Assembly (NCBI RefSeq): GCF_013409065.1
Contig: NZ_JACBZP010000001.1
Location: 496,001 to 560,000, forward strand
DNA: 64,000 nt
Direction: 5' to 3'
DNA from: Spelaeicoccus albus
GTDB taxonomy: Bacteria; Actinomycetota; Actinomycetes; Actinomycetales; Brevibacteriaceae
Part shown: piece by piece, positions 1 to 64,000 of the stretch
How positions within the stretch are numbered: position 1 is the stretch's first letter
Layout of the letters: each line of letters starts with the position of its first letter
Position numbers and translations under genes: made by a program
Notes under the pieces: generated by a model
What the model was told of the DNA's origin: nothing
Seen by the model: the letters and a program-made list of their open reading frames with translations, nothing else
The model's database searches: none

Positions 1-185
1 CCCGAGAAGTACTCGCTACCGCCGGTGGAGACCTGAATGATGCCATCGGATTCGGCCTCGGCAAATCCGCGAATTGCCGCGTTGACGGTTTGTGACGACG
101 TCACGTTGATTGCCGGATACGCGAATCCGTGCGTTTTGGCACGGTCGATGAGCTCGGTGTAGACCTCGGGGCTAGCTAAAGGCAT
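1..185 (-). CDS. fba: Class II fructose-bisphosphate aldolase, N-terminal part (runs off the window)
   Basis: Only the first 61 codons are inside the window; the gene continues beyond base 1. The translation begins MPLASPEVYTELIDRAKTHG and continues through FAYPAINVTSSQT and ESDGIIQVSTGG. This is the highly conserved opening of actinobacterial class II (zinc-dependent) fructose-1,6-bisphosphate aldolase, which interconverts FBP with DHAP and glyceraldehyde-3-phosphate in glycolysis and gluconeogenesis. The ATG at 185-183 is the natural start because the conserved region begins immediately after it. The metal ligands lie outside the window. It is divergent from the UMF1 transporter, with a 157-bp intergenic region in which I recognise no clear operator. 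Confidence 0.9.
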   Translation of the reverse strand, partial: MPLASPEVYTELIDRAKTHGFAYPAINVTSSQTVNAAIRGFAEAESDGIIQVSTGGSEYFS

Positions 186-342
186 GTCAACTCCCAATCG
201 TTGGCTATGAGCACTCGCAAAGCGCGGCTTTCATCTGCGACGGCGCGAGCCTGGTAAAAACACGCGTCTTCCTATGATCTTTCCATGCCGCCCGGTGCGG
301 TTGCCACCCCGCCGTGCTCGTGAGGCGATACGCTGACCGGCA

Positions 343-1683
343 ATGAGTTCAATAACGCCTCCCACCGATGCCCGGGCCGGGGACGACGCGTCGCCGGTCC
401 GGCGCCGGGCCGTCATGTCCTGGGCGCTGTGGGATTGGGGGTCGGCGGCGTTCAACGCCGTCATCGTCACGTTCGTGTTCGCGCCGTACCTGACGAAGGG
501 CGTTGCCGAGAATGCGACGACGGGTTCGCAGTACCTCGGCTATGCACTGTCGATCGCCGGCGCGATCATCGCCATCGTGGCTCCGGCGGCCGGTACGCGC
601 GCCGACGAGCGAGGACGGCACAAGTTCTGGCTCGGGCTGCACACCGCCATCGTGATCGCCTGCATGGCCGGTATGTTCTTCGTCCGTGATTCGCCGTCAT
701 ATCTGTTGCTCGGCCTCGTGTTGTTGTCCGTCGGCAGCGTGTTCTTCGAATTCGCCGGCGTCAGCTACAACAGCTTGCTGGTGCGCGTGTCCTCCCGCAC
801 GAACGTCGGAAAGATCTCGGGTTTCGGCTGGGGCATGGGGTACGTCGGCGGCCTGGTGCTGCTGGCGCTCATGCTCGTGGCGTTCATCTTGCCGGGAACC
901 GGGTTGTTCGGCGTCGGGGACGCCGGCGGGCTGCGTTATCGCGCCGTCGCGCTTGCCGCGGCGTGCTGGTTCTTCGTCTTTGCCATCCCGGTCATGCTGT
1001 TCGTCCCGACGCTTCCGGCCCGGCCCGGCGACGTCGAGGCCAAACCGCGTGGACCGCTTGGCTCGATCATTGCGTTCTTCGCCGACTACAAGCGCGTCGT
1101 CTTGCGGATTGCACGGCTGTGGCGTCATGACCGGCGCACGCTGCACTTCTTCGTGGCCAGTGCGATATTTCGCGACGGCTTGGCCGCGATCTTCTCGTTC
1201 GCCGGCGTGTTGGCCGCCGGCAGCTACGGGTTCGGCTCATCCACGATCATCGTGCTGGGGATCGCCGCCAATGTCGTGGCCGGAGTCGGCGCGTGGATCG
1301 CCGGACCGCTGGATGACCGGCTCGGGCCCAAACTTGTCATAGTTGTCTCCCTGTGCTGCCTGGTCCTCGGGATCATTCCGATAGTGGCGAGCGGTTCGTC
1401 GGCGGTGTTCTGGGTGATGGCGTTGTTCTTGTCGTTCTTCGTCGGCCCGGTCCAGGCATCGTCGCGTTCACTGCTGGCCCGGCTCACGGCGCCCGGCCAC
1501 GAAGGCGAGAACTTCGGCCTGTACGCAACCACCGGACGGGCAGTGAGCTTCATGGGCCCGCTGGCGTTCTCGACGGCGATCGGCATCTTCGGCTTTCAAC
1601 GCGCCGGGGCCGTCGGCGTCGGCGTGGTACTGCTCATCGGGCTGGTCATCGTGTGGCCGCTCAAGGTCACCCGCACCGCGTAG
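343..1683 (+). CDS. MFS transporter of the UMF1 (Atg22-like) family
   Basis: A 446-residue membrane protein with about 12 hydrophobic segments. A cytoplasmic N-terminus of about 24 residues precedes the family motif WALWDWGSAAFN. The second hallmark, SGFGWGMGYVGG, lies near residue 165. Both are typical of bacterial UMF1 proteins, major-facilitator relatives of yeast Atg22. Length matches the family (about 420-460). The substrate of bacterial UMF1 proteins is generally unknown, so none is assigned. The gene is monocistronic and converges on the sugar kinase gene with an 18-bp gap. The ATG at 343 has a poor ribosome-binding site, so the start is less certain than the family assignment. Confidence 0.85.
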   Translation: MSSITPPTDARAGDDASPVRRRAVMSWALWDWGSAAFNAVIVTFVFAPYLTKGVAENATTGSQYLGYALSIAGAIIAIVAPAAGTRADERGRHKFWLGLHTAIVIACMAGMFFVRDSPSYLLLGLVLLSVGSVFFEFAGVSYNSLLVRVSSRTNVGKISGFGWGMGYVGGLVLLALMLVAFILPGTGLFGVGDAGGLRYRAVALAAACWFFVFAIPVMLFVPTLPARPGDVEAKPRGPLGSIIAFFADYKRVVLRIARLWRHDRRTLHFFVASAIFRDGLAAIFSFAGVLAAGSYGFGSSTIIVLGIAANVVAGVGAWIAGPLDDRLGPKLVIVVSLCCLVLGIIPIVASGSSAVFWVMALFLSFFVGPVQASSRSLLARLTAPGHEGENFGLYATTGRAVSFMGPLAFSTAIGIFGFQRAGAVGVGVVLLIGLVIVWPLKVTRTA

Positions 1684-1701
1684 CCGGCCGCCGCGTTTTG
1701 G

Positions 1702-2616
1702 TTAAAGGGCCGAGTTGCGGTGGGCGGCGGCCAACCGGATGGTGCCGATGACCGGGTCGACATCCAGCACGCGGACATCGGCCGCCGCTCCCAACCGCTC
1801 CCGCAGCCCGTCGACTGCCTCCGGCTGGTGCGTGGCCACGCCGCCGACCAGGACGACGGGGCCGGGCATCGCCAAATTGCCGGACACGCTTGCGATCATG
1901 CCGGCGACCCCGTCAATGCCTGCTTCGACTATCGACCGCGCCGCAGCATTGCCGCCGGACGCCGCCCGGAACACGAGCGGAGCCTTGCCGGCCCAAAAAC
2001 GCCGATCGGCGTCCGAATAGGCAAGGTGGATCAATTCGCCCGGGTCGGTGAGCCCGCACGCACGCAGCAGCTCGGCAGTCATCTCATCGGGCTCGTCGCC
2101 GGCGTCCATTCGGCGCAGCGCATGTCGGACGGCCTGAATGACCACCCAATACCCGCTGCCTTCGTCGCCGAGAAGGTAACCCCAGCCGCCCGAGCGCGCT
2201 TCGCGTCCGCCGGCGTCCATCCCCCATGCCGCGGTGCCGGTCCCCCAGACGACGCCGATGCCGGCGTCGAGACCTGCCGCGGCAAGGATCAGATGCGTAT
2301 CGTGCACGACCACCGCGTCGTCGGCTCGCATGCTGGGCCGGATCAGATCGATCAGGCGCTGTTGATCGGCGTCCGTGTCGACGCCGGCGGACCCGGCACA
2401 CACCAGATTGACGTCCGGGCTGCCGAGTTCGGCATACGCTTCGCGCAGGTTCGCTTCGGCCTCCGACCGCGTGACGGATTGCGTGTTGGCGCTTCCCGCG
2501 ACAGCTTCACGGACGATGACGTCGCTTTCGATCAGGACGGCGTGCGTCTTCGTCCCACCGATGTCGAGGCCGATGGTCGTACCGGTGTGGGCATGCGTGG
2601 ATTCAGTCATGCACAT
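1702..2616 (-). CDS. N-acetylglucosamine kinase-type sugar kinase (BadF/BadG/BcrA/BcrD ATPase family)
   Basis: A 304-residue cytoplasmic ASKHA-fold kinase. The phosphate-1 motif DIGGTKT is at residues 18-24. A second ATP-contact region, VWGTGTAAWG, and the conserved WGYLLGDEGSGYW block follow, as in GlcNAc kinases of the BadF/BcrA group (Pfam PF01869). Expected reaction: ATP-dependent 6-phosphorylation of GlcNAc or a related sugar salvaged from cell wall or chitin; the exact sugar is not provable here. The start could be ATG at 2616 or two codons inside. It lies 3 bp from the stop of trmH and in the same direction, so the two could share a transcript. Confidence 0.75.
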   Translation of the reverse strand: MCMTESTHAHTGTTIGLDIGGTKTHAVLIESDVIVREAVAGSANTQSVTRSEAEANLREAYAELGSPDVNLVCAGSAGVDTDADQQRLIDLIRPSMRADDAVVVHDTHLILAAAGLDAGIGVVWGTGTAAWGMDAGGREARSGGWGYLLGDEGSGYWVVIQAVRHALRRMDAGDEPDEMTAELLRACGLTDPGELIHLAYSDADRRFWAGKAPLVFRAASGGNAAARSIVEAGIDGVAGMIASVSGNLAMPGPVVLVGGVATHQPEAVDGLRERLGAAADVRVLDVDPVIGTIRLAAAHRNSAL

Positions 2617-2619
2617 AAC

Positions 2620-3315
2620 TTAGCTGTCGGCACTTAGCGGCCGGACCGGCTGGTCGAAGATGTGACGACGCACCCAGGCATGCATGGCGATCGCGGCGGC
2701 AGCCGACGCGTTGATCGACCGGGTCGAGCCGAACTGTTCAATCGACAAGACCGCATCGCACGCTCGGTGCGCATCCTCGGACAATCCGGGGCCTTCCTGC
2801 CCGAATACCAGCATGCACCGGCGCGGAAGGTCGTAGGTTTCCAAGGGCACCGAATCGGGAAAGTTGTCGATCCCTATCAGCGGCACGCCGTTGTCTGCAG
2901 CCCAGCCGGTCAGCTCGGCAAAGGTCGGGTGATGGAGGATGTGCTGGTACTTGTCGGTGACCATGGCGCCGCGGCGGTTCCAGCGGCGTCGTCCGACGAT
3001 GTGTACGGCTGCCACGTTGAACGCGTTCGCCGTCCGTACGACCGACCCGATGTTCAGATCGTGCTGCCAGTTCTCAACGGCGATATGCAGTTCGTGCCGC
3101 GTCGTGTCCAGGTCGGCGACAATCGCGTCGTGACGCCAGTACCGGTATTTGTCGACGACGTTGCGCCGGTCGCCGGCGGCAAGCAGCTCGTCGTCCCACT
3201 GATCGCCGTCGGGCCGCCGCCCCGTCCACGGCCCGACGCCGTGCGTCGGCGATTCCGGCTGCCCGGCGTCGTCCGCCGGTACCTCCGGCTCCGGGCCGGA
3301 CGGCGCTTTGGCCAC
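2620..3315 (-). CDS. TrmH-family RNA 2'-O-methyltransferase (SPOUT)
   Basis: A 231-residue SPOUT methyltransferase. The three knot motifs are clear: NIGSVVRTANAF, LVFGQEGPGLS and IEQFGSTRSINASAAAAIAM. It should methylate a ribose 2'-OH of tRNA or rRNA using S-adenosylmethionine; the target nucleotide is not known. I place the start at a GTG (3315-3313) that shares its first G with the TAG stop of the upstream permease gene, implying translational coupling. A longer in-frame reading upstream would overlap the permease extensively and is rejected. The first 55 or so residues are Pro/Asp/Gly-rich and probably disordered. Confidence 0.85.
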   Translation of the reverse strand: MAKAPSGPEPEVPADDAGQPESPTHGVGPWTGRRPDGDQWDDELLAAGDRRNVVDKYRYWRHDAIVADLDTTRHELHIAVENWQHDLNIGSVVRTANAFNVAAVHIVGRRRWNRRGAMVTDKYQHILHHPTFAELTGWAADNGVPLIGIDNFPDSVPLETYDLPRRCMLVFGQEGPGLSEDAHRACDAVLSIEQFGSTRSINASAAAAIAMHAWVRRHIFDQPVRPLSADS

Positions 3316-4766
3316 TATCGGCTCGCGCCGCTGAGCGACCTGTGGGTTGCGCGTTTGTAAATGGATCCGCAAACGGCCAAGACGATCCAGACCCCGACGA
3401 TCATGCCGCCCACGGCAGCCAACGGAGCCCACCATTCGAGGCCGCCCGTGAAGATGCGCACCGGCATGACGACCGGCGAGGACAACGGCAGGTACGACAG
3501 CCATTTCATGACCATGTCGTTGTGCTGATAGATCACCGCAGCGATCAGCGGCAGCACGAGGGCCAACACCATGACGGTGAGCCAGATGACGCGTCGCAGA
3601 TGCGTGCGCGCCGCTGCAGCCGCAGCGAACAGTCCTGCAAACAGGGCAAGCCCGCCCGCAAAGAGCAGCATGGCCCACCCCAGCGTGATCGAGGTCGACA
3701 CCGCCAGCGACGTCGGCCCGATGATTGACAGGGCAAGCAAGACTATCGCGCTGAGCAGGACGGCTTGAGCCAGGCCGAGCACGCCTCTGCCGACGACCTT
3801 GCCGGACATCAGCGACTTCGCCTTCACGACCGACAGCAGCACTTCGTTGGCGCGGTTCCGTCGTTCGTCGACAACAGTTTGCGCAATGGCGACCCCGAGG
3901 ACCAGCACGATGACCAGCAGCGCGCCGGCCAGTCCGATGCCGAGCGAATTGATCAGCGTGTTGCTGTGGTCCTTCGGCTGCAGATACTTCACCTCGGGAG
4001 AGCCGCTCTGTGAGAGCACCTTGTCGATCGCGTCGCTGACGGCAGTGGGCTTATCGCTCTTGGCGATGATGATCGGCTTGCCCGTTTGCTTATCGGAATC
4101 GATTGCAGCGTCGACGGAACCGTCGAGAACCATGGACTTCGCGGCGTCCTTGGTCTTGGCCGGCTTGATGTGCATGCTGAGCTGTTGCTCGGCTTGCGGC
4201 ACTTGCTTGGCCGTGACGCCGACCATCGCAACGGTCGGCATGTCCGACCCCTTCGACGAGTAGAGGTGCCCGCCGATCACTGCGCCAAGCACGGCAAGCA
4301 CCATCACGAGTGTCGAGATGAGGAATGCCTTGCTGCGCAACGTCGCAGTCATTTCGCGGTGGGCCACCAGCCACAGGGTGCCGCCGGACGTCGGCGGCAT
4401 CCGGTCGGTGACAAGGCCGGACGGCGGCAGCTCATCGGACTCGTCGTCCCGCAGCTCTTCGGGCAGCTCGTCGACATCCCCGCCGTCCTCGCCGTCCTCG
4501 TCGTCATCGGCGGCTTCGATATCGCCGAGCGCCGCCGGGTCGAGCGGTGCCGACTTCTTGGCCCGCCGAGTGCTGACAAGCTTTTGCTGTTCTTCGCGGC
4601 TCAGGTCGCCTTCGGCCTCTTTGGCTTCAGCCTCGTTGGCCTCGCCCTCTCGGTCTTCGGCCTCCGGAGCTTCCTCCTCGGCCGCCTTTTCCCGGGCTTC
4701 CTTTTCCTGGGCTTCCTTTTCCTTGGCCGCCTTTTCCTGGGCCGCGCGTGACTTTCGGTTGCTCAT
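3315..4766 (-). CDS. ABC-2 type export permease (NatB-like) with a long charged N-terminal extension
   Basis: A 483-residue protein. Residues 1 to about 130 are extremely rich in Lys/Glu/Ala then Asp/Glu (repeats such as KEKEAQEKEAREK), predicted coiled coil or disordered. The ABC-2 permease follows: one membrane segment near residue 150 (AFLISTLVMVLAVLGAVIGG), a large extracytoplasmic loop, then five or six C-terminal segments containing VVDERRNRANEVLLSVVKA, a typical NatB/YhaP-family signature. The start ATG overlaps the TGA of the ATPase gene (ATGA), and the stop overlaps trmH, giving an ATPase-permease-trmH unit. The charged head is not usual for NatB proteins. Probably an exporter; substrate unknown. 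Confidence 0.8.
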   Translation of the reverse strand: MSNRKSRAAQEKAAKEKEAQEKEAREKAAEEEAPEAEDREGEANEAEAKEAEGDLSREEQQKLVSTRRAKKSAPLDPAALGDIEAADDDEDGEDGGDVDELPEELRDDESDELPPSGLVTDRMPPTSGGTLWLVAHREMTATLRSKAFLISTLVMVLAVLGAVIGGHLYSSKGSDMPTVAMVGVTAKQVPQAEQQLSMHIKPAKTKDAAKSMVLDGSVDAAIDSDKQTGKPIIIAKSDKPTAVSDAIDKVLSQSGSPEVKYLQPKDHSNTLINSLGIGLAGALLVIVLVLGVAIAQTVVDERRNRANEVLLSVVKAKSLMSGKVVGRGVLGLAQAVLLSAIVLLALSIIGPTSLAVSTSITLGWAMLLFAGGLALFAGLFAAAAAARTHLRRVIWLTVMVLALVLPLIAAVIYQHNDMVMKWLSYLPLSSPVVMPVRIFTGGLEWWAPLAAVGGMIVGVWIVLAVCGSIYKRATHRSLSGASR

Positions 4767-5653
4767 ACTGCTGTGGTCCTCGCAAGCTCATCGATGGTGG
4801 GCGCTTCGGCGCTGAAATGGGTGACGGTTCCGAGCCCGAGCGCCTTTTGCAGCACCCGCTGACTGACGTCGGCGCGGTCGGCCTCGTCGGCGACGCTGAA
4901 CCGTGCGTAGTTGCCGTCGAGCTCGTCGACGGTGACGCCGGAGACGTTCCCCAGCCAGTCGAGCCCGGCCGAGGCCTCGATCTCGAAGCGGCCGGTCGGC
5001 ACAAGGAGTTCATTGGTGGCGGCTTCGGCTTGCACTTCGCCGTCCTGCAGAATGACGAGGTTGTCCGTCACGCCTTCCACAACGCCGAGTTCAGTAGTCG
5101 TCAGCACGATCGGCACCCCGGATTCGGCGTGTCCGCCAAGTACCTCGATGATGTCGTCCACGGCGCCGGTGTCCAGCCCCTCGAACGGGGCGTCCAGCAT
5201 GATCACGTCGGGATCGTGCACCAATGTGGCGGCAATCTGCACGCGCTGCCGGTCGCCGAGGCCGAGCGAATCGAGCCTTAAGTCGGCGAAGTCCGCGATG
5301 CCGAGTTTTTCCAGCAGCGTGTGGGTATTGCGCTCGGCTGCGCCCAGACTGAAGCCGTGCAGTCGGCCGATGTACACCAACTGCTGGGCCACCCGCATCG
5401 ACGGGTAGAGACCGCGCTGCTGCGGCAGGTACCCGACCCGTTGCAGGTCGACGCCGTCCAGCGCTTCGCCGTCGAGCAGCACGGACCCGTCGTCCGCGTC
5501 CAACAGCCCGGCAAGAATCCGCAACAAAGTCGTCTTACCGGCGTCGCGCCCGCCAACGATCCCGGTCAGCGTCCCGGCGGGAACGTCGAAACCGACGTCG
5601 GATAGCACCTGCAGGTCACCAAATGACCTGGTGATGCCCTTCACCTCAAGCAT
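4763..5653 (-). CDS. ABC transporter ATP-binding protein with degenerate catalytic motifs
   Basis: A 296-residue ABC ATPase of the NatA/drug-export (DrrA-like) type. Walker A is GGRDAGKTT (around residues 34-42) and the Q-loop is LPQQRG (near 78). Key hydrolysis residues differ: Walker B reads VIMLDAPFEGLD with Ala155 where the catalytic Glu should be, the signature reads LGLGD instead of LSGGQ, and the H-loop position is Thr187 instead of His. A C-terminal region of about 90 residues follows, as in NatA-type proteins. It pairs with the downstream overlapping permease. The fold is certain; full ATPase activity is doubtful (see findings). Confidence 0.85.
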   Translation of the reverse strand: MLEVKGITRSFGDLQVLSDVGFDVPAGTLTGIVGGRDAGKTTLLRILAGLLDADDGSVLLDGEALDGVDLQRVGYLPQQRGLYPSMRVAQQLVYIGRLHGFSLGAAERNTHTLLEKLGIADFADLRLDSLGLGDRQRVQIAATLVHDPDVIMLDAPFEGLDTGAVDDIIEVLGGHAESGVPIVLTTTELGVVEGVTDNLVILQDGEVQAEAATNELLVPTGRFEIEASAGLDWLGNVSGVTVDELDGNYARFSVADEADRADVSQRVLQKALGLGTVTHFSAEAPTIDELARTTAV

Positions 5654-5827
5654 GGTTATTCCTTAGCTGTGCATTGGAAGTTGTGCGGCGCGCCTGCGGA
5701 CGACAGGCGGCTAGTCCCGGTCAACGCTACCTAATCCGATACCGGTACCACTAATATCCGAAGAGTCTTGGTTTTCGCTGAGCCGTCTCTCATAGCCCGC
5801 GGACAGCCGCTCCCGTAGTCTAGTCGG

Positions 5828-6559
5828 GTGATGATCTCCGGCCATTTGGCATACTTGGGCGCCCTTCCCGACTGGGCTCCGCACTGGCTGGGCTTCCTCA
5901 GCGCCGATACCTTGCTGGGCTGGTTCCCGCCCGAAATCCTGGTGCTGGTCATCTGCATTGTCATCTTCATCGAAACCGGCCTGCTGTTCCCGTTCCTGCC
6001 GGGTGATTCGCTGCTGTTCGTCGGCGGCCTGCTGGTGGCGACCGGCCAGATCCACGAACCGCTCTGGCTGCTTTGCCTGACCGTCTCGGCCTGCGCATTC
6101 GCCGGAGATCAGCTCGCGTTCTTCATCGGATCCAAGGCCGGACGACGTCTGTTCAATAATCCGGACGCGCGCATCTTGAAGCCGAAATATCTGGAAAAGA
6201 CCGACGATTTCTTCGCCAAGTACGGCGGGCGCACCATTGTGATCGCCCGGTTCGTACCGATCATCCGCACGTTCGCCGCGGTCGTGGCCGGCACCTCGGC
6301 CCTGCGCTACCGGGTCTTCGTGGGCTTTGACGTGATCGGCGCCATCAGCTGGGGATCCGGCGTGACGGTGATCGGGTTCTTCTTGGGGCAGATCCCGTTC
6401 GTGCACAACAACATCGAGCTCATCCTCGTCGCCATGGTGTTCGTGTCGGTGATCCCCATCATCATCGAGTACGTGCGACACCGCGGCAAGAACTCACCCG
6501 AGACCGCCTCGTCGAACTCGCCCGGGACCGCCGCACCGGACGTTCCCGAGGACTCCTAG
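5828..6559 (+). CDS. DedA-family membrane protein (VTT domain)
   Basis: A 243-residue integral membrane protein of the DedA/VTT family (PF09335), implicated in lipid-carrier or phospholipid recycling and membrane homeostasis. Family hallmarks are FIETGLLFPFLPGDSLL near residue 40 and ARFVPIIRTFAAVVAG near residue 140, with the conserved Arg residues, followed by a Gly-rich membrane segment. The last 25 residues are Ser/Pro/Glu-rich and probably disordered. The start may be GTG 5828 or the next codon, ATG 5831. The gene converges on pyrE, with stops 16 bp apart. Confidence 0.85.
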   Translation: MMISGHLAYLGALPDWAPHWLGFLSADTLLGWFPPEILVLVICIVIFIETGLLFPFLPGDSLLFVGGLLVATGQIHEPLWLLCLTVSACAFAGDQLAFFIGSKAGRRLFNNPDARILKPKYLEKTDDFFAKYGGRTIVIARFVPIIRTFAAVVAGTSALRYRVFVGFDVIGAISWGSGVTVIGFFLGQIPFVHNNIELILVAMVFVSVIPIIIEYVRHRGKNSPETASSNSPGTAAPDVPEDS

Positions 6560-6575
6560 GGTCGAGTCGGCCGGC

Positions 6576-7157
6576 TCAGGCCAAGCCGAGGTCGGCCAAC
6601 GACAACGCCGCCAAATAGCGCAGTCCCGCAGCTTCGACCTTCTCCTTGGCGCCGGTATCCCTGTCGACGACCACCGCGACAGCCGCTACGTCGGCGCCGG
6701 CTTCGCGAAGTGCTTCGACGGCGGTCAGCACCGATCCTCCGGTCGTCGACGTGTCTTCGACGGCGACTACTCGGCGTCCTGCGACGTCCGGGCCCTCCAC
6801 GCGGCGGGACAGCCCGTGCGCCTTTGCTTGTTTGCGCACCACGAACGAGTCGATGCCTCGGCCGCGGGCAGCCGACTGGTGCAAGACTGCCGTCCCGACC
6901 GGATCGGCACCCATTGTGAGTCCGCCGACGGCGTCCACGTCGCCGAGGCCGGCATCGTCGAGCAGGTCCAGCATGACGGCACCGACCAGCGGGGCGCCCG
7001 CGGCGGACAGTGCGATACGGCGCAGATCGAGGTAATAATCAACCTCGAGCCCCGAGCTGAGCGTCAAATGCTCGCGGATGAGGGCCTTATCGGTGATCTG
7101 TCGGATGAGTGCGGCGCGGGCGTCTGCGGGCGTGGCGATATCAGGCATGTCCTTCAT
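6576..7157 (-). CDS. pyrE: Orotate phosphoribosyltransferase
   Basis: A 193-residue enzyme of de novo pyrimidine synthesis: orotate plus PRPP gives OMP. The type I PRT PRPP-binding loop is VAVEDTSTTGGS, the flexible-loop Lys region is VRKQAKAHG, and GGLTMGADPV matches bacterial PyrE. Two starts are possible, ATG 7157 and ATG 7148 (MPDIATP); the longer is given, and neither has a strong ribosome-binding site. The upstream in-frame reading belongs to antisense of the reductase gene and is ignored. Orientation is opposite to DedA and the same as the betaine-type cluster that begins 26 bp upstream. Confidence 0.9.
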   Translation of the reverse strand: MKDMPDIATPADARAALIRQITDKALIREHLTLSSGLEVDYYLDLRRIALSAAGAPLVGAVMLDLLDDAGLGDVDAVGGLTMGADPVGTAVLHQSAARGRGIDSFVVRKQAKAHGLSRRVEGPDVAGRRVVAVEDTSTTGGSVLTAVEALREAGADVAAVAVVVDRDTGAKEKVEAAGLRYLAALSLADLGLA

Positions 7158-7183
7158 CTTATGCGCCGCACCGGCCGGGCCGT

Positions 7184-8293
7184 TCAGGCGTCGACCACCA
7201 GATCGTCGGTCGGCTTCGAGCAGCACGGCAGGAACCGTCCGGCATCGATCTCCGCCGGCGTGATACCGCCCTGGTGGTGCATGTCGACGGCGCCGCCGGT
7301 CAACGTGGACTTGCACGTGCCGCAGATCCCCTCCGTGCAGGACGACGGCAGCGAGAGCCCGGCTTTTCCGGCTGCTTCCAGCACCGTCGAGTCCGCGGGG
7401 CAGTCGATCACCCGCCCGCGGCGCTGGAAGGTCACTGTGAAAGTCGCGGTTGCCGACGAGGCCGCCGACACGCCGCCCGGGTCGCTGATTCCGCCCGGCG
7501 CCGCGTCCGCGTCGCCGCCGATCACGAAACTCTCCGTGTGCACCCGGCCGGAGTCGGCGCCGGCGGCGGACGCCGCGTCGACTGCCATGCTTCGAAATCC
7601 CTCCGGCCCGCACACGAAGATCTCACGCACGGCAAGATCGGGTACCAGCGCCAAAAGCCGCCCGGCGTTCAACCGCGCCGGAGCCGGCCCGCCGGGTGCG
7701 GCGCGGCGCGTGAGGATGGTGCGCACGTGCGCGCCGGAGGCCGCCATGGCATCGAGCTCGGCGTCGAAGATGACGTCATCCGGAGTCGCAGCGCTGTAGA
7801 CGAAGGCGATGTCCGCTCCCTTGCCGGCATCGATCAGCCGGCGTGCCATGGACATGACCGGCGTAATGCCGCTGCCTGCCGCAATGAACGCGTAGGAAGC
7901 CGCGGAGTCCGATGCGAGAGTGAAATACCCGACCGGGCCGACCACGTCGATCTCGTCGCCAACGCGCATCCGGTCGTGCAGCCACGTCGAGACCGCGCCG
8001 GCCGGCTTGCGTTTCACGGTCAGCGCGAGACCGGGCCGGCTCGGAGTCGAACTGAGCGTGAAGCACCTGCCGATATCGCGGCCGTCGATGCGGGCCAGCA
8101 CCGTAACGTATTGGCCGGCCTCGTAGTCGAAGTCATATCCGTCGCACGGCGCGAAGCGGAAGGTCTTCACCGCCCGGGCGACCTGCTCGATGCCGGTGCA
8201 CGTCAGCCGCCGGACGGCGCCCGGCTCCGGCGGGCTCGCCGTTTCGGCACCAAGCGGGCCGGCCAGGCCGATGGGGCCGGTCAGCGTGGTCAT
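7184..8293 (-). CDS. FAD/[2Fe-2S] reductase component of a Rieske N-demethylase (GbcB-like)
   Basis: A 369-residue electron-transfer protein. It has a ferredoxin-NADP reductase module with the flavin motif RCFTLSS (76-82) and NAD-binding GSGITP (140-145), then a C-terminal plant-type [2Fe-2S] domain with Cys319, Cys324, Cys327 and Cys357 (C-x4-C-x2-C-x29-C). This order is that of GbcB (glycine betaine), the partner of Stc2 (stachydrine) and CntB (carnitine). It supplies NAD(P)H electrons to the Rieske oxygenase encoded just upstream. Its ATG overlaps the oxygenase TGA (ATGA at 8290-8293), so translation is coupled. A linker of about 25 Gly/Ala/Asp-rich residues separates the domains. Confidence 0.85.
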   Translation of the reverse strand: MTTLTGPIGLAGPLGAETASPPEPGAVRRLTCTGIEQVARAVKTFRFAPCDGYDFDYEAGQYVTVLARIDGRDIGRCFTLSSTPSRPGLALTVKRKPAGAVSTWLHDRMRVGDEIDVVGPVGYFTLASDSAASYAFIAAGSGITPVMSMARRLIDAGKGADIAFVYSAATPDDVIFDAELDAMAASGAHVRTILTRRAAPGGPAPARLNAGRLLALVPDLAVREIFVCGPEGFRSMAVDAASAAGADSGRVHTESFVIGGDADAAPGGISDPGGVSAASSATATFTVTFQRRGRVIDCPADSTVLEAAGKAGLSLPSSCTEGICGTCKSTLTGGAVDMHHQGGITPAEIDAGRFLPCCSKPTDDLVVDA

Positions 8294-9588
8294 CCGGACT
8301 CTCCCGTCGATCGCCCGGCGGGCTCCGGCCGGGGCTCGCCCGCATTCATGGCATCGATGTACCAGCTACAGAACTTCTCGACCTGGTATTCGCTGGGCGC
8401 GTACGGCCCGGGTTCATAGGCCGGGCTGGAGACCCCCAGCTGTGCCCTGGCGACTATCTCGCCGTCCTGCTCATTGGTGTGGTTCCATACGGTGGTGAGT
8501 TCGTCGAGGTCGTAATCGATGCCTTCTTCGGCCTCTGCGTCGACGAGCCAGGTGGTGCGGACCACGGTCGTGGACACGGTCAGCGGCAGCACGCTGAAGA
8601 CGACCGCGTGATCACTGAGCACGTGCGACCAGAAATTCGGCTGCACGTGCATCGACAGCCGGCCCAGCCTTTTATCGGTGAAGCCGCCCAGCGACCGCCG
8701 GCACACTGCCGACCCGTCGGCGCTGAACGATTCGCCGGCGCCGTCCAACGATTCACGCTGTATTCGGAATCCGACGTCGCGCCCGTCGAGCTCTTCAATT
8801 GCTTCGTACGGCAGGCCTGCCGCATCGCACTTGGCGTGCAGATCGTTCTCGGCCGCCAGAAATCTGTCGTAGGCCGGGAGCAGGTTCGGCGGGATCTCGT
8901 CGGGCTCGTACCCGTAGGTCGGAAAGAACGTGCAGATCAGTTCCGGGTGGTTATCGCAGTGATAGCACTCCCGGTTGTTCTCCATCACGAGTTTCCAGTT
9001 GCCGTGTTCGACGATCTCGGACCGGGCCGCGACCTTGGCGTTCTTCAGCCCGTGCGGTGCCAGATACGGGCTGACAAGTCCGGCGACGGTGTCGATATCG
9101 GCAGGCGGATCGGCAGCCAGGCAGATGAAGATCAGCCCATCGAGGGAGCGCACGTGTACGGACCGCAGGGCGAAACACGTCTTGTCGAAGTTCGGCGGCT
9201 GGGCCGGCGCGAACATCAGTTCCCCGTTGGTGCGATACGTCCACTTGTGATATCCGCACACAATATTGCCGACGGTTCCGCATGTCTCGTCGAGCAGCCG
9301 GGTACCGCGGTGCCGGCAGACGTTGTGCATGGCGCGAACGTCGTCCCCGTCGCGGATGACTATCACGGATTGATGGCCGAAGGTCACTGTCAGGTAGTCG
9401 CCGGTCCTCGGTATTTCGGCCTCGGTGCCGGCGAAGATCCACTGCGAGGAGAAGACCCGGTCGATGTCTTCGGCAAAGATCTCCGCGCTTGTGTAAAACG
9501 GGCCCTCCAAGCTGAACCCGGGCCGTCGGCGGACCGGCAAGGGCAGGGCGCCGGTGACCGGCCCTGCCGGCGGCGCGAACGTGGTCAT
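8290..9588 (-). CDS. Rieske non-haem iron oxygenase, betaine-type N-demethylase (GbcA/Stc2-like)
   Basis: A 432-residue aromatic-ring-hydroxylase alpha-subunit homologue. The Rieske cluster ligands are Cys91-x-His93 and Cys111-x2-His114 (CRHRGTRL, CGYHKW). The mononuclear iron site is NRECYHCDNHPEL with His210 and His214 and the bridging Glu207, a pattern matching GbcA/Stc2-type quaternary-amine demethylases rather than ring dioxygenases. Expected reaction: O2- and NAD(P)H-dependent removal of one N-methyl group as formaldehyde from a quaternary amine. Overlapping ATGA junctions on both sides tie it to the reductase and the flavoprotein gene. Glycine betaine, proline betaine and carnitine cannot be told apart by eye. 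Confidence 0.8.
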   Translation of the reverse strand: MTTFAPPAGPVTGALPLPVRRRPGFSLEGPFYTSAEIFAEDIDRVFSSQWIFAGTEAEIPRTGDYLTVTFGHQSVIVIRDGDDVRAMHNVCRHRGTRLLDETCGTVGNIVCGYHKWTYRTNGELMFAPAQPPNFDKTCFALRSVHVRSLDGLIFICLAADPPADIDTVAGLVSPYLAPHGLKNAKVAARSEIVEHGNWKLVMENNRECYHCDNHPELICTFFPTYGYEPDEIPPNLLPAYDRFLAAENDLHAKCDAAGLPYEAIEELDGRDVGFRIQRESLDGAGESFSADGSAVCRRSLGGFTDKRLGRLSMHVQPNFWSHVLSDHAVVFSVLPLTVSTTVVRTTWLVDAEAEEGIDYDLDELTTVWNHTNEQDGEIVARAQLGVSSPAYEPGPYAPSEYQVEKFCSWYIDAMNAGEPRPEPAGRSTGESG

Positions 9589-11654
9589 GGTTGTCTCGCT
9601 TTCTCGGGTTCGGATGTGACTGTGATCGAAAGTCGAAGCGCGTCGAGCACTGCTGCGTGAATGTTGCGTCCCGTCACGGCGTCGCCGATGCGGAACAGCT
9701 GATATCGGCCGTCCGGGTTGGTGTGCACGGTCTGCGGGCGGCCGTCCAGCAGGGCCGCCTGATCGACCTCGCCCAAGTTCGTCGATCCGGCCAACAGGTC
9801 GAAGTACGGGTCGGCCGCCGGCACCGTGCCGTGCTCGACGATGACGGCGTCGGTGTCGATGGTGAGGGTTCCGCTCGAATAGTCGCTGGCGAGTTCGGCC
9901 AGAAGACGCCCATCGGCGCCGCGCCGCAGCGAGCGCAGCCGGCGCGCAAGCGTCACCGTGACATCGTGTTCGGCGAATGCGGCAAGGTACGCCGGGGAGT
10001 TCATGCCGCCGACGTCCGGGCCGACCATCCGTTCGGGAGTCACGAAATGCACGCGGGCACCCGCCCGGGCCAGGACCTCGGCGGCGTCCAGCCCCGGATA
10101 GCCGCCGTCGTCGTCAAAGATCAGCACGTCGCCGCGCGGGCGGACAGCTCCGGAGAGCACGTCCCACGTATCGTAGGCGAGTTCGGCCCCCGGAAGGAAC
10201 GACAAGTCGGGAATGCCGCCGGTCGCCACGATGACGACGTCCGGGTACTCGGCCAACACGTCGCCTCGTTCGGGCAGCACCCCGAAGCGGAGATCGGCAC
10301 CGGCCAGCTGCGCTTCGGACACTCGCCAATCGATGATGCCGAGCAAGTCGCGCCGCCGTTCGTTGTGCGCGGCGAGGCGCACCTGGCCGCCGGGCTTGTC
10401 GGCGGCTTCGAACAGCGTGACGCCGTGCCCGCGGCCGGCCAGTACTCGCGCCGCCTCCAATCCGGCGGGGCCCGCCCCGATGATGACGGCACGCACGGGC
10501 CGGCCGGCGTCCGGCGTCAGCTCGTGCGGAAGATCCGCCTCGCGCCCGGTCGCGGGATTATGGATGCATTTGGCAGCGCCGGCCTGGTAGATCGAGTCGA
10601 GGCAGTAGCTGGCGCCGACGCACGGCCGGATCCGGTCCTCCCGGCCCGTCGCGATCTTTTCCACCAGGTGCGGATCGGCGATCTGCGCGCGCGTCATACC
10701 GACGAGGTCGAGAAGGCCCTCGCGGACGGCGTACCGGGCAGTGGCAACGTCCGCGATCCGTGCGGCATGCATGACGGGCACGTCGAGCCGGCGCTTGATA
10801 CCGGCCGTGAAGTCGAGGAAAGGGGCGGACGGCGTGCCCATGGACGGGATGGCCCGGGCAAGCGTGGCGTCGCTGCCGATGGTGCCCTTGACGGTGCTGA
10901 TGAAGTCGATGCCGTAATCGATGTACCGGCGGGCCGCGGCGACGGCATCGGTTTCGGTGAGCCCTCCCGGGCGGTCTTCGTCGAAGGACATGCGGATGCC
11001 GACCACGAATTCCGGCCCGACCGCGCGGCGGATCGCCCGGATCACTCGGGACGGGAACGAGGCCCGGCGGTCCGGGGAACCGCCGTATTCGTCATCGCGG
11101 TGGTTGGTGGCCGGCGACAGGAATCCGTCGAGCAAGTGGCCGTAGGCCTCGAGTTCGATGCCGTCGAGTCCGGCATCCTTGCACCGTTCGGCGGCCGCGG
11201 TGAAGTCGCCGACTATCCGATCGAGGTCCCACGGTTCGGCGATCTTGGGCACCGACCGGTGCGCGGATTCGCGTTCGCCGGACGAATACACCAGCGGCAG
11301 CCAGTCTCCGATGAAATTGCTTGTGCGACGGCCCAGATGAGTCACCTGGCACATCACTGCCGCGCCCTCGGCGTGCACGTCGTCGGCCAAGAGCCGCAGC
11401 CAGGGAACTATCTCATCCCGATACAGTTCGAGATTCCCAAATGCCGGCGGGCTATCGCGCGAGACGATTGCCGAGCCGCCGATCATCGTCAACCCGACGC
11501 CGCCGCGTGCCTTTTCCACGTGATAACGGCGATACCTGTCGGTGGGCATTCCGTTTTCGGCGTACGCGGGCTCGTGCGATGTGCTGACGATGCGATTGCG
11601 CAGCTTCACGTCGCGGATATGGAACGGCTGCAGCAGCGGGTCCTCGGCGGCCAT
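9585..11654 (-). CDS. TMADH/DgcA/StcD-type flavoprotein (tertiary-amine demethylase)
   Basis: A 689-residue two-part flavoenzyme. Residues 1-340 form an old-yellow-enzyme barrel (FMN site, HLLDGFLSPATNHRDDEYGG). A Cys-rich segment follows (Cys345, Cys351, Cys363), then a pyridine-nucleotide oxidoreductase half with IIGAGPAGLEAARVL (about 391-405). This is the architecture of trimethylamine dehydrogenase, DgcA (dimethylglycine) and StcD (N-methylproline). It would act on the tertiary amine left by the Rieske enzyme. The position equivalent to TMADH Cys348 is Ala348. The start is ATG 11654 (MAAEDPLLQPFHI), matching family N-termini; a longer reading upstream would overlap the divergent LysR gene. 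Confidence 0.8.
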   Translation of the reverse strand: MAAEDPLLQPFHIRDVKLRNRIVSTSHEPAYAENGMPTDRYRRYHVEKARGGVGLTMIGGSAIVSRDSPPAFGNLELYRDEIVPWLRLLADDVHAEGAAVMCQVTHLGRRTSNFIGDWLPLVYSSGERESAHRSVPKIAEPWDLDRIVGDFTAAAERCKDAGLDGIELEAYGHLLDGFLSPATNHRDDEYGGSPDRRASFPSRVIRAIRRAVGPEFVVGIRMSFDEDRPGGLTETDAVAAARRYIDYGIDFISTVKGTIGSDATLARAIPSMGTPSAPFLDFTAGIKRRLDVPVMHAARIADVATARYAVREGLLDLVGMTRAQIADPHLVEKIATGREDRIRPCVGASYCLDSIYQAGAAKCIHNPATGREADLPHELTPDAGRPVRAVIIGAGPAGLEAARVLAGRGHGVTLFEAADKPGGQVRLAAHNERRRDLLGIIDWRVSEAQLAGADLRFGVLPERGDVLAEYPDVVIVATGGIPDLSFLPGAELAYDTWDVLSGAVRPRGDVLIFDDDGGYPGLDAAEVLARAGARVHFVTPERMVGPDVGGMNSPAYLAAFAEHDVTVTLARRLRSLRRGADGRLLAELASDYSSGTLTIDTDAVIVEHGTVPAADPYFDLLAGSTNLGEVDQAALLDGRPQTVHTNPDGRYQLFRIGDAVTGRNIHAAVLDALRLSITVTSEPEKARQP

Positions 11655-11726
11655 ACCTTCACTATCGCGCGAAAGATCACTGAATAATAGCGAAGAAAAT
11701 CTCAGCAAACCGATTAAAATTATTAC
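11655..11726. promoter_or_regulatory. Divergent promoter region between the demethylase cluster and its LysR gene
   Basis: A 72-bp AT-rich intergenic stretch between the flavoprotein start and the LysR start. It contains an inverted pair AATAAT (11683-11688) and ATTATT (11719-11724) and a TTCACT/ACTGAA near-palindrome on the flavoprotein side. LysR-type regulators usually bind such divergent regions, so this is the expected site of autoregulation and of inducer-dependent activation. No experimentally defined operator is claimed. Confidence 0.5.
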
Positions 11727-12641
11727 ATGATCGACCACCGTCTTCAGGTGTTGCGCGTGGTCGCCGAAATGGGCACTGTCACAGCAGCCGCCCGGGCGTT
11801 GAATTACACGCCATCGGCGGTCACGCACCAGCTGCGCGGACTAGCCGAGGACGTCGGCGCACCGCTGACGGTGCCGCACGGACGGAATATCCGGCTGACG
11901 CCGGCTGCCCGGGTACTTCTTGCCCACGCCGACGAATTATTTGCCCGCTGGGAAGAGATTCGCGCCGAATTGTCCGAGAGTCTTCCGGACGCCGGCGTCG
12001 GCACTCTCACGCTGTGCGGCTTCTCCACGGCGGCTGCCGCCTTGCTGCCGTCCGTCGTCGTCGCGGTACGACAGCGATTCGCCCGCTTGGATGTGCACAT
12101 CATCGAAGCCGACCCGGAGGAATGTTTCGACTTGCTGCTCACCGACGATGCGGATGTCGCAGTTGTCGTGGCGACGAGTTCGCTACCGCAGTCCGGCGAC
12201 CGGCGATTTGACCAGCGGCTTCTCTTTGACGACCCGCTCGACCTACTCGTGCCGGCCGACCATCCGCTGGCCGGTCGCCAGCGGGTACGGCTGAGCGAAG
12301 CGGCAAGCGAGCCGTGGATCGTCGACAGACCGGGGCGGCCGTATCGCGGCCTCGTGCTTGCCGCGTGTTCGGCAGCCGGATTCACCCCTGCCGTGGCGCA
12401 CGAGTCGTCGGAGTGGGATACCGGCGCAGCCCTCGTATCGGCCGGTCTCGGAGTCGCGTTGGTTCCTCGGCTGGCACGATTGCCGCACGGATACCGGGTC
12501 GAGCGAATCCGCCTGCTCGGCGACCCGGCGCCGTCGCGCCGCATTCTTACCGGCGTGCGGGCCGGAAGCCGTTCTCAGCCGGGTATCGCGGCCGCACTGG
12601 ATGCGCTTGTCGAGACGGCGGATCGGGTGCACGCCGGGTAG
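11727..12641 (+). CDS. LysR-family transcriptional regulator of the demethylase cluster
   Basis: A 304-residue LysR protein. The N-terminal winged HTH runs over residues 1-60 (LQVLRVVAEMGTVTAAARAL, then TPSAVTHQLRGL), and the C-terminal substrate-binding fold contains LLLTDDADVAVV and LLVPADHPLAGR. It is divergent from, and 72 bp away from, the flavoprotein-Rieske-reductase operon, the classic LysR arrangement, so it is inferred to sense the quaternary amine or a metabolite and control the operon. A strong terminator hairpin follows 65 bp downstream. Confidence 0.85.
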   Translation: MIDHRLQVLRVVAEMGTVTAAARALNYTPSAVTHQLRGLAEDVGAPLTVPHGRNIRLTPAARVLLAHADELFARWEEIRAELSESLPDAGVGTLTLCGFSTAAAALLPSVVVAVRQRFARLDVHIIEADPEECFDLLLTDDADVAVVVATSSLPQSGDRRFDQRLLFDDPLDLLVPADHPLAGRQRVRLSEAASEPWIVDRPGRPYRGLVLAACSAAGFTPAVAHESSEWDTGAALVSAGLGVALVPRLARLPHGYRVERIRLLGDPAPSRRILTGVRAGSRSQPGIAAALDALVETADRVHAG

Positions 12642-12705
12642 GCGGCGAGTGCACACGGAACGAGGCGAGCACCCACGGACGGAGCCGCGCGGTCACCGGG
12701 CAGAC

Positions 12706-12745
12706 AAAAGCCCCGGGCGGCGTAATCGCTCTGCCCGGGGCTTTT
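12706..12745 (+). terminator. Rho-independent terminator after the LysR gene
   Basis: A perfect 13-bp inverted repeat: AAAAGCCCCGGGC (12706-12718) and GCCCGGGGCTTTT (12733-12745) with a 14-nt loop. The A-run on one side and T-run on the other make it able to act in both directions. It ends the LysR transcript. Confidence 0.85.
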
Positions 12746-12791
12746 GCTGCACTCCCCTCGAGTACCCGGACGCATCCCCACACGTCCGATT

Positions 12792-12817
12792 GTTCACCCG
12801 ATCCCCACCAGGTGAAC
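12792..12817. terminator. Possible weak terminator hairpin between LysR and SDR genes
   Basis: Inverted repeat GTTCACC (12792-12798) and GGTGAAC (12811-12817) with a 12-nt spacer and no T-run. It lies 75 bp downstream of the SDR stop and could end that minus-strand transcript. The rest of the 12.75-12.89 kb gap holds no recognisable gene. Confidence 0.3.
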
Positions 12818-12892
12818 ACCACCAATCTAACCTCGATAAGTTCAAAGTTAAACCCAGTTTCCGCTGTGAGTTCCCTGACAATAGTTCGTACA

Positions 12893-13672
12893 TCAATTGG
12901 ACTTAATGCGGCGGCTCGCGAACCCGCCGGAGATACCGCGAATCAGCGGCCGGGGAGCAATCCTGGCCACCCTCGCCGCGACTTGATAGACGGCTCCCGG
13001 AATGCTCAACGTTTTGCCGGCCCGAGCGTCGGACAGGCCCCGCCCGGCAACGTGTTCGGCGGTCAACCAGCCGGCCGCGGGCAGCCAGGACATGTTCAGT
13101 CCGGCGCGCCGGTGGAATTCGGAATGGACGAATCCGGGCAGCACGGCCGTCACGTGCACACCGGTTCCGGCGAGTTCGGTTGCCAGCGCCTCGCTGAATA
13201 CCGTCGTCCAGGACTTGGCGGCCGCGTACACACCCATCGTCGTGTAACCGGCGACCGACGACACGTTGATGATCATGCCGCTCCCGCGATCGCGCATGGC
13301 CCGGCCGGCCGCGTGCGAGAGCACCATCACCGCACGGGTGAGCACGTCGTCCTGCGCTTCCCAGGCCGCGAGGTCGTTGTCCAAGAACGTGCCGCGAAGG
13401 CCGTACCCGGCATTGTTGACTATCGCATCGAGGTCCCCGCGCGATGCGCGTTCGGCGACGGCGTCCAGGTCGGGCCGTTTCGACAAGTCGGCAGCAAGGG
13501 TCTCGGCCGTGATTCCGTATTCGCGTTCCAACTCGGATTTGATCTCGGCCAATGTCGTAGGGGTTCGTGCGACAAGCACGAGGTCGTATCCGTCGGAGGC
13601 CAGCGCCTTGGCGAACGCCAGGCCGATGCCCGAGGTGCCGCCGGTGATCAATGCACGAGTCATGGTGCTCAT
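12893..13672 (-). CDS. Short-chain dehydrogenase/reductase (classical SDR)
   Basis: A 259-residue SDR. The cofactor motif TGGTSGIG is near residues 11-18, NNAGYG is present, the catalytic Ser is in INVSSVAGY and the catalytic Tyr/Lys in YAAAKS. The C-terminus (after about 215) is basic and hydrophobic, as in the DltE/YqjQ-like SDRs. The substrate is unknown. Two ATG starts are close together (13672 and 13663); the first is given. It is divergent from exonuclease III with 63 bp between starts. Confidence 0.8.
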   Translation of the reverse strand: MSTMTRALITGGTSGIGLAFAKALASDGYDLVLVARTPTTLAEIKSELEREYGITAETLAADLSKRPDLDAVAERASRGDLDAIVNNAGYGLRGTFLDNDLAAWEAQDDVLTRAVMVLSHAAGRAMRDRGSGMIINVSSVAGYTTMGVYAAAKSWTTVFSEALATELAGTGVHVTAVLPGFVHSEFHRRAGLNMSWLPAAGWLTAEHVAGRGLSDARAGKTLSIPGAVYQVAARVARIAPRPLIRGISGGFASRRIKSN

Positions 13673-13735
13673 GCTAGTCCGCCGAACGGCCGCGTCGGTG
13701 GCCATGGGCCACCCGGATACGGGTACCCTGGCAGG

Positions 13736-14524
13736 GTGCGAATTGCCACATGGAATGTGAACTCGGTCCGAGCCCGTGCCGAACGGATCGGTGCCTGGCT
13801 CGACCGGTCGGACGCCGACGTACTGGCCATCCAAGAGCTCAAGTGCAAGGATTCCCAGTTTCCCGAGGAGGTGTTCTCCTCTCGCGGCTATGAAGTCGCG
13901 TTCCATGGGCTGAATCAATGGAACGGCGTGGCCATTGCGTCTCGCGTGGGCCTCGACGACGTCGTGCTGGGCTTTGCCGACGTCCCCGGATTCGGCGACG
14001 ACGACTCGGTGGAGGCACGCGCAATCTCGGCGACCTGCGACGGCGTCCGCGTGTACTCGCTGTACGTGCCGAACGGCCGGGAGCTGGATCATCCGCACTA
14101 CGACTACAAGCTTCGTTGGCTCGACGCCCTTCGGGCCGACGTGCGCGGTCAACTCGAAGCCGCCGAGAATCTGCAACTGGCGCTCTGCGGCGACTTCAAT
14201 GTCGCCCCGGAGGACGACGACGTGTGGGATATGGCCGAGTTCGAGGGCAAGACGCATGTGTCCGAGCCCGAGCGGAAGGCCTTCCGTGCGCTGCTGGACG
14301 CGGGCCTGACCGACGTCGTTCGTCCGTTCACTCCGGGGCCCGGCACGTACACGTTCTGGGACTATCAGCAGCTGCGGTTTCCCAAGAAACAGGGGATGCG
14401 CATCGACTTCGTCTTGGCGTCGGACAAGCTGGCCGGGCGAGTCTCGGACGCCTCGATCGACCGGAACGAGCGCAAGGGCAAGGGCGCCTCGGACCACGCG
14501 CCCGTCATCGTCGACATCGGCTGA
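13736..14524 (+). CDS. xth: Exodeoxyribonuclease III (AP endonuclease family)
   Basis: A 262-residue member of the EEP nuclease fold. Conserved motifs in order: RIATWNVNSV, LAIQELKCKD (metal-binding Glu), SLYVPNGREL (catalytic Tyr), LCGDFNVAP (Asp/Asn), and the final GASDHAPV (Asp/His). It degrades 3' ends and cleaves at abasic sites in base-excision repair. The start is GTG 13736, because the conserved strand VRIATWNVNSV begins there; upstream in-frame sequence is antisense to the SDR gene. Length is normal for the family. Confidence 0.92.
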   Translation: MRIATWNVNSVRARAERIGAWLDRSDADVLAIQELKCKDSQFPEEVFSSRGYEVAFHGLNQWNGVAIASRVGLDDVVLGFADVPGFGDDDSVEARAISATCDGVRVYSLYVPNGRELDHPHYDYKLRWLDALRADVRGQLEAAENLQLALCGDFNVAPEDDDVWDMAEFEGKTHVSEPERKAFRALLDAGLTDVVRPFTPGPGTYTFWDYQQLRFPKKQGMRIDFVLASDKLAGRVSDASIDRNERKGKGASDHAPVIVDIG

Positions 14525-14608
14525 CGGCGCCGGAATCGGGCGCGACAGCGATACGGACGGGTTCGAACGAATTTCCCCGACCCGTGATGACAGGTATGCT
14601 CGTTGAGC

Positions 14609-15412
14609 ATGAGCACTCCTCCCCAGGGCCCTCCCCCTCAAGGGCCTCCGCAGGGCCCGCCTCCGCAGGGGCCTCCGCCCCCGGGGCCGGGCGCACCGTG
14701 GCCGAATACCCCGGGCCCGAGCAACCAGTACCCCCGGCAGTATCCGCAGTACCCCGGACAGCACTATCCGCAGAACGGCGGATGGGGCCCGGGCCCTCCC
14801 GGTCCTCCGTACGGCAACGGCCGTCGTCCGAAAAAAAGCAAGGGTTGGGTGTGGATGCTCAGCGGAGGCGCCTTTCTGCTGGTGATTCTGGTCGTGGGCG
14901 CATTCATCGGCTTGAACGCGTTGAGCAAGAACAGCGGCATGTCACACGACGTCGTGTCCATGGATGACGGCCATGACGACCCGCCGGCCGCCGGTCACCC
15001 CAGCCGGTCGCCGTCCGAAAACCCCTCGCCGTCCGAAAGCCCGTCACCGTCCGACTCGACCGACGGCGCCGAGTCCGACGACTACGGAACGGGCTCCTGC
15101 ATTGTCGGAAATTCGACAAACGTCATCGAGGTCGATTGCTCTGCAGCGCACTTGGCGCAGATTTATTACGAAGAAGAATTGCCGGACAGTTCGTACCCGG
15201 ATAAGGCGGCACTCAAAGCAGCCGCCGAGCGCATCTGCCCCAAGCATGTCAAGGGCGCCGTCGACTCGGGCACTGTGACAAGCAAGTACCGGATCTCCTG
15301 GCTTGCCCCCGACCGCACCAAATGGGAAACCGACGGCGATCATCACATTTACTGCCTCGTGATGCGCAAGGACGGCAAACACTTCACCGGCACCAAACTC
15401 TTGACGCAGTAG
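14609..15412 (+). CDS. Pro-rich single-pass membrane protein with secreted C-terminal domain
   Basis: A 267-residue protein. Residues 1-75 are a Pro/Gln/Gly/Tyr-rich cytoplasmic tail (repeated QGPPPQGPP and YPQYPGQ), then RRPKKSKG, one membrane helix (WMLSGGAFLLVILVVGAFIGL), a Ser/Pro/Glu linker (SPSENPSPSESPSPSDS) and a C-terminal globular domain with Cys pairs in GSCIVGNS, EVDCSAAH, ERICPKH and YCLVMRK. The layout resembles actinobacterial septum-formation or DUF4190-type envelope proteins, but I do not recognise a named family. The ATG at 14609 is preferred to the TTG two codons upstream. Confidence 0.75.
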   Translation: MSTPPQGPPPQGPPQGPPPQGPPPPGPGAPWPNTPGPSNQYPRQYPQYPGQHYPQNGGWGPGPPGPPYGNGRRPKKSKGWVWMLSGGAFLLVILVVGAFIGLNALSKNSGMSHDVVSMDDGHDDPPAAGHPSRSPSENPSPSESPSPSDSTDGAESDDYGTGSCIVGNSTNVIEVDCSAAHLAQIYYEEELPDSSYPDKAALKAAAERICPKHVKGAVDSGTVTSKYRISWLAPDRTKWETDGDHHIYCLVMRKDGKHFTGTKLLTQ

Positions 15413-15489
15413 CTCCGGCCGCGACGACGGCAGATTGCCGCTTGCCCGAAGGCCGCGGAATCAATGGGCGGTTTGCACACGTTGCCCTA

Positions 15490-15545
15490 GTGCACCGCCG
15501 AACGGAGGCGGTGCACGGCCGGGCGGAGACGCCCACCTGGGCGTC
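15490..15545. repeat. Two perfect inverted repeats in the leader of the ene-reductase gene
   Basis: A 10-bp perfect inverted repeat, GTGCACCGCC (15490-15499) and GGCGGTGCAC (15507-15516), is followed 12 bp later by GACGCCCA (15528-15535) and TGGGCGTC (15538-15545). Neither has a T-run. They sit 35-90 bp before the start of the NamA-type gene, in a 167-bp gap, so they may be operator sites or a transcript hairpin; a terminator for the upstream gene is the alternative. Confidence 0.5.
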
Positions 15546-15579
15546 CCGGCCGGTTTCCCAGCATTTGTCAGGAGACCCA

Positions 15580-16650
15580 TTGAGCACGTTGTTCGAACCC
15601 TACCGTTTGCGCGGCATCACCTTTCCCAACCGGATATGGCTGGCCCCGATGTGCCAGTATTCGTCCATCGACGGCCTGCCCAATGATTGGCATCTCGTCC
15701 ATCTCGGAGCTCGCGTAACCGGAGGATTCGGGCTTGTCCTCACCGAAGCGGCCGCAGTCGTCCCCGAGGGGCGCATTTCACCGCAGGACGCCGGAATCTG
15801 GAACGACGAGCAGGCCGACGCGTGGAAGCGCATCACCGATTTCGCCCACGAGCACGGCACTCCGATCGGCATCCAGCTCGCCCATGCCGGCCGCAAGGCT
15901 TCGACATATCGGCCATGGGACGCCCGGACCGGGAGCGTGCCGATTTCGGACGGCGGCTGGCAGACGCTCGCGCCGTCGTCGGTTCCATTCGATGGATTCA
16001 AAGAGCCCGCCGCCATGAGCCCCGCCGAGATCGCCGACACGATCCAGGCTTTTGTGGACGCTGCGCAGCGTGCCGATGCGGCTGGTTTCGACGTGGTGGA
16101 ATTGCATGCGGCGCACGGCTACCTACTGCACCAGTTCTTGTCCCCGTTGTCGAACGAGCGGAACGACGAGTACGGCGGCGATTTCGAGGGCCGGATCCGG
16201 CTCGTGGTGGAGACCGCGAGCGCCGTCCGCGCCGCTTGGCCCGATCACAAGCCGTTGTTGGTGCGCATTTCGGGCACCGATTGGCACGAGGGCGGCTGGA
16301 CGATCGAAGAAAGCACCGAGCTGGGCCGCCGGCTGAAGACCGTGGGCGTCGATCTTGTCGACGTCTCGAGCGGGGGCAATGTCAAAGCGTCGATCCCGGT
16401 CGGCCCGGGGTATCAGGTTCCGCTGTCGGCCGCAGTGCACGACGCGATACCCACCGGCGCGGTCGGGCTGATCACCGAGCCCCGCCAGGCCGAAAAAGTG
16501 CTCGACAACGGCGAGGCGGACGTCGTCCTGCTGGCCAGGGCCGCGCTGCGGGAGCCGGCGTGGCCGCTGCGGGCCGCCCACGATTTGGGGATTGCGAGCG
16601 CGGACGCCGGTTGGCCGCGCCAATACGAACGCGGCGCCTGGCGCGACTGA
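15580..16650 (+). CDS. namA: NADPH dehydrogenase / ene-reductase of the old yellow enzyme family (NamA/YqjM-like)
   Basis: A 356-residue FMN barrel enzyme that reduces activated C=C bonds (enones, quinones, nitro compounds) with NADPH. Class III OYE signatures: NRIWLAPMCQYSS near the start with the regulatory Cys, QLAHAGRKA, VVELHAAHGYLLHQFLSP and NERNDEYGGDFEGRIR. The start is TTG 15580, preceded by AGGAGA at 15570-15575; the protein then begins LSTLFEPYRLRGI, exactly the family N-terminus. It converges on clpB, with palindromic element A1 between. Confidence 0.87.
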   Translation: MSTLFEPYRLRGITFPNRIWLAPMCQYSSIDGLPNDWHLVHLGARVTGGFGLVLTEAAAVVPEGRISPQDAGIWNDEQADAWKRITDFAHEHGTPIGIQLAHAGRKASTYRPWDARTGSVPISDGGWQTLAPSSVPFDGFKEPAAMSPAEIADTIQAFVDAAQRADAAGFDVVELHAAHGYLLHQFLSPLSNERNDEYGGDFEGRIRLVVETASAVRAAWPDHKPLLVRISGTDWHEGGWTIEESTELGRRLKTVGVDLVDVSSGGNVKASIPVGPGYQVPLSAAVHDAIPTGAVGLITEPRQAEKVLDNGEADVVLLARAALREPAWPLRAAHDLGIASADAGWPRQYERGAWRD

Positions 16651-16672
16651 CCCGGAATCGCTATCCGTCCCC

Positions 16673-16768
16673 GCCGAGTGGCGGCGAATGGCTCCGAAAT
16701 CGTCGATTTCGGAGCCATTCGCCGCCACTCGGCACTGGGGCCGAGCCATTCGCCGCCACTCGATGCGG
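16673..16768. repeat. Palindromic intergenic element A1 (long hairpin plus tail copy)
   Basis: Two 30-bp perfectly complementary arms (16673-16702 and 16704-16733) separated by one base; the arms read GCCGAGTGGCGGCGAATGGC then TCCGAAATCG. A truncated copy of the right arm (GAGCCATTCGCCGCCACTCG) follows at about 16743-16762. The same plan, with different inner bases, occurs at 57994-58101. It lies between the convergent ene-reductase and clpB genes, where it could terminate both transcripts. Confidence 0.85.
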
Positions 16769-16780
16769 AGGAGCAGGCGG

Positions 16781-19372
16781 CTACTTGCGCTTGACCGTAA
16801 GCCCCGGAGCGTCCTCGTCTTCCGGCCGGTCGACGAGCACCGTGTCGCCGTCCTTGATCTCGCCGGAAAGCAACGAACGGGCCAGCTTGTCGCCGATCTC
16901 GCGTTGCACGAGTCGGCGCAACGGCCTGGCCCCGTAGGCAGGATCGTAGCCTTCAAGCGCCAGCCATTCGTCGGCGGCCGGAGTGACCTCGAGGCTGAGC
17001 CGGCGTTCGGCGAGCCGGTCCGCCAGCCGCGCCACTTGCAGGTCGACGATGGCGCCGAGCTCCTCGACGCTGAGAGCATCGAAGATCACGATGTCGTCGA
17101 GCCGGTTCAAGAACTCCGGCTTGAACGACGCATTCACCAACTTCATGACCGAGTCGTTCTTGGCCTTGTCGTCCAACGCGGAGTCGATCAGGAACTGCGA
17201 GCCCAAATTGGACGTCAGGATCAAGATCACGTTGCGGAAGTCGACGGTGCGGCCCTGCCCGTCTGTCAGCCGGCCGTCGTCGAGCACCTGCAGCAAGATG
17301 TCGAATATTTCCGGGTGGGCCTTTTCGACCTCGTCGAGCAGTACGACCGAGTAGGGACGCCGCCTCACCGACTCGGTCAGCTGTCCGCCCTCTTCGTAGC
17401 CGACATACCCGGGAGGGGCGCCGACGAGCCGCGACACCGAGTGCTTTTCGCTGTATTCGCTCATGTCGATCCGCACCATGGCGCGCTCGTCGTCGAACAG
17501 GAAGTCCGCAAGCGATTTGGCGAGTTCGGTCTTGCCGACACCCGTCGGTCCGAGGAACATGAAGCTCCCGGTCGGCCGGTCGGGGTCGTTGATCCCTGCC
17601 CGCGAGCGCCGAATCGCGTCGGCCACCGACGCGACGGCCTTGGTCTGGCCGATCAGGCGCTTGCCCAACACCGTCTCGGCGTTCAGCAGTTTCTCGGTCT
17701 CCCCTTCGAGCAGACGCCCGGCCGGGATCCCTGTCCACGAAGCCACCACTTCGGCGATGTCGTCGGGACCGACCTGATCGGCGACCATCGTCTGCACGGG
17801 CTCCGCCTCGGTCTCGTTCTTTTCGGCGGCCTTGAGCTCGCGTTCGATTGTCGGGATCTCGCCGTACAACAGGCGGGACGCCGTTTCGAGGTCGCCCTCG
17901 CGCTCGGCTTTGTCCGCTTGGCTGCGGACGTCGTCCAGCTGTTTCTTCAAGTCGCCGACCCTGTTGAGGCCCGCCCGTTCGCTCTCCCACCGCGCGTTGA
18001 GCGCGGCGAGCTGTTCTTGGCGATCGGCCAGGTCGGCCTCGAGATTGGCCAACCGGTCCCGGCTCCCGGCATCGGTTTCCTGACTCAAGGCAAGCTGTTC
18101 CATTTTGAGCCGGTCAACGCTACGGCGGAGTTGATCGATCTCGACCGGTGCGGAGTCGATCTCCATGCGCAGGCGAGATGCCGATTCGTCAACCAAGTCG
18201 ATTGCCTTGTCCGGCAGCTTGCGGGCGGAAATATACCTGTCGGACAGTGTCGCTGCGGCAACGAGCGCGGCGTCCGAGATCGCTACCTTGTGATGGGCCT
18301 CGTACCGTTCCTTGAGCCCGCGCAAAATACCGATCGTGTCTTCGACGCTCGGTTCGCCCACGAAGACCTGCTGGAATCGCCGCTCGAGCGCCGGATCCTT
18401 CTCAATGCGTTCGCGATACTCGTCGAGGGTCGTCGCGCCAACCAGCCGCAACTCACCGCGCGCCAGCATCGGCTTGAGCATATTGCCGGCGTCCATCGAG
18501 CCTTCCGACGCGCCGGCGCCGACCACGGTATGCAATTCGTCAATGAAGGTGACGACTTCGCCGTCCGACGATTTGATCTCTTCGAGGACAGCCTTGAGCC
18601 GCTCTTCGAACTCGCCGCGGTATTTGGCACCGGCAACCATACTTGCCAGGTCGAGACTGATCAGGCGTTTGCCGCGCAGCGATTCGGGCACGTCGCCGGC
18701 AACAATGCGCAACGCGAGCCCTTCAACGACTGCCGTCTTGCCCACCCCGGGGTCGCCGATCAGCACCGGATTGTTCTTGGTGCGGCGGGACAACACCTGC
18801 ACGACGCGTCGAATCTCCGAGTCGCGGCCGATCACCGGGTCGAGATCCCCGCTCGATGCCTGCGCGGTCAGATCGACACCGTACTTCTCGAGCGCGTTGT
18901 AGGTGCCCTCGGGATCGGGAGTCGTCACCTTGGCATTGCCGCGCACCGAGGGAAGCGCTTCGAGCAGGACGTCGCGGTTCGCCCCCAGGCCGCGAAGAGC
19001 GTCGCCGACGTCGCCGGTGTTCCCCACCAGCCCGAGCAGCAAGTGTTCGGTCGAGACGTACTGGTCCCCCAGCGCGCTTGCTTCCTCGCCGGCGGCTTCA
19101 ATGACCGCAAGCCCTTGGCGCGACATTTGCGGGGCCGCCACGGAAGATCCACTTGCCGCCGGAAGCGCCGATACCAGCCCTTTGACCCGTCCGGTTGCCG
19201 CTTCGACATCGACGCCGGACGCCGTGAGCAGAGCGTCGGCCACGCCGTCGGTCTGCTGAAGCAAAGCCAGCGCGAGGACCTCGGGTCCCACCTGCGCGTG
19301 GCCGGCCGACGAAGCCTTCTGCATGGCGGCAGACAGCACTTCCCCGGCCTTCGTTGTAAATTTAGTGTCCAA
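16781..19372 (-). CDS. clpB: ATP-dependent disaggregase ClpB
   Basis: An 863-residue Hsp100 chaperone that, with DnaK, pulls proteins out of aggregates. Order: Clp N-domain (1 to about 145), AAA+ module 1 with Walker [10 protein letters not shown] (about residue 200), the coiled-coil middle domain (about 400-530, Glu/Arg-rich), and AAA+ module 2 with GPTGVGKTE (about 600) and the pore loop GYVGYEEGG. The start is TTG 19372, with an excellent ribosome-binding site TAGGAGGAGA at 19379-19388 six bases away. An HspR operator lies 57 bp upstream, so heat-shock control by HspR is likely. Confidence 0.95.
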
Positions 19373-19428
19373 AAGTTCTCTCCTCCTAGAGACCGACTTT
19401 ACTACCTGCTACGTATAACTGCAATTAA

Positions 19429-19449
19429 ATTGAGTCTATTCCGCTCAAA
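19429..19449 (-). promoter_or_regulatory. HAIR (HspR operator) upstream of clpB
   Basis: The sequence aTTGAGT-N7-GCTCAAa (TTGAGT 19430-19435, GCTCAA 19443-19448) matches the HspR-associated inverted repeat CTTGAGT-N7-ACTCAAG at 11 of 14 arm positions. It lies about 60 bp before the clpB start, in the expected promoter zone. HspR itself is encoded 2.4 kb away in the dnaK operon. Confidence 0.8.
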
Positions 19450-19581
19450 TCATAGTGTCGGTGAGAGAATTGTCGACTCCCGCTCCGGTCCAGCTGCGCA
19501 CGGGGCCGTATCCGGGAGACGATCGACGCAGCTTTGGGTCTCCTATTTCGTCTTCTCCGGTTTTCACAGTATTTTTGAGCA

Positions 19582-20601
19582 GTGAGTATCGATAATTCCC
19601 CAAGCGGCGACCAGCGGGCAGCAGACCGCCGCGAACGCCACAAACGTCGGCGCCGCCGCACCACCTGGACTCTGATCGTCTGTGTCGCCATTGTCGTCGT
19701 GGCGGCCTTGATTGCAGTCGGGCTTCCGGCCTGGAAGTTGCATCGATCGATCGCGGACGGCACGACGTACGTACCCGACGTGCTGCCGGACGACTCCAGC
19801 CGGCCGCCGGAGACGAAAAAGGGTACCGAGAACATCCTCTTCCTCGGGTCGGACAAGCGCCCCAAGGGATCGTCGGTCACCGGGCAGCGTTCGGACGTGA
19901 TGATGCTCGTGCACATCGACGCCGATCACGAGAACGCCTACGCCATCTCCTTCCCCCGCGACCTCTGGGTCCCGGTCGACGGCCACGGGCATCAAAAGAT
20001 CAACGCCGCCCTCGCATTCGGCGGCCTGCCGCTGGCTGCCAAGACTGTCGAGGAACTCACGCACGTGCGGCTCGATCACGTTGCCATGATCGATTTCAAG
20101 GGATTTGCCAAGATGACCGATGCCCTCGGCGGTGTCACTGTCGACGTGCCGAAGACGTTCACGTCGCGCGGAGTCAGTTTCACGAAGGGGCCGCAAAAGC
20201 TGGACGGCAAGGAAGCGCTGGTCTTCGTCCGCGAGCGTCACGCGTTCCGCGACGGCGATTTCCAGCGCATGCGCGATCAGCAGTCGTTCCTGAAAGCTCT
20301 CTTGGACAAGACATTGAGCAGGGACACCCTTTCGAGCCTGTCGAAGACCGAAGATCTCGTGTCGACCGTGGCACCCTACCTCACCGTCGATCGCGACTTC
20401 ACGACCGTGCAGATGGCAAAGCTCGGATGGAGCATGCGCGGTATCCGCTCAAGCGACATCACGTTCATCACTGCACCGAATCTCGGCACCGGCCGGGCCG
20501 GCGCCGCCTCGATAGTCAAGCTGGACGAGCCGGGCATGAACAAACTGGGCAAGGCACTCAGCAACGACTCGATGGGCGACTATCTGGCAAAGAACTCGTA
20601 A
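19582..20601 (+). CDS. LytR-CpsA-Psr (LCP) family protein
   Basis: A 339-residue protein with a short basic cytoplasmic tail (residues 1-32, RRERHKRRRRRTT), one membrane anchor (about 33-53) and an extracellular LCP domain. LCP enzymes transfer polyprenyl-linked glycopolymers (teichoic-acid-like chains or arabinogalactan) to peptidoglycan. Conserved LCP features: LFLGSDKRPKG, GQRSDVMMLVHID, AISFPRDLWVPV and the later VFVRERHAFRDGDFQRMRDQ with its Arg residues. The start is GTG 19582. It is divergent from clpB and convergent with the iron-binding lipoprotein gene. Confidence 0.88.
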   Translation: MSIDNSPSGDQRAADRRERHKRRRRRTTWTLIVCVAIVVVAALIAVGLPAWKLHRSIADGTTYVPDVLPDDSSRPPETKKGTENILFLGSDKRPKGSSVTGQRSDVMMLVHIDADHENAYAISFPRDLWVPVDGHGHQKINAALAFGGLPLAAKTVEELTHVRLDHVAMIDFKGFAKMTDALGGVTVDVPKTFTSRGVSFTKGPQKLDGKEALVFVRERHAFRDGDFQRMRDQQSFLKALLDKTLSRDTLSSLSKTEDLVSTVAPYLTVDRDFTTVQMAKLGWSMRGIRSSDITFITAPNLGTGRAGAASIVKLDEPGMNKLGKALSNDSMGDYLAKNS

Positions 20602-20602
20602 A

Positions 20603-20635
20603 GCCCGGCTGCGCGGCGGAGCTGCGCAGCCGGGC
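20603..20635. terminator. Bidirectional terminator hairpin
   Basis: A 12-bp perfect inverted repeat, GCCCGGCTGCGC (20603-20614) and GCGCAGCCGGGC (20624-20635), with a 9-nt loop, between the convergent LCP and lipoprotein genes. There is no T-run, so termination may need Rho or act as an mRNA 3' block. Confidence 0.6.
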
Positions 20636-20649
20636 AGCCCGCCGCGACG

Positions 20650-21705
20650 TCAGACCTTGGCGGCAGCAGCGGCGATGCGCGGAACCAGCCGGCCGGACAC
20701 GTACGGAATGCTCAGCAGCGTCGATGCCGAAAAGGCAAGGGCGTCGTTCTCGTTACCCACATAGACGACCGAGCCGCGCCGCACGACCGGGAGGTCGGAG
20801 AACCCCGGGTCCGAGGCGACTTCGGATTTCTTGTTCAACACGATCAGCACGTCGGTGTCCAGCTTGGCGACCTGTTCCTTGCTGATGCTTGCGTAGAATT
20901 TTCCGTGCATCAAGGCATCGATCCGCTTCGGGGTGCCGATGCCCATCGCACTGAGCAGTTTGCCGCGAGTATCGGTGCTGGCGTAAACGCCGTATTGGCC
21001 GTTATCCAACACCATGACGATGCCTTCTTTCCCTTTCAGCGCCGGATATTTGTCCACGAGGTCGGCCAGATCGTCTTTGACGGTGCCGATCAGCTTTTTG
21101 GTTTCGGCCTTCTTGCCGACGGCGGTACCGACTTGAGTGGCCTGTACTTCCCACGGGATCGCGTACGCTTTCATCCCCTTGGGGTTGCCGACGACCGTCG
21201 CGATCTTGGACAGCCGCGAATATTGCGAATCCGACAGCTCGACATTGGCGGCCGTGATCAGATCCGGAGCGGTCTTCAAGATGCCTTCGAAGGATGGCTC
21301 GGCCATATTCATCGGGGCCGGAAGTTTGTCCTTCGGCACCTTCTTCTCGGCCCAGACGCCGAGGCCGTGCTTCCATGCCGGCACCCATTGGTTGGCCATC
21401 ACCGGGTAGATGCCGAGCGCCACGAGCGTGTCCTGGTCGCCGTATCCGAGCGCCGCGATCCGCTTCGGCTCTTTCTTGATGGTCACGGTGCCGCGGTCAT
21501 CGCTCATGGTGAGCGGGAACGCGCCGGACGACGACGTCGATGCGCCGCTGTTCTTGCCGTGTTTTGACGATTGCCCGCAGCCGGCCAGCGTTGCTCCGCC
21601 GATCGCGGACGCCGCCAGGGCCAGTGCGCCGCGCCGGGTCACCGCGTGACGGGCCACGATTCGGGCCGCGGCGGCGGGGCGGACGGAGTTGCGGTTCATC
21701 GACAA
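20650..21705 (-). CDS. Iron-siderophore ABC transporter substrate-binding lipoprotein (FecB/FepB-like)
   Basis: A 351-residue periplasmic-binding-fold protein. The N-terminus carries a twin-arginine motif (VTRRGALALAAS) and a lipobox (TLAGC), so it is probably a Tat-exported lipoprotein. The mature part has the Fe-siderophore binder pattern PKRIAALGYGDQDTLVALGI and PSFEGILKTAPDLIT. It captures ferric siderophore for an ABC importer encoded elsewhere. The TTG at 21705 has a good ribosome-binding site (AGGAGGG, 21713-21719, spacing 7); the internal ATG 21699 is an alternative. A DtxR/IdeR-type iron box lies 58 bp upstream. Confidence 0.87.
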   Translation of the reverse strand: MSMNRNSVRPAAAARIVARHAVTRRGALALAASAIGGATLAGCGQSSKHGKNSGASTSSSGAFPLTMSDDRGTVTIKKEPKRIAALGYGDQDTLVALGIYPVMANQWVPAWKHGLGVWAEKKVPKDKLPAPMNMAEPSFEGILKTAPDLITAANVELSDSQYSRLSKIATVVGNPKGMKAYAIPWEVQATQVGTAVGKKAETKKLIGTVKDDLADLVDKYPALKGKEGIVMVLDNGQYGVYASTDTRGKLLSAMGIGTPKRIDALMHGKFYASISKEQVAKLDTDVLIVLNKKSEVASDPGFSDLPVVRRGSVVYVGNENDALAFSASTLLSIPYVSGRLVPRIAAAAAKV

Positions 21706-21762
21706 GGCTTTTCCCTCCTACCGAGCCGACACCGTGCCGACCCGCTTCAGAGGATATCGCAA

Positions 21763-21781
21763 TAAGGGCAGGCTAACCTTA
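21763..21781 (-). promoter_or_regulatory. DtxR/IdeR-type iron box for the siderophore-binding lipoprotein
   Basis: On the minus strand the 19 bases read TAAGGTTAGCCTGCCCTTA. Against the consensus TWAGGTTAGSCTAACCTWA this is 17 of 19 matches; the two mismatches are in the right half. It sits in the 95-bp gap between hspR and the lipoprotein gene, where it would repress transcription when iron is plentiful. Confidence 0.8.
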
Positions 21782-21800
21782 ATGAGTGAAACAGATCACA

Positions 21801-22241
21801 TCAGCGGCGACGCGGCCATGCCGGTTGCCACAGCACCAGAGCACTGCTGCGCGGCGAGGGGCGTTCGCCCCTGGCCAGCGACACGATATCGCCGGCCGAC
21901 TCGCCGGCGGCAAACACCCGCCGTCCGGCGTCACGGGCAATCTTGACCCGTTCGAGCTCCTCGGCGAGTTCGCGCGCCTTGGCCTGCAGAACCTCGACCT
22001 GGTGCTCCAACGCCATGATGCGCTTGATGCCGGCCAGGTTGACGCCGTCTTCTTGGCTGAGTCGCTGGACTTCTTGGAGCCGGACGATATCGCGGGCCGA
22101 GTACCGGCGTCCGCGGCCGGCCGTTCGATCGGGCGTGACGAGGCCGAGCCTGTCGTACTGCCGCAATGTTTGCGGATGCATTCCAGCCAGTTCGGCGGCC
22201 ACCGAAATGACGTAGACCGCGGCATTCTCGTTCGGACGCAT
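21801..22241 (-). CDS. hspR: Heat-shock repressor HspR (MerR family)
   Basis: A 146-residue MerR-type repressor. The winged HTH includes VYVISVAAELAGMHPQTLRQ, YDRLGLVTP and GRRYSARDI, the standard HspR opening, then a coiled-coil helix (QVEVLQAKARELAEELERVK). In actinomycetes HspR, with DnaK as co-repressor, represses the dnaK operon and clpB by binding HAIR sites; matching sites are present here upstream of both. It is the last gene of dnaK-grpE-dnaJ-hspR, starting 2 bp after the dnaJ stop. The C-terminus is extended by about 20 Arg/Pro/Ser-rich residues. Confidence 0.93.
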   Translation of the reverse strand: MRPNENAAVYVISVAAELAGMHPQTLRQYDRLGLVTPDRTAGRGRRYSARDIVRLQEVQRLSQEDGVNLAGIKRIMALEHQVEVLQAKARELAEELERVKIARDAGRRVFAAGESAGDIVSLARGERPSPRSSALVLWQPAWPRRR

Positions 22242-22243
22242 GA

Positions 22244-23257
22244 TCAGCTCGCTTTCGCCCTCGCCAACAATTCGCCGCGCGGATCTTCATCGGACGCAGT
22301 GGCGGCGGCGAAGTCCTCAACCGCTTGGCGAGCCTTGTCGCCCAGCCGTTTCGGCACAACCACCTCGATCAGCACGAGCAGGTCGCCCGTGCGGGCTTTC
22401 GTTTTCACCCCGCGCCCCTTGACGCGAAGCACCCGTCCGGACGGCGTGCCCGCCGGTACTTTGACTCGCACCGGCATGCCGGCAAGCGTCGGCACCTTGA
22501 TCTCGGCGCCGAGTGCGGCTTCGTCAAAGGTGACGGGAACGGTGATGCGCAGATTGTTGCCGTCGCGCTCGAAGACGGGGTGCTCGTCGACGGTGACCGT
22601 CACGACGAGGTCGCCCGGCTCGCCGCCGCTGGGCGATTTCTGCCCCTTGCCGCGCAAGCGGATCTTTTGACCGTTCTTGACGCCGATCGGCGTGCGCATC
22701 GACACCTTGAAACCGTTCGGGCCGGTGAGCTTCACGGTGGTGCCTTCGACGGCTTCCGTGAAGGAGAGCGTGGTCTTTGCCGTGATGTCGCGCCCCTTAG
22801 CGGGGCCGGGCGAATACCCGCCATAGCCGCCCATGCCGCCGGCACCGCCCATATTGTTGAGCAGATCGGCCAGGTCGGGCGGCACGTCTCCCGTACCGGT
22901 TGTGCGCGTCCGGGTGTGTCCGCCGTTGAACAGTCCGCCGAAGAGGTCTTCGAACCCGGCACCGCCGCCGCCTTGCGAGGGGCCGCCGGCGCCGGCCGAG
23001 AACCGGGTGCCGCCGGCCATGGCGCGCACCGAATCGTATTGTTCGCGCTGTTCCTTATCCGACAGGACGGCGTACGCTTCGCCGATCTCCTTGAATTTGT
23101 CTTCGGCCTTCGTATCGCCCGGGTTGTTGTCCGGATGATACTTGCGGGCAAGCTTGCGGTACGTCTTTTTGATCTCGTCGGCAGACGCGTCCTTGGAGAC
23201 GCCGAGGACGGCGTAGAAATCCTTGTCGAACCAGCTGTTCTGCGGTCCGGTATTCAT
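22244..23257 (-). CDS. dnaJ: DnaJ-type co-chaperone without zinc finger
   Basis: A 337-residue Hsp40. The J domain occupies residues about 12-78 with the HPD motif in [11 protein letters not shown], followed by a Gly-rich stretch ([12 protein letters not shown]) and the two C-terminal substrate-binding sub-domains ([20 protein letters not shown]). The four CxxCxGxG repeats of type I DnaJ are absent, so it is of CbpA/type II layout although it occupies the dnaJ position of the operon. It stimulates DnaK ATPase and delivers substrates. The start ATG 23257 has AGGAGGCGCC upstream. Confidence 0.9.
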
Positions 23258-23330
23258 GGGCGCCTCCTTCCTTCAATCTTCGTATTCAGTTGGTCTCTCA
23301 TTCAATTGTGTGCCCTGAGAGTGACAAGTC

Positions 23331-23373
23331 GGCCGGTCACGGCGTGCGTGTTGAAACGGCGCCGCGACCGGCC
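23331..23373. repeat. Inverted repeat in the grpE-dnaJ intergenic gap
   Basis: GGCCGGTC (23331-23338) and GACCGGCC (23366-23373) flank a 27-nt GC-rich spacer within the 121-bp gap just after the grpE stop. It could form a hairpin that stabilises the upstream dnaK-grpE message or partially terminates before dnaJ. No T-run is present. Confidence 0.45.
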
Positions 23374-23378
23374 GCCCG

Positions 23379-24029
23379 TCATTCGGGTTGCGCCACGGAT
23401 ACCCGGGCGGCTCGCAGTACTCGCTCGCCGACCTTGTAACCGGGCTGGAGCACCTGGTCGACGGTGTCGGTTTCGACCTCGGCGTCCGTGTGCTGCATCA
23501 GCGCTTCGTGCACCGTGGGATCGAATTCCTCACCCTTGGCGCCGAATTGGGTAATACCCACTTTTTCCAACGCAGCGTACAGCTTCGTGGCATGCGCTTC
23601 GAACGGCCCGGTCAAGTCGCCGTGCTGGCGAGCCAGTTCGACTTCGTCGAGTACCGGCATGAGCACGTTCGCCACGCTTGTCACGCCCGCTTCCTGTGCC
23701 AGCGGCCGGTCGCGGTCAACCCGCTTCTTGTAGTTGACGAATTCGGCCTGCAAACGCTGAAGGTCATCAAGCCGGTCCGCGGCGAGCTTGGCGTTCTCGT
23801 CCTCGATTTCGGTGCCTTCGGCCGGAGCCGGAGTATCATCCAACGACGAGATGTCGTCAGGCACGTCTAGCCCGGCGTCCGCCGCGGGCTCCGGCCCGGC
23901 GGCTGCGGGCTCCCGCAGCTCGCCGGTTTCCGGATTGATACGGCGCTTGTCGCGAACGACCGGCTCCTCGCCGTCGAACTCCCGCTCCGGGTTATTCTCG
24001 CCCGAATTGGCGTTCGGATCGCTCGTCAT
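23379..24029 (-). CDS. grpE: Nucleotide exchange factor GrpE
   Basis: A 216-residue DnaK nucleotide-exchange factor. An acidic disordered N-terminus of about 85 residues is followed by the long coiled-coil helix (ENAKLAADRLDDLQRLQAEF, VNYKKRVDRDR) and the compact beta domain with FDPTVHEALMQ, VLQPGYKVGERVLR and ARVSVAQPE, all standard GrpE signatures. Its ATG overlaps the dnaK stop codon by one base, so it is translationally coupled to dnaK. Confidence 0.95.
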   Translation of the reverse strand: MTSDPNANSGENNPEREFDGEEPVVRDKRRINPETGELREPAAAGPEPAADAGLDVPDDISSLDDTPAPAEGTEIEDENAKLAADRLDDLQRLQAEFVNYKKRVDRDRPLAQEAGVTSVANVLMPVLDEVELARQHGDLTGPFEAHATKLYAALEKVGITQFGAKGEEFDPTVHEALMQHTDAEVETDTVDQVLQPGYKVGERVLRAARVSVAQPE

Positions 24030-25903
24030 TACTTCTTCTCCTCGTCCTCATCGACAACCTCGGCATCGACGACGTCTTCATCCGCGTTGGAAGAGCTCTC
24101 CGATGCGCCGTCACCGGCGGTGCCGTCGGCACCTTCGGCGCCCGCCGCGCTCTGCTGCGCGGCATACACCGCTTCGCCGATCTTCTGCTGGCTGGCGGTG
24201 AGCTTGTCGAAAGCCGACTTCACCGCGTCCTGGTCATCGCCTTCCAGCGCCTTCTTCAAAGCGTCGACGTCGGCCTGAACGTCGGTCTTGATGTCGTCCG
24301 GCAGCTTGTCGCCGTTGTCCTTGAGCATCTTGTCCGTGGAGTAGGCAAGCTGTTCGGCGTTGTTGCGAGTTTCGGCCTCTTCGCGGCGCTGCTTGTCTTC
24401 TTCGGCGTGCTCTTCGGCTTCGCGGACCATCCGGTCGATGTCCTCCTTCGGCAGAGCGGATCCGCCGGTGATGGTCATCGACTGCTCGGTGCCGGTGCCC
24501 TTGTCCTTAGCGGACACGTGCACGATGCCGTTGGCGTCGATATCGAAGGTCACCTCGACCTGCGGCACTCCGCGCGGAGCCGGGGCGATGCCGGTCAGCT
24601 CAAATGTGCCCAGCGGCTTGTTATCGCGGGTGAATTCGCGCTCACCCTGGAACACCTGGATCGACACGGACGGCTGATTGTCATCGGCCGTCGTGAACGT
24701 TTCGCTGCGCTTGGTCGGGATAGCCGTGTTGCGCTCGATGAGCTTGGTCATCACGCCGCCCTTGGTCTCCAGACCGAGGGAAAGCGGGGTGACGTCGATG
24801 AGCAGCACGTCCTTGCGGTCGCCCTTGAGAACGCCGGCCTGCACGGCAGCGCCGACGGCGACGACCTCATCCGGGTTGACGCCCTTGTTGGGCTCCTTGC
24901 CACCGGTGAGTTCGGTGACGACCTCGCTGACGGCGGGCATACGCGTCGAGCCGCCGACCAGAATGACGTGATCGATATCGGACACCTTGACGCCGGCGTC
25001 GCTCATGACGGCGTGGAACGGCTTCTTGGTCCGGTCCAGCAGATCCGACGTCATGTCCTGGAACTTCGCGCGGGACAGCGACTCGTCCAAATGGACGGGG
25101 CCGTCTTCCGTCACGGAGAGGTACTGCAGCGAAATGTTCGTGGACGTCGCCGACGACAGTTCCTTCTTGGCCTGCTCGGCGGCTTCCTTCAGACGCTGCA
25201 TGGCGCGCTTGTCCTTGGACAAGTCGACACCCGATCCCTTGGCGCGCTCGACCAACCAGTCGACGATGCGCTGATCCCAGTCGTCGCCGCCCAGCCTGTT
25301 GTCGCCGGAGGTGGCGCGGACCTGAATTGTCGAGAACTCGTCCTCATCCTTGCCGACTTCCAGCAGCGAGACGTCGAACGTGCCGCCGCCGAGGTCGAAG
25401 ACCAGGATGAGTTCGTCTTCCTTGCCCTTTTCCAAGCCGTAAGCCAAAGCTGCGGCGGTGGGCTCGTTGATGATGCGCAGCACGTTGAGGCCGGCGATTT
25501 CGCCGGCTTCCTTGGTGGACTGGCGCTCGGCGTCATTGAAGTAGGCCGGAACCGTGACGACCGCGTCGGTCACGTCCTCGCCGAGGTACGATTCGGCGTC
25601 CGTCTTCAGCTTTTGCAGAATACGTGCGGAAATTTCCTGCGCCGTGAACTTCTTGTCATCGACCTCGACCGACCAGTCGGTGCCCATGTGGCGCTTGACG
25701 CTGGCGATCGTGCGATCGACGTTGGTGACCGCCTGACGTTTGGCGATTTCGCCGACGAGCGATTCGCCGGACTTGGCGAAAGCGACGACGGACGGGGTGG
25801 TCCGACTTCCTTCCGCGTTGGCGATGACGACGGGTTCGCCGCCTTCGAGGACCGATACCACCGAGTTGGTGGTTCCCAGGTCAATTCCTACTGCACGTCC
25901 CAT
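24029..25903 (-). CDS. dnaK: Hsp70 chaperone DnaK
   Basis: A 624-residue Hsp70. It starts [20 protein letters not shown] and contains the nucleotide-binding signatures [15 protein letters not shown] and [13 protein letters not shown], the interdomain linker [15 protein letters not shown] and a disordered acidic C-terminal tail ending in DEDEEKK. It folds and protects proteins with DnaJ and GrpE and serves as HspR co-repressor. The start is ATG 25903 with GGGAGGA nearby; extra in-frame sequence upstream overlaps the operator and is rejected. First gene of dnaK-grpE-dnaJ-hspR. Confidence 0.97.
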
Positions 25904-25926
25904 GTGATTCCTCCCTGAGGGGTTCG

Positions 25927-25947
25927 ATTGAGCTTCCTGCACTCAAG
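25927..25947 (-). promoter_or_regulatory. HAIR 1 (HspR operator) at the dnaK promoter
   Basis: aTTGAGC-N7-ACTCAAG (25927-25933 and 25941-25947) matches CTTGAGT-N7-ACTCAAG at 12 of 14 arm positions. On the minus strand a TTGACA hexamer (25973-25968) lies just upstream, placing a likely -10 region inside this operator, so bound HspR would block RNA polymerase. Confidence 0.85.
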
Positions 25948-25989
25948 TCTGCACCAGTTCGCCAGATTGTCAAAATCCGGCTGATCAAA

Positions 25990-26010
25990 CTTGCGTCTGT
26001 ATGACTCAAC
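25990..26010 (-). promoter_or_regulatory. HAIR 2 (second HspR operator) upstream of dnaK
   Basis: CTTGcGT-N7-ACTCAAc (25990-25996 and 26004-26010) matches the HspR consensus at 12 of 14 arm positions. It lies 63 bp (about six helical turns) upstream of HAIR 1, on the far side of the predicted -35 hexamer, as in actinomycetes with multiple HAIRs at dnaK. Confidence 0.75.
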
Positions 26011-26063
26011 TCATGGGAGGGGCGTTTTGTTCCCGGCGGCGGCGCGCCGGGAACCGCCACCGA

Positions 26064-26345
26064 TCAGGCGACGTCGTAGATTCGGATCTCCGGATCGGCC
26101 TGGAGCAAGGGCAAGAGCTCGCGTACGACGTCGTTGGTGAAAAGCTCGCTGGACAGGTACGCCTGAGCATTGTCGCAGGTGTCGAATCCGTGCAGTACTT
26201 GCACGTCCTCTGCGCGAATCAGGAGGTCCTTGCTCGTCGCTCCCGCGATGTTCTCGAGGAACGGGTCGCGGTATTTCTGATACACGGCCGCAGCCGCCTC
26301 TCGGTTCTTGTCTTCTACCTGCAAGGTGATCTGGAGGAATGCCAT
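26064..26345 (-). CDS. Small ABM/ferredoxin-fold monooxygenase-like protein
   Basis: A 93-residue protein of antibiotic-biosynthesis-monooxygenase (ABM, dimeric alpha-beta barrel) type: an opening strand MAFLQITLQVEDKN, a central helix and the strand AEDVQVLHGFDT. Cofactor-free ABM enzymes oxidise quinols or polycyclic phenols, and some are only stress-related. The family call is by fold pattern and is moderate. The start ATG 26345 has GAAAGG upstream. A copy of the operator motif shared with the neighbouring LysR regulon lies about 140 bp upstream, linking it to that regulon. Confidence 0.6.
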   Translation of the reverse strand: MAFLQITLQVEDKNREAAAAVYQKYRDPFLENIAGATSKDLLIRAEDVQVLHGFDTCDNAQAYLSSELFTNDVVRELLPLLQADPEIRIYDVA

Positions 26346-26487
26346 GTCTGGCCGCCTTTCGTTTGTCGTACTACTGGTCGGGTGGCAGCGCCGGCTGAGT
26401 CGCCGGGTCCCATGCGCGAGCGCTGGTTGTTTTCCGACTCTAGGCAGGCGTCTTCCCGTACGGTAGGTCCGCGATGGGCATAGGGAT

Positions 26488-26502
26488 ATACCCGTTGGTT
26501 AT
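26488..26502. promoter_or_regulatory. LysR-type box upstream of the ABM gene (imperfect)
   Basis: ATAC-N7-TTAT, one mismatch from the ATAA-N7-TTAT motif found three more times in this neighbourhood. T26489 and A26501 are spaced as in the LysR T-N11-A core. It lies in the 200-bp gap between the LysR stop and the ABM start. Confidence 0.5.
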
Positions 26503-26545
26503 AGCGTGCACGCGGTCACGAATGCATTTTCGATACCAAGCCCGA

Positions 26546-27445
26546 CTACACCGCTGCCATTTGTTCGACGAGTTCGCGGACTTGGGGCGCGGTGGTCGCG
26601 GTCGGGTTCCAAACGGCTTCGTAAAAGATCTCCACCGTCAATCCCTCGTCGTCGGTCATATACCGATGCGGAGATTCCGGAGAGGAAAGCTTCGATTCCG
26701 GCAGCAGGGCCGCCCCAAGTCCCAGCTGGGCCCAGTCCTCCAATACCCGGTAGCCGGAAGCCGCACCGGAATACTCGTGCAGGGGCAGCCCATTGTCCGC
26801 GAACAAGTCGCGGGTGAACTTCGTCAGCCCGCAGGTATCGGGCACGAGGATCATTTCGTGGCCGGTGATTTCCGGAAGCGGGATAGTTGCGTCGTCGTCC
26901 GACCGCGGCGCGGTCGGTTCGATGTACACCATCCTTTCCGAATCCACCACACGGTGCTCGAATCGGCCCAGCGGCTCGACCGAGGGGACAACCATCACGT
27001 CGATCTCGCCGCTGACGAGCGCACTTCGCAGGTAGGCTAAATCGGCCTCCCGAAGCACGAGCTGTTTTGACCAGCCGCCGGATTCGGCCGCCTTTGCCGC
27101 TTCATACGCGCGGCCGACCAGCGCCGAATTGATCAGAGGGGAAACTCCCACCCGCAAAACATCGTCGGCTGACGGACGCCATCGGTTCATCTCGATCGTG
27201 ATGCCGTCGACGGCGTCCAGCGCACTTTCGATGCGGGGCAAGATGGCCTCGCCGAAGTCCGTGAGCGTAACGCCGCGCGGCGACCGAGCAAAGAGCTCGT
27301 TACCCAGATACTCTTCCAGCTTGGCAACACCGTTCGACAGCGCCGGCTGGGTCACTCCATACGCGCGGGCAGCAGCGCTGAATGACCCGCATTCCGCTAC
27401 CTCCCGGACATACCGGAACGCTTCCAGGTTCATTCGATCCGCCAT
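26546..27445 (-). CDS. LysR-family transcriptional regulator
   Basis: A 299-residue LysR protein with an N-terminal HTH (MNLEAFRYVREVAECGSFSA, TQPALSNGVAKLEEYLG) and an effector-binding domain. It lies between the ABM gene and the alcohol dehydrogenase gene on the same strand. A 15-bp box overlaps its own start codon, consistent with autoregulation, and identical patterns occur twice in the ADH/MFS divergent promoter. The likely effector is the substrate or toxin handled by the dehydrogenase and exporter; it is unknown. Confidence 0.87.
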   Translation of the reverse strand: MADRMNLEAFRYVREVAECGSFSAAARAYGVTQPALSNGVAKLEEYLGNELFARSPRGVTLTDFGEAILPRIESALDAVDGITIEMNRWRPSADDVLRVGVSPLINSALVGRAYEAAKAAESGGWSKQLVLREADLAYLRSALVSGEIDVMVVPSVEPLGRFEHRVVDSERMVYIEPTAPRSDDDATIPLPEITGHEMILVPDTCGLTKFTRDLFADNGLPLHEYSGAASGYRVLEDWAQLGLGAALLPESKLSSPESPHRYMTDDEGLTVEIFYEAVWNPTATTAPQVRELVEQMAAV

Positions 27446-27458
27446 AACAACAGCTTAT
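27444..27458. promoter_or_regulatory. LysR-type box overlapping the LysR start codon
   Basis: ATAACAACAGCTTAT, i.e. ATAA-N7-TTAT, with T27445 and A27457 in T-N11-A register. It overlaps the ATG of the LysR gene (27445-27443), so binding would directly block its own expression. Confidence 0.65.
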
Positions 27459-27486
27459 TACTGCGCTCAAGCGGGCGCCTGCGCCA

Positions 27487-28509
27487 TCAGCCGGCGAGCG
27501 CAGGTTCATCGGTGAGCACGTTCCGGTATCGCACAGTCCCTTCGCGTAGCCGAGCAATCGCGTCGGCCGCGTCGTCCAAGGCGTACACCCGAGTCACGGG
27601 ACGTATGCCGGTGACAAGAGCGAAACGCATAGCCTCTTCGATGTCGCGCGGAGACCCGGTGAGCTGGCCGGTGATTTTCACTCCCATCCCCATCAATTTG
27701 CTCACCGGAATACTGACGGCTGACGGGTCCGACCCGATAAAGGTGATTTGGCCATACACGCGCAGCCCCGCCAGCAGGCTTTCCCCGACGGCAGCACTCG
27801 GTGCGGTATTGAGAATCAGATCTGCTCCTCCGGCAGCACGCAAGGCCTCGCCCGGATCTTCGGTGCCGGTGTCGATGAAGTGGTGCGCGCCCAGCGACAA
27901 GACATCGCCTTCACGGTCCGCTCCGCGTGCCATCGCGATGACCTCGTACCCCATTTTGGCCGCGAACTGTACGGCCAAGTGCCCAAGGCCGCCCACCCCA
28001 AGCACGGCGACGCGCCGTCCGACAGGCAGGTGTGCCCAGCGCACGGCGTTGAAAGTTGTCACTCCGGCGCATCCCATGGGGGCCGCCTGCGTGAAGCTCA
28101 GCTCGTCGGGGATGGAAAACAGCGCGGCGGCCGGCACGATGACCATGTCGGCCCATCCGCCCGGATAAGAAATACCGGGAGTACGGCGCTGTGCGCAGTG
28201 CACGACGTCCCCGCTTCGGCAAAAATCGCACTCTCCGCAGCTTCCGCCGAACCAGCCCACGCCTACCCGGCCGCCCGGTCGCCACCCTTGAACGCCGGGT
28301 CCGATCGCATCGACAACGCCCGCAATTTCATGCCCCGGCGTGAGCACGGAGTCGGGGTCGGCGCCGTCAATAGTCTGAATATCGTTACCGCACATCCCGC
28401 AGGCCATGACACGCACGCGGACTTCGCCGGGGCCCGGGTCCGGCACGTCGACGGCTTCCCGTCGAATCTGCGATGCGCCCCCGCGGATTCTGATTGCCGA
28501 TCCCTTCAT
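27487..28509 (-). CDS. Zinc-dependent alcohol dehydrogenase (MDR family)
   Basis: A 340-residue medium-chain dehydrogenase. Catalytic-zinc ligands are in ACGMCGND (Cys40) and TPGHE (His60, Glu61). The structural zinc site is CGECDFC plus Cys105 (C-x2-C-x2-C-x7-C). The NAD(P)-binding motif is VLGVGGLGHLAVQFA. It resembles NADP-dependent cinnamyl-alcohol/aldehyde reductases (CAD/YjgB type) that interconvert alcohols and aldehydes. The start is ATG 28509; a longer reading would run into the promoter region. It is divergent from the MFS gene, with two LysR boxes between, and upstream of LysR. Confidence 0.85.
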   Translation of the reverse strand: MKGSAIRIRGGASQIRREAVDVPDPGPGEVRVRVMACGMCGNDIQTIDGADPDSVLTPGHEIAGVVDAIGPGVQGWRPGGRVGVGWFGGSCGECDFCRSGDVVHCAQRRTPGISYPGGWADMVIVPAAALFSIPDELSFTQAAPMGCAGVTTFNAVRWAHLPVGRRVAVLGVGGLGHLAVQFAAKMGYEVIAMARGADREGDVLSLGAHHFIDTGTEDPGEALRAAGGADLILNTAPSAAVGESLLAGLRVYGQITFIGSDPSAVSIPVSKLMGMGVKITGQLTGSPRDIEEAMRFALVTGIRPVTRVYALDDAADAIARLREGTVRYRNVLTDEPALAG

Positions 28510-28597
28510 ACGCGGTGCGCCCCGCTTCTGTGATTGCCCATGCTTCCAGCTTAGGAGTCCGGCGACCCACGTGCCGAGAGTGAGCACAATTCCAGCG

Positions 28598-28612
28598 ATA
28601 AGCAGTTGTTAT
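28598..28612. promoter_or_regulatory. LysR-type box 1 in the ADH/MFS divergent promoter
   Basis: ATAAGCAGTTGTTAT, i.e. ATAA-N7-TTAT, with T28599 and A28611 in T-N11-A register. It lies 89 bp from the dehydrogenase start. The 302-bp gap between the two genes holds no coding sequence that I recognise. Confidence 0.6.
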
Positions 28613-28689
28613 GGGCTGGAGATATCGCCGACCGCGAAGCCGACGACTAGCCGTCCGGAGAGCCACGAGGACGTCCAACCGCAAAGGCT

Positions 28690-28704
28690 ATAACGTTCCG
28701 TTAT
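28690..28704. promoter_or_regulatory. LysR-type box 2 in the ADH/MFS divergent promoter
   Basis: ATAACGTTCCGTTAT, a perfect palindrome outside its central three bases, again ATAA-N7-TTAT, with T28691 and A28703 in T-N11-A register. It lies 107 bp before the MFS start. Confidence 0.7.
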
Positions 28705-28811
28705 GCCTGCGTGCGCGCAGCGCGGTGGAATCGGCCGATTCGCCAACATAAAGTCGGTTGGCGTCCCGCGCACTTCGGCGCGCCGATCGAAGCAGATGGA
28801 GAAAGACACCC

Positions 28812-30131
28812 GTGCACCAGGCAGAGCGGTTGAGGAAACTCACTGACGAGCGCAATGCGCTGACGACGCATCGGGTGCAGCGGCGGACGCTGACGGTTTT
28901 GGCCGTCAGTCAGGTCGTCGGCACTGTCGGAGTCGGCATCGCACCGTCCATTGGCGTGCTTTTGGCCGGGCAGGTCACGCACAGCGAAGCGTGGGCGGGG
29001 CTTGCCCGCACGGCAAGCACGCTGGGGGCCGCGATCTTCGGGCTGCCGCTCGGGGCCCTGGCCCAGAGATTCGGACGCCGAAGCGCTTTGTCGGTCGGCT
29101 GGTGGACTGCCGCCCTCGGATCCATCGTGTTGGTCGCCGCCGCCCAATGGAGCCTGGTCGTGCCGCTCTTCGGCGGCCTGTTGCTGATCGGGGCGGGGTC
29201 TGCAGTGTCATTGCAATCCCGATTCGCCGCGACCGACATGGCGCAGCCGCATCACAAGGCCCGGGCGCTTGCCTTAGTGGTCTGGATTGGAACGATCGGC
29301 AATGTTCTGGGGCCCAATCTCGGCGTGCCCGGGGAGCTTGTGCACGCGGCGACGGGACTGACCGTTTTCGCCGCAGCGTTCTTGATCGCGGGGATCTGCC
29401 TGGCGCTCGCCGGCTGTCTCATCTTCGGGCTGTTGCGACCCGACCCGCTGCTGGAATTGCACAAGGCCGCATCGGCTCCAACGGCGAACATCCCGGCGTC
29501 CGAGAATTCGGCTATCGGTCGGCGGCGCGGCAGCGGAATGCGAATCGTTTTTTCCGAGCTGTCGGGCAATCGCCCGGCTGCGCTCGCCCTTGTCGCGATC
29601 CTGACGGCACAGGTCGTGATGGTCTCGATGATGACCATGGCGCCTGTCCACGTCACCGATATCGGCGGATCGGTCACTATCGTGGGAATGACGATCAGCC
29701 TGCACATTGCGGGAATGTACGGGCTCTCACCCGTCGTGGGCGTGATGGCGGACCGCTTGGGTCACAAGTTGACGATGGGGGTGGGCCTGGTGATCTTTCT
29801 TACCTCGCTCGTGAGCGGGATACTGTTCGCTCACGATCGCATGTGGATCGCCGTATCGCTGATCCTGTTGGGGCTGGGCTGGTCATTCGTCAATGTCACG
29901 GGCTCTGCTTTGTTCAGCGGCGTCATTTCGGCGCAGTCCAGAGCGTCGGCGCAAGGAAGCTCGGACGCAATGGCGAATCTGCTCGGCGCCACTGCTGCGT
30001 TCATCGCCGGGCCGCTGCTGGCCGCCACCAATTACACAATTCTGTCTCTGTGCGCGATCGTCGTGATGGTGCCGCTGGCGATACTGCTGCTCATCACCCG
30101 CACCGCGCGGTCGGCGCGCTGCGCCGTCTAA
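28812..30131 (+). CDS. MFS transporter (drug/metabolite exporter type)
   Basis: A 439-residue major-facilitator protein with 12 predicted membrane segments. An inter-TM2/3 motif A-like GLPLGALAQRFGRRSAL and its repeat GVMADRLGHKLTMG in the second half are visible. It starts at GTG 28812 with GGAG at 28798-28801; the residues that would precede it lack membrane or family signals. It is divergent from the zinc alcohol dehydrogenase across two LysR boxes and followed 48 bp later by the CMD gene, forming a likely two-gene operon. Probably an exporter of the compound sensed by LysR. Confidence 0.82.
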   Translation: MHQAERLRKLTDERNALTTHRVQRRTLTVLAVSQVVGTVGVGIAPSIGVLLAGQVTHSEAWAGLARTASTLGAAIFGLPLGALAQRFGRRSALSVGWWTAALGSIVLVAAAQWSLVVPLFGGLLLIGAGSAVSLQSRFAATDMAQPHHKARALALVVWIGTIGNVLGPNLGVPGELVHAATGLTVFAAAFLIAGICLALAGCLIFGLLRPDPLLELHKAASAPTANIPASENSAIGRRRGSGMRIVFSELSGNRPAALALVAILTAQVVMVSMMTMAPVHVTDIGGSVTIVGMTISLHIAGMYGLSPVVGVMADRLGHKLTMGVGLVIFLTSLVSGILFAHDRMWIAVSLILLGLGWSFVNVTGSALFSGVISAQSRASAQGSSDAMANLLGATAAFIAGPLLAATNYTILSLCAIVVMVPLAILLLITRTARSARCAV

Positions 30132-30179
30132 TGGCCGCTCGAGGCCGAAAACCGTCATCGCAGAAGCAAAGGAGAACTC

Positions 30180-30704
30180 ATGAGTACCGTACGTGTCACG
30201 CCGTGGAGTGAAGAGGACTTCCCCGCTCCGCCTGCTGATCTTCTGGCCGGGATGCAGGGGCGCAGACCAAATGGCGAACTCATCGGTATCGACCGCGTGC
30301 TGTTACGCAGCGCGCCGTTGGCGACGGGATGGAACGGCTTGCTGGGCCGCGTTCGTGCCGAGTTCGTCCTCGACCTGGAACTTCGTGAATTGATCATGCT
30401 CCGCGTTGCCGCACTCAACGGTGCCGACTTCGAATGGGGCGTGCACTACCCCGCTTACTTGGACGCCGGCGGCACCGATGAAAAGAGCGAGGCGTTGAAG
30501 CAATCGGAGATCGCCGAGCTGTTCAACGAAAAGGAACACGCGCTGCTGACTCTCACCGATCAGTCCACGAGGCAGGTCCGAGTTGACGCGGCCGTCGTCG
30601 AAAATCTGAAGGACCTTTTCGGCGAGCAGCAAACCGTCGAGGCCGTCGCGACGGTAGCCGCCTACAACATGGTTTCGCGTTTTTTGGTTGCCCTAGCTAT
30701 CTGA
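30180..30704 (+). CDS. Carboxymuconolactone decarboxylase (CMD)-family protein
   Basis: A 174-residue all-helical CMD/AhpD-like protein. The core ELIMLRVAALNGADFEWGVH corresponds to the CMD motif, but the AhpD CxxC is absent (the region reads DFEWGVH). A thiol peroxidase role is therefore unlikely, and a decarboxylase, hydratase or binding role is left open. An AAGGAG ribosome-binding site precedes ATG 30180. It follows the MFS gene in the same LysR-associated unit, suggesting a role in turnover of an aromatic or cyclic compound. Confidence 0.75.
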   Translation: MSTVRVTPWSEEDFPAPPADLLAGMQGRRPNGELIGIDRVLLRSAPLATGWNGLLGRVRAEFVLDLELRELIMLRVAALNGADFEWGVHYPAYLDAGGTDEKSEALKQSEIAELFNEKEHALLTLTDQSTRQVRVDAAVVENLKDLFGEQQTVEAVATVAAYNMVSRFLVALAI

Positions 30705-30760
30705 CTGCCGGCGCACTCGCCTGAATCGAGGTCACCGCCGCGGTGATCCGACGCAGGCGA

Positions 30761-31933
30761 TCACGGGTCCAGGCCGGCGCGGTGCTTGGCGGCCAGCACC
30801 TTTAACGCCGACGTGTTGATCTTGGACCGGAAGTGCGGGCGCATCTTCGCCCGGTGGATCAACGCTGCCGTCATCGGCTTTGCCTGGCTCGGTTTCGCCG
30901 TGAGGATCATGTTGCCGCCGGCCTTGATGAAATCAACTGCCCGCTCACCCGGCGACCACTTGGCCACTTGCTTGGCCCTGCCGAGGTCGTCGCTGATCTC
31001 TACGCCCGTGAAGTTCAGGTCTTCTCGCAACATCGTGTGCATGATCGTGTACGAGAACACACCGGGATGCTTTTTATCGATCTTGTTGTAGTAGGCGCTG
31101 GAGATCATCACGAATTGCGCGCCGGCCTTCACGCCCACCTCGAACGGCTTCACGGTGGAGCCGTGCCGCGTGGTCACGCGATCGCGGACGCCGGACGATG
31201 TGTCGGTATTGCGCCGCACGCGTCCAAGGCCCGGGAAGTGTTTGATGGCGACCTGTTCGCCGGCCGCGCGCATGCCGTTGGCGAACGCCGTGCCCTTCAT
31301 CGCGACCTTGTGCGGCGGATGCCCGAATTCGCGGTGATAATAGCCGATCGGCTTGTTCTTCCGGTTCAGGTGTTTGCTGACGGTGTCCATCACCGGAGCG
31401 AGGTTGAGGTTGACGCCTGCCCGACGCAACTGGCTTCCCCACGTCTTGGCATGCGACTTGATCGTGAAGTTGTACCAGGTGCCTTGATGGAGTGCCGTGG
31501 GCATATCGCTGAACCCCTTGCCCTGGAGGACTTGCACCTCACCCCCTTCTTGATCGACGGCGATATACATCGGTGAGTTTGCCGTCGCAGCCTTGGTGGC
31601 GAGTTTTTGTATATTCCGCGCACCGTGTTTGTGCGCGGCGATGCTGTGCCTGTCGCGCCCTTCCAAGTAGATCGAACCGGCGTGATATTTCGTCACCGCC
31701 TTCTTCGCCGCATTGGAAAGGTGGCCGGCCGGCGTGCCGACCATGAGCAGTTGTCCAACCCGCTGAGCGAGCGTCATCTTCTCCAGTTCTGCCCGTGGAC
31801 CCGGTGCACGTGCCGCCGAGCGGGCGCTGACGAGGCCGGGGCGCGTCGCCACGGCCGGTGCGGCACCGATGCCGCCGGCAACGATGGGGACTGTGAGTAC
31901 TAAAGCAAGCAATCCATGATGAGCTGACAACAT
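30761..31933 (-). CDS. Secreted glycoside hydrolase family 3 protein (beta-N-acetylglucosaminidase-like)
   Basis: A 390-residue GH3 protein with an N-terminal signal peptide (LLALVLTVPIVAGGIGAAPA). The barrel has the GH3 order: QRVGQLLMVGTPAG, YIAVDQEGGEVQVL, LNLAPVMDT, EQVAIKHFPGLGRVRRNTD and the nucleophile Asp in GVEISDDLG. In NagZ-type enzymes the loop after KHFPG contains His and a DSH motif acting as acid/base; here it reads LGRVRRNTDTSSG, so that dyad is missing. A role in peptidoglycan or surface-polymer trimming is likely but the activity is uncertain. It is 57 bp downstream of the DUF4232 gene. Confidence 0.8.
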   Translation of the reverse strand: MLSAHHGLLALVLTVPIVAGGIGAAPAVATRPGLVSARSAARAPGPRAELEKMTLAQRVGQLLMVGTPAGHLSNAAKKAVTKYHAGSIYLEGRDRHSIAAHKHGARNIQKLATKAATANSPMYIAVDQEGGEVQVLQGKGFSDMPTALHQGTWYNFTIKSHAKTWGSQLRRAGVNLNLAPVMDTVSKHLNRKNKPIGYYHREFGHPPHKVAMKGTAFANGMRAAGEQVAIKHFPGLGRVRRNTDTSSGVRDRVTTRHGSTVKPFEVGVKAGAQFVMISSAYYNKIDKKHPGVFSYTIMHTMLREDLNFTGVEISDDLGRAKQVAKWSPGERAVDFIKAGGNMILTAKPSQAKPMTAALIHRAKMRPHFRSKINTSALKVLAAKHRAGLDP

Positions 31934-31990
31934 TCTTCTCCCTTGCCGATCTTTGTCTCCGGAAAATTCCGCACCGCCTCGCGTGAGCGA

Positions 31991-32773
31991 TCAGTGCGAG
32001 CGGCCGACGGCGGACACGCTCATCTGCGGACCCGATTCCAGGGAGCGCTGGCAGGCTTCGACCTTGAACGGTACGTACACCGAGGTGCGCGAGCCGGGCG
32101 GGTAGACCCGCAAACCGTCGGCGGTCGTCGGCGCGCATTCCTTCGCGTCGTAGTTACCGGCCTCACCGATCCGGACCAATGCCGTGGTGGTGCCGCCCGG
32201 CTTGAGCACCACCCGCTTGGTGGAGCTCGACATCCGCTGCGCCGGATCTCCGAGTTGGGTGCCGTTGCCCTTGCCGACGAACGACACTCCGGGGTGCCCG
32301 TCGAGAACACAGGCGGACGACGCTTCGTTTCGGAAGGTCAACAAGATGTAGCGGCTGCCGGCGGTACCGCCGCCTTCAGGCACCCGGGTGCCGACATTGA
32401 GACGGTTCGAGCGACATCTGCTCGTCGATCCGTGCCGCGACGACGGGGACGCGGGCGCACTGGACGACGCGCCCGGGTCGGTCGTGGAGCGATCCGAGGT
32501 ATCGGGGGAGGTCGCGGACGGGCTCGGCGCGCTCGGACTTGGCGCGGACGAGATGGACGCGTCCGGACTGGACGGCGACGGGCTGGACGTCGCGGTGGCA
32601 CCGGGCGACGGCAGGTTCACCGACGAAGGGCCGCTGCTCCCCTGCGAAGTCTTGAGGCCGTTGGCGCTGCATCCGACCAGCATGACGGTCAGGAGGACGG
32701 CGCCGAGCGTCGCCAACGGCATGGACGATCGCATGGATCGCCGGCTTTCGGGCTTGGGTGTATTTGTCATCAT
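31991..32773 (-). CDS. DUF4232 lipoprotein
   Basis: A 260-residue secreted lipoprotein. The signal peptide LATLGAVLLTVMLVGC ends in a lipobox; about 90 Ser/Pro/Thr-rich residues form a cell-wall-spanning linker; the C-terminal domain of about 130 residues has the DUF4232 pattern (LLTFRNEASSACVLDGHPGV, later YVPFKVEACQRS). The function of DUF4232 is unknown. Start codons 32773 and 32770 are adjacent ATGs. It lies 98 bp downstream of the histidine kinase gene and may be a target or sensor partner of that two-component system. Confidence 0.8.
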   Translation of the reverse strand: MMTNTPKPESRRSMRSSMPLATLGAVLLTVMLVGCSANGLKTSQGSSGPSSVNLPSPGATATSSPSPSSPDASISSAPSPSAPSPSATSPDTSDRSTTDPGASSSAPASPSSRHGSTSRCRSNRLNVGTRVPEGGGTAGSRYILLTFRNEASSACVLDGHPGVSFVGKGNGTQLGDPAQRMSSSTKRVVLKPGGTTTALVRIGEAGNYDAKECAPTTADGLRVYPPGSRTSVYVPFKVEACQRSLESGPQMSVSAVGRSH

Positions 32774-32871
32774 GCCGACAACGGTAGCGACGCCAAATCT
32801 CGGGTGCCGCACGGTCGATTCACGGTCGGATCTCAATTGCTTGTGCAGTTCGTGACCCGGCTGTGAGGTGG

Positions 32872-34137
32872 TTACCGATTTGCCGGCTCGGCCCCGTCGT
32901 CCGGAAGCAGCAGTGCTATTCGAGCGCCCCCGTCGGGATGGTTGCTGAACGAGAGCGACGCGCCCAGCACTTCGGCCTGTCCGGCGGCGATCACGAGTCC
33001 CAGACCGTTGCCGTCCGCCCCGCCGTGGCGGGCGCTCCGGAACCGTCTGGGGCCCTCCGACAAGATCGTCTCGTCGAATCCGGGACCGTGATCGCGCACC
33101 ACGACCGTCCGATTCCGCACGGCGACTTCGACCGGTGAACGGCCGTGCAAAACGGCGTTGCGGATCAAATTGCTCACTATTCGTTCGAGGCGGCGCGGAT
33201 CGGTGAAGACCGTCCCGCTGTCGTCGGCACCGACAGTGACGGCACCGTCGGGGTATTCGCCCGAGGCTTCGCCCCGGGCGACGATGTGCTCGACCGTCTC
33301 GCCCAGTTCGATTTGTTCAAACTCGGCCTTCTCGGCGCCCCTGTCCAGGCGGGACACCTCGAGAAGGTCCTCGACCAGGCGGCGTAGCGCTTCCGAACGG
33401 TCCCGGACCAGCTGTGCCGGGCGCGAGTCGTCGAGCAAAGCGGCAGCCGTCATCAGGCCGGTCACGGGCGTGCGCAAGTCGTGGGCGACGTCGGCGCTGA
33501 ACCGTTGTTCCGCGTTGAGCCTGGAGGCGAGCCGATCGGCCAGAGTGTCGACGGCGTCCGCGAGATCTCCTACCTCGTCGCGACGGCGGCCCACCACCCG
33601 CCGCAACGAGATCGGGTCGCCGCCGGCCGCCATGCCGCGGGCCGTGCGGGCCGCCACCCGGAGACGGCGCGCCAGCTGGTTGGCTGAAAGTGCCCCCACT
33701 AACATCGCCAGCAACACCGTGATGCCGCCGGCAACGATGAGCGCACGATCGACTGCCCGCACGTCGCCGTCCACCGCTTTGAAAGTCCGCTTGGTGCTCA
33801 GCACCGTGTCGCCGGCACGCCCGGCCGCCCACACGGTTCGCACCCGTTGTCCGCGTACCAAGGTTCCGTGCGCGCCGTCCCGACGAACCGCCGCACGCAG
33901 CTCATCGGGCAGCGCGCCGTCATCGGCTTTCGCGTCAAAGCTCAGTAGCCCCGTCGATTGGTAGATCTCGACGGCGGCCTCGATCCGCCCGGCCGCGGCC
34001 GCACGCGCATCGGAGACCCTATTGGCCACGACCAGATAGTGGACCGCGGCGCCGAGCACGACGACTGCCGCCAGCACGATCACCGCGATGGTGACGGCAA
34101 TTCGAACGCGAAGACCCGTGCGAACCCGAGCTGCCAC
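32872..34137 (-). CDS. Sensor histidine kinase (HAMP-HisKA-HATPase)
   Basis: A 421-residue sensor kinase. It has two membrane helices (about 11-35 and 132-152) flanking an extracytoplasmic sensing segment of about 95 residues, a HAMP domain (about 153-205), a HisKA domain with phospho-acceptor His219 in SADVAHDLRTPVTG, and a HATPase domain with N-box NLIRNAVLHG and G-box DHGPGFDE. The start is GTG 34137, two bases after the response regulator stop; a longer reading would overlap that gene. It pairs with the adjacent OmpR-type regulator. The signal is unknown; its position downstream of the arsenic genes suggests envelope or toxic-metal stress. Confidence 0.88.
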   Translation of the reverse strand: MAARVRTGLRVRIAVTIAVIVLAAVVVLGAAVHYLVVANRVSDARAAAAGRIEAAVEIYQSTGLLSFDAKADDGALPDELRAAVRRDGAHGTLVRGQRVRTVWAAGRAGDTVLSTKRTFKAVDGDVRAVDRALIVAGGITVLLAMLVGALSANQLARRLRVAARTARGMAAGGDPISLRRVVGRRRDEVGDLADAVDTLADRLASRLNAEQRFSADVAHDLRTPVTGLMTAAALLDDSRPAQLVRDRSEALRRLVEDLLEVSRLDRGAEKAEFEQIELGETVEHIVARGEASGEYPDGAVTVGADDSGTVFTDPRRLERIVSNLIRNAVLHGRSPVEVAVRNRTVVVRDHGPGFDETILSEGPRRFRSARHGGADGNGLGLVIAAGQAEVLGASLSFSNHPDGGARIALLLPDDGAEPANR

Positions 34138-34139
34138 GA

Positions 34140-34844
34140 TCAGCGAGCCAGCTTGTAGCCAAAGCCGCGGACCGTCTCGATGCGCTCTGCTCCGATCTTG
34201 GCGCGCAATCGTTGGACGTGCACTGTCACGACGTGACTGTCGTCGGCCCACTCGTCGTACTCCCAGACTCGGGAGAGCAACGTACGCGACGAGACAACAG
34301 CACCGTGAGCGTCGACCAGCTCGAGGAAGAGCCGCATCTCGGTCGGAGTCAACGCCAGAAGCCGCCCGTCCCGGCGCACTTGCAATGCCGCCCGATCCAA
34401 CGTCACGTCGCCAAATGTTTCGGTGACGGCCGCGCCGGCGGCGGACTCCGGTTCCGGAGGTTCGGCACGACGGAGCACGCTGCGCAGCCTGGCCAGCAGC
34501 ACCTGGATGTCGAACGGCTTCGTGACGTAGTCGTCGGCGCCGGCCTCGAGCCCGCTCACGATGTCGATCGCGTCAGTACGCGCCGAAATCAGCACGTACG
34601 GAGTGTTTGCGCGTTCGCGGACGCGGCGGCAGAGCGTCACGCCGTCCATGCCCGGAAGCATGATGTCGCTGAGCACCAGGTCGAACGGCTTGCCGTGCGG
34701 CGCACGGTACGCCTCCCACGCGTCCAGCCCGTCGACGACCCAGGTGACGTCGTACCTGTGCCGCTCCAAGTTGAGTTTGGTTGCCTCGCCGATCACGAGA
34801 TCGTCCTCTACCAGCAACAGGCGGGGTGATTCCTCAGTCTCCAT
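34140..34844 (-). CDS. OmpR-family response regulator
   Basis: A 234-residue two-domain regulator. Receiver: acidic pair in LLLVEDDLV, phospho-acceptor Asp60 in LVLSDIMLPG, Lys109 in YVTKPF. C-terminal winged helix: LALTPTEMRLFLELVDA, SHVVTVHVQRLRAKIG and RGFGYKLA. The start is taken as ATG 34844; an in-frame TTG at 34874 overlaps the stop of the ArsO-Arr gene (TTGA) and is a credible alternative. The gap to the ArsO-Arr gene is at most 26 bp, so co-transcription with the arsenic genes is likely. Confidence 0.9.
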   Translation of the reverse strand: METEESPRLLLVEDDLVIGEATKLNLERHRYDVTWVVDGLDAWEAYRAPHGKPFDLVLSDIMLPGMDGVTLCRRVRERANTPYVLISARTDAIDIVSGLEAGADDYVTKPFDIQVLLARLRSVLRRAEPPEPESAAGAAVTETFGDVTLDRAALQVRRDGRLLALTPTEMRLFLELVDAHGAVVSSRTLLSRVWEYDEWADDSHVVTVHVQRLRAKIGAERIETVRGFGYKLAR

Positions 34845-34870
34845 CGATTCCAGGATAGTCACAGCCTCGA

Positions 34871-36571
34871 TCAATCGAAGATGACCGCGCGGCCTTGGCG
34901 CTTCAAATCCTCAAGTCCTTCTCGCATGGTTTTCAGCTGCTCCGGCGAGTGGCCGGTCCAGTTTTGCAGTTCGCCGACAATCTTGACGGGCCGGCGAGTG
35001 CGGTACGACCGAGTCGGGTTGCCGGGGAACTTTTTGTCCGTGACGTTCGGATCGTCTTCGACTGTGCCAAGCGGTTCCACGATGTAAATCCGGCCCCGCC
35101 CGTCGCCTACGGCAAGTTCGGCGCCCCAAGTTGCGGCATCCAGGGTGGCCGTCACGTACACGTTGTTCGCCGTTCGGCCCTCTTCAAAATTCGAAGCGTG
35201 CCCGGGTACCAATAGGTCGCCCACGGCAAGGTCGGCTTTGGTCCCGTGCAGCAGCACGCCCAACTCGTAGATCTCGAACGGTTTCGGCTCGCGCATGCGT
35301 CTCCCGATAGATTCGACCCCGGAACCGCCGCAGACACCGGTCTCCGGGAGCGTGAGTTCCACATGCGCGGCAGCATCGTGGTCGCCGTCGATTTCCGCGG
35401 CTATCGACCTGACTTGTTCAAAGCCCGTCATGGCCAGGAACGATGTCGCCCGTCCATAGCTCTTCATCCCTGCCATGTAGAACCCGGGCTCGGGCTGGGC
35501 GAGTTCGCGGGCGCCGTGCGGGTAGACGGTTCCACAGGAGTGCACGTTCGGATCGATCAATGGCGCCAGCTGTCGCGGCGCTTGCAAGATCGGATCCAAG
35601 TCCAGCCGGACTTCGGTCAGCATGGAAAGGTCCGGACGGAACCCGGTCACCGCCACAATCTCGTTGACACCCTCGACGGTTTGGCCGTCGAACGACTCTA
35701 ACCGCAGTTTGCCGTCCGGGCCCTCGGCCACGCCCTGGGTGCGGAACCCCGTCAGTGTTCGTACTCGGGACGACTCGACGGCCGCATGGGCGCGTTCACC
35801 CAGGGCGCCCCGCGCGGCCAGTTGGTCGTTCTCGCCGCCACCAAATGCGTTCGACGTACTAGGCCGGCGCACTAGCCACGTCACGGTGGTCTCTGGATCG
35901 TCTTCGGCAAGCTGAGCAAGTGCGACGAGGACCGTCTTCGCCGACGCCCCCGTCCCGGCAACGGCAACGTGTTTGCCGGCGTACCGGGCGCGAATCGTGG
36001 GGTCGGCCAGGTCTGGAACGCGATACGTGATCCGCCTCGCGTGGAGCGACTCGCGCGCCGCGGGCAGTCCATCGGCGCCAAGCGGGTTCGGCGAATCCCA
36101 GGTGCCGGACACGTCGATCACTGCTCGAGCGGCTATGCGGTCCACACCCGCTCCGGTAGCAACATGGACCGTGAATGGTTCGCTTTCGCGCCCGGCATCG
36201 ACCACCAAATCTCGGCCTTGCCTGGCAACACCCGTCACCCGGGCGCCATAGCGGACGTGGTCACCCAGCACGTCGGCCAGCGGTTGCAGATAGTGGGACA
36301 CCCACTCCGCTCCGGTCGGATAGCCGTCGGGGTCCGGGGCCGTCCAGCCGGTCGGCGCGAGTAGTTTCTCCGCTTCCGGGTCGATGAGCTGTGACCACGG
36401 CGAGAACAATCGAATATGACCCCACTGGCGAACGCCGGTGCCGGCCGTGGGCCCGGCTTCGACCACCAGAGGTTCCAGTCCGCGATTGATCAAGTTCGCC
36501 GCGGCCGCCAAGCCGATGGGGCCGGCGCCGATCACGACGACCGGGAGTGCTTGCCCGGCGGATTCAGACAT
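34871..36571 (-). CDS. Fusion: ArsO-like flavoprotein monooxygenase + rifampin ADP-ribosyltransferase (Arr)
   Basis: A 566-residue fusion. Residues 1 to about 414 are a flavin-dependent monooxygenase of the ArsO type: FAD motif GAGPIG (15-20), NADPH motif VAGTGASAKTV and a C-terminal LPETGVC (408-414). After a 15-residue linker, residues 430-566 are a full-length Arr domain: LLHGTKADLAVGDLL, SNFEEGRTANNVY, WGAELA, VEDDPNVTDKKFPGNPT, NWTGHSPEQL. The three Arr active-site residues are present with Arr spacing: His442, Tyr472, Asp507. The ATG overlaps the acr3 stop by 8 bp. Met426 is preceded by GGGAG and could start a free Arr of 141 residues. Arr inactivates rifamycins by NAD-dependent ADP-ribosylation. 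Confidence 0.88.
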   Translation of the reverse strand: MSESAGQALPVVVIGAGPIGLAAAANLINRGLEPLVVEAGPTAGTGVRQWGHIRLFSPWSQLIDPEAEKLLAPTGWTAPDPDGYPTGAEWVSHYLQPLADVLGDHVRYGARVTGVARQGRDLVVDAGRESEPFTVHVATGAGVDRIAARAVIDVSGTWDSPNPLGADGLPAARESLHARRITYRVPDLADPTIRARYAGKHVAVAGTGASAKTVLVALAQLAEDDPETTVTWLVRRPSTSNAFGGGENDQLAARGALGERAHAAVESSRVRTLTGFRTQGVAEGPDGKLRLESFDGQTVEGVNEIVAVTGFRPDLSMLTEVRLDLDPILQAPRQLAPLIDPNVHSCGTVYPHGARELAQPEPGFYMAGMKSYGRATSFLAMTGFEQVRSIAAEIDGDHDAAAHVELTLPETGVCGGSGVESIGRRMREPKPFEIYELGVLLHGTKADLAVGDLLVPGHASNFEEGRTANNVYVTATLDAATWGAELAVGDGRGRIYIVEPLGTVEDDPNVTDKKFPGNPTRSYRTRRPVKIVGELQNWTGHSPEQLKTMREGLEDLKRQGRAVIFD

Positions 36572-37670
36572 GTTGTTTCTCCTTCGCGTCTGTCGGAAAG
36601 AAGCGGCGTCCGGCCCAGAGTGCAACGTAGACGAGCGCGACCAGCACCGGGACCTCGATCAGGGGGCCGACGACGCCGGCGAGTGCCTGGCCCGAGGTGA
36701 TGCCGAACGTGCCGATGGCCACCGCAATGGCGAGTTCGAAATTGTTGCCTGCCGCGGTGAACGCCAGCGTGGCAGTCTTTGCGTATCCGAGTCGCAGCCG
36801 GTGGCCGAGCACCATGCCGATCGTAAAAGTGAGAGCGAAATACGCGAGCAACGGCACGGCGATGCGCGCGACGTCCAGCGGATTGCTGATGATGGCGTCA
36901 CCTTGCAGCGCGAACAGCAGCACGATCGTGAAGAGCAGGCCATAGAGCGCCCACGGGCCGAGCCTTGGCAGGAACTTCGATTCGTACCAGTCGCGACCTT
37001 TCGCGCGTTCGCCGATCTGCCTCGTCACGAACCCGGCGATCAGTGGGATTCCGAGAAAGACGAGAACGCTCGTGGTGATGGCGATGATCGAGAAGTTGGC
37101 GCTCGTCGTCGGCAAGCCGAGCCAGCCCGGCAGCGTCTGGAGGTAGAACCAGCCCAGAGCGGCGAACGCAAGGACTTGGAAGACCGAGTTGATTGCCACG
37201 AGCACCGCTGCGGCTTCGCGATCGCCACAGGCTAGGTCGTTCCAGATGAGGACCATCGCGATGCACCGGGCCAAGCCGACGATGACCAGACCCGTCCGAT
37301 ATTCGGGCAGGTCCGGAAGCAACAGCCACGCCAGGGCGAACATCAGTGCCGGCCCCACCAGCCAGTTCATCACCAGGGAGGCCACCAAAAGTTTGCGGTC
37401 GCCGCCGATACGAGAGGTTTCGCTGTAACGAACCTTTGCCAGCACCGGGTACATCATGACCAGCAGTCCGATCGCGATCGGAACCGATACCGAGCCGATC
37501 GTGAACGAGTCGAGTCCATCGGTGAATCCCGGCCATGCCCGGCCGATGAGCAGACCGGCAGCCATTGCCGTCACAATCCAGACCGGCAGGTACCGGTCGA
37601 GCCGCGACAAATGGCCGATCACCGCTTCCGCGGCGCCGTTCGGCGCTGCTGTTTCGTCTTGCTGTGGCAT
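36564..37670 (-). CDS. acr3: Arsenite efflux permease Acr3
   Basis: A 368-residue ten-helix BASS-superfamily permease that exports arsenite, As(III). Family hallmarks: SVSVPIAIGLLVMMYPVLAK, the essential Cys136 in GLARCIAMVLIWNDLA, and AAGNNFELAIAVAIGTFG with the conserved Asn/Glu. Divergent from arsR across an 89-bp gap with a palindromic operator. It is followed by the ArsO-Arr fusion, whose start lies inside its 3' end. No arsenate reductase (arsC) is adjacent. Confidence 0.93.
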   Translation of the reverse strand: MPQQDETAAPNGAAEAVIGHLSRLDRYLPVWIVTAMAAGLLIGRAWPGFTDGLDSFTIGSVSVPIAIGLLVMMYPVLAKVRYSETSRIGGDRKLLVASLVMNWLVGPALMFALAWLLLPDLPEYRTGLVIVGLARCIAMVLIWNDLACGDREAAAVLVAINSVFQVLAFAALGWFYLQTLPGWLGLPTTSANFSIIAITTSVLVFLGIPLIAGFVTRQIGERAKGRDWYESKFLPRLGPWALYGLLFTIVLLFALQGDAIISNPLDVARIAVPLLAYFALTFTIGMVLGHRLRLGYAKTATLAFTAAGNNFELAIAVAIGTFGITSGQALAGVVGPLIEVPVLVALVYVALWAGRRFFPTDAKEKQHV

Positions 37671-37731
37671 GACACCTTCCGGAACGTATCGATCATCGTC
37701 TATGCATCAACAGTGCTCGACACATCGACGA

Positions 37732-37750
37732 CTGTCAATACGTATGACAG
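37732..37750. promoter_or_regulatory. Probable ArsR operator between acr3 and arsR
   Basis: CTGTCA (37732-37737) and TGACAG (37745-37750) form a 6-bp inverted repeat with a 7-bp centre, 10 bp before the arsR start in the divergent promoter region. Position and symmetry suit a SmtB/ArsR dimer controlling both transcripts. Confidence 0.6.
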
Positions 37751-37759
37751 AATGAGGAC

Positions 37760-38140
37760 ATGACCGCCACATCGCCCGCCACACGCAACGAGATCGGCGT
37801 TTGCTGCTCGCGTGTCACCGCCGGGGCGCTCGACATCGCCGCGGCGGAACGCCTGGCGCACGTCTTCAAGGCATTGAGCGACCCGACCCGGGTGCGTCTG
37901 CTATCGCTCATCTCGGCAGCACCCACCGGCGAAGCCTGCATTTGCGATCTCACGGCACCTGTCGCGCTGTCCCAGCCGACAGTCTCGCACCACATGAAAC
38001 TGCTGACGGACGCCGGGCTCGTCACGCGCGAGCAGCGCGGGAAATGGGCTTATTATCGAATTGTCGACGCCGCCCTGAGCGCCGTGAGTAATACTCTCGA
38101 CCCCAGCAAGGCACCGTTTCGAGAACCCACGGACCCCTGA
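37760..38140 (+). CDS. arsR: ArsR-family arsenite-responsive repressor
   Basis: A 126-residue SmtB/ArsR winged-helix repressor: AHVFKALSDPTRVRLLSLIS, LSQPTVSHHMKLLTDAGLV (recognition helix) and GKWAYYRIV (wing). Candidate As(III) thiols are Cys15-Cys16 near the N-terminus and Cys60/Cys62 in ACICDL. The N-terminal Cys pair plus a Cys near the start of the DNA-binding region resembles corynebacterial ArsR1 rather than the E. coli type. Release by arsenite would induce acr3, the ArsO-Arr fusion and possibly the two-component genes. Confidence 0.9.
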   Translation: MTATSPATRNEIGVCCSRVTAGALDIAAAERLAHVFKALSDPTRVRLLSLISAAPTGEACICDLTAPVALSQPTVSHHMKLLTDAGLVTREQRGKWAYYRIVDAALSAVSNTLDPSKAPFREPTDP

Positions 38141-38168
38141 CAACACGACGTCCTGACATCCGTCGGCG

Positions 38169-39185
38169 TCACGGCAGGACGAGGATCCGCCCGTACACTG
38201 CTCCGTTTTGCAAATCCTCGTGAGCCCGAGCAGCATCGGCCAAGTGATAGGTCGCGCCGACTCGTGCCGGCAACCGGCCGGCCGCGAGCATCCGGTTGAT
38301 GGCTTTTGCGGCATCGGCGAGGTCGGATATCGACGCATTGCTGATGGCGAAGCCCCGCAAGCTCGCGTCCTTGGTATAGAGATCGCCGATCGGAACGACC
38401 GGGTCGGCGCCCTGCAGACCCGACATCGCTATCACGCGCCCGCCCATCGCCAGCAGCGGCACCGTGGACCGTAAGTCGTTGCGGCCGCTCGTGTCCCACC
38501 AAACGTCCACCCCTCGGGGCGCCGTCGCTCGAACCCGGTCCGAGAAATCCGCCCGCTCGTAATCGATTGTCGCGTCGGCACCGCACGCGGCGCACCACTC
38601 CTCATCGCGCGGAGCGCAGGTGGCAACGACGCGAGCTCCCCGGGCGGCGGCCATTTGCACGACGGCACTGCCAACGGCGCCGCCTGCGTGATGCACGACG
38701 ATCGTCTCCCCCGCCCGAAGACCCGCTTCACGGGACAGGCCGACATGAGCAGTTGCCGCCGCGTGCAGGATCACTGCAGCCGTCGCGGGTTCGACGCCTT
38801 CGGGCAGCCGATACGCCCGATCGACCGGAACTATCGAATACTCGGCAAACGCCCCTTGACGACCGTCGTGCCCGAGACTGTTGCACCACACGCGGTCCCC
38901 GATTCGCACGTGTGCAGCTCCGGGGCCCGCTGCGGCAACAGTGCCGACCAGATCGCGGCCTATCACGAAGGGGAACGGCGTGCTCGTTTGATAGGCGCCC
39001 GACCGGACGAACAGATCCACGTGGTTGACTTCGCTGGCTTCCATCTTCACCAGCAAATCCGTGGGCCCCGGCGTCGGAACGGGGAGCCTGCCGACCTCGA
39101 TCGCATCGGCGGGGCCGTTCCCCTCGATGAATGCCGCCCGCATCGTGTCCGGGATACTTTTCATGTCCTGATCGATTGTGCTCAC
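38169..39185 (-). CDS. Quinone oxidoreductase-like MDR protein (NADPH:quinone reductase)
   Basis: A 338-residue medium-chain reductase without zinc ligands. It has the substrate-domain motif EVNHVDLFVRSGAY, cofactor-binding HHAGGAVGSAVVQMAAARGA and a C-terminal YHLADAARAHEDLQNG typical of QOR/zeta-crystallin enzymes, which reduce quinones with NADPH. The start is GTG 39185 (VSTIDQD); ATG 39164 seven codons later is an alternative. Its stop is 28 bp from the arsR stop (convergent). Confidence 0.82.
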   Translation of the reverse strand: MSTIDQDMKSIPDTMRAAFIEGNGPADAIEVGRLPVPTPGPTDLLVKMEASEVNHVDLFVRSGAYQTSTPFPFVIGRDLVGTVAAAGPGAAHVRIGDRVWCNSLGHDGRQGAFAEYSIVPVDRAYRLPEGVEPATAAVILHAAATAHVGLSREAGLRAGETIVVHHAGGAVGSAVVQMAAARGARVVATCAPRDEEWCAACGADATIDYERADFSDRVRATAPRGVDVWWDTSGRNDLRSTVPLLAMGGRVIAMSGLQGADPVVPIGDLYTKDASLRGFAISNASISDLADAAKAINRMLAAGRLPARVGATYHLADAARAHEDLQNGAVYGRILVLP

Positions 39186-39225
39186 GCACCACTCTTTATC
39201 ACGGTCGTTGCCCGATCGACGGGTT

Positions 39226-39669
39226 TCATTCGCCCGGGCCGGGGTCATCGGACGCGGACGCCGGAAGTCCCGCCAGCCGCTCGATGACCGCCAGGCCCGC
39301 CGCCGTGCCTGGCCAGTTCCGTCGTAACGGTTCGCCGCCGGCGTCCCGAATCAATGCCCGCAGACCCCACGCAAGTACCAGGACATCGTCCGCGTAGCCC
39401 AGCAATGGGATGAAGTCGGGAACCAAATCGATCGGCAAGGCGAGATACGCAAGTATCAACGCCAGCTTGATCCGCGCGCGGACGGGCACCCGTCGGTCGA
39501 CGACGAGGCGGCGGATGACGCGAATGAGGTCCGGGAGCAGGCGTAGCGCGTCCCGCATGGTGACGGTGCCGGGGTTATGGCGGGCGTAACTCCACAGCGC
39601 CAGGAGGAACACTGCGTAAAGGAGCACGCTCCCGCAGAGGACGCTGACGAGGAGCCCTGGCCAATTCAT
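39226..39669 (-). CDS. DUF1232 (YkvA-like) membrane protein
   Basis: A 147-residue protein with an N-terminal membrane helix (LLVSVLCGSVLLYAVFLLAL) and a DUF1232 core, LALILAYLALPIDLVPDFIP followed by LLGYADDVLVLAWGLR, the family signature. The function is unknown. The ATG 39669 lies 4 bp from the stop of the ChrB-like gene, and the quinone reductase follows 40 bp later, so chrB-DUF1232-QOR may be one operon. Confidence 0.85.
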   Translation of the reverse strand: MNWPGLLVSVLCGSVLLYAVFLLALWSYARHNPGTVTMRDALRLLPDLIRVIRRLVVDRRVPVRARIKLALILAYLALPIDLVPDFIPLLGYADDVLVLAWGLRALIRDAGGEPLRRNWPGTAAGLAVIERLAGLPASASDDPGPGE

Positions 39670-39673
39670 GGGT

Positions 39674-40240
39674 TCAGTCCCCTGCGGCGCGTGCGGCGCT
39701 CGGGCGACCGCTCCCGGCGTGCAGGCCGGCGTACACGCTGTCGGCATAGTCGTCGAAATGGCGACCGCAACGGTGAAAATGGATCTCGGCGTCTGCGGCT
39801 TCAGGCAGTTCCAACGCGTCGCGCTTTTTCAGGTCGTGATACCAACGCCGTAACCTGTCGAGGCTTTGTTCTTTCTCCTCGAGCTCGGCAAGGGTGAACT
39901 TGCCATTGCGCGTTCCCTTGTCGAGTCCGGCCTCGAATTTCGAACAATCGCGCTCGAATTCCGCCCACTCGTCAATCCGCAACGACCGAAACGCCTCGTC
40001 AAGCGTCTCGCTCCCGGGGGACGTCGCACCGTTCGCCGACACGACGAGAACATCTCCGGCCCCTCGTCGGGCCAGGTCGTCCACCCGCTGAATGGCGTCG
40101 ACGAAATACGGAGTGTCGGGCACCGTCCATACGCCTTGCGACAACGGCGCCGCGCCAATTTTGCGTAGCTGGCGCCAGACCGCCACCCGGTCGCGGGAGG
40201 CGACACCCGCCAGCCGAACGATCATCACCAACCAGTCCAC
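39674..40240 (-). CDS. Chromate resistance protein ChrB-like (N-terminal domain type)
   Basis: A 188-residue protein matching the ChrB N-terminal domain: RDRVAVWRQLRKIGAAPL, QGVWTVPDTPYF and a later helical region RLRRWYHDLKKRDAL. ChrB proteins accompany the chromate exporter ChrA and are thought to regulate chromate resistance, but no chrA is in this window. First gene of a possible three-gene unit. An AT-rich inverted repeat sits 31 bp upstream of its start. Confidence 0.75.
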   Translation of the reverse strand: MDWLVMIVRLAGVASRDRVAVWRQLRKIGAAPLSQGVWTVPDTPYFVDAIQRVDDLARRGAGDVLVVSANGATSPGSETLDEAFRSLRIDEWAEFERDCSKFEAGLDKGTRNGKFTLAELEEKEQSLDRLRRWYHDLKKRDALELPEAADAEIHFHRCGRHFDDYADSVYAGLHAGSGRPSAARAAGD

Positions 40241-40270
40241 GAATCCAGTTTATCGCTGCAACGCCTCAAG

Positions 40271-40288
40271 ATGTAATAACTACTACAT
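40271..40288. promoter_or_regulatory. Inverted repeat upstream of the ChrB-like gene
   Basis: ATGTA (40271-40275) and TACAT (40284-40288) with an 8-bp AT-rich centre, in a locally AT-rich stretch 31-48 bp before the start. It is a candidate operator or promoter core. The remainder of the 170-bp gap to 40410 shows nothing else recognisable. Confidence 0.45.
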
Positions 40289-40410
40289 TTTTGACTGTGC
40301 CGGCCGCCGGCTCATCGATCGACGAATATTCTCTCGGGTTCGGCTACTCGGCTTCCTCCGGCCCTCACTCGAGTAAACTGGTAGGCGAGTCCGCTTAAGA
40401 GGGGCACGTC

Positions 40411-40962
40411 ATGACGGTATTGGAAGCCGGGTTCTTCGATCGGAAACGATCTGTGCCGCTACCTGCCGGACGGCCCAAATTTCCGAACTGGACGGCCTTA
40501 TTGGCGATCGGCCCCGTCATAGTGACCGGTGGCGAATACCCGTTCATCGAGAATGCGCATGCCGACGGATACACGTTCCCGCTCGAAGCACGGCGTCCGG
40601 CCCTTTTCGACGGCGCGCTTGTCGACCGGTGGCTCGACAGCGAGGAAGGGGCGGCGTGCTCGGCGCTCCGCCATGCGTGGGGGTCGAGGCTGTCGCCGGA
40701 ATGTAAATTTCAGGCACGCGCCATGCTCGAGCACTGGAACGATTGCGATTGTATGGAAATCTACGGTCGTCATCGCCTGGGGCGCGCCAAAGCGTCCCGC
40801 CCGACTCTTGCGTATGAGCCGGTGGATTGCGGTGAATGGGCGGTCGCGTGCTGCCGCGACTGCCTCCGCCCGTTCTTGTGGTATTTTCCCACAATTGACG
40901 AAACCCCTTCGAAATCGTGGCCGTTTTTCGATATGCGGTGGGAGCCCGCATCGTCGAAATAA
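40411..40962 (+). CDS. Unknown Cys/Trp-rich protein
   Basis: A 183-residue soluble protein that I do not recognise. Ribosome-binding site AGAGGGG lies 10 bp before ATG 40411. The C-terminal half has a Cys cluster: CDCMEIY near residue 113 and CGEWAVACCRDCLRPF near 140-155, which could form a zinc or Fe-S site; it also has many aromatic residues (WPFFDMRW at the end). No signal peptide or membrane segment is seen. It stands alone between the divergent chrB unit and ectD, on the ectD strand but 197 bp before it. Confidence 0.6.
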   Translation: MTVLEAGFFDRKRSVPLPAGRPKFPNWTALLAIGPVIVTGGEYPFIENAHADGYTFPLEARRPALFDGALVDRWLDSEEGAACSALRHAWGSRLSPECKFQARAMLEHWNDCDCMEIYGRHRLGRAKASRPTLAYEPVDCGEWAVACCRDCLRPFLWYFPTIDETPSKSWPFFDMRWEPASSK

Positions 40963-40998
40963 GCTCGGCCTCGGCGCCTCCGGCGACGCACTGCCGAG

Positions 40999-41026
40999 TT
41001 GACTGTAGAAATACATCGGGTAGGAG
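40999..41026 (+). promoter_or_regulatory. Candidate ectD promoter
   Basis: TTGACT (40999-41004), a 16-bp spacer, then TAGGAG (41021-41026), about 130 bp before the ectD start. The -10 match is weak. The rest of the 196-bp gap shows no other structure that I recognise. Confidence 0.3.
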
Positions 41027-41158
41027 TTGAAGAGTCGGGGCTGCGATCGACGAATCGCAAGCCACCGCCTGTCGGGCCCATCTCAACCCCCGCGGGGCGC
41101 CATTGTCGGGTGCCCACGCAGGTGCTGGGCCATCGCAATAATCACGAGGAGGATAAAA

Positions 41159-42061
41159 GTGACTGAGACTGTTACCCAAATCGAGGATGCATACCCCACC
41201 CGGTCGGTCGACCGGCCGAATGTGATCGACCGTCCCGATCCGACGGTTTGGGGAAGCGGCCGCGAAGGTCCGCTTGATTCGGCCACGGTGCGGCATTACA
41301 ACGACAACGGCTACCTCACGATCGACCAATTGGTGACGCCAGCCGAGCTTCAGGAAATGAAAGACGAGCTCGAGCGGCTGTCGGAAGATCCCGTCGTCCG
41401 CGCCGACGAGCGCACGATTGTCGAGCCGGCTTCGCAGGGCGTTCGGTCGATCTTCGAAATTCACAACACCAGCGAGGTATTCAAGAAGATCGCCCACGAT
41501 CCGCGAGTAGTGAACCGAGCCCGTCAACTGCTCGGGTCGGATGTGTACATCCACCAGAGCCGCGTGAACTTCAAGCCGGGATTCGAAGGCAAGGAGTTCT
41601 CCTGGCACTCGGATTTCGAGACGTGGCATGCCGAAGACGGGATGCCTCGCACGCGTGCCGTCAGCATTTCCATTTCACTCACGCGGAACTATTCGTTCAA
41701 CGGTCCGCTGATGATCATGCCGGGGTCGCACACGAAGTTCGTTCAGTGCGTCGGCAAGACGCCCGAGGACAATTACAAGCAGTCGCTGCAGATGCAGGGG
41801 CCGGGAACCCCGGACAAGAAGACGCTTGAAGGTTTTGCCGACAAGTACGGCATCGATGTGCTCGAGGGCGAAGCCGGCGGGGCGATCATGTTCGACTCGA
41901 ACTGCATGCACGCGTCGAACAGCAACATCACGCCGTTCGCCCGCTCGAACGTGTTCATCGTGTACAACAGCGTGGAGAACGCCTGCGGCGAACCGTTCGC
42001 CGCGCCGAAGGCCCGTCCGGAATTCGCCGGATCGCGGGACTTCACCCCGGCCGGCCAGTAG
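41159..42061 (+). CDS. ectD: Ectoine hydroxylase EctD
   Basis: A 300-residue Fe(II)/2-oxoglutarate dioxygenase that converts ectoine to 5-hydroxyectoine, a compatible solute protective against salt and heat. The EctD signature is FSWHSDFETWHAEDGMPRTR, with iron ligands His150 and Asp152; the third ligand is His251 in CMHASNSN, and Arg262 is placed to bind 2-oxoglutarate. Length matches characterised EctD proteins. The start is GTG 41159, preceded by GAGGAGGA. ectABC are not nearby, so ectoine must come from elsewhere in the genome or from uptake. A palindromic element follows the stop. Confidence 0.95.
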   Translation: MTETVTQIEDAYPTRSVDRPNVIDRPDPTVWGSGREGPLDSATVRHYNDNGYLTIDQLVTPAELQEMKDELERLSEDPVVRADERTIVEPASQGVRSIFEIHNTSEVFKKIAHDPRVVNRARQLLGSDVYIHQSRVNFKPGFEGKEFSWHSDFETWHAEDGMPRTRAVSISISLTRNYSFNGPLMIMPGSHTKFVQCVGKTPEDNYKQSLQMQGPGTPDKKTLEGFADKYGIDVLEGEAGGAIMFDSNCMHASNSNITPFARSNVFIVYNSVENACGEPFAAPKARPEFAGSRDFTPAGQ

Positions 42062-42076
42062 CCGGCGCCCTTCCCA

Positions 42077-42136
42077 CCGAGAGTGGAGTTGTTGTTGCAT
42101 TTCGTATCGGAAAAGCGACAACAGCTCCACTCTCGG
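42077..42136. repeat. Palindromic intergenic element C
   Basis: Arms of 22 bp (42077-42098, beginning CCGAGAGTGGAG, and 42115-42136, ending CTCCACTCTCGG) pair with two mismatches, both G-U compatible in RNA. The loop itself contains a TTTC/GGAAA mini-stem. Located 15 bp after the ectD stop and 24 bp before the aldo/keto reductase start; probably a terminator-like hairpin. Confidence 0.75.
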
Positions 42137-42159
42137 CCGGAGGCTTGTAGATTGAAGAC

Positions 42160-43209
42160 ATGGAATATCGCAGCCTTGGACGCACCGGAATGCAAGTCAG
42201 CCCGCTTTGCCTCGGGGCGATGATGTTCGGTGCGTGGGGCGAGCCCGACCACGACAAATCGACGGCGATCATCCACCACGCGCTGGACGCCGGCATCAAC
42301 TTCATCGACACGGCGGACGTGTATTCGCAGGGCGAGTCCGAAGAGATCGTCGGAAAAGCCCTCGCCGACGGAAAGCGCGACGACGTCATCCTGGCAACGA
42401 AGTTCCACGGCCCCATGGAAGACGCCGACGGCAATCGGGGTGTCAATCGCGCCGGCAATTCGCGCAGGTGGATCATCCGTGAGGTGGAGAACAGTTTGCG
42501 CCGACTTCGCACCGACTGGATCGACCTCTACCAGGTGCATCGCCCGGAACGCGGCACGGACGACGAAGAGACTCTGTCCGCGCTGACCGACCTGCGCACG
42601 CAGGGCAAGATCCGCGCCTTTGGCTCTTCAACGCACCCGGCCCACAAAATCGTCGAGGCCCAGTGGACTGCCGAGAGGCGGGCCCTCGGACACTTTTCAA
42701 CCGAGCAGCCACCATATTCGATACTGGTGCGCGGAGCCGAAGCCGAAGTGCTTCCGGTCACGCAGAAGTACGGCATGGGTGTTCTGTCGTGGAGCCCGTT
42801 GGCCGGCGGTTGGCTCTCCGGGCGATTCCGGAAAGGGCGGGACGTCCCCGACAGCAAGCGCGCTCAGCGCATGCCGGCGCGTTACGACCTGTCCGATCCG
42901 GGCAATCAGCGCAAGCTGGACGCAACCGAGGATCTCGCGGTGCTGGCCGAGCAATCCGGCTTGTCACTCATTCACCTGGCCTTGGCCTTCGTCATGGCGC
43001 ACCCCGCCGTGACGGCTCCCATTATCGGACCACGGACGATGGAGCAGCTCGACTCCCAACTGGGCGCGCTCGACGCCACCCTCACCGACGACGTCCTCGA
43101 TCGCATTGACGAGATCGTTCCGCCCGGCGTCACTCTGGCCGACGCCGACAAGGGATTCACGCCGGCGCCGCTGACCGATCCGTTCTTGCGACGGCGCCGC
43201 ACCGTTTAA
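42160..43209 (+). CDS. Aldo/keto reductase
   Basis: A 349-residue NADPH-dependent AKR barrel of the YhdN/YajO general-stress type. Signatures: GTGM-like start EYRSLGRTGMQVSPLCLGAM, catalytic Asp/Tyr in NFIDTADVYSQGESE, Lys in ILATKFHG, His in YQVHRPE, and cofactor loop APIIGPRTMEQLDSQ near the C-terminus. It reduces aldehydes or ketones; the substrate is unknown. It follows ectD with element C between and precedes the deaminase-ASCH gene by 19 bp. Confidence 0.87.
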   Translation: MEYRSLGRTGMQVSPLCLGAMMFGAWGEPDHDKSTAIIHHALDAGINFIDTADVYSQGESEEIVGKALADGKRDDVILATKFHGPMEDADGNRGVNRAGNSRRWIIREVENSLRRLRTDWIDLYQVHRPERGTDDEETLSALTDLRTQGKIRAFGSSTHPAHKIVEAQWTAERRALGHFSTEQPPYSILVRGAEAEVLPVTQKYGMGVLSWSPLAGGWLSGRFRKGRDVPDSKRAQRMPARYDLSDPGNQRKLDATEDLAVLAEQSGLSLIHLALAFVMAHPAVTAPIIGPRTMEQLDSQLGALDATLTDDVLDRIDEIVPPGVTLADADKGFTPAPLTDPFLRRRRTV

Positions 43210-43228
43210 CCGCAGGTAGCATGAACAC

Positions 43229-43939
43229 ATGCTCAGCGCACTCGAAAAGCAGCTGGTCGACGCGGCCGTCGACGTTGCCCGGTCGCTGCCCGGCGGAGAT
43301 ATCCACACTGTTGCTGCAGCAGCGATGGATACCGAGGGGGTCATCCACACCGGGGTCAACGTCTTTCATTTCACCGGCGGTCCGTGCGCCGAAATGGTCG
43401 CCATCGCGTCGGCCGCCGAGGCCGGAGCCGGGCCCCTCGTGGCAATGGTCGCCGTCGGTGACCGCACCCGCGGAGTCATCGCTCCATGCGGGCGGTGCCG
43501 TCAATTCATGCTCGACCTGCACCCCGACATCCATGTCGTAGTCCCGTCGGACGGCGACCTGGCAGTCCACCCGATCCGCGACCTCCTTCCGTTCGCGTAT
43601 CGAGCCACGAGCTACGCAACCGGACCGCGCGTCGTGCATTTTGCGTCGCGTTATTTTCAGGACGTCGCCTCCGGGCGCAAGACTGTCACAGTGCGTCGAG
43701 ATGACCCGATTCAACCGGGCCCCGTCATTTTCGTCTTCGACGACGGTGACGGGCTGCGACGCCTGGACGGCATCATCGACACGGTCCGGTCGACGACCGC
43801 CGGCGAGCTCACGCCCGAGGATGCCCGCGGCGAAGACCTCCCCGATCCCGCATCGCTGCGCGCTCGCCTTCTGGATCATTATCCCGACTTGTCCGACGAG
43901 GATTCGGTCCAGGTGGCCGAGTTCCATCTCGGACACTGA
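43229..43939 (+). CDS. Fusion: cytidine deaminase-like domain + ASCH (YqfB-like) domain
   Basis: A 236-residue two-domain protein. Residues 1 to about 128 are a cytidine/blasticidin-type deaminase with zinc and proton-shuttle residues Cys53-Ala-Glu55 (GGPCAEMV) and Cys87-x2-Cys90 (APCGRCRQ). Residues about 134-236 are an ASCH domain (VHFASRYFQDVASGRKTVTV, then HYPD and VAEFHL). The E. coli YqfB catalytic residues (Lys21, Thr24, Glu74 as I recall them) align with Lys151, Thr154 and Glu202. YqfB hydrolyses N4-acetylcytidine to cytidine, so both steps to uridine may be joined here. Starts 19 bp after the aldo/keto reductase. Confidence 0.83.
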   Translation: MLSALEKQLVDAAVDVARSLPGGDIHTVAAAAMDTEGVIHTGVNVFHFTGGPCAEMVAIASAAEAGAGPLVAMVAVGDRTRGVIAPCGRCRQFMLDLHPDIHVVVPSDGDLAVHPIRDLLPFAYRATSYATGPRVVHFASRYFQDVASGRKTVTVRRDDPIQPGPVIFVFDDGDGLRRLDGIIDTVRSTTAGELTPEDARGEDLPDPASLRARLLDHYPDLSDEDSVQVAEFHLGH

Positions 43940-43954
43940 TTCTCGTTTAAGTCG

Positions 43955-44012
43955 AGTAATTTAGTTGACTTACTGAATTTGTCGACCTAGGCTTTCAAAC
44001 ACTAGTAATTTA
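43955..44012 (+). promoter_or_regulatory. Promoter with direct repeats before tauE/safE (probable Rrf2 operator)
   Basis: TTGACT (43965-43970), a 17-bp spacer and TAGGCT (43988-43993) form a plausible promoter. The 9-mer AGTAATTTA occurs at 43955-43963, overlapping the -35, and again at 44004-44012, about 10 bp past the -10. The region is unusually AT-rich. An Rrf2 regulator gene follows downstream. Confidence 0.55.
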
Positions 44013-44079
44013 CTCAACATACGAAACTATCGCGCGCCGGGTGCTCCGACGCCCGGTTCCCAAACGAAAGCATCCGGCC

Positions 44080-44994
44080 ATGCGCAACTTTCTCGTTCTC
44101 GGCATCGTTGGTTTGATCGCTCAATTGATCGACGGCTCGCTCGGGATGGCGTTCGGCGTCACCTCGTCGACGCTCCTCCTCGCGGCGGGTATCGCGCCGG
44201 CGGCCGCCTCCGCCGCAGTGCATTTCTCCGAACTCGGCACGACACTGGTATCGGGCTTCTCTCACTACAAGCTCGGCAACGTCGATTGGCGAACGGTCGC
44301 CATCATGGCCGTCCCCGGCGGCGTCGGCGCGTATTTCGGTGCCACGTTCTTATCGAGCCTTCCCGGCGATGTGGTCAAGCCGTGGGTCGCCGCTCTGCTC
44401 CTCGCCCTCGGAATTTACGTCATCTGGCGGTTCCTCGTCCTCGGCGGACGACGTCCGCAGTTCCGTGGCAAGCTCTCAGCCTTTTTCCTTGCCCCGCTTG
44501 GCGTGGTCGCCGGTTTGATGGATGCCATCGGGGGCGGCGGATGGGGCCCGGTCGGCACGACGTCCCTGCTTTCATCGGGCCGGCTCGAACCACGCAAGGT
44601 GGTCGGCTCGATCGATACCTCCGAGTTCGTCGTCTCGATTGGCGGTTCGCTCGGATTTTTGGTCGGCCTCGGCACTCAAGGCGTGAACTTCGGCTTTGCC
44701 GCGGCGCTGCTTGTCGGCGGCGTGATCGCGGCCCCCATTGCGGCTTGGCTTGTCAAACGTCTGCCGGCACGCGTTCTCGGCGTCGGCGCAGGCGGCCTCA
44801 TCGTGCTGACCAACACGCAAACGATCGTGACGTCGCTCGGCGGCGCCACGGTCGCGGTTCTGACGGCGACGAGCGTGGTCTTCGTGGCCTGGATGGTCGC
44901 GCTGGGCGTCGTGATCAGTGGGGCGCGCCGGTTGAAGGCTCTGGACGACGAGAGCGCTCGCCTCGAAGCCGCAACCGACACGGTGGCGCATTAA
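44080..44994 (+). CDS. TauE/SafE-family sulfite/anion exporter
   Basis: A 304-residue membrane protein with about eight helices, family PF01925. The opening QLIDGSLGMAFGVTSSTLLL, the central LMDAIGGGGWGPVGTTSLL and the later GGVIAAPIAAWLVKRLPARV are typical repeats. Members export sulfite, sulfoacetate or other organosulfur anions. The start is ATG 44080; a GTG 13 codons upstream would overlap the putative operator. The Rrf2 gene 67 bp downstream on the same strand suggests control by sulfur or redox state. Confidence 0.87.
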   Translation: MRNFLVLGIVGLIAQLIDGSLGMAFGVTSSTLLLAAGIAPAAASAAVHFSELGTTLVSGFSHYKLGNVDWRTVAIMAVPGGVGAYFGATFLSSLPGDVVKPWVAALLLALGIYVIWRFLVLGGRRPQFRGKLSAFFLAPLGVVAGLMDAIGGGGWGPVGTTSLLSSGRLEPRKVVGSIDTSEFVVSIGGSLGFLVGLGTQGVNFGFAAALLVGGVIAAPIAAWLVKRLPARVLGVGAGGLIVLTNTQTIVTSLGGATVAVLTATSVVFVAWMVALGVVISGARRLKALDDESARLEAATDTVAH

Positions 44995-45061
44995 CCTCGC
45001 GTACTCGGAGGATCGATTGCACGCCGGGCCGCAATCTCTACTGTTATGAGAGACTTTCGGC

Positions 45062-45520
45062 ATGCGAGTCTCCGCGAAGTCCGACTATGCGCTCCGCGCC
45101 GTCATCGAGTTGGCTGCCGCGCCCGACGGATCGGCGATCAGTGCCGAGCAGCTGAGTCAGTTGCAAGAAATTCCGCACGGATTCCTGCAGGCGATCCTGG
45201 CCGACCTGCGCCGCGACGGGATACTCGTCAGCCAGCGCGGTCAGGCCGGCGGTTGGCGGCTGGCCAAAGCGGCGTCCGACGTCAGCGTTGCCGATATCAT
45301 CCGTGCCATCGACGGGCCGTTGGTCAGCGTGTACGGACTTCGCCCGGAAGCCGTCACCTACAACGACTCGGCGGCTTCCTTGCAGCATGTATGGATCGCG
45401 GCACGCAGCAGCCTTCGCGACATCTTCGAAGAAGTCACGGTACGGGACTTGGCTGATCACCGGCTTCCCGATCAAGTGGCGTCCCGGCTCGACGACCAAG
45501 AGGCCTGGCGGCCGCACTAA
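45062..45520 (+). CDS. Rrf2-family transcriptional regulator
   Basis: A 152-residue winged-helix regulator: MRVSAKSDYALRAVIELAAA, QEIPHGFLQAILADLRRDGI, then SQRGQAGGWRLAKAAS. It contains no cysteine at all, so it cannot hold an Fe-S cluster as IscR or NsrR does, and should belong to the CymR-like or other non-FeS branch. Likely regulates itself and the adjacent TauE/SafE exporter through the AGTAATTTA repeats. Confidence 0.87.
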   Translation: MRVSAKSDYALRAVIELAAAPDGSAISAEQLSQLQEIPHGFLQAILADLRRDGILVSQRGQAGGWRLAKAASDVSVADIIRAIDGPLVSVYGLRPEAVTYNDSAASLQHVWIAARSSLRDIFEEVTVRDLADHRLPDQVASRLDDQEAWRPH

Positions 45521-45541
45521 TCACTCCCCCCCCCTTTCCCA

Positions 45542-45615
45542 CCGCAAAACGCCCCGCGCCGTATAGCCCGCCCCGTCATGACTGCGCGTTCCCGACGCCG
45601 CGGCGCGTTTTGTGG
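45542..45615 (+). repeat. Palindromic intergenic element B1
   Basis: A 74-bp element with outer arms CCGCAAAACGC and GCGCGTTTTGTGG and a centre containing GCCCCGTCATGAC. Its plus strand closely matches (roughly 85%) the minus strand of element B2 at 48933-49005. Lies between the convergent Rrf2 and gluD genes, 21 bp from each stop. Confidence 0.8.
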
Positions 45616-45636
45616 CGAAGACGGTGCAGGCCGGCG

Positions 45637-46443
45637 TCAGCTTGGCACGCGGCGCTGTCGATCATCGACCACTCGCGCAAGTTTGGCCAGTGACGCATTG
45701 ATGACGACATAGATGAACGCGATCACGACATATGTCTGCAACAGCACGTGGAACGCCTCCGCGTAGATCTTCCCTTGCTGCAGCAGTTCCGTGTACGAGA
45801 CGACATAGCCGAGGGTGGTGCCCTTGAAGAGGTAAATCATCTGGCTGACCAGGGAGGGAAGGACATGGCGCACCGCCTGCGGCACCAGGACGTACCTCAT
45901 GGCTTGGCCGCGCGTGAGCCCGATGGCGTATGCGGCCTCGCTTTGACCGAACTCGAGTGCGTTGATCCCCGACCGGAAGATCTCGGCCAAGGCCGCACTG
46001 TTCGTGAAGACGAGCGGAATCGCCAACTGCCAGAAGAGGCTGATCCGGATGCCGTAATTCGGCAACAGCAGCACGAAGACGTAAATGAGCAAGAGGACCG
46101 GGATGGCCCGCATGACCTCGATATACACGGTGGCGACGGCGCGCTGAGTTCGATGTGTGGACATTCGTGCAGCCGCGGCGATTATTGCTATCGGTAGCGC
46201 GATGAGGCCTGCTGCAAATGCGGCTTTCAAGGTGTTGAGCAGGCCTTCGCCGAGGAACTTCAGCGCCGTGCGTTCGATGAACAGATGCCACTGCTCCGGC
46301 TGCATCTGATCATTCCGCGCGAGTTGCACAAGCATGGCCGCAATCACCGCGACGATACCGATCACGCTGATGATCGACCAGATGATTGTTCGACGGCGCG
46401 CCTTCGGGCCGGGCACGTCGAAGAGGAGACGCTCGCTGGTCAT
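45637..46443 (-). CDS. gluD: Glutamate-type amino-acid ABC transporter permease (GluD-like)
   Basis: A 268-residue HisM/GltK-type permease. Four or five membrane helices flank the EAA loop (EFGQSEAAYAIGLTRGQAMR), which contacts the ATPase. It forms the inner-membrane channel with GluC. Its ATG overlaps the gluC stop (ATGA). Last gene of the operon, followed by element B1. Assigned GluD by order and length relative to the corynebacterial gluABCD system; the substrate (glutamate or another acidic amino acid) is inferred from the set. Confidence 0.85.
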   Translation of the reverse strand: MTSERLLFDVPGPKARRRTIIWSIISVIGIVAVIAAMLVQLARNDQMQPEQWHLFIERTALKFLGEGLLNTLKAAFAAGLIALPIAIIAAAARMSTHRTQRAVATVYIEVMRAIPVLLLIYVFVLLLPNYGIRISLFWQLAIPLVFTNSAALAEIFRSGINALEFGQSEAAYAIGLTRGQAMRYVLVPQAVRHVLPSLVSQMIYLFKGTTLGYVVSYTELLQQGKIYAEAFHVLLQTYVVIAFIYVVINASLAKLARVVDDRQRRVPS

Positions 46444-47072
46444 CGTCGGATCGCCACCTTTTTGTCGAGGCGTCCCGCTAAGAAGCCGACGACCAGGGTG
46501 AGTGCGAAATACGCCGCACCGTCACCGATGAACAGCACTATCACGTGCGACGATTGGGAACTGAGGATATTGGCGACGCCGGTCAGCTCGACGACGCCGA
46601 CTGCCGCGGCAAGCGACGAGTTCAACACAGTGGCGATCGCGATGTTGCCGAGCGGTTGCACCACCGATCGGAGTGCCTGCGGCACTATGACGTGTCCGAG
46701 GACTCCTTTCGTGGGCAGTCCGATGGCACGTGCCGCTTCGGCCTGGCCGAGAGGAATCGAGTTGATTCCCGACCTCACCGCTTCGCACACGTACGACGCC
46801 TCATAGATGCCGAGACCGATGATCGCGCTGTTTTCGATAGTGAATTTGACGCCGGCTTCGGGCAACGCGAAGACGATCAAGATGAGCAGCACCAGAAGCG
46901 GTATGTTGCGCACGACTTCGACGTAGAACGTGCCAACCGCCCGCAAGGGCGGTATCGCGCTAACCCGGCACAGTGCCACGATCGTGCCCAGGATGAGCGC
47001 CATCGCAAATGCGAACGCGCTGATCCTGATAGTCAGCCCGAAAGCACCGGCGAAATCGGCAAGATACGTCAC
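46440..47072 (-). CDS. gluC: Glutamate-type amino-acid ABC transporter permease (GluC-like)
   Basis: A 210-residue permease with the polar amino-acid transporter signature YVEVVRNIPLLVLLILIVFA and the EAA loop IPLGQAEAARAIGLPTKGVL. It pairs with GluD as a heterodimeric channel. ATG 47072 is 7 bp after the gluB stop. The downstream gene overlaps by 4 bp, indicating coupled synthesis of the two permease halves. Confidence 0.87.
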   Translation of the reverse strand: MTYLADFAGAFGLTIRISAFAFAMALILGTIVALCRVSAIPPLRAVGTFYVEVVRNIPLLVLLILIVFALPEAGVKFTIENSAIIGLGIYEASYVCEAVRSGINSIPLGQAEAARAIGLPTKGVLGHVIVPQALRSVVQPLGNIAIATVLNSSLAAAVGVVELTGVANILSSQSSHVIVLFIGDGAAYFALTLVVGFLAGRLDKKVAIRR

Positions 47073-47079
47073 CCTTCGC

Positions 47080-48042
47080 TCACTTGCCGGTGGTGATCTT
47101 CGGCGGCTTCGGTGCCTCCCCCGACAGGCTGTCCTTCAGCGTCGCGTCCCAGACCTTCTTCCAAAGCCCGTCCTTCTCGATCTTCCGCAGCCAGTCGTTG
47201 ACGAACTTCTGCATCTCCGGGCGGTCCTTGGCCAGGCCGATCCCGTATGGCTCGGTGCTGAACGGCTTGCCGACGACCTTGACCTTGTCGGGATTCTGCT
47301 TTGCGTCGCCGCCGACGATCGAACCATCGAGCACATAGGCGTCGGCGCGTTCCTGTTCGAGTGCTTGCAGGCATTCATCGTTGGTGTCGAGCAACAGCAG
47401 CTTCGGATTTTTCAGTTTTTTCTTCAACGTCCCGACCGCCGACGAAGCGGTTTCCGTGCAGATCTTCTTACCTTCGAGATCCTTCACGTTTTTGATGTCG
47501 TTCGTATCCTTGCGCACCAGGATAGTGTCGCCATCGGAAAAGTACGGTCCCGCGAAGTTGACCTGTTTGGCCCGCTCGGGCGTAATCGTGTAAGTGGCGA
47601 TCACGACGTCCACCGTGTGGTTCTTCAGCACCGCTTCCCGCGTCGCCACTGTGATCTGCCGGCGTTCGACTTTGGGCTTGCCGATGATGTACTTGGCGAA
47701 CATTTTTGCCAGCACCGCATCGAAACCCGTGTACGTGCCGGACACCGGATTCTTCAGGGAGAACAGCGGGCTCGTCGCGGTGCCGCCGACTTTGAGGACA
47801 CCGGCCTTCTTAATCTTTGCCATGGCCGAGCCGGCCGGAATTTCCGACGCCTTAGCGATGGGCGCCTGTTTGACGATAGCGGCACCGGCAGCTTTGTCGC
47901 TGCCGACTCCCGAGCTCGATGTGCTTCCCGGACTCTTTGCCGACCCGCTATCGGCGCAACCCGCCAGCGAGAACGACGCTGCCACGGCTGCCGAGACCGT
48001 GACGACAATCACCGAGCGCGTGGACCTCCGGATCCAATTCAT
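47080..48042 (-). CDS. gluB: Glutamate-type ABC transporter binding lipoprotein (GluB-like)
   Basis: A 320-residue class-3 periplasmic-binding-fold lipoprotein. Signal peptide with lipobox SLAGC near residue 29; the mature part shows FDAVLAKMFAKYIIG, VIATYTITPERAKQVNFAGP and EGKKICTETASSAVGTLKKK, the pattern of glutamate/glutamine/aspartate binders. It captures substrate at the cell surface for GluCD-A. 30 bp separate it from gluA. Confidence 0.87.
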   Translation of the reverse strand: MNWIRRSTRSVIVVTVSAAVAASFSLAGCADSGSAKSPGSTSSSGVGSDKAAGAAIVKQAPIAKASEIPAGSAMAKIKKAGVLKVGGTATSPLFSLKNPVSGTYTGFDAVLAKMFAKYIIGKPKVERRQITVATREAVLKNHTVDVVIATYTITPERAKQVNFAGPYFSDGDTILVRKDTNDIKNVKDLEGKKICTETASSAVGTLKKKLKNPKLLLLDTNDECLQALEQERADAYVLDGSIVGGDAKQNPDKVKVVGKPFSTEPYGIGLAKDRPEMQKFVNDWLRKIEKDGLWKKVWDATLKDSLSGEAPKPPKITTGK

Positions 48043-48072
48043 GAGCTTCCTTCTTTCCTGATGGGGACAGCG

Positions 48073-48840
48073 TCAATGCGAAAGCAATTTCGATAAGAAG
48101 TCCTGGGCACGTTCGGTTCGAGGATTGGAGAAGAATTCGTCCGGCTCCGCCATTTCCACGATTCGCCCGGCGTCCATGAACGCGACCCGGTCGGCCGCCT
48201 TCCGGGCAAACCCCATCTCGTGGGTGACGACCAGCATCGTCATTCCCTCTTTCGCGAGTTCCACCATGACGTCGAGTACCTCGGTGATCATCTCCGGATC
48301 GAGCGCGGATGTCGGCTCGTCGAAAAGCATGAGAGACGGATCCATGGCCAACGCCCGGGCGATCGCTGCACGTTGTTGCTGACCGCCGGACAACTGGGCC
48401 GGAAGTTTGCCGGCTTGTTCGCCAATGCCCACGCGGTCCAACAGCTCATGGGCCCGCCGCTCGGCTTCCGCCCGCGGACGCTTACGAACTTTGATCGGGC
48501 CGAGCGTCAGGTTCTGCAGGATGGTCTTGTGCGCGAACAAGTTGAAGCTTTGAAACACCATTCCGACATCTGCGCGCAGCCGCGCCAGTTCGATGCCTTC
48601 CGGAGGGATCGCCCGTCCATCGACGAGGATGTCGCCCGAATCGATAGTCTCCAGCCGGTTTAGCGTGCGGCAAAGCGTCGACTTCCCGGAGCCCGACGGG
48701 CCGACCACCACTACTACTTCGCCCGGTTCGATTTCGAGATCGATGTCCTGCAGTACGTGCAGGTCACCGAAGTATTTGTTGACGCCGTGCATTTGCGCGC
48801 GAGGGGTTCCACCGCGCCGTGCGGTGTCCGGTACCGACAT
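48073..48840 (-). CDS. gluA: Glutamate-type ABC transporter ATP-binding protein (GluA-like)
   Basis: A 255-residue ATPase with intact motifs: Walker A GPSGSGKST, Q-loop MVFQSFNLF, signature QLSGGQQQR, Walker B LMLFDEPTSALDP and H-loop VTHEMGF. This set is typical of polar amino-acid importers. First gene of gluABCD on the minus strand. Element B2 lies about 90 bp upstream of its start, and the promoter must be in that 198-bp gap. Confidence 0.92.
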   Translation of the reverse strand: MSVPDTARRGGTPRAQMHGVNKYFGDLHVLQDIDLEIEPGEVVVVVGPSGSGKSTLCRTLNRLETIDSGDILVDGRAIPPEGIELARLRADVGMVFQSFNLFAHKTILQNLTLGPIKVRKRPRAEAERRAHELLDRVGIGEQAGKLPAQLSGGQQQRAAIARALAMDPSLMLFDEPTSALDPEMITEVLDVMVELAKEGMTMLVVTHEMGFARKAADRVAFMDAGRIVEMAEPDEFFSNPRTERAQDFLSKLLSH

Positions 48841-48932
48841 GCGGAGGTCCTTCCCCTAGCCCGAGCCAACACTGTTGCTGACGCTAAGGTCGGCCGAGCC
48901 GGCTGTCAAGGATTTTCGGTGCGGCAAACTCA

Positions 48933-49005
48933 CGCAAAACGCGGCGGCGCGTCAGGAACGCCCCGTCATGACGGGGCGTCCTATACGCCGCGGCGCGTTT
49001 TGCGG
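48933..49005 (-). repeat. Palindromic intergenic element B2
   Basis: A 73-bp element with outer arms CGCAAAACGCG and CGCGTTTTGCG and, at its centre, a perfect 22-bp palindrome at 48958-48979 (ACGCCCCGTCA and its complement). It is the inverted copy of B1, and the pair brackets gluABCD. It also lies 34 bp past the stop of the APC permease gene, so it may serve as that gene's terminator. Confidence 0.82.
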
Positions 49006-49038
49006 TTCAGCGGGCGACGGGCGGGCGGCGAGAAGTGC

Positions 49039-50916
49039 TCAGTCGCCGTCGGCTTTCGCAGCTTCCAGCCCCCGTTCGTATCCCGCAACGATGTCCTTGA
49101 TCTCCTCGGTCGCAAAGCCCGTACGAACTCCCCAGACGTACGCGATGATCCCGACGACGACCTCAGCCACGATGCCCCACGGGAAGATGAGAACCGGGTC
49201 CTTGAGCGGCCCGTAATCGCCCAAGTACGCGATTTGGAACGACGCCAGCAGCAACCAGATGAGCCACCAGTTCGCCGTCACATGCCGCCGCGCCTGCGCC
49301 GAGCTCAACAGCCAAATGGCCACGCAGTACGCGATCACGAGCGCACAGAAGACGATGTCGTACACGATGAACGACCAGCCGCCGGGCCGCTGACCGCCGT
49401 TGGAGGTCAGCACCCAACCTCCGGCATAAGCGACCCACACCCACAGCACGAAGAAGACGATGCTGACTATCGCACTCCAGATCGGCGACATCCAGCCGCG
49501 CCGCCACGCATAGTACGCCGTGAAGATCGGTAGCCCGATGAAGGTGGCAGTGAAAACGTTCGCCAAGGTCGAGAAGCCGCCCCAATACAGGATCAACACT
49601 GCGGCAAGAAAGGAGATGACCGACCAGAAGTTCGCCCCGCGCAGGCGGAACGGGCGCGGCAGCACGGACGCCGTCCGGCGCAATACCGGCAGGCTCACCC
49701 CGCCCATGATGTACGTGAGCACGGCGGCCGAACTGATGAAGCCGACAAGCTGATACCAGCTCGGAGCCGGGACGAAGAAGACGCAGCCGACGACTGCCGA
49801 GACGACCAAAGCGAGCCACGGGATACCGAACCTGTTGTTGGATTGGAAGATCGGCGGGATATTGCGAGCCACGCCCAGGCCGTATCCGGTGCGGGCGCCC
49901 GTGCCCAGATAGACCCAGCCGGTGGCCAGAGGCGATACGGCGGCGTCGATCAGAAGGAACGTGCCAAGAGCGGCGAGTGCGGCAATGTTCGCCGAGTCGA
50001 GCGCGTGGAAAAGCGGCCCGTCGGCCCAACCGCCGTTCACGAGTTTGTCCCACTGCCCGGGTTTGAGGCCCATGTCTGCCCAGTTGATCGCACCGATGAA
50101 GGCGACCTGCAGCAACGTGTAAATCACTGCCGGGATCGCAATCGATCCAAATGTGGCCCACGGGACGTCGCGCTGCGGATTCTTGGATTCGCCGCCGTAG
50201 TCGAGGGCTTGCCGGAAGCCGAGCAGGGAAAAGATGATGCCCGTGGTCGCGATTGCGTGGAAGATCGGCGGAGCGCCCTCCGGAGCAAATCCGCCGTACG
50301 CGTGAAAATTGCTGCCGTTCAAGATGAAGAACAAGAAAATGAAGGTAATGGTCGGCAGCGCGATCTTCCAGATCGTGACCCATCGGTTGGACTCGGCAAG
50401 GAATTTCGCACCAAAGAAATTGAGCACGAAGAAAACGAGCATCAGCACGACGCCGCTGAGGATTCCGACCGGCCAGCTGAGCACGTCGACGCCGGCCTTC
50501 GTCGTCAGGAAGTGCGCTTCGGGAAAACGCCCGCCCAGATAGGTCAGCACGGCTTCGGCTTCGATTGGCGGGATGGACACGACCGACAGCCAATACGCCC
50601 AGCCGATGATCCAGCCGGACAGGGAGCCGTGGGTCAGGTACGTGTAGCGGACGATGGCACCGGAACGCGGCAGCATCGACCCGAGTTCGAGGTAGGTCAA
50701 GGCGATCAGGAAGACCAGGATCGATGCGATGATCCACGACAAAATCGCTGCCGGACCGGCGACTCCGGCGGCTGCCAGCACGCCGAACAGCCAGCCGGAT
50801 CCGATCTGGGCGCTCACGCCGAGGAGGAGAAGTTGAGTGAGGGAAAGACTTCGTTTTAGGCCTTTATCCGAGTCTTCGAATGATCCTTGTTGCACTTCAT
50901 CGGCCATATCGGCCAC
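49039..50916 (-). CDS. APC-superfamily amino-acid permease
   Basis: A 625-residue permease with about 14 membrane helices. The N-terminal LSLTQLLLLGVSAQIGSGWL is the APC TM1 region with its unwound Gly segment, followed by LELGSMLPRSGAIVRYTYLT (TM2-3). Longer than typical APC proteins (about 450-500) because of two additional C-terminal helices and a cytoplasmic tail. Probably a proton-coupled amino-acid importer; the substrate is not predictable. Starts at 50916 (or Met at 50907). The 202-bp gap upstream to 51118 shows no recognisable feature. Confidence 0.82.
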   Translation of the reverse strand: MADMADEVQQGSFEDSDKGLKRSLSLTQLLLLGVSAQIGSGWLFGVLAAAGVAGPAAILSWIIASILVFLIALTYLELGSMLPRSGAIVRYTYLTHGSLSGWIIGWAYWLSVVSIPPIEAEAVLTYLGGRFPEAHFLTTKAGVDVLSWPVGILSGVVLMLVFFVLNFFGAKFLAESNRWVTIWKIALPTITFIFLFFILNGSNFHAYGGFAPEGAPPIFHAIATTGIIFSLLGFRQALDYGGESKNPQRDVPWATFGSIAIPAVIYTLLQVAFIGAINWADMGLKPGQWDKLVNGGWADGPLFHALDSANIAALAALGTFLLIDAAVSPLATGWVYLGTGARTGYGLGVARNIPPIFQSNNRFGIPWLALVVSAVVGCVFFVPAPSWYQLVGFISSAAVLTYIMGGVSLPVLRRTASVLPRPFRLRGANFWSVISFLAAVLILYWGGFSTLANVFTATFIGLPIFTAYYAWRRGWMSPIWSAIVSIVFFVLWVWVAYAGGWVLTSNGGQRPGGWSFIVYDIVFCALVIAYCVAIWLLSSAQARRHVTANWWLIWLLLASFQIAYLGDYGPLKDPVLIFPWGIVAEVVVGIIAYVWGVRTGFATEEIKDIVAGYERGLEAAKADGD

Positions 50917-51118
50917 CCCTTTTGTGTTGCGGCTGGATGAAGATTATCACTGTGTGCGCCGGCCGGCGGAGAAATCAACTACTCGAATCCAATTGCGTTC
51001 TTCGCGTTTTTCGCTGAACTCCCGGCGCGATTATTCGTGTGATTTCCAGGTGGCCGCGATACATAATCACCAAGCGGCACGGCGGGAAATACCTGCGCAA
51101 TTGGCGTCGGCCGCGCAG

Positions 51119-51913
51119 TCAGCGACTGCCGATCACGATTGTCGAATCGTGATCGGCGGACCGCAGGATTCGCGGCTTCAATCCTGCAGCGGCAAAGATG
51201 CCGGACGCCGTCTCGGCTTGGCGCTCACTCGTCTCGACGAGAAGCTGTCCGGCCCGCGTCAACCAGTCGGGGGCCCCGGCAGCGATCCGGCGCCCGACGT
51301 CGAGCCCGTCGGGCCCGCCGTCCAACGCCGTTCTCGCCTCGTGGTTCCGCGCTTCCGACGGCATCATGACGATCTCGCCGGTCGGCACGTACGGCGCATT
51401 GGCGACGATGACGTCGATACGTCCGCGCAGCTCCGCCGGAAGTGCTGCGAACAGGTCGCCTTCGACTGCTTGCCCGCGGGCACCGACATTGTGCCGAGCA
51501 CACCCCACGGCTACCGGATCGATGTCCGCGGCGTACACCTCCGCACCGATCCCCGCCTCGATCGTCGCTGCCGCCACTGCGCCGACGCCGCAGCACAAAT
51601 CGACAAGCACGGGTGATGCGGTTTCGGCGGAGCGAGCGCACCGGATGGCTTCCAGTGCCAGATATTCGGTCCGGCGCCGAGGGACGAAGACTCCGCGTTC
51701 AACAGTCAGGCGCAGCCCTAAGAATTCGGCCCAGCCCAGCAGGTACTCGAGCGGCTCGCCGGAGATGCGTGCTGCGACAAGCCTGTCGAGCTCAGCGGTC
51801 GACGAAGCTTCGGCAATCAGCAGACGCGTCTCGTCGTCGGCGAATACGCATCCGGCCGCGCGCAGGGCGCCAACAATTTCCGAAGCTGCTTCGTCGTCGA
51901 CGGCAAATTCCAT
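51119..51913 (-). CDS. PrmC/HemK-like protein N5-glutamine methyltransferase paralogue
   Basis: A 264-residue Rossmann-fold methyltransferase. A helical N-domain (1-75) is followed by VPRRRTEYLALEAI (cf. FIPRPETE in PrmC), SAM motif I VDLCCGVGAVAAA (104-116) and the substrate motif NAPYVP (172-177), where PrmC has NPPY. The Asn-x-Pro-Tyr core needed for amide-nitrogen methylation is kept, with Ala for the first Pro. The target may be a release factor or ribosomal protein. Divergent from apt with a 152-bp gap that shows nothing recognisable. Confidence 0.8.
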   Translation of the reverse strand: MEFAVDDEAASEIVGALRAAGCVFADDETRLLIAEASSTAELDRLVAARISGEPLEYLLGWAEFLGLRLTVERGVFVPRRRTEYLALEAIRCARSAETASPVLVDLCCGVGAVAAATIEAGIGAEVYAADIDPVAVGCARHNVGARGQAVEGDLFAALPAELRGRIDVIVANAPYVPTGEIVMMPSEARNHEARTALDGGPDGLDVGRRIAAGAPDWLTRAGQLLVETSERQAETASGIFAAAGLKPRILRSADHDSTIVIGSR

Positions 51914-52065
51914 ACCGTCAATCTATGGCATCTCGCGCTGCTGCCCCTCGCGGTGCCAATCGATTGATTTATCGGACGGCCGCCAGTGTGCACCGCGAAT
52001 TCATTCCGCGGCGGTTTCGCGACGGCCGCTCGAAGCATTCGTCCGGCATGCCCTACCGTTGAGGG

Positions 52066-52593
52066 GTGGAATCCGCTTCAGCTCGCGAACTCGTCCTGTC
52101 CGAACTCGTCACGGTTCCCGACTTTCCGGAACCCGGAATCAGGTTTCGCGACCTGACCCCGGCGTTCGCAAATCCGCACGCGTTCCGCGTGATCGTCGAC
52201 ACGCTGACCGCAAAGTGCGGGGCGATTGATGCCGTCGCCGGAGTCGAGGCGCGCGGGTTCCTGTTGGCGGCGGCAGCCGCCTACGCGACCGACACGTCGC
52301 TTTTGGCCATCCGTAAAAAGGGCAAACTGCCCGGATCGGTTCTGACCGAGTCGTACGATCTCGAGTACGGCAACGACGCGCTCGAGATCTCACCCGATCA
52401 TGCACCGCCCGGCACCCGGGTGCTACTGGTGGACGACGTGCTGGCCACCGGCGGCACGCTCGCCGCAGCCGCGCGCCTGCTCACGCGCGCCGAGTACGTC
52501 GTTGCCGGTGTCGGCGTCGTCCTTGAACTTGCTGAGTTGAATGGTCGCTCAGCGCTGCCGGGCCAGGATATTCACGCTATCCTCACGCTGTAA
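52066..52593 (+). CDS. apt: Adenine phosphoribosyltransferase
   Basis: A 175-residue purine salvage enzyme: adenine plus PRPP gives AMP. Diagnostic parts: PDFPEPGIRFRDLTPAFA, GVEARGFLLAAAAA, IRKKGKLPG (flexible loop) and the PRPP loop VLLVDDVLATGGTL. The start is GTG 52066, in agreement with family N-termini. Its 3' end overlaps that of the convergent hydrolase gene by 11 bp. Confidence 0.93.
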   Translation: MESASARELVLSELVTVPDFPEPGIRFRDLTPAFANPHAFRVIVDTLTAKCGAIDAVAGVEARGFLLAAAAAYATDTSLLAIRKKGKLPGSVLTESYDLEYGNDALEISPDHAPPGTRVLLVDDVLATGGTLAAAARLLTRAEYVVAGVGVVLELAELNGRSALPGQDIHAILTL

Positions 52594-53377
52594 CCGCGCC
52601 GCGTCCATGGCCGGCGATGAAGTCGAGGACGGTGTCGGACACGTCCGGGAACTCGGCGAAGTACCCGTGCCGGGCGCCGTCCAAAATCACCAGCCGCGAA
52701 TCCGGAATCCGCTCTGCCGCAATCGACGCGTTGCGGACCGGCGCAAGTTCGTCGTCCGAGCCGTGCACCACTAAAGTCGGGGCCGCAATATGCGACAACG
52801 CGTCCCACCCGTCGTGTCCTTCGCTGGCCTTGTAATGCAACGCCAAGGTCTGCCGGTTGTGCGGCTTGGCCAGCGGCGCCGTCGATTGCATGTCGTTCGC
52901 ATCGATCCACTCGGGCGTGTAGAACAACTCGAGCAGTGCCCGCCGGTCCGTACCGATCAGGATTTGTGTCGCGCGGCGCGAACGCCGGACGCCGTGTGCG
53001 TCACCGGGCGTGGTCGACCCCAGGACAAGCGCGCCCACCCGGTCCGGGTGATCGGCGGCCAGCCATTGCGCAATGCGCCCGCCCATGGAAAACCCGTACA
53101 CATGGGCACGGTCGATCCCGAGGTCGTCGAGAATCGCGACGGCGTCTGCTGCCATCCCCCGCGTCGTATAGGGCTCGTCGACGGGGCCGTCGCTCTCGCC
53201 GACTCCGCGATGGTCGTACGTGACGACTGTGTGCCTGCTCGCCAGCCGGTCCACCTCGGTGCCCCACGAGCTATGCGGCAACGCTTGCCCGGCGATCAAC
53301 AGGATCGGAGTGCCCGCTCCCGACGTCCAATACCGAATCCTCGTGCCGTCCGGCGCCCACGCAAAAGCCATCCGCAC
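52583..53377 (-). CDS. Alpha/beta hydrolase
   Basis: A 264-residue alpha/beta-fold hydrolase. Nucleophile Ser97 in YGFSMGGR, acid in VVHGSDDELAPV, and His in DGARHGYFAEF complete the triad. The oxyanion-side motif is LIAGQALPHSSW. It resembles 3-oxoadipate enol-lactonase/esterase-type hydrolases, but no pathway neighbours fix the substrate. The 3' end overlaps apt convergently. Confidence 0.82.
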   Translation of the reverse strand: MRMAFAWAPDGTRIRYWTSGAGTPILLIAGQALPHSSWGTEVDRLASRHTVVTYDHRGVGESDGPVDEPYTTRGMAADAVAILDDLGIDRAHVYGFSMGGRIAQWLAADHPDRVGALVLGSTTPGDAHGVRRSRRATQILIGTDRRALLELFYTPEWIDANDMQSTAPLAKPHNRQTLALHYKASEGHDGWDALSHIAAPTLVVHGSDDELAPVRNASIAAERIPDSRLVILDGARHGYFAEFPDVSDTVLDFIAGHGRGAVTA

Positions 53378-53436
53378 AGCTTACCGACCAGCCCGCTTCG
53401 ACGGCGTCCGGCACAAACTACTCAGGCGCAAACTAC

Positions 53437-54372
53437 TCAGGCATCGTCCGGGACGAAGTCGGCGAGCGCAACTCCGGTGAGCGTCTCCGCCTCTTGCCAC
53501 AGCCGGGCGGCATCGGCTCGGTCTTCCGCGCGTTTGACGACGCGCGCCGACGTCGTCGCGCCGGTCAGACCCATGAATCCGCCGGGCCCGTAGTATCCGC
53601 CGTTGGCCGCGCCGGGAGCGGTCGCCGCGAACAGCAACGGTTCGGCGCCCGCGGACGGGTCTTGGCACGGGACGACGTGCTCGGCCATCTTGAAGGCGCT
53701 TGTTCGCGGCTTGTCGCGTCCGAGGCTCGCCCCGGACTTTTGCAGATTGGTGCGGGTGAACCCGGGGTGGGCTGCGACACTGCGCAAACTCCACCCGCGC
53801 TCGGCGCTGATGCGGGCCAGTTGCTGCGACATGACGAGGTCCGCCAGCTTCGACTGGGCGTAGGCGAGGTTGGCGCTATACCCTTGCGTGCGTTGCAGAT
53901 CGTCGAACCGCAGTTTGCCGACGTTGGCCATACCACTCGACATGGTCGCCACCCGCGGCCGTTCGGCGGCCAACAACAGCGGCAACAACCGCACCGTGAG
54001 GGCGAACGGACCCAGGAAGTTGCTCTCGAATTGCAGCTCGAAACCATCGACGGTCGTGAAGCGTTCGGGCGGCGCCATCACTCCGGCATTGTTGATCAGG
54101 ACGTCGATCGGGTCACCCTGCGCCGTCAGCTCGTCCGCGAACTTTCGCACCGATGCGAGATCGGCCAAATCCAAATGACGCACGTCAAGCGACGCCTGCG
54201 GGTGGGCAGCGCGGATCTCGTCACGCGCAGCCTCGGCCTTGGACGCCGTCCGGCACGCCATGATGACGTGCGCCGACGCGGCCGCGAGACGCGACGCGAT
54301 CTCCTTGCCGGTGCCGCTGTTCGCGCCCGTGACGATGACGCGGCGCCCGGACAGGTCTGGAACGTTGTACAT
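53437..54372 (-). CDS. SDR-family oxidoreductase (retinol dehydrogenase-like)
   Basis: A 311-residue extended-length SDR. Cofactor motif [13 protein letters not shown], then [27 protein letters not shown], and the active-site YAQSKLAD. These are features of the WWOX/retinol-dehydrogenase-like SDRs common in actinomycetes; the substrate is unknown. The start is ATG 54372, preceded by AAGGAGT with ideal spacing. A 15-bp tandem duplication (53414-53428 and 53429-53443) covers its stop codon. Confidence 0.82.
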
Positions 54373-54453
54373 GTCTGACTCCTTGTTGCCATTCAATCGC
54401 GTCAACCTGTCTGAACGCTCAGAACCGCGCGGAATTCTTCACCCGTTGGACCG

Positions 54454-55086
54454 CTAACTATCGGCCGTATAAACGGCAATGACGCGATCGGCCGCGGCAT
54501 CGGCCTCGTTGGGCTCGGTGCCGGAGGCGACGCTTGCGGCACGCCAGGCATCGCTGCTCAACTTCATGAACTGTCTGCCCTCGCTCGAGGCGCCCCATTC
54601 GGCTCCCGATTCGGGGTTCACCGACTCGCCGCTCTTGATATGGCTGGCCAGTCCCATCAGACTCATGTCCCAGCCGATGCCGACCGCACCGGGCCCGTAT
54701 TCCGCCCATTGGTCGTCGTCGACGTGAGCGATGTGTTTGAGCTCGAGCACCGATTTCGCATCCGCGGCGCGGCCGAATTTCGGCTCGATCCAGCTGGCCT
54801 CACCGCCGAATTCCCAGGTCGCCGTGAACCGCTCGGGTGGCTTACAGGCCTCGATGCGTCCGCCCGCATTGCCTTCGAGTTGATATCGGCCGCCGATGCG
54901 CAGGTTTCCGCTCACCGGCAAGAACCACCTCGAGATCTTCTCGGCAGTCGTGCACAGTTCCCAGAGCTCCTCGACCGAGACGTCGAATTTCTGCCGCAGG
55001 CCGACGACACGCGCCCACCCGGTGTCGAGGACCCTGGTGCCCACCGAGCGGCTGACGGATTCTATTTGAGTTTCGACATCGATCAC
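54454..55086 (-). CDS. SRPBCC (AHSA1/START-like) domain protein
   Basis: A 210-residue helix-grip protein: LRQKFDVSVEELWELCTTAE, KISRWFLPVSG and PPERFTATWEFGG are the AHSA1/polyketide-cyclase-type pattern. The last 30 or so residues are Ala/Glu-rich. The function is unknown; relatives bind hydrophobic ligands or assist chaperones. The start is GTG 55086, six bases after AAGGAG; the longer reading (Met at 55113) has no ribosome-binding site. The 281-bp gap upstream, before metQ, has a GC-rich hairpin (about 55187-55200) but no riboswitch that I recognise. Confidence 0.72.
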   Translation of the reverse strand: MIDVETQIESVSRSVGTRVLDTGWARVVGLRQKFDVSVEELWELCTTAEKISRWFLPVSGNLRIGGRYQLEGNAGGRIEACKPPERFTATWEFGGEASWIEPKFGRAADAKSVLELKHIAHVDDDQWAEYGPGAVGIGWDMSLMGLASHIKSGESVNPESGAEWGASSEGRQFMKLSSDAWRAASVASGTEPNEADAAADRVIAVYTADS

Positions 55087-55367
55087 GGGGTGCTCCTTCA
55101 GTTTGCGACGCACGCGACTTCGTTACGAGTACCTACATCTTGGCCGTAAGTGGGGCTGCGCGTCCACGTTTGCCCCGATCGGGCCCGCTCCGCGCGGGTC
55201 TCCCACTATTCGCGGTGCAGCCGCGGCAGCTTAACAATGCGTCACACATTTTGATGCGGCAATTCCGCCCTCGCTACTGTGAATTCGCGCCGCGTGCACC
55301 TGTCGCGGCAGCGCATGCCTCCCACCAGTGAGCCGCATGCTCCACGCACCGATAAAGGAACACGACG

Positions 55368-56243
55368 ATGAGACTGAAACCCCTGAAATGGCTGGCGATC
55401 GCACCCTTGTTCGCCTTGATGGCAGCCTGCGGGGCAACCGATTCGTCCTCAGTCGACAAGACAGTCAACCTGGGCGTGACGGACGGCGCCGAACACTACT
55501 GGACGGTGTTCCGGAACGAGGCGAAGGCGGAGGGCATCACCGTGAAGTTCACGAACTTCACCGATTACAACCAGCCGAATCCGGCGCTCAAGCAAAAGCA
55601 ACTGGACGTCAACGAATTCCAGCACATCCAGTACCTCGCCAATTACAACGTGAAGAGCCACGACGACCTCGCCTTCATCGGTTCGACGGCCGTCTATCCG
55701 CTGCCCCTTTATTCAACGAAGTACAAGTCGGTGAAGGATATCCCCCAGGGCGGCCAAGTAGTCATTCCCAACGACGCCGTGAACGAGGCTCGGGCACTCC
55801 TGGTGTTGCAGTCCGCGGGGCTGATCAAGCTGAAGAACGGCGGTACGACTGCGTCAACGCCCGCGGACATCGTGCCCGGCAGCGCGAAGGTGAAGGTCAC
55901 GCCTGTGGACGCCGCGCAGACGACCGCCAATTTGCACAATGTGGCCGGCGCCGTCATCAACAACAATTTCGCCACGAGCGCGAAGGTGCCGACAAGCAAG
56001 ATCATTTTCCAGGTCAGTCCGAAGGGCTCGGCATCACTGCCGTACGTGAACGGTTTCGTGGTGCGCGCCGACGACAAGGACAACCCGACCTACAAGAAAC
56101 TCGTGAAGATCTATCATTCGAAGAAGGTCGAAAAGGCCGTCAAGTCCGATCTGGGTCAGACCGGCGTCCTCGAGAACATCCCGGCAAAGAAGCTGCAGTC
56201 CGAGACGAAGAAGATCGAGAAGCAGATCCGTGCCGGCCAGTAA
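55368..56243 (+). CDS. metQ: Methionine ABC transporter binding lipoprotein
   Basis: A 291-residue MetQ/NlpA-family lipoprotein with signal peptide and lipobox LMAAC. Conserved pieces: VNLGVTDGAEHYWTVFRNEA, KQKQLDVNEFQHIQYL, VVIPNDAVNEARALLVLQSA and NNNFATSA. It binds D/L-methionine for MetNI. AAGGAAC precedes ATG 55368. First gene of metQNI. No S-box (SAM riboswitch) core was found in the leader, so methionine control, if any, acts otherwise. Confidence 0.9.
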   Translation: MRLKPLKWLAIAPLFALMAACGATDSSSVDKTVNLGVTDGAEHYWTVFRNEAKAEGITVKFTNFTDYNQPNPALKQKQLDVNEFQHIQYLANYNVKSHDDLAFIGSTAVYPLPLYSTKYKSVKDIPQGGQVVIPNDAVNEARALLVLQSAGLIKLKNGGTTASTPADIVPGSAKVKVTPVDAAQTTANLHNVAGAVINNNFATSAKVPTSKIIFQVSPKGSASLPYVNGFVVRADDKDNPTYKKLVKIYHSKKVEKAVKSDLGQTGVLENIPAKKLQSETKKIEKQIRAGQ

Positions 56244-56285
56244 ACCGGCGGGATCGTCGTCGGCCGCGATTTCGCGAGCACGCCG

Positions 56286-57323
56286 GTGACGGCCCCGGTC
56301 AGTTTCCGCAATGTGACCAAACGCTTCGACGGCTCGAAATCCGGACAGGTTCTTGCCGTGGACGACGTCAACCTCGAGGTTGCGGCGGGCGATGTGATCG
56401 GCGTCGTCGGTTATTCGGGGGCCGGCAAGAGCACCTTGGTGAGGCTGATCAACGCACTCGAGCTGCCGACGTCCGGACACGTCGTGGTGGACGGCGACGA
56501 CCTCACGATCATGAACGAGCGGCAATTGCGCGAACTGCGCTCGAATATCGGGATGGTCTTCCAGCAGTTCAACCTGATGACGTCGCGGACGGTTGCCGGC
56601 AACGTGGGCTATCCACTCAAGGTGGCGGGCTGGTCGCGCGCCGACCGGAACAAACGCGTGGCGGAACTGCTCGAGTTCGTCGGCATCGCCGATAAGGCGC
56701 GCCAGTTCCCCAGCCAACTCTCCGGCGGACAAAAGCAGCGCGTCGGGATCGCGCGCGCACTGGCCACGTCGCCGAAGATCCTACTGGCGGACGAGGCAAC
56801 AAGCGCGCTCGACCCGGAGACGACCGGCGACGTGCTGGCACTCTTGAAAAAGATCAACACCGAGCTCGGCACCACCATCGTCGTCATCACTCACGAAATG
56901 GACGTGGTGCGCAGCATCTGCAATACGGTCGGTGTGATGAGCGGCGGCAAGCTTCTCGAGTCAGGCAGCGTGTACGAAGTGTTCAGCAATCCGCGGTCGT
57001 CGGAGACCAAGCGGTTTATCGAGACGACGCTGAAGGACAAACCGTCGCCGGAGACGCTCGCCCGGTTGCGGCACAGCCATCCGGGCCGGATCGTGTCGGT
57101 CGGCATCAGAGAGGGAACGGGTTCACGGACGACGCTGTCGGACACGTTGCGCCGGTTCGATGTGCATTCGACAATGATCTACGGAGGAATCAGCGAGATC
57201 CAGCAAAAGCCGTTCCGCTCGCTCACCTACGAACTCAGCGGCAATGAACGCGACGTCGAGGCGCTCGTGATCGCGCTGCGGTCGGTCACCGATCTTCAGG
57301 ATTGGGGGTCGTCCGGTGAGTAA
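56286..57323 (+). CDS. metN: Methionine ABC transporter ATP-binding protein
   Basis: A 345-residue ATPase with intact Walker A GYSGAGKST, signature QLSGGQKQR, Walker B ILLADEATSALDPE and H-loop ITHEMDV. The C-terminal about 100 residues form the NIL domain (DTLRRFDVHSTMIYGGI), the methionine-sensing domain that inhibits transport when internal methionine is high. The start is GTG 56286, 42 bp after metQ. The 3' end overlaps metI by 8 bp. Confidence 0.93.
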   Translation: MTAPVSFRNVTKRFDGSKSGQVLAVDDVNLEVAAGDVIGVVGYSGAGKSTLVRLINALELPTSGHVVVDGDDLTIMNERQLRELRSNIGMVFQQFNLMTSRTVAGNVGYPLKVAGWSRADRNKRVAELLEFVGIADKARQFPSQLSGGQKQRVGIARALATSPKILLADEATSALDPETTGDVLALLKKINTELGTTIVVITHEMDVVRSICNTVGVMSGGKLLESGSVYEVFSNPRSSETKRFIETTLKDKPSPETLARLRHSHPGRIVSVGIREGTGSRTTLSDTLRRFDVHSTMIYGGISEIQQKPFRSLTYELSGNERDVEALVIALRSVTDLQDWGSSGE

Positions 57324-57984
57324 TTCAATGGGGCTGGCCGGACTGTGGCCGACTCTCTTCACCTCGATCGGTCAGACCATCTACATGGTGTTGACGACGT
57401 TGGTGCTGGCCGGGATCTTCGGTCTGGCGATCGGCGTCCTGCTCTATGCCACCCGCAAGGGCAACATCCTGCAGAACGCAGCAGTCTTCAACGTGCTGAA
57501 CGTGCTGGTGAACGTGATACGGCCCATCCCGTTCATCATCTTTCTGGCCGTGGCTCAGCCGCTGACCATCGCCGTCATCGGCACGTCGATCGGCACCACG
57601 TCCGTGATCTTCCCCATGGTGTTGATGGCGTCGTTCGTCGTCGGCCGTGTCGTGGAGCAGAATCTCGTGGCGATCGACCCCGGGGTGATCGAGGCTGCGC
57701 GGGCGATGGGCGCCGGTAAACTGCGGGTCATTCTCACGGTGCTCATCCCGGAGCAGCTCGCGCCGTTGATCCTCGGCTACACGTTCATGTTCATCGGCAT
57801 CGTGGACATGTCCGCCATGGCCGGGTACGTCGGAGGCGGCGGCTTGGGCAATTTCGCGATCGTGTACGGCTACCAGCAGTTCAACTACACGGCCACTCTT
57901 GTCACTGTCGTGTTCATCATCATCCTGGTACAGGTGGCGCAGCTGATCGGCAACGTGCTCGCCAAGAAGTTCCTGCGCCGCTGA
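57316..57984 (+). CDS. metI: Methionine ABC transporter permease
   Basis: A 222-residue MetI permease with five helices and the EAA loop GVIEAARAMGAGKLRVILTV. Also RPIPFIIFLAVAQPLTIAVI and MSAMAGYVGGGGLGNFAIVY, characteristic of MetI. The start is GTG 57316, overlapping metN (coupled). It ends 9 bp before palindromic element A2. Confidence 0.92.
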   Translation: MSNSMGLAGLWPTLFTSIGQTIYMVLTTLVLAGIFGLAIGVLLYATRKGNILQNAAVFNVLNVLVNVIRPIPFIIFLAVAQPLTIAVIGTSIGTTSVIFPMVLMASFVVGRVVEQNLVAIDPGVIEAARAMGAGKLRVILTVLIPEQLAPLILGYTFMFIGIVDMSAMAGYVGGGGLGNFAIVYGYQQFNYTATLVTVVFIIILVQVAQLIGNVLAKKFLRR

Positions 57985-57993
57985 TCCTGCTCT

Positions 57994-58101
57994 CGAGTGG
58001 TGGCGAGGGGCTGCCAAATCGCAGATTTGGCAGCCACTCGCCACCACTCGGCGCGAGGGGAGAGCCGTTCGCCACCACTCGGCGCGAGGGGAGAGCCGTT
58101 C
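57994..58101. repeat. Palindromic intergenic element A2 with tandem tail
   Basis: Arms of 27 bp (57994-58020 and 58024-58050) pair with one mismatch; the outer part is CGAGTGGTGGCGAG and the inner CTGCCAAATC. The tail is a perfect 31-bp tandem duplication (58040-58070 and 58071-58101), each unit reading GCCACCACTCGGCGCGAGGG then GAGAGCCGTTC. Same plan as element A1. It fills the gap between convergent metI and SDR genes. Confidence 0.87.
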
Positions 58102-58107
58102 CGCCGT

Positions 58108-58875
58108 TTACAGCCCGACGCTGCCCTGCATGAGGCCGCCGTCGGCGAACAGCGTCGTGGCCGTCACGTACTTTCCCTTGTCGGATGCTAAGAACACGAC
58201 GACGTCGGCGACTTCCTCCGGCTGTGCCATCCGCCCGAGCGGGATCGCGTCGTTCAGCGTCTTCATCTTCTCCGGATCGTCCATTGTCGACTGGTTGATC
58301 GGAGTGGCGACCGCGCCCGGCCCCACGTTGACGACGCGGATGTTGTGCTCGCCGAGTTCGACCCCGGCGGTGCGCGTGAGCATCCGCGTGCCGCCCTTCG
58401 ACACGCAATAGGCGATATTTCCGGGCATCGGCCAGTCCTCGTGCACCGACGACACGTTGACGACCGATCCTCCGCCGCCTTGTTTGATGAACTGCTTGGC
58501 GGCCAGCTGCGTGCCGAAGAAGGCGCTCTTGAGATTCACGTCGATCACCTTTTGGTAATCCTCTTCGGTCGTCTCGAGCACGGAGGTGCGCGTCTCGATG
58601 CCCGCGTTGTTCACCATTGCGTCGAGGCGGCCGAAGTTCGCCACGGCGGCGTCGACCAGTTCCTTCAGATCCGCGACCTTGCTGACGTCCGCCTTGACGC
58701 CGACTGCTTGTCCGCCGGCTTTCTCCACCTTCGCGATCACGTCTTTGGTCTCATCCGGGTGCACGATGTAGTCGATGACGATGTTGGCGCCCTCTGCGGC
58801 AGCGGCCAGCACTATCGCCTCGCCGATCCCGCTATTGCCTCCGGTCACGATGAGCGTCTTGTCTTTGAGTAACAT
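58108..58875 (-). CDS. SDR-family oxidoreductase (glucose 1-dehydrogenase-like)
   Basis: A 255-residue classical SDR: TGGNSGIGEAIVLAAA, VNNAGIETRTSV, catalytic Ser in NVSSVHEDWP and Tyr/Lys in YCVSKGG. The sequence type is that of glucose 1-dehydrogenase-like SDRs, which oxidise D-glucose to gluconolactone. It begins 11 bp after the glucosidase gene in the same direction, so the pair may release glucose from a glucoside and then oxidise it; that link is an inference. Confidence 0.82.
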   Translation of the reverse strand: MLLKDKTLIVTGGNSGIGEAIVLAAAAEGANIVIDYIVHPDETKDVIAKVEKAGGQAVGVKADVSKVADLKELVDAAVANFGRLDAMVNNAGIETRTSVLETTEEDYQKVIDVNLKSAFFGTQLAAKQFIKQGGGGSVVNVSSVHEDWPMPGNIAYCVSKGGTRMLTRTAGVELGEHNIRVVNVGPGAVATPINQSTMDDPEKMKTLNDAIPLGRMAQPEEVADVVVFLASDKGKYVTATTLFADGGLMQGSVGL

Positions 58876-58886
58876 GCACGAACTCC

Positions 58887-61640
58887 TTATTCGGTGATGC
58901 GGACTGTGTCAGAGGTGGAATTGCCGGTCGAATTGCCGGTGGAACTGCGCCGACAGATCAAATGCGCCACGAACGCCGTCCAGCCGGTTTGATGCGAGGC
59001 GCCGAGTCCCTCCCCGGTGTCGCCGTGGAAATATTCGCTGAACGTCGGATGGGCCGTCCACAGCTCGCCGCTGCCGTGGTCGCGCGGTGTTCCCGGACGA
59101 CGTCCGTCGGCTCCGGGTCGGAACAAGCCGATGAGTCGTTCGTCGAGATCGCGTGCGGCCCGCGCCGAGACCGAGTGAGCGCCGGCAGCGCTGTACGTGT
59201 GCAGCGCGTCGGCAAGCAGCACGTTGACGGGGAACCACACGGGCCCGCGCCAGTTCGAATTGCCGCCGAACAGCGCCGTGTCGGACTCGCCCGGGTTGTA
59301 GCGGATGCTGAGCGGTTCGCCGCCGACGTCAGCCGTGTACGGGTCCACGTATGCGGCCGACAGCGCGCGCACGCCATAGGGCGACAAGAACTCCGATTCG
59401 TCGAACATCCACCCGAGCACGGCGCGCAGTTTGGCGTCGTCCAACAGAGAGAACGTGATGGTGTCGGATTGTTCGCTGACCAATTCCCGTGTTGCCTCCG
59501 GCCGGCGCCGGCGCAGGTAGTCGAGTCTGCCGGCCAGCTCGGTCAACCCGTTGAATTCCTCCTTGTCGAAGCTTGCCACGGCCACGAGGGGCAAGAGCCC
59601 GACCATCGATCGCACGCGGAGCCGCTGGAAACTGCCGTCCTGCTTGACCAGCACGTCGTAAAAGAACTGATCGCCGTCGTCCCATAGCGAGACCGCGTGC
59701 GAGCCGAAGTTGTTCATGGCCGCGGCGATGTCGAAGAAGTGCCGCTGGAATTTCACGGCGATGTCCTGCCATGCCGGGTCCTTTCGGGCCAGCTCGACGG
59801 CGATCTGCATCATCCCGAGGCAATAGAACGCCATCCAGCTCGTCGCGTCGGACTGCTCGAGCCGCGCTCCCCCGGGAGGCGGCGCCGACCGGTTGAACAG
59901 CCCGATGTTGTCCATCCCCAGGAATCCGCCCTCGAACAGGTTCGATCCGTCGGCGTCCTCACGACTGACCCACCACGAGAAGTTGAGAAGTAATTTGCCG
60001 ATGACGCGGATCAGGAATCCGGTGTCGCGCTTGCCGTCGAGGCAATACACCTTCCAGGCGGCCCACGCGTGCACTGGCGGATTCACGTCACCGAACGCCC
60101 ATTCATACGCCGGCAGTTGACCGTTGGGGTGCATTGCCCATTCGCGGCACAGGAGCAACAGCTGCTCTTTGGCGAACTCCGGGTCGATCTCGGCAAGCGT
60201 CACACAGTGGAATGCCAGATCCCAGGCCGCGAACCACGGATACTCCCACGCGTCCGGCATCGAGATGACGTCGGCCAGGTCGAGATGGCGCCAGCGGACA
60301 TTCCGGCCGGGCGGCTTCGTGGATTGGCGGGACGGCGGCGGCGCGGGCTGTCCGGGGTCGCCGTCGAGCCACCGCTTCACCGAGTACGTGTACAGCTGCT
60401 TGCCCCACAGCAGGCCGGCAAAGGCGCGGCGCGCCACGAGCGTGTCGTTCGGGGATGTCTGCGGCGGGATGACGCATTCGTAGAATTCATCGGCTTCGCG
60501 CGCCCGTTCCCTGCGGATCCCGTCGAATTCGATGCCGAACGGTGTGCCGGCCTCTCGGCTCCCCGTGGCGCTCGTCGCCGATTCGGCGCGGAGCCGGAGG
60601 CGTACCGTGACGGTGTCACCGGGCTCGACCGCGTCGAACACGTAGTGAAATGCCGCCTTGGTGCCCGTGCCGTGCGGATTGAGCATTGAGTCGTCTCCCT
60701 CGACGACCGCCTTGTTGACGGCGTCCTTGGGATACGGCGATCGATTCGCCGCGGAGCCGAAGATCGCCACGGCGTTTGTCTCGTTGTCGCAGACGAGCGC
60801 TGCAGGCGTTCCCTCCGCACTCAGCACGTATGCGCCAAGCTCGTCGTGGCGCGCTCGAAACGCACTGACGCCGTCCGATCCCGGCAGGATGCTCACCTCG
60901 GGCTTGGCCGGGCTCTCCGAATTCTCGTCGCGCCCCGAATCGCCCCATGCCCACGTGTTGCGGAACCACAAGTGCGGAATCAGATGGAGCGGCGCCGTAT
61001 CCGGGCCGCGGTTCGTGGCCGAGATAGTGATCAGGATGTCGTCCGGCGCGGCCTTGGCGTACGTGAGCCGCACGTCGAAGAATCGATCGTCGTCGAGTAT
61101 GCCGGTGTCGGACAGCTCGAATTCGCGCTGAGTGCGGGTGCGGCGTGCGTTTTCGGCGATCAGTTCCCGGTACGGATATGCCGCCTGCGGATAGCGGTAG
61201 AGCCAGTCGGCCCACGAATGCGTCGGCGTCGCGTCGACCGGCCACCAATACTCTTTGACGTCTTCGCCGTGGTTGCCCTGTCCGCCCGTGACGCCGAACT
61301 GCCGTTCCTTGATGCGATCGTCGTTGCCGTTCCACACGGCCAGCGCGAAGTTCAACGTTCCGGTGATATCGCAAATACCGCCGAGCCCGTCTTCGCCCCA
61401 CCGGTACGCTCGCGCGTGCGATTGGTCGAACGGAAAGTAAGTCCAGGCGTTGCCGTCGGCGGAATAGTCCTCGCGAACCGTACCCCACTGGCGGGCCGAG
61501 ACGTACGGTCCCCACCGGCGCCACGCGGCCACCTCGTCCGGCGACGCGGCAAGGCGCGCATGTTCGGCGGTGGGCGGACCATCGGATGCAAGGTCGGCTT
61601 CGGGTGCAAACTCGCTGCCGGCCTCCGCATTCACGTCCAT
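58887..61640 (-). CDS. GH63-type glucosidase (MGH1-like domain)
   Basis: A 917-residue cytoplasmic protein (no signal peptide). It opens with WRRWGPYVSARQWGTVREDY, then NAWTYFPFDQSHARAYRWGE, and later contains PDAWEYPWFAAWDLAFHCVT and NSNWRGPVWFPVNVLLADAL, typical of the large bacterial glucosidase family with an (alpha/alpha)6 barrel in clan GH-G (GH63/MGH1-like). Acidic catalytic residues should lie in AWDLAFH and near ELWTAHPTFSEYFHGDTGEG. Related enzymes hydrolyse mannosyl- or glucosylglycerate or alpha-glucosides. First gene of a two-gene unit with an SDR. Confidence 0.82.
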   Translation of the reverse strand: MDVNAEAGSEFAPEADLASDGPPTAEHARLAASPDEVAAWRRWGPYVSARQWGTVREDYSADGNAWTYFPFDQSHARAYRWGEDGLGGICDITGTLNFALAVWNGNDDRIKERQFGVTGGQGNHGEDVKEYWWPVDATPTHSWADWLYRYPQAAYPYRELIAENARRTRTQREFELSDTGILDDDRFFDVRLTYAKAAPDDILITISATNRGPDTAPLHLIPHLWFRNTWAWGDSGRDENSESPAKPEVSILPGSDGVSAFRARHDELGAYVLSAEGTPAALVCDNETNAVAIFGSAANRSPYPKDAVNKAVVEGDDSMLNPHGTGTKAAFHYVFDAVEPGDTVTVRLRLRAESATSATGSREAGTPFGIEFDGIRRERAREADEFYECVIPPQTSPNDTLVARRAFAGLLWGKQLYTYSVKRWLDGDPGQPAPPPSRQSTKPPGRNVRWRHLDLADVISMPDAWEYPWFAAWDLAFHCVTLAEIDPEFAKEQLLLLCREWAMHPNGQLPAYEWAFGDVNPPVHAWAAWKVYCLDGKRDTGFLIRVIGKLLLNFSWWVSREDADGSNLFEGGFLGMDNIGLFNRSAPPPGGARLEQSDATSWMAFYCLGMMQIAVELARKDPAWQDIAVKFQRHFFDIAAAMNNFGSHAVSLWDDGDQFFYDVLVKQDGSFQRLRVRSMVGLLPLVAVASFDKEEFNGLTELAGRLDYLRRRRPEATRELVSEQSDTITFSLLDDAKLRAVLGWMFDESEFLSPYGVRALSAAYVDPYTADVGGEPLSIRYNPGESDTALFGGNSNWRGPVWFPVNVLLADALHTYSAAGAHSVSARAARDLDERLIGLFRPGADGRRPGTPRDHGSGELWTAHPTFSEYFHGDTGEGLGASHQTGWTAFVAHLICRRSSTGNSTGNSTSDTVRITE

Positions 61641-61760
61641 GCCAGAAGTGTGCCACTATCCGCCGGGAATCTCAGGTCGCATCCGCCCAACCACCCCTAG
61701 AACTGCTATGCTTCAACACCTTGCAGTACTAGGTATCGATCGACTACCCAAGGGGGACGG

Positions 61761-62123
61761 ATGCGCTTTGACAAGGACTTGGTCGCCGCGTCGGCCACGC
61801 CGCTCGTCTTGGGGATCCTCACCGAGGGCGACCTGCACGGCTACGCAATCCTGGGGCGCGTGGCCGAACTGTCCGGCGGGACGATGCAGTGGACCGACGG
61901 CATGCTCTACCCACTCCTGCACAGGCTTGAACGGTTCGACTACGTGACGTCGTCCTGGGGCGTCTCGGAGGTCGGACGCCGGTGCAAGCATTACTCCATC
62001 ACTGCCGCCGGCAGGGAAGCACTTGCCGAACGGCAACACCAATGGGCCGTCGTGGCCGAGGCTTTGCGCGCGGTGTGGCAAAACGGCCGAGTCCCGCCGG
62101 CCCGCGCGCACGGGTGGGCCTGA
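61761..62123 (+). CDS. PadR-family transcriptional regulator
   Basis: A 120-residue PadR winged-helix protein: LVLGILTEGDLHGYAILGRV, MQWTDGMLYPLLHRLERFDY and CKHYSITAAGREAL are the family landmarks. GGGGGA precedes the ATG. Its TGA overlaps the ATG of the next gene (TGATG), the normal pairing of PadR with a permease-prefix-domain membrane protein, which it probably represses. A candidate -10 TATGCT lies about 50 bp upstream. Confidence 0.9.
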   Translation: MRFDKDLVAASATPLVLGILTEGDLHGYAILGRVAELSGGTMQWTDGMLYPLLHRLERFDYVTSSWGVSEVGRRCKHYSITAAGREALAERQHQWAVVAEALRAVWQNGRVPPARAHGWA

Positions 62124-63472
62124 TGACGCTGCCGACAGAGACGGAGACGCAGATTGCCCGATGGCGCGGGTACGTCCAGCGACGGCAGGCCATTTCCGTC
62201 GACGACGTCGATGAACTCGAAGACCATTTGCGCCACCAGATCGCCGATCTGACCTCTTCCGGTCTCGACGACGAGGAGTCGTTCCTCGTCGCCATCAAGC
62301 GCCTCGGCAATATGGACGCGATTTCGCGCGAATACGCCCGCGAGCATTCCGATCGGCTCTGGAAGCAGCTCGCCCTGGTCCCGGAAACGTCGGGGCCGGC
62401 CGGCAGCTCGGCGTGGCGCGAACCCGCCATCGTGCTGGGACTTGCCGCAGGGGCCGGCTTGGCGGTCAAGGCCGGATTGACATGGATGCCCGGCGCCGGC
62501 GTACCGGCGCGCAATTGCGGATTGCTCGTCTTTCCGTTCCTTACCGCATACTTCGCATGGAAGCGACGATTTAGCGCTCGCGTGGTGACCGCACTGCTCA
62601 TTGCCTTCGTCATTCTTGCCGTGGCCGTCAACGTCTATCCGTTCGTTCCGGCCGGTTCCACCGAATTGCTCGTCATCCTGCACGCACCGGTCGTGCTTTG
62701 GCTGCTGGCCGGAGTGGGCTATGTGGGCGGGCGCTGGCGCTCGGGCGGCCGGCGGATGGATTTCGTCCGTTTCACGGGCGAGCTGGCGATCTATTTCGTC
62801 CTGTTGGGTCTGGGCGGCGGCATCTTGATCGGACTGACCTCGGCGGTTCTGCAACTCGTGGGCGTCGATCTGGAACCGGTGATCGGGGGCTGGATTCTTC
62901 CGTTCGCCGCGCCGGGCGCTTTCATCGTCGCAGCATGGCTGGTCGAGGCCAAACAAAACGTCGTCGAGAATATCGCTCCAGTGCTCACGCGCGTCTTCAC
63001 CCCGCTGACGATCGTGATGCTTCTGACGCTCTTGGCGGTTCTCGCCGCCTCCGGGGGCCTCATCGAGGTCGACCGCGACCTGCTCATCCTCATGGATGCG
63101 ATCCTCATCCTCGTGCTAGCCCTGCTGCTCTACTCGATTTCCGCTCGTGATTCACTTTCGCGGGCCGGGTTCTTCGACGTCATGCAACTGATCCTCGTGG
63201 TCTTGGCCCTTGCCGTCGATGCCGTGATGCTGACGGCCATGCTCGCGCGCATCGCCGAGTTCGGCTTCAGCCCCAATAAGATCGCCGCCCTCGGCGTGAA
63301 TCTCTTGCTCCTCGTCCATCTGGCCGGGGCGGCCCGGCTTTCCGTCGGATTTGTGCGCAACCGGCGCCGGTTCACCGCACTGGAACGCTGGCAAACGCAG
63401 TATTTGCCGGTCTATGGCGTTTGGGCTGCCGCGGTCGTCGTGGCATTTCCGCCGCTCTTCGGCTTTGCCTGA
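62123..63472 (+). CDS. Membrane protein with permease-prefix domain
   Basis: A 449-residue protein. The soluble N-terminal 80 residues (RWRGYVQRRQAISVDDVDEL, EDHLRHQIADL, FLVAIKRLGNMDAISREYA) are a HAAS/permease-prefix domain; the remainder forms about ten membrane helices. The start is ATG 62123, sharing the A of the PadR stop. Such PadR-coupled membrane proteins are of unknown function; envelope-stress roles are suggested for some relatives. It ends inside a hairpin shared with the convergent GNAT gene. Confidence 0.82.
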   Translation: MTLPTETETQIARWRGYVQRRQAISVDDVDELEDHLRHQIADLTSSGLDDEESFLVAIKRLGNMDAISREYAREHSDRLWKQLALVPETSGPAGSSAWREPAIVLGLAAGAGLAVKAGLTWMPGAGVPARNCGLLVFPFLTAYFAWKRRFSARVVTALLIAFVILAVAVNVYPFVPAGSTELLVILHAPVVLWLLAGVGYVGGRWRSGGRRMDFVRFTGELAIYFVLLGLGGGILIGLTSAVLQLVGVDLEPVIGGWILPFAAPGAFIVAAWLVEAKQNVVENIAPVLTRVFTPLTIVMLLTLLAVLAASGGLIEVDRDLLILMDAILILVLALLLYSISARDSLSRAGFFDVMQLILVVLALAVDAVMLTAMLARIAEFGFSPNKIAALGVNLLLLVHLAGAARLSVGFVRNRRRFTALERWQTQYLPVYGVWAAAVVVAFPPLFGFA

Positions 63473-63489
63473 GCCGGAAGCCCGGCTCA
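63470..63489. terminator. Hairpin built from the two convergent stop codons
   Basis: TGAGCCGG (63470-63477) and CCGGCTCA (63482-63489) form an 8-bp perfect stem with a 4-nt loop; the outer bases are the TGA stops of both convergent genes. It may act as a compact bidirectional 3' end. No T-run. Confidence 0.5.
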
Positions 63490-64000
63490 GAACTCGATCG
63501 AGAATCTGCGCTCGCGGATGGTGAATCCGCGTTGTTCGTCGGCCTCTTCGAAGCCGTCGTCGCTCCACCCGTGATGCCGGTAGAACCCGATGGCGCGCTT
63601 ATTGCCGGCGGCCACCCAGAGGTAGGCACCGGTGAACCCGCGTGCCTTCAGCCCCTGCACGGCGCGGGCGAACAACGCCGATCCGTATCCGCTGCCCCAC
63701 GCATCGTGCGCAAAATTGATGGCGGCGATTTCGCCCGTGCCGGCCGGCACGTCGTCGCGCGGCTCTCCAAATACCACGAACCCGACGATCCGACCGTCCA
63801 GTTCGGCCACGAGAACCGTATTGCCGTCCGGTGGCAGCCCAAGGGTTCGCTGCCACCACTTGCCCCGCTCCTCGGCGTCCAGGCCGGCAAGAAATTCGGC
63901 GGGCATCAGGTCGGCGTACGCGTACTGCCACGCATCGACGTGCACGGCGCCGATCGCCGGCCCGTCGGCGGGCACGGGCTCGCGGATGATGAGGTCGCTC
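63487..64000 (-). CDS. GNAT-family N-acetyltransferase (5' end beyond the window)
   Basis: 171 codons are visible; the reading frame is open to the window edge and the residues there (SDLIIREPVPADGPAIGAVH) look like the normal beta-1 strand of a GNAT protein, so the true start is outside. Acetyl-CoA site: INFAHDAWGSGYGSALFARA, then LKARGFTGAYLWVAAGNKRA and GFYRHHGWSDDG. A GTG at 63975 is in frame but would cut the first strand. The substrate is unknown. Confidence 0.82.
   Translation of the reverse strand, partial: SDLIIREPVPADGPAIGAVHVDAWQYAYADLMPAEFLAGLDAEERGKWWQRTLGLPPDGNTVLVAELDGRIVGFVVFGEPRDDVPAGTGEIAAINFAHDAWGSGYGSALFARAVQGLKARGFTGAYLWVAAGNKRAIGFYRHHGWSDDGFEEADEQRGFTIRERRFSIEF

Follow-up and report, generated by a model that had tools for sequence, protein, structure and literature searches.

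A LysR-linked three-gene cluster of Spelaeicoccus albus as a candidate pathway for proline betaine demethylation

Gene content and layout of the locus

The window, i.e., the whole analyzed stretch of 64,000 nucleotides (64 kb) of Spelaeicoccus albus DNA, harbors a reductase, a Rieske oxygenase, and a flavoprotein gene that diverge from a LysR gene (Table 1). This arrangement, with three genes joined by two ATGA overlaps, had been proposed in a preliminary description and is confirmed by the ORFs and their Pfam domains, i.e., FAD_binding_6/NAD_binding_1/Fer2 for the reductase, Rieske/Ring_hydroxyl_A for the oxygenase, Oxidored_FMN/Pyr_redox_2 for the flavoprotein, and HTH_1/LysR_substrate for the regulator. 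ATGA forms both the flavoprotein/Rieske and the Rieske/reductase junction, and the intergenic region is delimited by the ATG start codons of the flavoprotein (11654) and LysR (11727) genes. The flavoprotein start was set by choice at M59, since the mechanical ORF of 747 aa begins at a GTG and overlaps with the LysR gene. The reductase scored 238.8 bits against the NCBIfam GbcB model, below the cut-off of 500.

Table 1. Features of the cluster (positions within the window)
Feature	Position	Strand	Basis
GbcB-like reductase partner of the Rieske oxygenase (domains: FAD, NAD, plant-type 2Fe-2S)	7184..8293	-	Pfam; NCBIfam GbcB
Rieske oxygenase, group Vb	8290..9588	-	Pfam; NCBIfam GbcA; match to Stc2 structures; residues
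OYE-type flavoprotein, StcD/HpbA clade, probable N-methylproline demethylase	9585..11654	-	Identity to HpbA; tree
Divergent intergenic region, 72 bp, presumed LysR-controlled promoter region	11655..11726	.	Sequence; regulation inferred
LysR-family regulator	11727..12641	+	Pfam; identity to LysR genes at related loci

The local absence of dgcB, electron-transfer flavoprotein (ETF), and sarcosine oxidase genes was also borne out: tblastn searches (E <= 1e-5) with DgcB, the ETF subunits, SoxA, SoxB, DMGDH, PurU, and PutA gave no match across the 64-kb window, and glyA is likewise missing from it. Accordingly, the linkage of GbcA-type genes to dgcAB, DMGDH, or sox genes is not seen here. The term "self-contained" had to be abandoned for the cluster, since it does not encode the electron acceptor of the flavoprotein, uptake, or PutA, and no transporter was identified beside it. 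The ectD gene (41027-42061) is real (418.6 bits against the ectoine hydroxylase model, cut-off 336.5), but its suggested link to the cluster is not supported; it lies 28 kb away, and no connection was seen.

Phylogenetic placement of the Rieske oxygenase and the flavoprotein

The Rieske protein has conserved residues predicted as Rieske ligands (C91, H93, C111, and H114) and as iron ligands (H210, H214, and D375) with a bridging E207, roles that were assigned by analogy with CntA and Stc2; the Cys pair C208/C211 and N205 were also read from the alignment. Clade Vb, the glycine and proline betaine demethylases, is marked by an Asn where CntA has Tyr203 (PMC7948474). In our own alignment, this position corresponds to N205, and Asn is present in 52/52 aligned rows. 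A carnitine or choline oxygenase cluster, to which a match to the CntA structures at 99 bits might point, was rejected as highly improbable in view of 351 bits for the Stc2 structures and the group Vb Asn, and a check for clustering with carnitine oxygenases, proposed beforehand, did not group the protein with these enzymes.

The expected kinship with Stc2 was not found. The Rieske protein shares 50-51% identity with proteobacterial GbcA and 43% with Stc2, and a joint clade of 23 actinobacterial rows with Stc2 and an Ensifer protein was rejected (p-AU 8.3e-6). Judged from sequence, it is thus a member of an actinobacterial branch near GbcA and not of the Stc2 type. Its clade also contains DMGDH/sox-linked members, and a single clade for all flavoprotein-type actinobacterial Rieske proteins, a group defined after seeing the tree, obtained a p-AU of 0.048. 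For the Rieske trees, 15 of 68 rows were removed as repeats of the same gene, and L084 was additionally removed in the AU tests and the residue pair test described below. The protein reached 388 bits against the NCBIfam GbcA equivalog (NF058607, cut-off 670), but this model is a weak test because none of 297 genomes of the order attains the cut-off, DMGDH/sox-linked proteins included.

The flavoprotein is 53-55% identical to annotated HpbA and falls, together with HpbA and the StcD candidate of pSymB, into a clade that excludes DgcA (support 97/99). This tree comprises 23 of 31 rows (seven were left out as duplicates or fragments and one as a duplicate entry for the genome's own paralogue), is rooted by that paralogue, which drew a long-branch warning, includes incomplete rows (L049 and L074), and represents the Brevibacterium-like relatives (g2, a name given by inference) by one flavoprotein. 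An identity as DgcA was rejected on the basis of this placement and the lack of dgcB in the window; an N-methylproline demethylase is probable from clade membership. The domain layout is that of the trimethylamine dehydrogenase/FadH family. However, trimethylamine dehydrogenase-type enzymes have four Cys for the 4Fe-4S cluster, whereas three of four are kept here and the second is replaced by Ala, a feature shared by the inspected rows of StcD, HpbA, and DgcA.

Gene context in related actinobacteria

The combination of flavoprotein, Rieske, reductase, and LysR genes recurs in 8 other actinobacterial loci and is therefore more than a chance arrangement. The flavoprotein was found within 12 kb of the Rieske gene in 17/33 actinobacterial loci, relatives of DMGDH, SoxA, or PurU in 10/33, and both in 0/33; these loci were chosen by hand and not drawn at random, L119-L126 because the genome carries the flavoprotein, many of them have less than 12 kb of flanking sequence on one of the two sides, and L127 was excluded as a repeat of L049. 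The LysR protein shows 53-65% identity to its counterparts beside flavoprotein-linked Rieske genes; for the regulators at L050, L056, and L060, which are DMGDH-linked loci, the value is 45-47%.

At 10 of 16 g2 loci, the flavoprotein homologue is followed by a proline-racemase-family gene, whose product keeps both Cys-Gly motifs and falls below the cut-offs of both NCBIfam models matched. Two full-length Rieske genes are present in 13 of the 15 flavoprotein-bearing g2 genomes, the second being DMGDH- or sox-linked in all three cases inspected. Proteins of 1167 and 1181 aa near two Brevibacterium-like flavoprotein genes, which had been guessed to be PutA, turned out to be SNF2-type helicases. 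In G395, putA is located 1 kb from a deeper-branching relative of the flavoprotein. A class-wide draw of 394 genomes recovered the flavoprotein (E <= 1e-100) in nine, the Rieske protein (E <= 1e-60) in nine, and both in four; the five flavoprotein carriers without this Rieske protein count against a tight coupling. The two genes are 139 kb apart in G170 and 74 kb apart in G086, they reside on separate contigs in G100, G184, and G291, and G641 has no Rieske gene beside the flavoprotein and a soxA gene about 4 kb from it.

A candidate marker of gene context is E373, a Glu that precedes the iron-binding D375 by two positions. The DMGDH/sox-linked proteins have D or L in its place, and F or W in place of Y225. 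E373 was compared among 22, 11, and 4 chosen rows, with four of the 22 (G170, G184, G291, and G100) lacking the flavoprotein within 12 kb. The residue covaries with context in 3/3 pairs that are independent and separated by supported branches (p 0.25 in a sign test); G230 (13.4 kb), G042 (9.4 kb, from coordinates), and the Ensifer protein were counted as "flavoprotein-linked" in this comparison as well. Counter-cases are L002, a 4-kb contig with unseen context that has E within the DMGDH/sox-type clade, and Stc2, which has D at this position.

Probable substrate and relation to known betaine pathways

Proline betaine is a common osmolyte, and its demethylation pathway is known from root-nodule bacteria. 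With moderate confidence, we interpret the locus as a presumably LysR-controlled and cotranscribed three-gene operon for the removal of both N-methyl groups of proline betaine (stachydrine); the substrate is best explained as this compound or a different imino-acid betaine. The Rieske oxygenase and its NAD(P)H reductase would hydroxylate one N-methyl group, which would be lost as formaldehyde to leave N-methylproline, and the flavoprotein would then oxidize the second to yield proline and formaldehyde. An acceptor from outside the cluster, perhaps an ETF, would take up its electrons, and proline could enter PutA, which is encoded in the genome. The conversion of proline betaine had already been suggested in the preliminary description, which is supported in part as a whole; its substrate proposal is strengthened by the grouping of the flavoprotein with StcD/HpbA instead of DgcA, the proline context in relatives, and the group Vb residue. 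A point against the two-enzyme scheme is that Stc2 crystals given stachydrine or N-methylproline contained proline (PMC10952381, PMC4014116), so that a Rieske enzyme may need no partner for the second methyl group.

The main rival, which we regard as unlikely, is a glycine betaine route in trans, with the Rieske pair forming dimethylglycine, the flavoprotein or a DMGDH-like protein elsewhere forming sarcosine, and sarcosine oxidase completing the route. GbcA is indeed the closest type of characterized proteobacterial relative by identity, the Rieske clade includes DMGDH/sox-linked members, and the gene is the only one of its family in the genome, which also encodes BetT, BetB- and BetA-like proteins for choline-to-betaine conversion and, outside the cluster, a DMGDH-like protein accompanied by an ETF-alpha-like one. 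A genome-wide check for sox and dgcB, advised beforehand, retrieved a sox operon, with soxB and soxA above their cut-offs, about 1.1 Mb from the cluster and no DgcB-like protein, the sole CCG-domain protein being YdiJ-like. The non-Stc2 Rieske protein closer to GbcA and the sox, DMGDH-like, and Bet genes are points against proline betaine. However, the flavoprotein lies outside the DgcA clade, none of the genes required for the glycine betaine route occurs in the window, none of the 33 chosen Rieske loci combines the flavoprotein link with a DMGDH/sox/PurU link, and most flavoprotein-bearing g2 genomes have a second Rieske gene, which was DMGDH- or sox-linked in the three cases inspected. Moreover, the DMGDH-like protein of S. 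albus is only 33-39% identical to nine from such clusters, which share 38-84% among themselves.

The proline-racemase family includes hydroxyproline epimerases, and the frequent racemase-family neighbor in g2 could indicate that the main substrate is another imino-acid betaine, e.g., 4-hydroxyproline betaine or pipecolate betaine. S. albus itself has two such genes, one of which reaches the 4-hydroxyproline epimerase cut-off and is adjoined by oxidase and DapA-like genes. However, a distance of about 1.6 Mb separates both from the cluster, the g2 protein scores below both cut-offs, and the neighbor in G395 is putA; we give this alternative only a small chance.

If proline betaine is the substrate, stachydrine catabolism extends to several actinobacterial families, which would share the flavoprotein half of the pathway with the known systems but have acquired the Rieske half by a recruitment of its own. 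The kind of pathway is known, and most likely its first enzyme here comes from another branch of the Rieske family. It is possible, and put forward tentatively, that actinobacteria built their own proline betaine demethylase from a glycine-betaine-type Rieske protein, separately from rhizobial Stc2, and paired it with the shared StcD/HpbA flavoprotein; the Rieske tree, in which proteobacterial rows are counted too, shows four or more switches of gene context, with E373 as a candidate marker. No actinobacterial proline betaine demethylase appeared among the literature matches listed, as judged from titles and abstract openings. A StcD/HpbA-type flavoprotein beside a "GbcA" would argue against an annotation as glycine betaine demethylation, and the short residue list is offered for testing how Rieske oxygenases tell betaines apart.

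Glycine betaine demethylation relies on GbcAB, which is combined with DgcAB in Sphaerotilus and Burkholderia; in actinobacteria, its partners are DMGDH and sarcosine oxidase. The window shares with these systems a related Rieske protein and a reductase, but its flavoprotein is not DgcA and it lacks their dgcB, etf, glyA, DMGDH, and sox genes. The stachydrine pathway of rhizobia and Paracoccus combines the Rieske demethylase Stc2 with StcD/HpbA, e.g., in Ensifer canadensis, where StcD-type flavoprotein, Rieske, reductase, and LysR genes share a locus with those for a proline/glycine betaine ABC transporter and a pyrroline-5-carboxylate (P5C)-reductase-like protein. The cluster of S. albus has the flavoprotein clade and the Rieske-reductase partnership in common with this pathway, whereas its Rieske protein stands outside the clade of Stc2 and the Ensifer protein, and it is without an adjoining ProU transporter, TetR gene, P5C-reductase-like gene, and DMSP-lyase-like cupin.

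Organization of the cluster

The cluster is best read as a two-step imino-acid betaine demethylation operon with proline betaine (stachydrine) as its most likely substrate, and we lean toward a route through N-methylproline to proline. Rereading of the sequence confirmed the preliminary description with respect to the three genes, their two ATGA overlaps, and the LysR gene in divergent orientation; ATG 11654 is the most likely start of the flavoprotein, in preference to an upstream GTG. The claim that the cluster is self-contained holds at most for both demethylations and not for transport, the electron acceptor, formaldehyde handling, and PutA, none of which was identified within it. The genome (4.03 Mb, one contig, with the window at 496001-560000) encodes PutA and two BCCT transporters, the latter approximately 0.3 and 1.4 Mb from the cluster.

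Another OYE-family gene, a short one (29-30% against the flavoprotein), lies 2.7 kb past the LysR gene. The window also harbors an ectoine hydroxylase gene, above its cutoff and adjoining an aldo-keto reductase gene; ectABC products were absent from the ten window proteins scanned.

Coordinates of the cluster genes and of features in the window and compared loci
Feature	Sequence	Coordinates	Strand
Reductase	Window	7184-8293	-
Rieske oxygenase	Window	8290-9588	-
Flavoprotein	Window	9585-11654	-
LysR gene	Window	11727-12641	+
Short OYE-family gene	Window	15322-16650	
Ectoine hydroxylase	Window	41027-42061	
DMSP-lyase-like cupin	L087 (rhizobial locus)	12083-15133	
DMSP-lyase-like cupin	L090 (rhizobial locus)	10112-10717	
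DMSP-lyase-like cupin	L088 (rhizobial locus)	9349-9939	
DAO-family flavin oxidoreductase	L061 (genome G267)	12103-13449	
DAO-family flavin oxidoreductase	L141 (genome G645)	12867-14198	

The flavoprotein and its neighborhood

The flavoprotein combines OYE and pyridine-nucleotide-disulphide oxidoreductase domains, and its top annotated matches among plasmid records are Paracoccus HpbA proteins ("N-methyl-L-proline N-demethylase," 53-55%). A single place on pSymB of S. meliloti 1021 matches at an E value of ≤1e-20 (51% identity); we infer this to be stcD, the N-methylproline demethylase gene that pSymB carries according to a passage in PMC12239276. In a 23-row tree, the flavoprotein clusters with HpbA, the pSymB protein, and actinobacterial relatives (support 97/99), outside of which fall two DgcA proteins (42-43% identity) from Sphaerotilus and Burkholderia multivorans, recognized by their neighbors dgcB, glyA, ETF-alpha, and gbcAB. 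In place of the second Cys of the TMADH/FadH-type 4Fe-4S motif, 22 of the 23 rows have Ala, including the DgcA, StcD, and HpbA types; the genome's own paralogue is the one row retaining the Cys. Since a Rhizobium johnstonii homologue adjoins etfBA, ETF may by analogy be the electron acceptor. Proline was seen in Stc2 crystals given N-methylproline or stachydrine, as described in parts of PMC4014116 and PMC10952381, and the flavoprotein may therefore not be strictly required for removal of the second methyl group. Three rhizobia carry a DMSP-lyase-like cupin gene next to the StcD-type gene.

The window and eight other loci (Sciscionella marina, S. sediminilitoris, a Nocardioidaceae MAG, and genomes G257, G267, G381, G631, and G645) have consecutive flavoprotein, Rieske, and reductase genes accompanied by a LysR gene; in five of the eight, the latter is located past the reductase or, as in the window, ahead of the flavoprotein, both arrangements being seen. 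After the reductase gene, G267 and G645 carry a DAO-family flavin oxidoreductase gene whose product has no NCBIfam match at 1e-35. Among 33 distinct, nonrandomly chosen actinobacterial Rieske loci, 17 have a flavoprotein within 12 kb, 10 have DMGDH, SoxA, or PurU relatives, none has both, and 6 have neither; of these six, G042 has the flavoprotein at 9.4 kb by coordinates, and G230 has it at 13.4 kb.

The flavoprotein occurs in 23 of the 297 genomes sampled from the order, including 15 of 23 apparently Brevibacterium-like (g2) genomes. Each of the 15 carries a full-length Rieske gene, with a second one in 13 of them; this second gene is DMGDH or sox linked in all three genomes inspected (G128, G042, and G291). 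Among the eight g2 genomes lacking the flavoprotein, only G252 has a full-length Rieske gene, there sox/DMGDH linked. Of 16 g2 flavoprotein loci, 10 have a proline-racemase-family gene after the flavoprotein; its product retains both Cys-Gly motifs and falls below the cutoffs of both racemase and dehydratase models. In G395, putA is separated from a deeper-branching relative (44-45%) by 1 kb containing a LysR-like gene.

Other neighborhoods speak against a tight coupling of flavoprotein and Rieske protein. Among 394 genomes drawn from the class (E limits, 1e-100 for the flavoprotein and 1e-60 for Rieske), each occurs in nine and both occur in four. The flavoprotein lacks an adjoining Rieske gene in G641, where it lies about 4 kb from soxA, and a full-length Rieske gene of the window family in G033 and G251 of the order sample; in G049, G093, and G163, a Stc2-like Rieske gene is on another contig. 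These Stc2-like genes (L015, L014, and L012, respectively) group with Stc2 (100/99) and, with the StcD/HpbA-type flavoprotein, make up another pairing within the order. In one genus, three genomes of small size (1.6-1.8 Mb), G634 (L143), G600 (L144), and G646 (L074), encode the flavoprotein (52-54%) and lack the Rieske gene.

Affiliation of the Rieske protein

Among structures, the Rieske protein matches Stc2 entries best (351 bits), followed by 3n0q (340 bits), with CntA at 99 bits. Alignments place in it the Asn at the position of CntA Tyr203, described in a section of PMC7948474 as the group Vb marker, together with the Cys pair and bridging Glu outlined in PMC10952381. In a 53-row tree, it falls within a 45-row actinobacterial clade (100/98) that adjoins proteobacterial GbcA, apart from Stc2. 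The grouping with Stc2 considered in the preliminary description was thus not recovered; a topology uniting Stc2 and the Ensifer protein with 23 actinobacterial rows in one clade was rejected (p-AU, 8.3e-6). Since the 45-row clade also contains DMGDH/sox-linked members, Rieske phylogeny alone cannot name the substrate.

Gene context switches at least four times on the Rieske tree. Glu373, two residues ahead of the iron ligand Asp375, is conserved in all 22 chosen flavoprotein-type rows (four of them without a flavoprotein within 12 kb) and replaced by D (6), L (4), or Q (1) in the 11 chosen DMGDH/sox/dgc-type rows; the Ensifer protein has E and Stc2 has D. It tracks context in three of three independent pairs, a number too small for a test, and locus L002 is a possible exception. 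By alignment, the counterpart of Trp368 would be Stc2 Trp353, a residue in contact with bound proline in the account of PMC10952381.

Glycine betaine as an alternative and comparison with Stc2-StcD

A glycine betaine route completed by genes elsewhere in the genome is the main rival reading, less likely than the imino-acid betaine one but with several candidate components encoded: soxB and soxA above their cutoffs, with a small gene between them taken for soxD, a soxG-like gene below its cutoff, purU, a DMGDH-like gene accompanied by an ETF-alpha-like gene and a neighbor taken by position for ETF-beta, BetT, and BetB- and BetA-like genes below their cutoffs. Of the sox and dgcB genes that the preliminary description had proposed to seek elsewhere, the former are thus present, but the genome encodes no DgcB-like protein, its sole CCG-domain protein being YdiJ-like. 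A StcD/HpbA-type flavoprotein would have no obvious role in glycine betaine breakdown. The Rieske gene is the only one of its family in the genome, which also carries two genes of the proline-racemase family, one of which attains the cutoff for 4-hydroxyproline epimerase.

As an imino-acid betaine operon, the cluster would operate in two steps as the Stc2-StcD pathway does, but with a Rieske subunit from outside the Stc2 clade.

Follow-up and report, generated by a model that had tools for sequence, protein, structure and literature searches.

The window analyzed here, a stretch of 64,000 nucleotides from the genome of Spelaeicoccus albus, hosts a gene for a protein of 236 amino acids (window 43229..43939, + strand), which starts with ATG at 43229, terminates with TGA at 43939 and contains no internal stop codon. 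An aldo/keto reductase gene ends with its stop codon approximately 20 bases upstream of this start, and an antisense open reading frame (ORF) at 43157-43936 looks like a shadow of the high GC content. Pfam analysis of the translated protein placed a zinc domain of the cytidine/deoxycytidylate deaminase type on residues 7-98 (E = 2.5e-8, above the curated cut-off) and an ASCH domain (PF04266) on residues 137-233 (E = 7.9e-7, 30.2 bits vs. a gathering cut-off of 21.2 bits). Two halves can be delimited, i.e., a deaminase half (residues 1-125; 43229..43603, +) and, from Pfam and profile comparisons, a YqfB-like ASCH half (residues 134-233; 43628..43927, +), connected by a linker varying in length and sequence (residues 126-133; 43604..43627, +). 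A preceding sequence-only reading of this DNA had proposed such a deaminase/ASCH fusion, which is corroborated by the intact ORF, by both Pfam domains scoring above their cut-offs and by the recurrence of the same architecture in relatives.

The zinc site described in that reading, consisting of C53, C87, and C90 together with the catalytic E55, is likewise intact and found at the positions given. C53-A54-E55 (43385..43393, +) provides one zinc ligand and the catalytic Glu, and C87-G-R-C90 (43487..43498, +) contributes zinc ligands two and three. Within 35 intact or nearly intact fusion copies, on which the residue counts are based, C53, E55, and C87 are present throughout (35/35), while C90 is exchanged for Asp in two Streptomyces copies. 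An exchange of the third zinc ligand from Cys to Asp (PCGRDRQ) also marks a clade of proteins of the blasticidin-S deaminase (BSD) type, with as well as without ASCH domain (L028, L030, L046-L052, L107, L108). Either the zinc is held differently in this clade or its members are not deaminases.

Of 60 genomes from the window's family, the Brevibacteriaceae, approximately 30 carry the two-domain protein, mostly with 35-50% identity; Brevibacterium renqingii is one of the carriers. On class level, a sample of 395 genomes contained five matching over both halves (the window's genome counted) and more than 20 matching the deaminase half only. Additional copies reside on plasmids of Streptomyces, Curtobacterium, and Rhodococcus, where their annotation reads "ASCH domain-containing protein". 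This recurrence shows that the fusion is no product of chance and that it defines a protein family conserved in actinobacteria. In Rhodococcus gordoniae, IS elements flank the gene on both sides, and in the main Brevibacterium clade it occupies a conserved chromosomal site near a GroES-like gene. Frameshifted or truncated copies occur in about four further genomes of the same family (L068, L069, L070, L071), a pattern to be expected if the gene is accessory and dispensable. Neither beside the S. albus gene nor beside its plasmid and Brevibacterium counterparts were genes for pyrimidine salvage, nucleoside transport, or nucleoside antibiotics recognized. Among viral contigs, no pattern match encodes a relative of the fusion protein; phage records gave no match to it, and it matches no PADLOC or PHROGs family of anti-phage defence or phage proteins. 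A search of the open-access literature retrieved no earlier paper on the deaminase-ASCH architecture.

The sequence-only reading had labelled the first half a cytidine deaminase, a designation that had to be abandoned in favor of the BSD type. In a phmmer search against the PDB, the deaminase half matched the BSD of Aspergillus terreus with E = 1.8e-35 (residues 2-124), compared with 1.3e-12 for the best cytidine deaminase. It reached 61.4 bits with PRK05578 (cut-off 74) and 57.3 bits with TIGR01354 (cut-off 113.65), and stayed under the curated cut-offs of every cytidine-deaminase model listed. S. albus possesses a separate canonical cytidine deaminase (L003) scoring 172 bits with PRK05578 (cut-off 74) and containing NVENA. 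In the alignment, cytidine deaminases including this one have GCNVENAAYGxxxCAE where the deaminase half has GVNVFHFTGGPCAE. The NxE ribose motif of cytidine deaminases is therefore absent, with NVF replacing NVE; the Glu of this motif contacts the ribose in the docking of cytidine deaminase CDA_F14 (PMC9897663). In a phylogenetic tree, fused and unfused BSD-type proteins together are split from cytidine deaminases at 100% SH-aLRT.

The zinc site C-A-E / P-C-G-R-C-R-Q, the HFTGGPC motif and the terminal LLPxxY of the deaminase half are common to the fusion and to the BSDs of A. terreus (PDB 1wn5) and Streptomyces lividans. With the A. terreus enzyme, the fusion shares the longer stretch GVNVxHFTGGPCAE. 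Unlike these stand-alone proteins of approximately 130 amino acids, the fusion adds an ASCH domain past the conserved Tyr. Tetrameric cytidine deaminases (PRK05578/TIGR01354) share the deaminase fold family and the zinc ligands with the fusion, which differs from them in missing the NxE ribose motif and in falling under their curated cut-offs. Judged by its sequence, the deaminase half is thus of the BSD type and not a cytidine deaminase. Consequently, a BSD-type sequence without the Glu of NxE would be expected to prefer blasticidin-like hexosyl cytosines over cytidine.

To our knowledge, a function has been assigned to only a minority of ASCH domains, YqfB being among the few with a known reaction. 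The relation of the second half to this N4-acetylcytidine (ac4C) amidohydrolase is distant. Comparison of the single S. albus protein with YqfB gave a weak match (E = 0.044) and approximately 24% identity, and its score with the YqfB equivalog model PRK04980 was 16 bits (cut-off 93); no full YqfB ortholog was found in 39 related genomes. The ASCH-half family profile retrieved from the PDB YqfB itself (1te7, 7.5e-10) and N4-acetylcytidine amidohydrolase (9kyf, 8.6e-10), with the next ASCH structure at 0.39. In hhalign comparisons, the ASCH half aligned to YqfB with a probability of 97.5% (score 67.9), vs. 90.6% (40.2) for KTxExR-type ASCH domains and 51.5% (29.8) for 22 ordinary actinobacterial ASCH domains, which we take to be of the Ef3133 type. 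The highest score among 60 column-shuffled YqfB alignments serving as control was 20.4, and each of three clades, taken alone, preferred YqfB over ordinary ASCH. AlphaFold models obtained from two-sequence input had a mean pLDDT of 45 for the whole fusion protein and 44 for the ASCH half, too poor for superposition on YqfB. Among solved structures, YqfB is the nearest to the ASCH half in these profile comparisons, bearing out the earlier description of this half as YqfB-like.

YqfB contains seven invariant residues, of which K21, T24, and R26 cannot be exchanged for Ala without inactivation, while T24S is active (PMC6972931). The E74A exchange lowers turnover on ac4C approximately 1000-fold, and H70A and Y89A lose less (PMC6972931). 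The segment K151-T-V-T154-V-R156 (43679..43696, +) holds the equivalents of K21, T24, and R26, present as Lys in 35/35 copies, Thr in 33 and Ser in two, and Arg in 35/35, respectively; the Thr to Ser change in the two copies is the one YqfB tolerates, given the activity of T24S. Y218 (43880..43882, +), situated within a HYP motif, corresponds to Y89 and is found in 34/35. E202 (43832..43834, +) is the equivalent of E74, which is not kept across the fusion family: only three of the 35 copies have Glu, the rest Asp, Thr, Ser, Gln, and others. D27 and H70 of YqfB are also replaced in most copies, in S. albus by R157 and D198. Three residues past R156, the alignment of copies shows D159 (43703..43705, +) to be acidic (Asp or Glu) in 35/35, at a position occupied by Ser in YqfB; our guess is that it may act as general acid in place of E74.

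The sequence-only reading had relied on K151, T154, and E202 occupying catalytic positions of YqfB. The positions are right, but beyond the poor retention of Glu, the same trio occurs in nearly all of the 22 Ef3133-type domains, so it is not by itself diagnostic of YqfB, and we rejected its use to prove the presence of a YqfB active site. Ef3133-type domains resemble the S. albus fusion in GxK..T and in having Glu where YqfB has E74; they differ in a KxxT without following Arg, an EGEGD loop and the missing HYP motif. In the alignment, the residues that point to YqfB are R156 and Y218, which together with K151 and T154 complete the set of YqfB residues (K21, T24, R26, Y89) matched in the fusion.

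The residue pattern also bears on the question of whether the ASCH half is an enzyme at all. Having lost amidohydrolase activity or never possessed it, it could serve as a substrate-binding lid, oligomerization or stability module for a BSD-type deaminase acting alone. The loss of the E74 equivalent in most members and the replacement of D27 and H70 are in line with this, as is the faster evolution of the ASCH half, seen in a mean top-residue frequency of 0.60 vs. 0.71 in the deaminase half and in longer branches in the trees. Moreover, BSD-type deaminases without ASCH domain exist, and the ASCH domain begins soon after the conserved tyrosine ending the deaminase. A pure lid, however, would hardly be expected to retain exactly the Lys, Thr/Ser, and Arg that are essential in YqfB, in 35/35 copies and with the tolerated Ser as sole change of the Thr. 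We regard a non-catalytic ASCH half as somewhat unlikely.

The linkage of both halves was evaluated from their separate trees. Four changes of fused state were counted in the deaminase tree and three in the ASCH tree, with the same fused groups in both and with unfused ASCH members falling among the fused groups. This favors a fusion that arose early and was lost again in places, as well as a lasting functional link. An old fusion with losses fits the trees, which have few alignment columns and limited support; repeated fusion is a possible alternative origin. Among seven class-sample genomes with the ASCH subfamily, five carry it fused to the deaminase, one to a SAM-dependent methyltransferase (L072:3989-4903), and one apparently alone, showing that the ASCH half has no strict need for the deaminase.

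The methyltransferase fusion of a sister ASCH domain could be taken as a hint at a guiding role, in which the ASCH half would attach to modified RNA and direct the deaminase to a tRNA or rRNA base, and PUA/ASCH domains are often RNA-binding parts of RNA-modifying enzymes (PMC7641849). Yet YqfB-type proteins showed no nucleic acid binding in gel shifts (PMC9599836), and the deaminase half belongs to the BSD type, which acts on free nucleosides, and not to a tRNA-editing type. We consider a function on RNA highly improbable.

The sequence-only reading had explained the fusion by pathway logic as a salvage enzyme, in which the ASCH half would remove the acetyl group of ac4C from RNA turnover and the deaminase half would convert the resulting cytidine to uridine. 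The YqfB-like character of the ASCH half with its retained Lys, Thr, Arg, and Tyr speaks for this reaction, and ac4C is the preferred substrate of YqfB (PMC6972931, PMC9599836). However, the S. albus genome lacks the known bacterial ac4C writers TmcA (PF08351, PF13718) and TmcAL (PF05636); PF08351 and PF05636 are missing from 28 relatives as well, while control genomes gave matches. Hence, the RNA turnover of S. albus itself provides no known source of ac4C; scavenging of ac4C from other organisms is possible. The deaminase half also lacks the ribose-binding Glu and scores under the cytidine-deaminase cut-offs. In addition, tetrameric cytidine deaminases turn N4-acylcytidines into uridine unaided (PMC9897663), and as S. 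albus has a canonical cytidine deaminase of its own, the pathway logic of the fusion is weakened. Finally, the spread of the gene is that of an accessory one: its patchy occurrence, the plasmids and the neighboring IS elements are easier to reconcile with an accessory gene for detoxification than with a housekeeping role in salvage. Taking these points together, we consider salvage of ac4C in one protein improbable, and a function directed toward antibiotics fits better.

We know of no described resistance enzyme that would both deacylate and deaminate its substrate. As best explanation for the data set, although we place it somewhat short of an even chance, we tentatively propose that the fusion is an accessory bifunctional actinobacterial enzyme inactivating cytosine nucleoside antibiotics, its activities, substrates and order of steps being predicted. 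Its substrates would be cytosine nucleoside antibiotics taken up from neighbors. On an N4-acylated cytosine such as that of amicetin-type antibiotics, the C-terminal YqfB-like ASCH domain would hydrolyze the amide; K151 would be the putative base, T154 the nucleophile and R156 the oxyanion holder. The 4-aminopyrimidine thus released would then pass to the N-terminal BSD-type zinc site formed by C53, C87, and C90, where with E55 as proton shuttle the cytosine would be converted to uracil, which would no longer bind the ribosome. Support for this proposal is provided by the combination of a BSD-type deaminase, a YqfB-like ASCH half retaining Lys, Thr, Arg, and Tyr, the accessory spread, the lack of a known ac4C writer and the fusion to this deaminase in five of the seven class-sample genomes with the ASCH subfamily.

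Several properties of potential substrates are consistent with an antibiotic-inactivating fusion. BSDs detoxify blasticidin S (PMC4664946). Amicetin has its nucleoside core in common with blasticidin S and carries a p-aminobenzoate arm; chemists mimicked this arm through acylation of blasticidin S at its C4 amine and called the result a "labile cytosine amide" (PMC12856912). Among the groups removed by YqfB-type enzymes are aromatic N4-acyl groups, the bulkiest of them slowly (PMC9599836). The N4 acyl arm would have to be removed before or during deamination. By analogy to cytidine deaminases, the deaminase half might also release the arm as amide without help, which would make the ASCH half dispensable. 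The more specific version, a two-step resistance in one protein against N4-acylcytosine antibiotics (amicetin, plicacetin, bamicetin), in which the ASCH half strips the deaminase-blocking arm and the BSD half destroys the cytosine, is possible, though we hold it with considerable doubt.

Counted against detoxification are the missing E74 equivalent in most members, the existence of the same ASCH subfamily without deaminase, and the S. albus locus, where no nucleoside-antibiotic cluster or transporter adjoins the gene; the neighborhoods seen are uninformative. The conserved chromosomal place in the main Brevibacterium clade, which resembles that of a stable resident, also counts against the proposal. 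The fusion ties a YqfB-like ASCH domain to a defined partner and yields a prediction of substrates that can be tested directly. If true, a deacylate-then-deaminate route would be added to actinobacterial resistance against cytosine nucleoside antibiotics, and the current semisynthetic approach of acylating blasticidin S at the C4 amine may be countered by a resistance enzyme that already exists.

Two further loci of the window were recorded in parallel. Two genes upstream of the fusion gene, a phytanoyl-CoA dioxygenase-family gene (PF05721) is located at 41027-42061 (+), its product presumably resembling ectoine hydroxylase; the window's listed ORFs around it include no ectoine cluster. On the reverse strand, 34871-36625 (-) encodes a 582-aa protein in which an FAD/NAD(P) oxidoreductase, weakly similar to ArsO, is joined to a rifampin ADP-ribosyltransferase (NF033144, 200 bits vs. 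a cut-off of 130). Its neighbors are the genes of an arsenite exporter of the ACR3 type (36564-37670, -) and of a regulator of the ArsR type (37760-38140, +); a domain of the rifampin-resistance type thus appears to be embedded in an arsenic cluster.
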